Positions 1 to 17,739 of a DNA stretch of 17,739 nt are shown one piece after another; position 1 is the first letter of the stretch, and the number at the start of each line of letters is the position of its first letter. The notes beneath the pieces are model-generated. The model was not told the origin of the DNA. It ran no database searches and was given only the letters and a program-made list of their open reading frames with translations. A program made the translations under genes and the position numbers. The DNA lies in contig CAIRAS010000053.1 of the NCBI GenBank assembly GCA_903876615.1, forward strand, positions 1-17,739, in the 5' to 3' direction. Source of the stretch: an uncultured Holophagaceae bacterium (GTDB lineage: Bacteria; Acidobacteriota; Holophagae; Holophagales; Holophagaceae).

Positions 1-81
1 GCCGAACCACTTCTTGAGAAAGGCGGCGGCGGTATGGCCGGCCACGCCGGCGCCAAGGATGACCACGCGGGGTCGAGACAT
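1..81 (-). CDS. FAD/NAD(P)-dependent oxidoreductase, N-terminal fragment
   Basis: This leftward gene starts with ATG at 81-79 and runs off the left edge, so only 27 codons are visible. The peptide begins MSRPRVVILGAGVAGHTAA. This is the first beta strand and glycine-rich turn (GAGVAG, the GxGxxG motif) of a Rossmann fold that binds the ADP part of FAD. Such starts are typical of the pyridine-nucleotide-disulphide oxidoreductase superfamily, which includes sulfide:quinone and NADH oxidoreductases. It diverges from a YgaP-like membrane protein gene, and DUF2892 genes are often found beside sulfide:quinone oxidoreductases and rhodaneses. A sulfide-oxidation role is therefore a reasonable guess, but the substrate cannot be decided from 27 residues. 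Confidence 0.75.
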   Translation of the reverse strand, partial: MSRPRVVILGAGVAGHTAAAFLKKWFG

Positions 82-121
82 GAAGCCTCCGGGGGTGAAT
101 GTAGGTTGATTGGCTGGTGGA

Positions 122-151
122 TTGTATGCCTATTTAGTTAAGGATTATAAT
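122..151 (+). promoter_or_regulatory. Candidate promoter for the DUF2892 gene in a divergent intergenic region
   Basis: TATAAT lies at 146-151. TTGTAT at 122-127 is a fair -35 match, with an 18-nt spacer. The surrounding 130-165 stretch is strikingly AT-rich in an otherwise GC-rich region. A TATAAT also reads on the minus strand at 49-44 counted within 144-149, which could serve the divergent oxidoreductase gene, though its -35 is poor. This is motif matching only; sigma-factor preferences of this organism are unknown. Confidence 0.35.
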
Positions 152-226
152 TAATTTTTATGCCATTCTTTTCCAGCAAGACCCAACCCGCCGAATCCCG
201 GGTGGATTCCGCTCCCCGGAGGACCC

Positions 227-430
227 ATGCAAGCCAACATCGGAACCGTCGATCGGACCATCCGCCTCGTCGCGGGCGTGGCGCTCCTGAGCCTATTCTT
301 CCTGCTCGAAGGTAAGGCCCGGTATTTCGGGCTCCTCGGCATCGTCGCCCTGCTCACCGCGGCCTTCAGTTTCTGCCCGCTCTATCCCCTCGTCGGGGTG
401 AACACCTGCGGGACCAAGGGCGCGAAGTAA
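227..430 (+). CDS. YgaP-like DUF2892 small inner-membrane protein
   Basis: This 67-residue protein starts at ATG 227 with a strong Shine-Dalgarno (GGAGGA, 218-223). It has a short N-terminal segment with the NxGxxDRxIR pattern of the DUF2892 family. Two hydrophobic segments follow, at about residues 11-28 and 34-54, and then the FCPLYPLVGVNTC stretch near the C terminus that is typical of the family. In E. coli YgaP the same transmembrane part is fused to a rhodanese; here it stands alone, as it often does near sulfur-oxidation genes. It likely sits in the cytoplasmic membrane as a small helical hairpin. Its biochemical role is not established. It is divergent from the FAD oxidoreductase gene and may be expressed with it. 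Confidence 0.85.
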   Translation: MQANIGTVDRTIRLVAGVALLSLFFLLEGKARYFGLLGIVALLTAAFSFCPLYPLVGVNTCGTKGAK

Positions 431-499
431 CCTGGAATCTCGGGTCCGTCCCGCCTTCACGCACGCTGGGAGTGGCTGACCCTTGTCCCCGAAACAACC

Positions 500-517
500 C
501 CTAGGCGCAGGGCCTAG
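500..517 (-). terminator. Weak hairpin at the end of the DUF3298 gene
   Basis: CTAGGC (501-506) and GCCTAG (512-517) form a perfect 6-bp stem with a 5-nt loop. The stem overlaps the stop codon (516-514) of the leftward gene. On the minus strand it is followed by GGGGTTGTTTC, which is only moderately T-rich. It could be an intrinsic terminator, but the short stem and interrupted T run make this tentative. Confidence 0.25.
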
Positions 518-1248
518 CGGCGGTTCAGCAGGCCCAGGATCTCGGGACGCAGGTAGGGGCGCAGCTCCGCCTCGGCGTATTCCGTCTCGACGGCGCCATC
601 CGAGAAGGGGCCGATCTGGTAGGGCGCCCAGAACAGGGTCAGGCCGCGGGAGCTGGGATACCACCCGGCGGGTGGGTGGGCCTTGAGCGATTGGAAGTCC
701 GTGTGCCGGGGGAGCCGGGCCCCAATGAGCCGGTCCAGGGTCCGGGTCTGCTCAGGCGTCTGTGGGGCGAAGGGGGAGCCCTCGCCATCAAAGCGTCGCT
801 GGGTGGTCAGGTCCCAGGTGAAGGCCCGCAGGCCATAGAGGCCGTGGGCGGCGCCCTCGAAATACGTGCTCTCCGTCAGGAGCAGCACCAGCAGGCGTTC
901 CGACTGGATGGGGGTGCTGAAGTGGAGCTCGCCGGTGAAACCACCTTCGGCGGGGTTCCAGGCGCTGAGGGCCTTCTGCGCCTCAGCCACCTCCCGGTTG
1001 GCATAGGCCTCCAGCCACGCCTGGACCTTGGCCAACTTCCCTGGGCTGCCGCCGGGCCGAGGGATCACCGGGAACTCGAAGGCGTAGGTGTGCCGACCAT
1101 CCGCGGACTTGAGCTCGACGGTGCGCGTCTCCACCCGGTAGGACGGCGCCGCCGGACGCGGGGTCTTCGGTGCGGTGAGGGCCGGCCGGTCCAGGCCGGG
1201 GCCAGGGGTAGCCAGAGCCAGGAGCGCGGAGAAAGCGAAGGGAAACAT
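514..1248 (-). CDS. DUF3298/RsiV-like secreted protein
   Basis: This leftward gene encodes 244 residues, starting at ATG 1248-1246 with GAGG four bases upstream. The N terminus (MFPFAFSALLALATPGPG) is hydrophobic like a short signal sequence but lacks the usual basic residues. A Pro/Ala-rich linker follows to about residue 35. The body matches the layout of the DUF3298/DUF4163 fold found in RsiV, the lysozyme-sensing anti-sigma factor. It has a strand rich in aromatic residues ending YAFEFPVIPR, the central LTESTYFEGAAHGLYG segment, and the C-terminal FWAPYQIGPFSDG motif near residue 210, followed by a conserved acidic ELRPYL stretch. No transmembrane anti-sigma part is visible, so this is a free periplasmic or secreted relative. 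Ligand and role are unknown. It ends just before a weak hairpin. Confidence 0.8.
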   Translation of the reverse strand: MFPFAFSALLALATPGPGLDRPALTAPKTPRPAAPSYRVETRTVELKSADGRHTYAFEFPVIPRPGGSPGKLAKVQAWLEAYANREVAEAQKALSAWNPAEGGFTGELHFSTPIQSERLLVLLLTESTYFEGAAHGLYGLRAFTWDLTTQRRFDGEGSPFAPQTPEQTRTLDRLIGARLPRHTDFQSLKAHPPAGWYPSSRGLTLFWAPYQIGPFSDGAVETEYAEAELRPYLRPEILGLLNRR

Positions 1249-1389
1249 GGAACCTCAAGGCGGGGTGGGTCAGGCGGGCAACCCAAGGACCCAGGATAAG
1301 CGCCTCGCACCAACCCAAGGCGAGTTGGCTCGCGCGGGTGCTGCGGTGCGGAAGCCTGATTTGGACATCGTTTTGCTCCTGCCAACCGG

Positions 1390-1410
1390 AAGGCCTGGTC
1401 GCCCAGGCTT
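1390..1410 (-). terminator. Hairpin just downstream of the tRNA-Glu fragment
   Basis: AAG(G)CCTGG at 1390-1398 and CCAGGCTT at 1403-1410 form an 8-bp stem with one bulged G and the tetraloop TCGC. On the minus strand it lies 17 nt beyond the tRNA 3' end, where the original tRNA gene would need a terminator. There is no long T run. It supports the idea that the sequence to the left is the original chromosomal downstream flank of the tRNA gene. Confidence 0.4.
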
Positions 1411-1427
1411 ATGTGCTCATTGCCGGG

Positions 1428-1468
1428 TAGGGCTAACGGGATTTGAACCCGTGTTACCGCCGTGAAAG
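1428..1468 (-). other. tRNA-Glu 3' fragment = attachment (att) site of an integrative element
   Basis: Read on the minus strand, this is the 3' half of a tRNA-Glu(UUC). It contains the full anticodon loop CTTTCAC (1468-1462), the 3' side of the anticodon stem GGCGG, a short variable loop TAAC and a perfect T arm (ACGGG, TTCAAAT, CCCGT; 1452-1436). The 3' acceptor strand TAGCCCT with discriminator A ends at 1428, and CCA is not fully encoded (CCC follows). The D arm, the 5' acceptor strand and the 5' side of the anticodon stem are missing: upstream of the loop the sequence changes to AT-rich DNA. A crossover at the anticodon loop with a duplicated tRNA 3' end is the classic mark left by tRNA-targeting tyrosine recombinases. 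The integrase gene lies 138 bp away. The intact tRNA should be at the other end of the element, outside this window. Confidence 0.8.
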
Positions 1469-1606
1469 ATTGTTAAATACTGTTCAAACGTTCAGTTCCG
1501 GACGATTCAAAAATAAGATATTGCGTGAGTTACAAAAATAGTGTCCCATGGTGATCGGAGGCATTTGGGGACGCGAAATACGGATAAATTACGGATGGAG
1601 GACCTA

Positions 1607-2953
1607 ATGGTCAGGAATAAAGAGGTCAACAAGTTCGAGAACCGCAGCAAACGGCTGAAGCTGACCGCCCAGAAGGACCCCCACTGGACGGCGATCGGGA
1701 TCGGCCAGTCGATCGGCTACTACCGGCCGAAGAGCGGAGCCTCCGGGACCTGGAGCGCCAGGTTCATGGACATGAATACGAAGAAGTACCTGAGGCAGGC
1801 CCTCGGCACGGCCGATGACTTCCTGGAGGCCAACGAGGACACGGTGCTTTCCTTCGACCAGGCTCAGGACAAGGCCCGCGACTGGTTCAAGGAGATGAAG
1901 TCCGCGGTCGCGGGAGAACCGCACCGGCTGGGCCCACTCACCGTGGAGCAGGCCTGGATCGCCTACGCCGAGGACGCTGAGCGCCGCGGCAAGAAGAGCA
2001 TCGCCTCCACCAAACTGAATGTCACTGCCCACATCCTTCCCGCCTTCGGTGCCTGCAAGGTCGCCGACCTCACGCAGTGGAAGATCGAGAAATGGCACGC
2101 GGCGCTGGCCAAGGCTCCGGCCCGCGTTCGCACCAGGAAAGGCGAGCAACCCGCCTCCAGGCCGGCTCCGGTCACTGATGACCAGAAGCGCGCCCGCAGG
2201 GCCACCGCCAACCGCATCCTGGCCGCCCTGAAGGCCATCCTGAACTTCGTGAAGCATCGCGGCATGACCCGGGCCAACGCGGAAGCCTGGCGCGAAGTGA
2301 AACCCTTTGAAGGCACCACCGCCTCCCGGCAGCGGTTCCTGACACCCGAGGAGGCCCAGCGGCTGGTGAACGTCTGCCCGCCGGACTTCCGGCGCCTCGT
2401 CCAGGGCGGACTGTTCACGGGAGCGCGCTTCGGCGAGCTGTCGCGCCTGGTGAACTCAGACTTCAACGCGCCGAACGGAAAGATCTACATCGCCCCCTCC
2501 AAGAACAACCCGCACCCGCGCTATGTGGTGCTGACGGAGGAAGGGCAGATCTACTTCAAGGCCCTCACCGCGGGACGGCTCCCCGACGAACCCATGTTCC
2601 TGCGTGAGTCCAACGAAACCCGGAACTGGACAAGCCCCAAGTTGAACCGTCCCTGGCGCAAGTCAGAGCCGGCTCGGTGCATGAAGGAGGCCTGCCAGGC
2701 CGCCAAGCTCGCGACCCTCACGTTCCACGAGCTGCGCCATACCCACGCTTCCGGCCTGGTGAACAACGGGGTGCCTCTTGCGTTTGTGGCTGCGCAGCTC
2801 GGGCACTCGGATACTCGGATGGTGGAGAAGCACTACGGCCACCTGGCGCCTTCTGCCATGGCTGACGCGATCCGGGCGCTGGCCCCCAAGCTGGGCATCC
2901 ACGACGGGACACCCGTGGAGACGCTGGCCATCAAGCAGGGCAATGGAAAGTGA
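1607..2953 (+). CDS. Tyrosine recombinase / phage-type integrase
   Basis: The 448-residue protein starts at ATG 1607, which has GGAGG five to six bases upstream. The frame is open from GTG 1541, but that start has no such site. Residues 1-105 form an arm-binding-like N terminus, about 109-235 the helical core-binding domain (TVEQAWIAYAEDAERRG onward), and about 245-430 the catalytic domain. All active-site residues are present: Arg274 (TGARFGEL), Lys299 (APSKNNPHPR), His374-x-x-Arg377 (HELRHTH), His400 (LGHSD) and the nucleophile Tyr410 (KHYGHL). It therefore looks functional and would integrate or excise DNA through a covalent 3'-phosphotyrosine. Its position 138 bp from a tRNA-Glu 3' fragment points to that tRNA as its target. 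No excisionase is recognised next to it. Confidence 0.93.
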   Translation: MVRNKEVNKFENRSKRLKLTAQKDPHWTAIGIGQSIGYYRPKSGASGTWSARFMDMNTKKYLRQALGTADDFLEANEDTVLSFDQAQDKARDWFKEMKSAVAGEPHRLGPLTVEQAWIAYAEDAERRGKKSIASTKLNVTAHILPAFGACKVADLTQWKIEKWHAALAKAPARVRTRKGEQPASRPAPVTDDQKRARRATANRILAALKAILNFVKHRGMTRANAEAWREVKPFEGTTASRQRFLTPEEAQRLVNVCPPDFRRLVQGGLFTGARFGELSRLVNSDFNAPNGKIYIAPSKNNPHPRYVVLTEEGQIYFKALTAGRLPDEPMFLRESNETRNWTSPKLNRPWRKSEPARCMKEACQAAKLATLTFHELRHTHASGLVNNGVPLAFVAAQLGHSDTRMVEKHYGHLAPSAMADAIRALAPKLGIHDGTPVETLAIKQGNGK

Positions 2954-3066
2954 TGCTCTGGCTTTGCTCGCCTTGACCGAAGGTCATAGCAACCTCCGCC
3001 ATAACCCAGAATACCTGCACCCCGTGCCGTGCCCTCGGCCTTCGGCTGGAGAACGTTACGCATTCC

Positions 3067-3156
3067 TCACACGATCTGCAGGTGCTTGGAGCGGGAGCAG
3101 CAAACGTGTTGCTCCCAATTCAGCTGCTGCATGCTAGCGGCTTGCTTTCTCGCCAT
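3067..3156 (-). CDS. Candidate 29-residue small protein
   Basis: This short leftward frame starts at ATG 3156-3154 and ends with TGA at 3069-3067. Its upstream sequence, AGGAGGGG (3170-3163) with a six-base spacer, is one of the best ribosome binding sites in the window. The peptide begins MARKQAASMQQLNWEQ, has a Cys-Cys pair near the middle and is basic toward the end. I do not recognise it. The same frame is open upstream to 3306, so it could also be the end of a longer decayed gene. It lies in the spacer between the integrase and the giant gene, antisense to both. Support rests only on the start signal. Confidence 0.25.
   Translation of the reverse strand: MARKQAASMQQLNWEQHVCCSRSKHLQIV
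3093..3116. repeat. Inverted repeat (hairpin) in the integrase-to-lipoprotein spacer
   Basis: GGGAGCAGCA (3093-3102) and TGTTGCTCCC (3107-3116) can pair as a 10-bp stem with one mismatch and the loop AACG. No T run follows on either strand, so it is not a standard intrinsic terminator. It lies about 140 bp after the integrase stop and inside the candidate small minus-strand gene. The rest of the 2954-3452 spacer holds an AT-rich promoter-like stretch near 3350-3410 and nothing else I recognise. Confidence 0.35.
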
Positions 3157-3367
3157 TGAATACCCCTCCTGGTAGTTCTGGAAATTGGGGCGGGAGCCGC
3201 CGAGATGTGATCCCGCTGCTGCTGGGACAAATTCCATCGGGCGTGCTACCTGAGTCGGTGAGTCATTACACCCACCCCTGACACGGTTGTGGGGGTCTAG
3301 GTGCACTGAACAACTTCGCGTGCCCTGGGCTTATCGGGTTCGTAGTTAGAAAAAGTATTAGCAAACT

Positions 3368-3398
3368 TTGGTATTTCATAAGTAACTAAACGTATATT
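3368..3398 (+). promoter_or_regulatory. Candidate promoter of the giant lipoprotein gene
   Basis: The 3345-3412 stretch is very AT-rich compared with its surroundings. TTGGTA (3368-3373) and TATATT (3393-3398) form a possible -35/-10 pair with a rather long 19-nt spacer. The leader would be about 45 nt. A perfect 10-bp palindrome, CTTCGCGAAG, lies in that leader at 3422-3431 and could be an operator or an mRNA hairpin. This is motif-level evidence only. Confidence 0.25.
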
Positions 3399-3452
3399 TA
3401 AATTTACTTAGTCGTGGGACGCTTCGCGAAGATTGCATACCACGAGGTAATC

Positions 3453-6400
3453 ATGAGCCGCTTCCGCTCGGCAAGCCTTTCTGTCCTGACGGGCTTAGTG
3501 TTGCTTTGCGGGTGTGGCGGCGGCGGTGGTGGGGGGGCGAGTACGACACAAACTCCGCCAGCAGTGCAGGGGCCATCGGCGCTGGTCTATGGCACCAATC
3601 CCGCGATCTACACCAAGGGCGTGGCCATCGCGGCCAACAACCCGTCTAGCTCGGGCGGAGCCGTGGTGTCCTACAGCGTGAACCCGAGCCTGCCAGCCGG
3701 GCTAAGCCTCAACGCAAGTAGTGGCGTCATCACGGGGACCTCCACTGAGGTGATGGCCACGTCCAGCTATACGGTCACAGCCACGAATTCAGGCGGCAGC
3801 ACACCTGCCAGCCTGTCGATCACAGTGAATGATGCCGCTCCCAACGGCCTGAGCTACGGGACCAATCCGGCGGTCTATACCAAGGGCGCAGCCATCGCGG
3901 CCAACAACCCGACCAGCTCGGGCGGAGCCGTGGTGTCCTACGGCGTGAGTCCGAGTCTGCCGACCGGGCTGAGCCTGAACCCCACCAGCGGCGTCATCAC
4001 AGGAATACCGACAGCGGCGGTGACGGCCACGGCCAGCTATACGGTCACAGCCACGAATTCAGGCGGCAGCACGCCTGCCAGCCTGTCAATCACCGTGAAT
4101 GATGCTGCTCCCAGCGGCCTGACCTACGGGAGCAATCCAGCGGTCTATACCAAGGCCGTGGCCATCGGCGCCAACATTCCCAGCAGCAGCGGCGGAGCCG
4201 TAGTGTTCTACAGCGTGACCCCCGACCTGCCAGCGGGGCTCGTCCTGGATGCCGCGACCGGTCGCATTACTGGCAGGCCTACCGCTGCCGCGGCCCAGGG
4301 GAGCTATGTCATACGGGCCGCAAATAGCGGGGGCTACGCCACCGTGACCTTGATCCTGACAGTGGGGGATCCCTCAGGTACGTTCAAGATCCGCACAGGC
4401 ATGGTCAGCAGCAGTGCCACCCTCCGAGGCCTCAAGGAGCCTTCGGTCCTGATTCAGCCGGATGTCCTTCAGTTCAATGTTGGGATCCCCGCTACCCAGG
4501 GGGGGACGCTGATGGCCAGTACATCCTCTGGGACCACGGTCCAGCAGTTCTACCTCTCCACGCTGGCTCCAGATGGGAAAACCATCTGGGGCTACGGCGG
4601 ACCATCGGAATCCTTCCTGCCCACGGATGCTTCGGTCGTGAACGCCCACGGCGGTTTCACGGGAGGGTCCATCGACTTGGGCGCCGCGGGGATGACGGCG
4701 CCGGGGCCGGGTGTGTTCATGGCGAGGTTCGGTCTTGGCGTGACGACCGAGATGTCAGTCAAAGCCCAGCTGCAGACGCAGATGCTCACCCAGGTGGACG
4801 AAATCGTCCTGCGCCTGGCGAACCCGGAGTATCCACTCAAGGATGCGGCGGCAGGCACTGCCAATGTGGTGACCGCCCCCCATTTCCATTACTCGAACGG
4901 TGCCACCACCACCCTGTTCGCACCAGAGACCTCCCTGCCCAACGGGCAGCGGCTCTTCGCCGAGAACCTGACGGCCAATGGCACTGCGCATGCTCTGGTG
5001 GACATGCAGTACCTGTTCTTCGTTCCAGCTTCCAAGATCGGTGCTGGCCAGAGCTGCTTCGTGTTCGGTGGAACCAGCATTGTTGGCACCACCACCTACG
5101 CAAACCTGGGTGTCTTCGATCCCACCGGCTTGTCGGTGGCCGACTGGATCAAGAAGTCTCCAGGGCTTGCGAAGGCCCTTGATCAGTTCGCCGGGAGCGA
5201 CCGCACCACCCAGCGCTGGCTGGGGCTGGCCGCGTATTTCAATGCCTACATCACCAAGTTCATGGGCTACGGCTCGTCCATCTACTTCAGCCCGGTGACG
5301 CATACCCTGGGCATCACGAACTACCCGTCCCCCTTCGAGATCATCGCGCTTGACGATGCCAATGGGCCCATGTCCCTGGCAGGCTTCGCCACGCTGAACC
5401 TGAGCTACAACCCGGACCCCCTGGGCACCCGGTACACCTTGAGCGGCACGACACTTGATGTGAGTGGCACGCCGCCCATCAAGTTCTACACATCCGTTTC
5501 GGATCCGAGCAGCGGTACGGGGACGGTGGCACCAGCCATCCAGGCCCAGCCCGCCGCCCAGTCCGTGCTGGCGGGTCTCACGGCCTACTACTTCGTGTTG
5601 GCCACGGGGACGCCCAGTCCAACCTATCAGTGGCAGCGATCCGATGATGGCGGAAGCACCTGGGCCAGCGTGAGCGTCGGGATAGGCGGCTCCACCTCCA
5701 ACTTCAGCACCCTCGCGACCACCGCTGTGGACAGTGGCGCCCGCTTCCGCGTGGTGGTCCGGAACACAGCTGGAACGGTGATCAGCTCTTCTGCTCTGCT
5801 GACGGTGACCACACCGGTTGCCTTAGGTGTGGTTCTGCCCGCCAGTCAGCTCCTTCAGGTCACGACCGATGGAACCCTGACCGCCAAGGCCATGGGTGGT
5901 GTGCCTCCCTATGTCTACTCCTGGAGCAAGAACGGGTCAGCCCTCCCGGCAGTCACCGTGACTCAGTGCAGCCTGCCTTCCCTGCGACTCGCTGACCAGG
6001 GGGTGTACCAGGTGCAGGTGACGGATGCTGTGGGTGTCTCTGCCCGAGCTACCTCCAAGCTCTTCGTGGAGACCACTGCGAACCTGCCGGCCTCCTTCAA
6101 TCCTGAGGGCCTGGCTGTGTCTGGAGACGATCTGTACCTTGCCTCCCCTTCCAAGAACATCGTGCTCTGGCTTTCGGCCGCTTCGGGCACGGGGCAGCAG
6201 GTCGCCATCCAGGGCGCGCCCACCAGCATCACCGTGGACGCTGAGGGGAATCCCTGGGTGACCCTCAAGGCCCTTGGGAAGATCGCCAAGATCGACAAGC
6301 AGACGGTAACCGTGACCCAGGTCAGTGTCGGCGGCCAGCCCCATGGCATTGCCCGGGGCCTCTCCGGGGCGATCTGGTTCACCCTGCAGGGCACCAACCA

Positions 6401-9400
6401 GATCGGCAAGATCGGAGTGGATGGGGGTGCGCCCACCCTGTACACACTGAGCGCGGGCGCCGCGCCCACGGGGATCACCGTGGCTTCCGATGGCACCGTG
6501 TGGTTCACCGAAGGGGGCAAGGGCAAGGTTGGTCGTCTGGCTCCTGGCGCCAGCCAGGTCGAGGAGTGGGTCTGCCCGCACACCAACGCCATGCCAGATC
6601 AGATCGTGGCCACCAGCGATGGCCGGGTGTACTACACCGACGGAAAGGCCTCGGCGGTCGTGATGTTCACGGTGGCGGCCCAGCTTCCTGGTTTCAGTTC
6701 TGGGGTGCCTCTGACCCAAGCTTTCGCAGTCGCGGTGGACTCTCACGGCGGTCCGGCAGGCATCGCCTTGGATGGTAACAATCAGGTCTGGTTGACCCAG
6801 AAGCAGGTGGGGAAGGTGACGCGGCTGTCCAGCCTCTCCCAGGCGCTCGCCCTTAGGGCCGCTGGGGGCTCCGAGCGCAATGCCAGCCTCCCCGGCAGTG
6901 ACGCCGTAACAGGCAGTGGCAGCTCTGCCACCTATGAGTTCACCTCCAGCCAGAGCCAGCCCACGGGCATCGCGGTCGCAGCCAACGGGTCCGTGTATGC
7001 CACCTTGGCTGGCACGAATCAAGTGGCCCAGGTTCCCACCGCCGCTGCGGCGCAAAGCATCCAGGTGGCCATCCAGGCAGCGGAGCCCAAGCGGGTTCTG
7101 AAGAGCGAGACCCTCAGCTTCGAGGTGGTCGTGACCGGCTCCACCAATCCTGCCGTCACATGGGAGCTGGTCGAAGGCTCCACGGCGGGAACCATCACTG
7201 CGGCAGGGAGCTATACAGCCCCCGCCAAGGCAGGGACCTACCACGTGGTGGCCCGGAGTGTGGAAGATCCCTCGAAGTTTGGTCGGCTGGAGGTGGTGGT
7301 GTATCCCTGGAACTCCTGGCCCAAGGGGCAGTTGAACATCCTGGCCGGGAATGTGGCGGGAGTCGGAAATTATAACGGACAGGGCAGCGCGGCCCGATTC
7401 AACCGCCCCCAGGGCGTCGCAGTGGACCCCTCTGGGAACGTCTTTGTAGCCGACAGCAACAACCTGATCGTCCGGAAGATCACACCCACAGGGCTGGTCA
7501 GCACCTTTGCGGGATCTCCCGGCCAATCTGGCTTCGCCGACGGTCTCGGGGCCGCGGCCCGCTTCAGCGCCCTCGGAAACGTGGCCGCGGATGCCCTCGG
7601 CAACCTCTACGTGTCGGATCGGAGCAGCCTCCGGAAGATCACGGCCGACGGTATCGTGAGCACCCTGGCGGGCAATCCCACGGAATTCGGCAGCACCGAT
7701 GGTCTGGGCAGCGCCGCCCGCTTCCGCGCCCTCGCCTATGTGGCCGCGGACACCCAGGGCAACCTCTACGCGACGGACGCCGTGCAGCACACCGTCCGTA
7801 AGATCACTGCCGCCGGGCTGGTCACCACCCTGGCGGGGCAGGCCGAACAAGCCGGGTCCAGCGATGGTCCCGGGGCCTCGGCCCGTTTCGATTCACCGCA
7901 GGGCATCGCGGTGGATTCCGCCGGGAATGTCTATGTGGCAGACCAGAACAACCGGACCATCCGGAAGATCGATGCTTCGGGAGTGGTCAGCACCCTGGCG
8001 GGTGCCGTGGGCCAGCGGGACCTGGTGGACGGTCAGGGCGCCAGCGCAAGGTTCAGCGGCCCGGGCGGACTGGCCTTGAATGCCACCTCCGGTCACCTCT
8101 ACGTCTCCGACGGAGGCGCGATCCGCAAGATCACAGCGGCGGGAATGGTGAGCACCCTGGCGGGAAGCGGCTATGGTGCGAGCGATGGCCAGGGGGCCGC
8201 GGCCTCGTTCCGACTGCCCGAAGGTGTGGCCGTGGACAGCGCCGGCAACATATACGTAGCGGACAACCTCAACTACACCATCCGCAAGGTCACGCCTGCC
8301 GGGTTGGTGAGTACCTTGGCTGGCCTAGCGGGAGAGAACACTTCCTCCGATGGTCAAGGAAGTGCGGCCGGGTTATATGAGCCCATGGGCATCGCCGTGG
8401 ACGCCTCTGGAAACGCCTACGTCGCGGATACGGGCAATGCGCTCATCCGGAAGATTGCAACGGATGGAACCGTGAGTACCCTCGCTGGTTCGGCCATCAA
8501 TTCGCCCTTCAGCAAGCCCCAGGGCGTAGCCGTGGACGCGGCCGGCAATGTCTACGTGGCGGATACCGCCAACCACGCCATCCGGAAGGTGACTTCCGGC
8601 GGTCAGGTGAGCACCCTCGCGGGTCTGGTCGGCACAAGCGGATCCGCGGATGGTTCCGGCGGCACAGCGCGGTTCAATGGGCCCCAGAGCCTTTTGGTGG
8701 ACGCCGCCGGAAACGTCTATGTCGCCGACACGGGGAACTCGACCATCCGCCGGATCACTTCCTCCGGGGCGGTCAGCACGCTGGCGGGCACCGCCGGCCA
8801 GGTTGGATTCACCGATGGACCTGGCACGGCGGCCCTGTTTGGCAGCCCCAACGGCGTGGCCCTGGACGGCCAGGGCAACCTCTACATTTCGGACTACTGG
8901 ACTGGCGCCATCCGCAAGGTCGCATCCGATGGCACCGTCAGTACCGTGGCGGGCCTGCTGAGTCAGGGCAGTCCCTTGGATGGGAACGCCGGTACGGTGG
9001 GCTTCAACCATCCGATGGGACTTGCCGTGGATGCCGCAGGGAACCTCTACGTGGCGGACCGGGACAACAACGCCATCCGCCTGATCCTGGCCGACGGCTT
9101 CGTGTGCACCCTCCTCGGCGACGCGGCCGCGGGCATCAACCGCCCCGGGAGCATGCGCGACGGTGGGAGCCTGCCCCTGGGCGACACCTATGGTGCCCTG
9201 GCCAATCCCATTGGCGTCGCCGTAGGCCCGGACGGCTCGCTCTTCATCGCCACCGGGAACGGCGTCATGAAGGTGGGACCCACCAACGGACTTCTGCCCC
9301 CCACGGACCTCACCTACAGCGCCAACCCGGCTATCTACAACAAGGGAACAGCCATCGCCGCCAATCGGCCGACATACTCAGGTGGTGCTGTTTCTTCTTA

Positions 9401-12400
9401 CAGCGTGAGCCCAAGCCTACCGGTCGGGTTGAGCCTGGGCGCCAGCACCGGCGTCCTCAGCGGGACTCCGAGCGCGATCACGGCCTCAGGGACCTATACC
9501 GTGACCGCCACGAACAGCGGTGGGAGCACCACAGCCAGCGTGTCGATCACGGTCAAGGAGGCCGCGCCCTCTGGCCTGACCTATGGGACCAACCCGGCGG
9601 TCTATACCAAGGGAACGGCGATCGCCGCCAATACCCCTACTAGTTTGGGTGGGGCAGTGATGTCCTTTTCGGTTAGCCCAAGTCTGCCTGCGGGCCTGGT
9701 CCTAAATACCAGCACGGGCGTGATAACGGGAACTCCTGCCGCGGTCACAGCCCAGGGGACCTACAGCGTGACGGCCAGCAACAACGGCGGATTCACCAGC
9801 GCCAATCTGACGATCACGATCAATGATCTAGCTCCTGCCACGCCTCTGGTGTCTATCGATGCCTATGTGACCACCGGCAAGGTGGGACTGCTGGCCAGCA
9901 CCCAGGATCAAGGCCTTGGAATGAGTTATGTCTGGATCATGGCAGGAGGGACCATCACGGCCGGTCAAGGCACAACCAGCATTCACTACACCGCAGGGGC
10001 AGTCGGTTCCTTGACTGCCACAGTGAGTGTGGCCAACGCTGTTGGGGGTGCTTCAGGAAGCGCTGCATCCACTGTCGCTGCTTTGCCGAATGCCGAGTTG
10101 GCCCTGCCTACATCCGTCCACCCTGGGGACTCCTGGATGAAGGCAAGCCTGCCTATCCAGTCGGGCGTGACCTACATGTGGACCATCGTTGCTGGAGATG
10201 CCACTGCGACGATCACCTCGGGCCAGGGGACGGGTGTCATCGGCTTCGCCGCTGGCGCTAGCCTGGGCACCTTCCAGATCGTTGCCAACCTGCAGAACGA
10301 AGCTGGCGATCAGGCTGTCGCCACGCGTACGGTCACGGTCCAGGTGGGCACCTGGGTCATCAAGGACGGCGGACCTGGCATGGCAACCGCTGGCTCAACG
10401 GTGACCATGTTGCCGAGTGGTCGCCTGCTCATGGTGGGTGGGGGCATGTATTCTCCACCAACAAGCTACCAACCGGTCTCATCAGTTCAGCTCTTTGATC
10501 CTGCCATGGCGCGCTGGGTCCACCAGCCAAGCATGGGCACGGCACGGTTGGCCCACACAGCTACGCTACTGCCTAGCGGGCGCCTGCTGGTGGTGGGTGG
10601 AAGGAACACCTCCCTAGTTGCTGCTATTTCCAGCGCACAGCTATATGACCCCGCCACGGGAACCTGGAGTCCCACCAAGAGCCTGGGCATGGCCAGAGCG
10701 AGCCACACCGCCACCCTGCTCCCGAACGGCAAGGTATTGGTGGCGGGTGGGATTGGCTCTTCGCCTTTGGCTAGCGCAGAGCTCTATGATCCGGAGAGCG
10801 AAACCTGGAGCTCCGCCGGCAGCATGCTGGTGGGCCATCAATCCCATACTGCAACCCTCTTACCCAGTGGGAAGGTATTGGTCTCGGGCGGGATGCCCCT
10901 CACCGGTAGCACCCCTATTACAACTTCAGAGATTTACGACCCGGAGTCGAATACCTGGACTTCGACAGGAAGCATGAACACCAAGAGCTATGGACACACC
11001 GCCACCCTACTCTCCGATGGACAAGTCCTCCTTGTGGGTGGCTATGACGGAGCAATGAACCTAACAAGAGCAGAGCGCTACAACCCGGAAACGGGGATCT
11101 GGACTGCCACCGGGAGCTTAGCGTCGGCACGCAACAGCCACCGCACGGTCCTGCTCCCCAGCGGGAAGGTGCTTGTGACGGGCGGTAACTACCTGGCTAC
11201 TGCCGAGGTCTACGAGCCTTCCGATGGGACCTGGCGCGGCGCCGGGGCCATGGGGGTGGGGCGTAGTGGGCACACAGCCACCCTTCGTAAAGACGGAACA
11301 GTAATAGTAGTGGGAGGTGTCATTACCTCCTATGCATTACCCTTCGCCGCCCGAGCAGAGGTCTATTCGCCTGCCACAGGCGATTGGACCCCACTCGGCA
11401 GTCAGATCACTGCCGGCAGTTCTCACACCGTTACGCCGCTTCCGGATGGGCGCCTCCTTGCCGTAGGGGGCACCTACAACAATGTGCAGATGGCCGGTAC
11501 AGCGACCTATGCTACTGACACACGCACGTGGTCTGTATCCGGTGTCATGGGCACAGCTCGGTCCTCCCACACCGCCACCCTCCTTCAGAGTGGCTTGGTC
11601 CTGGTGGCGGCTGGCAACAACAACGCCATCGCACTGGCCAGTGCTGAATTGTACGATCCTGCCTCAGGGGCCTGGTCCACAACGGGCAGTCTGGTCAACG
11701 CAAGGATGTCTCATTCCGCCACCTTGCTTCCGAATGGGAAGGTCCTGGTGGTGGGCGGCCGATCACCCACAAATCTGCTGAGTGCGGAGCTGTACGATCC
11801 CACTTCGGGAACATGGACGGCCACCGGTAGCCTGGGAACGGCCCGGTCCTCACACAGCTCCACCTTGCTGCCAAGCGGCAAGGTTCTGGTGGCAGGGGGC
11901 AATGCCGCCGCTGCAATCGATGGTTCCGAGGTATACGATCCTGCCACGGGCGTCTGGACCACGATAGGGAGCATGGCTGCGGCCCGATACGGACACACCG
12001 CCACCCTGCTCGGCACCGGGAAGGTGTTGGCAAGTGGAGGCGGTGGCATCAATGGCTCCTTACTAACTTCAACCGAGCTCTTTGATCCTCAGGCAGGGAC
12101 ATGGACTGCCACGGGGAACATGACTACGCCAAGAATCGGCCACTCAACGGTTCTCCTGCAGAATGGTCAGGTCTTGGTTGCTGGTGGGAATATTTATATC
12201 TCAGGGACATATCTGCTAGGAACCACCGAAGTCTACGATCCGACGACGGGACTGTGGACCCCAAGGGGAAGCCTCAAGGCCCCGCGCTATGGGCATACGG
12301 CGACTTTGCTCCAGGATGGAACCGTCCTTGCGGCCTTTGGATCCGGTGGCGATGTCATCACTGAGATCTACATGCATGCCGAGGCTGGCACTGCTCCGAC

Positions 12401-15400
12401 GGGCCTGATCTATATATCGCCGCAGGCACTCTATATTAATATTGCCATCCTCTCGAACGGTCCGAGCCACGGCGGCGGTGTTGTCACGGCCTACACCATT
12501 GACCCTGCGCTGCCAGCAGGCCTGACCCTGAATGCAACGACGGGCGTGATCACCGGAACTCCAACGGAAATTTCGTCCACTAAGACCTACATCGTGACCG
12601 CCAGCAATGCTGCCGGCAGCACTACAGCGCAGCTGAGCATCACCGTGGATTTGCCCTCAGCACCTACAGGTCTGATCTACTATGCCAACCCGGCGGTCTA
12701 TGTCAGAGGCACCGGGATCACCATGAACTTCCCGGCCTACAGCGGTGGGGGGGCTACCTCCTTCAGCGTGAACCCGACCCTGCCGGCCGGGCTGGCCCTG
12801 AGTTCCAGCACGGGCGCCATCTCGGGTACCCCATCCGCCGTCGCACCCACAGCCACCTACGTAGTAACGGCATCCAACGGCGGTGGCAGCGCCACGGCGA
12901 ACCTCTCCATTACCGTTAACGACATGGTTCCTTCTGGATTGACTTACGGCATCCTCAGCGCCGTATACGGGAAGGGCATTGCCATTAATCCCAACACACC
13001 AACCTGTGGCGGGGGTGCTATCTCCCTCTATACCGTTAGCCCTGCACTCCCGTCGGGACTGACCCTTAACTCCACCACTGGGGTGATCTCAGGGACCCCC
13101 GCTGCTATCTCCGCTGCCACGACATACACAGTCACCGCCGCCAATGTCACCGGGTCCTCCACCAAGACCCTGAGCATCACCGTGGCCATCGGCGGGATGA
13201 CCCCCACAGGGAATCTGCACACAGCCCGAAGCCGCCACGAAGCGGCGATCCTGCCAGACGGCAAGGTGTTGATCCTCGGTGGCTACATCGGGAATGCCAC
13301 TGCAGAGCTCTACGATTCGGCCACCGGTCTCTTCACCGCCACGGGAAGCATGAATGTTCCCCGCAATCGACCCACGGCGACCTTGCTCCCCAATGGCAAG
13401 GTGCTGGTCACGGGTGGGCACGACGGAGCCCAGCAGTCGGTCACAGCGGAGCTGTACGACCCGGCCACGGGTACGTTCACCCTCACAGGAAGCATGAGTG
13501 TTGCGCGCCAGTGGCACACGGCCACCCTTCTGCCCGATGGAAGGGCCATGATTGCTGGGGGAGTGAGCGATAGCGCCTACCTGGCCTCTGTAGAGCTCTA
13601 TGACCTCGCCACGGGGCTGTTCAGTTACGGCGGGACCATGACAACCGCCCGGGCCGTCCATACCGCAACGCTGCTCCCAGCAGGAAAGGTTCTGCTGGTC
13701 GCTGGCACGAATGCGAATGGAGCCCATCTGAGCAGCGCTGAGCTGTTTGACCCCTCCACGGGGCAATTTGTAACAACGGGAAGCCTGGGACATGGTGCGG
13801 TCTATCACGCAGCGACAGGCCTTCCCGATGGGCGAGTTCTGGTAACGGGAGGGCAGAATGATACAACCGTCTTCGCAACGGGGTACGTCTATGAGCCCGG
13901 TTCAGGCGTATTCTCTACCACGCCAGGCATGGCAATTGAGCGCGTGGCCCATTCCTCGACCCTACTTCCAAATGGGCGTGTGCTGATTGCAGGCGGCGAG
14001 GACAACGTCGTGAACGACCTGACCCTGGCGGAAGTATTTGATCCTCAGACGGGCCTCTTCAGCCCCACAGGGGACATGAAGACCCCGCGGGAGATCCATA
14101 CAGCTAGCCTGCTTCTGAACGGGAAGGTGCTCCTTGCCGGTGGGTATAACTCGGCGGGAGCCGTAGGTGGGGCAGAGCTCTACGATTCCGGTGACACCTT
14201 GCCGGGCTATCCCGTGGTCTCGTATAGCCTAAGCCCTTACCTGATATACCAAGGTGTTGCGATCTCCGCCATTACGCCTGCAAGTACGGGTGCTTCTCGG
14301 TGGTCCATAACACCCGCACTGCCAACAGGGTTGGTCCAAAATTCAGGAACCGGGGTGATCTCCGGAACGCCTGATGCTACCCAATCAGCCACCGCATATT
14401 GGGTTACTGCAAGCAATGGCGTGAACAGCAGTACCTTCATAATTTGGATCAAGGTCAATGATGCAGCACCAAGCGGCCTGACTTATGGCACAAGCACAGC
14501 GGTCTACACCAAGGGCACCACGATCACCTCCAACAGCCCGACAAGTTCGGATGGCGCTGTCGTGAGCTACAGCGTAGTCCCCAGCCTCCCGGCTGGGCTC
14601 GTTCTAAACACCAGCACGGGCGTCATCTCGGGCACTCCAACCGCCATCACCAGCTCGGCCAGCTACACAGTCACAGCCACCATTACCGGCGGTAGCACCC
14701 AAGCCAGCCTGACGATTACGGTCAATGACGCAGCGCCGACGAGCCTGGTCTACACGACGTCATCTGCCACCTACACAATGAGCGTAGCCATCACCTCGAA
14801 CTCTCCCGGCAATGGGGGAGGTGCGGTGGTGTCCTACGGGGTATCCCCAAGCCTGCCCGCCGGCCTCTCCATGAGCACCAGCACAGGCGTCATCTCGGGC
14901 ACCCCAACTGCCATCACCAGCTCGGCCAGCTTCACAGTCACTGCCACCAACACCGGCGGCAGCACCCAGGCCAGCCTGACGATCATGGTCAATGGCGCCG
15001 CGCCGACGAGCCTGGTCTACACGACGTCATCTGCCACCTACACGAAGAACGTAGCTATCACCTCGAACTCTCCCGGCAATGGGGGAGGAACGGTGGTGTC
15101 CTACGGAGTCTCCCCAAGCCTGCCCGCCGGCCTCTCCATGAGCACCAGCACGGGCGTCATCTCGGGGACTCCGACGGCCGTGACGGCCTCAGCCAGCTTC
15201 ACCGTTACTGCTACCAATACCGGCGGCAGCACCCAGGCCACCATGACGATTACGGTCAACGACGCTGCGCCGACGAGCCTGGTTTACACAACCGCGCCTG
15301 CCGCCTACACAAAGAACGTAGCTATCACCTCGAACTCTCCCGGCAATGGGGGAGGAACGGTGGTGTCCTACGGGGTGACGTCCTCCCCACTTCTATACCA

Positions 15401-15410
15401 AGGATGGTGA
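3453..15410 (+). CDS. Giant multi-propeller/putative-Ig surface lipoprotein, 3' end interrupted by a group II intron
   Basis: The start is ATG 3453 (GAGGT at 3444-3448), although the frame is open from GTG 3414. A lipoprotein signal peptide ends in the lipobox LCGC and is followed by a poly-Gly stretch, so the protein is secreted and lipid-anchored. Modules in order (approximate residues): three putative-Ig (He_PIG) units 41-306; an unrecognised domain 307-690; two Ig-like domains 691-875; a seven-unit Vgb-like propeller 876-1200; a Big-like domain 1203-1285; 12 NHL units 1290-1947; two He_PIG 1949-2128; two PKD-like domains 2129-2300; 14 kelch units 2300-2980; three He_PIG 2981-3246; seven kelch units 3247-3583; four and a part He_PIG 3584-3974. 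The native sequence stops at 15374. The last 11 codons and the stop at 15408-15410 are intron sequence. Propellers and Ig stalks suggest adhesion or carbohydrate/protein binding, but no enzyme active site was found. Confidence 0.9.
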   Translation: MSRFRSASLSVLTGLVLLCGCGGGGGGGASTTQTPPAVQGPSALVYGTNPAIYTKGVAIAANNPSSSGGAVVSYSVNPSLPAGLSLNASSGVITGTSTEVMATSSYTVTATNSGGSTPASLSITVNDAAPNGLSYGTNPAVYTKGAAIAANNPTSSGGAVVSYGVSPSLPTGLSLNPTSGVITGIPTAAVTATASYTVTATNSGGSTPASLSITVNDAAPSGLTYGSNPAVYTKAVAIGANIPSSSGGAVVFYSVTPDLPAGLVLDAATGRITGRPTAAAAQGSYVIRAANSGGYATVTLILTVGDPSGTFKIRTGMVSSSATLRGLKEPSVLIQPDVLQFNVGIPATQGGTLMASTSSGTTVQQFYLSTLAPDGKTIWGYGGPSESFLPTDASVVNAHGGFTGGSIDLGAAGMTAPGPGVFMARFGLGVTTEMSVKAQLQTQMLTQVDEIVLRLANPEYPLKDAAAGTANVVTAPHFHYSNGATTTLFAPETSLPNGQRLFAENLTANGTAHALVDMQYLFFVPASKIGAGQSCFVFGGTSIVGTTTYANLGVFDPTGLSVADWIKKSPGLAKALDQFAGSDRTTQRWLGLAAYFNAYITKFMGYGSSIYFSPVTHTLGITNYPSPFEIIALDDANGPMSLAGFATLNLSYNPDPLGTRYTLSGTTLDVSGTPPIKFYTSVSDPSSGTGTVAPAIQAQPAAQSVLAGLTAYYFVLATGTPSPTYQWQRSDDGGSTWASVSVGIGGSTSNFSTLATTAVDSGARFRVVVRNTAGTVISSSALLTVTTPVALGVVLPASQLLQVTTDGTLTAKAMGGVPPYVYSWSKNGSALPAVTVTQCSLPSLRLADQGVYQVQVTDAVGVSARATSKLFVETTANLPASFNPEGLAVSGDDLYLASPSKNIVLWLSAASGTGQQVAIQGAPTSITVDAEGNPWVTLKALGKIAKIDKQTVTVTQVSVGGQPHGIARGLSGAIWFTLQGTNQIGKIGVDGGAPTLYTLSAGAAPTGITVASDGTVWFTEGGKGKVGRLAPGASQVEEWVCPHTNAMPDQIVATSDGRVYYTDGKASAVVMFTVAAQLPGFSSGVPLTQAFAVAVDSHGGPAGIALDGNNQVWLTQKQVGKVTRLSSLSQALALRAAGGSERNASLPGSDAVTGSGSSATYEFTSSQSQPTGIAVAANGSVYATLAGTNQVAQVPTAAAAQSIQVAIQAAEPKRVLKSETLSFEVVVTGSTNPAVTWELVEGSTAGTITAAGSYTAPAKAGTYHVVARSVEDPSKFGRLEVVVYPWNSWPKGQLNILAGNVAGVGNYNGQGSAARFNRPQGVAVDPSGNVFVADSNNLIVRKITPTGLVSTFAGSPGQSGFADGLGAAARFSALGNVAADALGNLYVSDRSSLRKITADGIVSTLAGNPTEFGSTDGLGSAARFRALAYVAADTQGNLYATDAVQHTVRKITAAGLVTTLAGQAEQAGSSDGPGASARFDSPQGIAVDSAGNVYVADQNNRTIRKIDASGVVSTLAGAVGQRDLVDGQGASARFSGPGGLALNATSGHLYVSDGGAIRKITAAGMVSTLAGSGYGASDGQGAAASFRLPEGVAVDSAGNIYVADNLNYTIRKVTPAGLVSTLAGLAGENTSSDGQGSAAGLYEPMGIAVDASGNAYVADTGNALIRKIATDGTVSTLAGSAINSPFSKPQGVAVDAAGNVYVADTANHAIRKVTSGGQVSTLAGLVGTSGSADGSGGTARFNGPQSLLVDAAGNVYVADTGNSTIRRITSSGAVSTLAGTAGQVGFTDGPGTAALFGSPNGVALDGQGNLYISDYWTGAIRKVASDGTVSTVAGLLSQGSPLDGNAGTVGFNHPMGLAVDAAGNLYVADRDNNAIRLILADGFVCTLLGDAAAGINRPGSMRDGGSLPLGDTYGALANPIGVAVGPDGSLFIATGNGVMKVGPTNGLLPPTDLTYSANPAIYNKGTAIAANRPTYSGGAVSSYSVSPSLPVGLSLGASTGVLSGTPSAITASGTYTVTATNSGGSTTASVSITVKEAAPSGLTYGTNPAVYTKGTAIAANTPTSLGGAVMSFSVSPSLPAGLVLNTSTGVITGTPAAVTAQGTYSVTASNNGGFTSANLTITINDLAPATPLVSIDAYVTTGKVGLLASTQDQGLGMSYVWIMAGGTITAGQGTTSIHYTAGAVGSLTATVSVANAVGGASGSAASTVAALPNAELALPTSVHPGDSWMKASLPIQSGVTYMWTIVAGDATATITSGQGTGVIGFAAGASLGTFQIVANLQNEAGDQAVATRTVTVQVGTWVIKDGGPGMATAGSTVTMLPSGRLLMVGGGMYSPPTSYQPVSSVQLFDPAMARWVHQPSMGTARLAHTATLLPSGRLLVVGGRNTSLVAAISSAQLYDPATGTWSPTKSLGMARASHTATLLPNGKVLVAGGIGSSPLASAELYDPESETWSSAGSMLVGHQSHTATLLPSGKVLVSGGMPLTGSTPITTSEIYDPESNTWTSTGSMNTKSYGHTATLLSDGQVLLVGGYDGAMNLTRAERYNPETGIWTATGSLASARNSHRTVLLPSGKVLVTGGNYLATAEVYEPSDGTWRGAGAMGVGRSGHTATLRKDGTVIVVGGVITSYALPFAARAEVYSPATGDWTPLGSQITAGSSHTVTPLPDGRLLAVGGTYNNVQMAGTATYATDTRTWSVSGVMGTARSSHTATLLQSGLVLVAAGNNNAIALASAELYDPASGAWSTTGSLVNARMSHSATLLPNGKVLVVGGRSPTNLLSAELYDPTSGTWTATGSLGTARSSHSSTLLPSGKVLVAGGNAAAAIDGSEVYDPATGVWTTIGSMAAARYGHTATLLGTGKVLASGGGGINGSLLTSTELFDPQAGTWTATGNMTTPRIGHSTVLLQNGQVLVAGGNIYISGTYLLGTTEVYDPTTGLWTPRGSLKAPRYGHTATLLQDGTVLAAFGSGGDVITEIYMHAEAGTAPTGLIYISPQALYINIAILSNGPSHGGGVVTAYTIDPALPAGLTLNATTGVITGTPTEISSTKTYIVTASNAAGSTTAQLSITVDLPSAPTGLIYYANPAVYVRGTGITMNFPAYSGGGATSFSVNPTLPAGLALSSSTGAISGTPSAVAPTATYVVTASNGGGSATANLSITVNDMVPSGLTYGILSAVYGKGIAINPNTPTCGGGAISLYTVSPALPSGLTLNSTTGVISGTPAAISAATTYTVTAANVTGSSTKTLSITVAIGGMTPTGNLHTARSRHEAAILPDGKVLILGGYIGNATAELYDSATGLFTATGSMNVPRNRPTATLLPNGKVLVTGGHDGAQQSVTAELYDPATGTFTLTGSMSVARQWHTATLLPDGRAMIAGGVSDSAYLASVELYDLATGLFSYGGTMTTARAVHTATLLPAGKVLLVAGTNANGAHLSSAELFDPSTGQFVTTGSLGHGAVYHAATGLPDGRVLVTGGQNDTTVFATGYVYEPGSGVFSTTPGMAIERVAHSSTLLPNGRVLIAGGEDNVVNDLTLAEVFDPQTGLFSPTGDMKTPREIHTASLLLNGKVLLAGGYNSAGAVGGAELYDSGDTLPGYPVVSYSLSPYLIYQGVAISAITPASTGASRWSITPALPTGLVQNSGTGVISGTPDATQSATAYWVTASNGVNSSTFIIWIKVNDAAPSGLTYGTSTAVYTKGTTITSNSPTSSDGAVVSYSVVPSLPAGLVLNTSTGVISGTPTAITSSASYTVTATITGGSTQASLTITVNDAAPTSLVYTTSSATYTMSVAITSNSPGNGGGAVVSYGVSPSLPAGLSMSTSTGVISGTPTAITSSASFTVTATNTGGSTQASLTIMVNGAAPTSLVYTTSSATYTKNVAITSNSPGNGGGTVVSYGVSPSLPAGLSMSTSTGVISGTPTAVTASASFTVTATNTGGSTQATMTITVNDAAPTSLVYTTAPAAYTKNVAITSNSPGNGGGTVVSYGVTSSPLLYQGW
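4371..5520 (+). other. Unrecognised domain of about 380 residues within the giant lipoprotein
   Basis: Between the third putative-Ig unit and the next Ig-like domain lies a non-repetitive segment beginning GTFKIRTGMVSSSATL and ending near LSGTTLDVSGTPP. It contains a polar, aromatic-rich stretch (TAPHFHYSNGATTTLF) and a helical part (ADWIKKSPGLAKALDQF). It is the only large part of the protein without an obvious repeat pattern, so it may carry the specific activity. I see no known catalytic motif and do not assign a family. Confidence 0.5.
6080..7050 (+). repeat. Vgb-like seven-unit beta-propeller region
   Basis: Seven units share the pattern P-x-GI-V-DG-VWFT-G-IGKI, for example around 6460 (APTGITVASDGTVWFTEG) and 6350 (HGIARGLSGAIWFTLQG). 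This is the pattern of the virginiamycin B lyase (streptogramin lyase) propeller family. Seven units match one seven-bladed propeller. The lyase catalytic residues could not be checked by eye, so a binding role is more likely than a lyase role. Confidence 0.7.
7320..9290 (+). repeat. NHL-repeat region, 12 units
   Basis: Twelve units of roughly 55 residues follow the pattern VSTLAG...DGxGxxARFxxPxGVAVDxxGNVYVADxxNxxIRKIT. Twelve units would make two six-bladed propellers, the usual NHL blade number. The last unit (FVCTLLGDAAAG) is diverged and lacks the IRKI end. Such propellers usually bind proteins or sugars on the cell surface. Confidence 0.85.
10350..12390 (+). repeat. Kelch region 1, 14 units
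   Basis: Fourteen units carry the pattern GSM-x-AR-x-HTATLLPSGKVLVAGG-x-AELYDPATGTW, counted by the HTATLL..G-VLV-GG core. Fourteen is exactly two seven-bladed propellers. The first unit (STVTMLPSGRLLMVGG) and the last (HTATLLQDGTVLAAFG) are the most diverged, as expected at propeller ends. The pattern resembles the galactose-oxidase-like kelch type, but no copper-site residues are evident. Confidence 0.85.
13190..14200 (+). repeat. Kelch region 2, 7 units
   Basis: Seven further kelch units run from HEAAILPDGKVLILGG to HTASLLLNGKVLLAGG, enough for one seven-bladed propeller. The region is separated from the first kelch region by three putative-Ig units. Units differ clearly from one another at DNA level, so this is an old duplication rather than a recent one. 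Confidence 0.85.
14741..15374 (+). repeat. 267-bp near-identical tandem repeats encoding putative-Ig units
   Basis: The segment GAGCCTGGTCTACACGACGT begins at 14741 and again at 15008. A close variant begins at 15275, giving an exact 267-bp (89-codon) period. CGAACTCTCCCGGCAATGGG also recurs in all three copies. These are much more alike than other repeats in the gene, which indicates recent duplication. The third copy is cut by the group II intron after 15374, 100 bp into the unit. Confidence 0.85.
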
Positions 15411-16004
15411 GAGTCCTGGGTTAAGGGTTGTCTCGCTGGGATTCGCGGAGGGAGCCGTAGGCGACCGGGTGCGATCGGCACGATCCACAGATAGGAGGTG
15501 AAAATCCAGACCTGAGGCCCTAACGGAGGGAACTCAACACCGACGAGACAAGGGCGTGAACCTGGAGCACCAGGCGTAGTCAGACCCATCGGAAGGGAGG
15601 AAGCGTTGAAAAGCAAGTGGATCAGAAAAGATTCAAAAGCCGGACAGCGTCAACCCAAGGTCCGGGAGGGACGACCCGTGAGGGCATGTCTAGTGGAAGT
15701 CATAGGTGTGCAGCCGTCTCGAACGAAAGTGAAGCGCCGTAAGGCTTTCTCCGAAAGGGGTGAGCTGGCCCGCAGCAGCAATGCCCTATTTCCGTTGGCC
15801 CTCGGAGAGAGTATTGGCGACGAGATGGGTGCAAAGTCTGTGGATCTTACCCGAGGAGCTCTGCCGGGTTCCGCGAAAGCGGTAGGCCGTACAACGCAAG
15901 AAGGAAAGCCAACGGCCCGTCAGAGCAACGAGAACCGCGCAGTACCGAACGACCGTCGAAAGGCGGTTTCGCCCAAGGAGGTCAAGCACCCTGGGATAGG
16001 GAAG
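15375..16004 (+). ncRNA. Group II intron ribozyme, domains I-III (5' part)
   Basis: About 630 bases lie between the intron start and the region encoding the first recognisable maturase residues, the normal size for domains I-III. The stretch is rich in short hairpins and GAAA-type loops, for example GTCGAAAGGC near 15955-15965 and CCGCGAAAGCGG near 15870-15880, as expected for a structured RNA. CCGTAGG (15455-15461) is complementary to CCTACGG (15367-15373) just upstream of the intron and could be an exon-binding pairing. I did not derive a full secondary structure. Confidence 0.5.
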
Positions 16005-17477
16005 GTGGTTCCGGTCAACGAACAAGCGATTCAGCTGGCACTGCCCTTCGAGACAGTCGAAGAGTCCGCGCAAGCGGAACCCATGGCCGAGATGGATCAC
16101 CAGCCAAGGTGGTCTGAGTCGTGCGTGGAACCGAAGTCGGAGGACAAGTACGAGTATGCAGAGCTGGTGACGATGGAATCGGCCACGAGTTTTCTCGCGA
16201 TGGCCTTCCAGAAAGTAGCGTCAAACAAGGGAGCCGCCGGTCCAGATGGACGGAGCATCGAGGAGGTGCGCAAGCATCTCCCCAAACTCCTGCCGAAGCT
16301 GACCAAGGAACTGCTCAGAGGAACCTACCAGCCGGGCAACATCCGGCGGGTCTGGATACCGAAGGGCGGGGGAGGTCAGCGCGGATTAGGCATCCCCAAC
16401 GTGGTTGATCGAGTGGTCGCGGAAGCCATACGGATGTTGCTTGAACCGCTGTACGAGCCAAGTTTCCACGAGCAAAGCCACGGATTCAGACCCGGACGAA
16501 GTTGCCACACGGCGATCGCTCAGGCCAAGGGCATCATGGAAGAAGGATACGAGTGGGTGGTGGATATCGATCTAGAGAAGTTCTTTGATCGAGTCAATCA
16601 CCAGCGCCTGATGGCCCGGCTTGCCGAGCGGGTGAAGGACAGGCGTCTACTCGTTCTGATCGGCCGGATGCTCAAGGTCGGGGTGGTCATGCCGGATGGC
16701 GTGGTGGTGAGCAACGAGGAAGGCGTACCGCAGGGTGGGCCTCTCTCCCCGCTACTCAGCAATATCGTTCTCGACGAGCTTGATGCTGAGCTGGCGAGAC
16801 GAGGCCACCGCTTCGTTCGTTATGCGGACGACTGCAACATCTATGTCCGCAGTGAGCGTGCAGGTATACGGACCATGACGAGCATCAAGGCGTTCATCGA
16901 ACGGCGGTTGCGCCTGAAAGTGAACGAGAAGAAGAGCGCCGTGGCCCATCCAGATGAAAGGCACTTCCTCGGTTTCCGACTTCGGCGCGACCCGCTGGAG
17001 GGAGAGATCGAAGTGCTGCTGTCGAAACGCTCGAAAGAGCGTCTCGCAGTTCGGATTCAGGAACTGACGCCGAGAGGCTGGGGGAAATCACTCCGAGAGT
17101 GTATCCGCCAGGTGAACGGCTACGTGGTTGGCTGGATCGGGTTCTTTGGGATCTGTACGACCGGAGAAGAAATGACGCTGCATGCACTGGACGCCCACAT
17201 CCGGAGACGGGTGAGGGCGATTCAGCTCAAGCACTGGAAGACCAAACGGACAGCCGTAATCCGCCTGATTCGTCTGGGAGTGAATACCAAGACCGCGTGG
17301 GGCAGCGTCTATGGTGGCCGAAAGTCCATCTGGGCACTGAGTCACTGCGCCGCCGTGGACCGGGGACTCCGCAACGCGTATTTCGCCGAACGGGGGCTCG
17401 TGTCCGTGCTGGACCGGTGGAGGCTCAAGCAACCAGTCATCGTTGCCCCAGGACCAGAACCAGTGGCCCCGGGATAG
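15606..17477 (+). CDS. ltrA: Group II intron reverse transcriptase/maturase
   Basis: Multifunctional intron protein that aids RNA splicing and copies the intron into DNA during retrohoming. Coordinates give the full open frame (623 codons, TTG start with GGGAGG seven bases upstream). The first 130-160 codons overlap the ribozyme, so translation may really start near GTG 16005 or ATG 16083, giving about 490 or 464 residues. Numbered from TTG, the RT domain begins near residue 190 (MESATSFLAMAFQKVASNKG). Motifs include GIPNVVDRVVAEA, HGFRPGRSCHTA, VVDIDLEKFFDRVNH, GVPQGGPLSPLLSNI and the catalytic FVRYADDCNIY (YADD 406-409). The maturase (GIIM) domain follows, at about 480-560 (VNGYVVGWIGFF, RRRVRAIQLKHWK). 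There is no HNH endonuclease domain; the protein ends shortly after NAYFAERGLVSV. That resembles endonuclease-less, class C-like intron proteins. All key residues appear intact. Confidence 0.92.
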   Translation: MKSKWIRKDSKAGQRQPKVREGRPVRACLVEVIGVQPSRTKVKRRKAFSERGELARSSNALFPLALGESIGDEMGAKSVDLTRGALPGSAKAVGRTTQEGKPTARQSNENRAVPNDRRKAVSPKEVKHPGIGKVVPVNEQAIQLALPFETVEESAQAEPMAEMDHQPRWSESCVEPKSEDKYEYAELVTMESATSFLAMAFQKVASNKGAAGPDGRSIEEVRKHLPKLLPKLTKELLRGTYQPGNIRRVWIPKGGGGQRGLGIPNVVDRVVAEAIRMLLEPLYEPSFHEQSHGFRPGRSCHTAIAQAKGIMEEGYEWVVDIDLEKFFDRVNHQRLMARLAERVKDRRLLVLIGRMLKVGVVMPDGVVVSNEEGVPQGGPLSPLLSNIVLDELDAELARRGHRFVRYADDCNIYVRSERAGIRTMTSIKAFIERRLRLKVNEKKSAVAHPDERHFLGFRLRRDPLEGEIEVLLSKRSKERLAVRIQELTPRGWGKSLRECIRQVNGYVVGWIGFFGICTTGEEMTLHALDAHIRRRVRAIQLKHWKTKRTAVIRLIRLGVNTKTAWGSVYGGRKSIWALSHCAAVDRGLRNAYFAERGLVSVLDRWRLKQPVIVAPGPEPVAPG

Positions 17478-17527
17478 GAGAGGTCGTAAACCGGCCGGTG
17501 GCGGGGGTCATAACCCGTCATCCCGAA

Positions 17528-17596
17528 GAGCCGTGTGTGAACAGCACTTGCACGGTTCTGTGAGAGGTGCCCCCAGGTAACTGGGGGTGCCTACTC
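17528..17596 (+). ncRNA. Group II intron domains V and VI
   Basis: Domain V starts GAGCCGTG (17528-17535) and ends CACGGTTC (17551-17558), pairing as the lower stem that holds the catalytic AGC-type triad. It is 31 nt long instead of the usual 34. Domain VI follows: GAG-A (17562-17565), then GGTGCCCCCAG pairing with CTGGGGGTGCC across a GTAA loop, then T, a bulged A at 17593, and CTC pairing back to GAG. The bulged A is the expected branch-point nucleophile. Together these fix the intron's strand and 3' end region. Confidence 0.8.
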
Positions 17597-17598
17597 GA

Positions 17599-17739
17599 GA
17601 GAAGGCCATGCGCCTGGACCCCAGCGCCTCCCAGGCCTACCGGGCGCTGGCCTCCATCCAGCTGCGCCTGGGCGACCTGGAGGGTGCCAGCCAGATGGCG
17701 CTGCAGGCCGTGCGCCTGGATCCCGCCGACCACAAGGCC
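17599..17739 (+). CDS. TPR-repeat protein, internal fragment
   Basis: After the intron the frame starting GAG at 17599 reads EKAMRLDPSASQAYRALASI and continues ASIQLRLGDLEGASQMAL, then QAVRLDPADHKA to the window edge. This is one full tetratricopeptide repeat flanked by parts of its neighbours: the AxxLDP helix end, A-Y-ALA, and LG-LE-A. The first residues (EKAM) are the tail of a preceding repeat, so the visible ATG at 17608 is probably not the start. The gene was evidently cut at its 5' side by the intron. It shows no relation to the giant lipoprotein upstream of the intron. Role unknown; TPRs mediate protein-protein contacts. Confidence 0.7.

Follow-up and report, generated by a model that had tools for sequence, protein, structure and literature searches.

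The 17,739-base stretch of DNA analysed here (the window) runs from the end of an IS3-family insertion sequence (IS) through a complete group II intron into the middle of a Ser/Thr kinase-TPR gene, and we consider that this link is probably (with a probability of roughly 0.7) an assembly artefact made through two copies of the intron, both junctions being genuine insertions. The nearest relatives of the window were Holophagaceae metagenome-assembled genomes (MAGs), and its two ends matched the same ones. The left end (1-418) was 96% identical to G043, 91% to G044 and 89% to G045 over its whole length, and 84% to G052 over 126-416; the corresponding values for the right end (17599-17739) were 97%, 95%, 96% and 94%. 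The ends therefore fit one organism of the G043/G044/G045/G052 group, and strains or species of this group could be mixed in the window. The features on which the argument rests are the following.

3453..15375, plus strand: giant lipoprotein gene with He_PIG, NHL and Kelch repeats (ORF list, repeats, Pfam and repeat comparison)
15376..15468: right end (TGACGTCC...) of an IS3-family IS, 93 bp, whose transposase would read on the minus strand (intron-free copies in relatives)
15469..17599, plus strand: group II intron, 2131 bp, GTGCG...CTACTCGAG (Rfam, 5'- and 3'-end alignments, empty target in contig C17 of G001)
15606..17477, plus strand: open frame with the intron-encoded reverse transcriptase/maturase, IEP (ORF list, Pfam, TIGR04416, solved structures)
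15672..15844, plus strand: ribozyme core, Rfam group-II-D1D4-3 (RF02001, E 1.8e-12, 70 bits, gathering score 32)
17526..17599, plus strand: domains V and VI, Rfam Intron_gpII (RF00029, E 3.7e-4, 36.8 bits)
17600..17739, plus strand: Ser/Thr kinase-TPR gene, entered at codon 587 of 862 in the numbering of G043 (Pfam, relatives)
17599..17739, plus strand: last 141 bases of the window, all aligning to the intronless TPR gene of relatives and fitting a k=141 branch node

A preliminary description of this DNA had placed a group II intron at 15375..17739. The intron is real and its 3' end lies at 17599, but its start is 94 bp further downstream, at the GTGCG of 15469, because the other copies align only from this base and diverge before it, which ruled out a start at 15375. 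The ends were checked in contig C17 of G001, where the 3' flank AGTCGGG stands beside an uninterrupted second target, GCCCGTGG/AGTCGGG (GTGG/AGTCGGG; the slash marks the junction). They also agreed with the other empty targets, namely the intron-free IS copies and the G043 site corresponding to the copy on contig C131 of G045, indicating precise insertion; the window's own two flanks do not make up one insertion site. All the parts of the intron, from GTGCG to domain VI, are together in one piece. The Intron_gpII match was below the gathering score of 40, yet it was full length and ended at 17599.

The IEP showed the Pfam domains RVT_1 (1.8e-39) and GIIM (6.4e-13) and scored 375.8 bits against TIGR04416, for which the cut-off is 300, and no endonuclease domain was detected in it by Pfam. 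Homology to known IEPs started at around residue 195 (near 16190), and the part of the frame preceding this point is probably ribozyme read through. The best solved structures for residues 195-605 were 6ar1 (GsI-IIC, E 2.8e-114) and 7uim (a Eubacterium-type maturase, E 1.6e-91), and judging from these matches the intron would be IIC-like. Its likeness to group IIC introns would lie in the structure matches of the IEP, the absence of an endonuclease domain by Pfam and the short conserved end of the 5' exon; hairpin-like sequence precedes the site at several places, and the IIC hairpin rule was not clearly borne out. A scan of genome contigs with the IEP gave 34 loci, those of Holophagaceae being the closest. 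Three loci with IEP relatives, at 43-53% identity, were found in viral contigs.

The 5' flank had been described as a 267-bp Ig repeat. There is indeed a He_PIG array of 267-bp units in the lipoprotein gene, the last unit of which has 91 bp (15284-15374) and is identical to the preceding unit at 82 of 91 positions; directly before the intron, however, lies the IS end (15376-15468). These 93 bp between repeat and intron ruled out the Ig repeat as the 5' exon, and by the sequence comparison the IS is the 5' exon, and what interrupts the Ig repeat is the IS rather than the intron. The lipoprotein frame continues into the IS and stops at 15408-15410. The resulting open reading frame (3453-15410) encodes 3985 lipoprotein-like residues, with He_PIG, NHL, Kelch and Ig-type repeats, and is truncated by the IS.

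The same IS end was found without the intron at seven loci in six related genomes (91-93 bp, 77-100% identical), and at all seven it was followed by AGTGAATCCCA, which gives the empty site CCGG/AGTGAATCC. Uninterrupted copies in relatives thus put the intron site inside the IS at CCGG/AGTGAATCCC, with CCGG/AG as the exon junction. A whole IS was present in G048 (L148, 2175-3413); it measures 1239 bp, has terminal inverted repeats, with TGACGTCCTCCC and GGGAGGACGTCA as its ends (TG...CA), and carries two genes with HTH_Tnp_1 (OrfA) and rve (OrfB) domains. On this complete copy the element, of which the window has just 93 bp, is a member of the IS3 family. The intron lies antisense to the transposase gene, about 25 codons short of the gene end, so that splicing cannot restore the transposase message, and the host IS was probably damaged by the intron. 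The preliminary description had also argued that a simple insertion would leave the same repeat on both sides. This is not to be expected for an intron nested in an IS, since the 3' partner of the 5' flank should be the rest of the IS and not more Ig repeat. The nesting thus has three layers, with the intron inside the IS and the IS inside a gene of an island.

At the other end of the lipoprotein region, the 3' half of a tRNA adjoins a tyrosine integrase (1426-2953), in the manner of the attachment site of an integrated island. No whole tRNA was found at the island edge by ARAGORN, and the half beside the integrase presumably derives from a tRNA-Glu, to judge from how it reads. Contig C43 of G045 has this tRNA half and this integrase as well (97% over 1426-3066), but with different cargo, and there an IS with the intron lies about 17 kb beyond them.

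The 3' flank had been described as lying in frame inside a TPR gene, and Pfam bore this out for the reading frame after 17599. In G043 the gene encodes a TPR-repeat Ser/Thr kinase of 862 amino acids, and its codon 587 is the one at the junction. The sequence from 17599 to 17739 matched 40 of the 77 genomes of the family at E 2.4e-14 or better and 49 of the 77 at E 1e-3, the weaker matches probably being other TPR genes. Among the matches listed, the gene ran uninterrupted through the junction in 30 of 30 relatives. Before the intron one would expect the 5' part of the TPR gene; the IS is present instead. The left-end locus and the TPR gene were on different contigs in G043, G044, G045 and G052, which rules out the TPR gene as the natural downstream neighbour in these four nearest relatives; in none of them did it belong to the same unit further downstream. 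The earlier statement that the two flanks come from different genes is upheld, and the loci are unrelated. The contigs carrying the two loci in G052 measure 300,638 and 157,321 bases, with about 147 kb of contig to each side of the left-end locus.

The intron was multicopy in G001 and G045, and, as the preliminary description had anticipated, further copies were met next to other flanks in close relatives. In G045 an IS-intron 5' junction was found at least once (C43), and the 3' flanks on C131 and C202 differ from each other. The junction in C43 repeats that of the window, includes 138 intron bases and has a different outer flank; contig C8 has the same IS end plus a single base fitting the intron, and contig C22 opens precisely with the remaining IS half. 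The copy on C131 (L124, 142-900) lies antisense in the terminal part of what seems, from its sequence, to be a gene for an OmpR-type response regulator.

Eleven contigs of relatives contained 100 nt or more of the intron at 75% identity or more, and 10 of them ended inside it (C83, C107 and C17 of G001; C120 and C266 of G003; C104 of G004; C297 of G043; C43, C131 and C202 of G045), the exception being an internal 5'-truncated copy in G054 (C224). Outside this count were the single base in C8 of G045, two internal matches of lower identity (C101 of G002, 71%, and C133 of G043, 66%), an internal match of 44 nt (C167 of G061) and three shorter weak matches. The family-wide scan for the intron scored up to 3 candidates per genome, and further scans up to 40 in each of ten genomes, so that copy numbers are to be read as at least those given.

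The positions of the contig ends bear on the assembly. From 17599, which is a G in the intron and the intronless gene alike, to the last base of the window there are exactly 141 bases. Contigs C131 and C202 of G045 have exactly 141 nt in common up to the intron end, contig C17 of G001 starts with 141 shared nt up to the AG of the exon, and contig C43 of G045 ends with three exon bases, CGG, plus 138 intron bases, this CGG being common to the IS and C131 sites; moreover, k141 forms part of a G001 contig name. From these spacings and the sequence, it is very probable that the window stops at a branch node of a k=141 graph at which intron-TPR and intronless TPR sequence converge, and this would imply that intron-TPR reads and an uninterrupted TPR allele both existed in the same data. 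The k=141 overlap logic gives no account of contigs C8 and C22 of G045, which end within one base of the intron boundaries, and contig C297 of G043 ends at 138 intron bases like C43, although the shared-CGG account fits C43 and not C297. At the left end, window positions 1-141 had a matching stretch in contigs C60 and C55 of G044 (L128 and L129, near 1393-1533), 85% alike and diverging after it, which is only suggestive of a second assembly branch (a 141-mer node).

Comparison of the insertion sites supported a true insertion of the intron into the TPR gene. At the junction, G043 and G045 have GCCGCGGCGG in their intronless gene, followed by A-A-A-A-G-G, where the window has AGAAGG. The 3' flank of C131 in G045 belongs to an independent intron site, which is empty in G043 as GCCGTGGCGG/GCGTGG, and 9 of the 10 bases before the junction agree between this site and the TPR site; CGG/AG is shared with the IS site and GG/AG with the G001 site. 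Four sites (IS, TPR, C131 and C107 of G001) have CGG or TGG before the junction, and those not ending in GG were GCGC (C297 of G043) and GAGCA (C120 of G003). The IIC hairpin rule, tried as proof of the TPR site, was not borne out, stems being not clearly above background at most sites: no perfect stem of 4 bp or more was found near the junction at the three TPR sites or the IS site, and stems of 6 bp or more were present at two of five distinct non-TPR sites (C107 of G001 and C120 of G003), whereas 13% of 16,974 background positions reach 6 bp and 58% have 4-bp stems. Each of the two junctions, IS-intron and intron-TPR, looks genuine in these alignments.

The explanation that we favour starts from what was observed, that is, the ends of the intron, the identity of the IS, the several copies and the intact TPR gene in relatives, and the similarity of the sites; beyond this, we infer that both copies existed in the window's organism and that the assembly passed from one to the other. 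One copy of a multicopy, IIC-like intron would sit in the IS3-family element that interrupts the lipoprotein gene of the island, and another in the kinase-TPR gene elsewhere on the chromosome, possibly in a mixture of strains, some of which have the TPR gene uninterrupted. With both copies in a de Bruijn graph, the 2131 shared bases could be entered by two paths and left by two. If the TPR-to-intron and intron-to-IS links were lost through low depth, the former beside the uninterrupted TPR allele and the latter beside the repeated IS, the path from IS through intron to TPR gene would remain as one contig, which would enter the intron from the IS copy and leave it by the TPR copy. According to passages of PMC7299287, MEGAHIT removes nodes whose coverage departs from that of their neighbours, and the same passages describe chimeric contigs of metagenome assemblers in which disparate places are likewise joined via shared repeat k-mers with such local-coverage pruning, whereas the assembler of the window is deduced from the spacings.

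Against an artefact it can be said that a plain k=141 graph containing the two copies in full would be expected to break at the intron, as it does in G045, and yet the contig runs through, so that the competing links (5' part of the TPR gene to intron, intron to rest of the IS) must be missing or pruned; also, the second copy and the intronless TPR allele are known from relatives and not from the window's own genome. The preliminary description had named two options, recombination of intron copies and misassembly across a multicopy intron, and these proved to be the right ones. If the join were true, which we regard as unlikely, the IS-nested and TPR copies would have recombined to give a large, roughly origin-symmetric inversion of the chromosome, bounded by IS-intron-TPR on one side and by TPR-intron-IS on the opposite side. 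Near-symmetric inversions about the origin are a kind that is tolerated. The contig is unbroken, as a true join would have it, and the outer loci are about equally close to G043 (96% and 97%). In the closed relatives G015, G022 and G037, all three with dnaA close to coordinate 0, the TPR gene was on the plus strand at 0.71, 0.81 and 0.87 Mb, and the tRNA 3' half had matches on the opposite side and in the opposite orientation, at 0.62-0.63, 0.75 and 0.98-1.01 Mb, respectively; with loci so placed on either side of the replication origin, the product of recombination would be an inversion. However, the tRNA match extends over just 43 bp, which does not prove that one and the same tRNA gene is concerned in the closed genomes. 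Placing the island locus through its flanking genes gave no match in 8 of 12 genomes, all the closed ones included, and a second placement search gave mostly scattered matches to repeated families, the 43-bp half being the only placeable part. The reciprocal TPR-intron-IS product was not seen in the relatives, and recombination demands one event more than the assembly explanation. There are precedents of a kind in passages of two papers: PMC7923331 puts forward recombination between IIC intron copies at two sites as a route to integron cassettes, and PMC5894124 considers deletions caused by recombination between introns in the case of RmInt1.

It is very improbable that the IS end and the intron spread as one unit and came to lie before a different 3' flank each time. 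In favour of such a unit, the window and contigs C43 and C8 of G045 (the latter with one intron base) all have the IS end before the intron, with three different outer flanks, and the known 3' flanks in G045 (C131 and C202) are not this IS. However, contig C22 of G045 starts with exactly the remaining IS half, as expected of an ordinary IS split by an intron, other 5' flanks precede the intron in C297 of G043, C83 and C107 of G001 and C120 of G003, and G043 shows the empty C131 site with a 5' exon of its own, GCCGTGGCGG; the varying outer flanks are explained by intron-carrying IS copies moving as ordinary IS. A functional trans-split gene, in which a lipoprotein or IS transcript and a TPR transcript would be trans-spliced from intron halves, is scarcely credible even though group II intron Ll.LtrB can make chimeric mRNAs in trans (passages of PMC6248898), because the intron is whole, in one piece and with its own reverse transcriptase, cis splicing would fuse the IS end to the kinase-TPR frame past the stop at 15408-15410 with no sensible product, and the TPR gene is whole in all 30 of the relatives among the matches listed; the trans-split locus that had been suggested thus found no support here. 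In the intergenic trans-splicing of Ll.LtrB, as those passages describe it, one group II intron likewise unites parts of different genes, but at the RNA level and from a single genomic copy, whereas the present case concerns assembled DNA.

With both junctions taken as genuine insertions, the nearest parallel, by its IS home plus a site in an ordinary gene and with no kinship claimed, is RmInt1 of Sinorhizobium meliloti, which passages of PMC5894124 describe as a multicopy group II intron residing mostly in the insertion sequence ISRm2011-2, with extra insertions in the ordinary gene oxi1 at a similar binding site. Like RmInt1, the present intron is found in an IS and in an ordinary gene, here the kinase-TPR gene, at a site resembling another of its sites; the IS of RmInt1 is, by the same passages, of the IS630 family, that of the window is of the IS3 family, and the present IEP is closest to IIC proteins. 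A copy of an intron in an IS427-like element is reported in a passage of PMC3522654.

Mobile elements nested in this way, an intron in an IS in a gene of an island, are precisely the places where short-read assemblies cross over, and in this case comparison of the flanks with relatives tells the genuine junctions apart from the unproven link. The locus stays within known kinds, unless the rearrangement turns out to be real. In that event, a conserved signalling gene of a member of the Holophagaceae would be split at the intron, with each half dependent on a hybrid locus, and a large chromosome inversion in the Acidobacteriota would have a group II intron as its crossover point.
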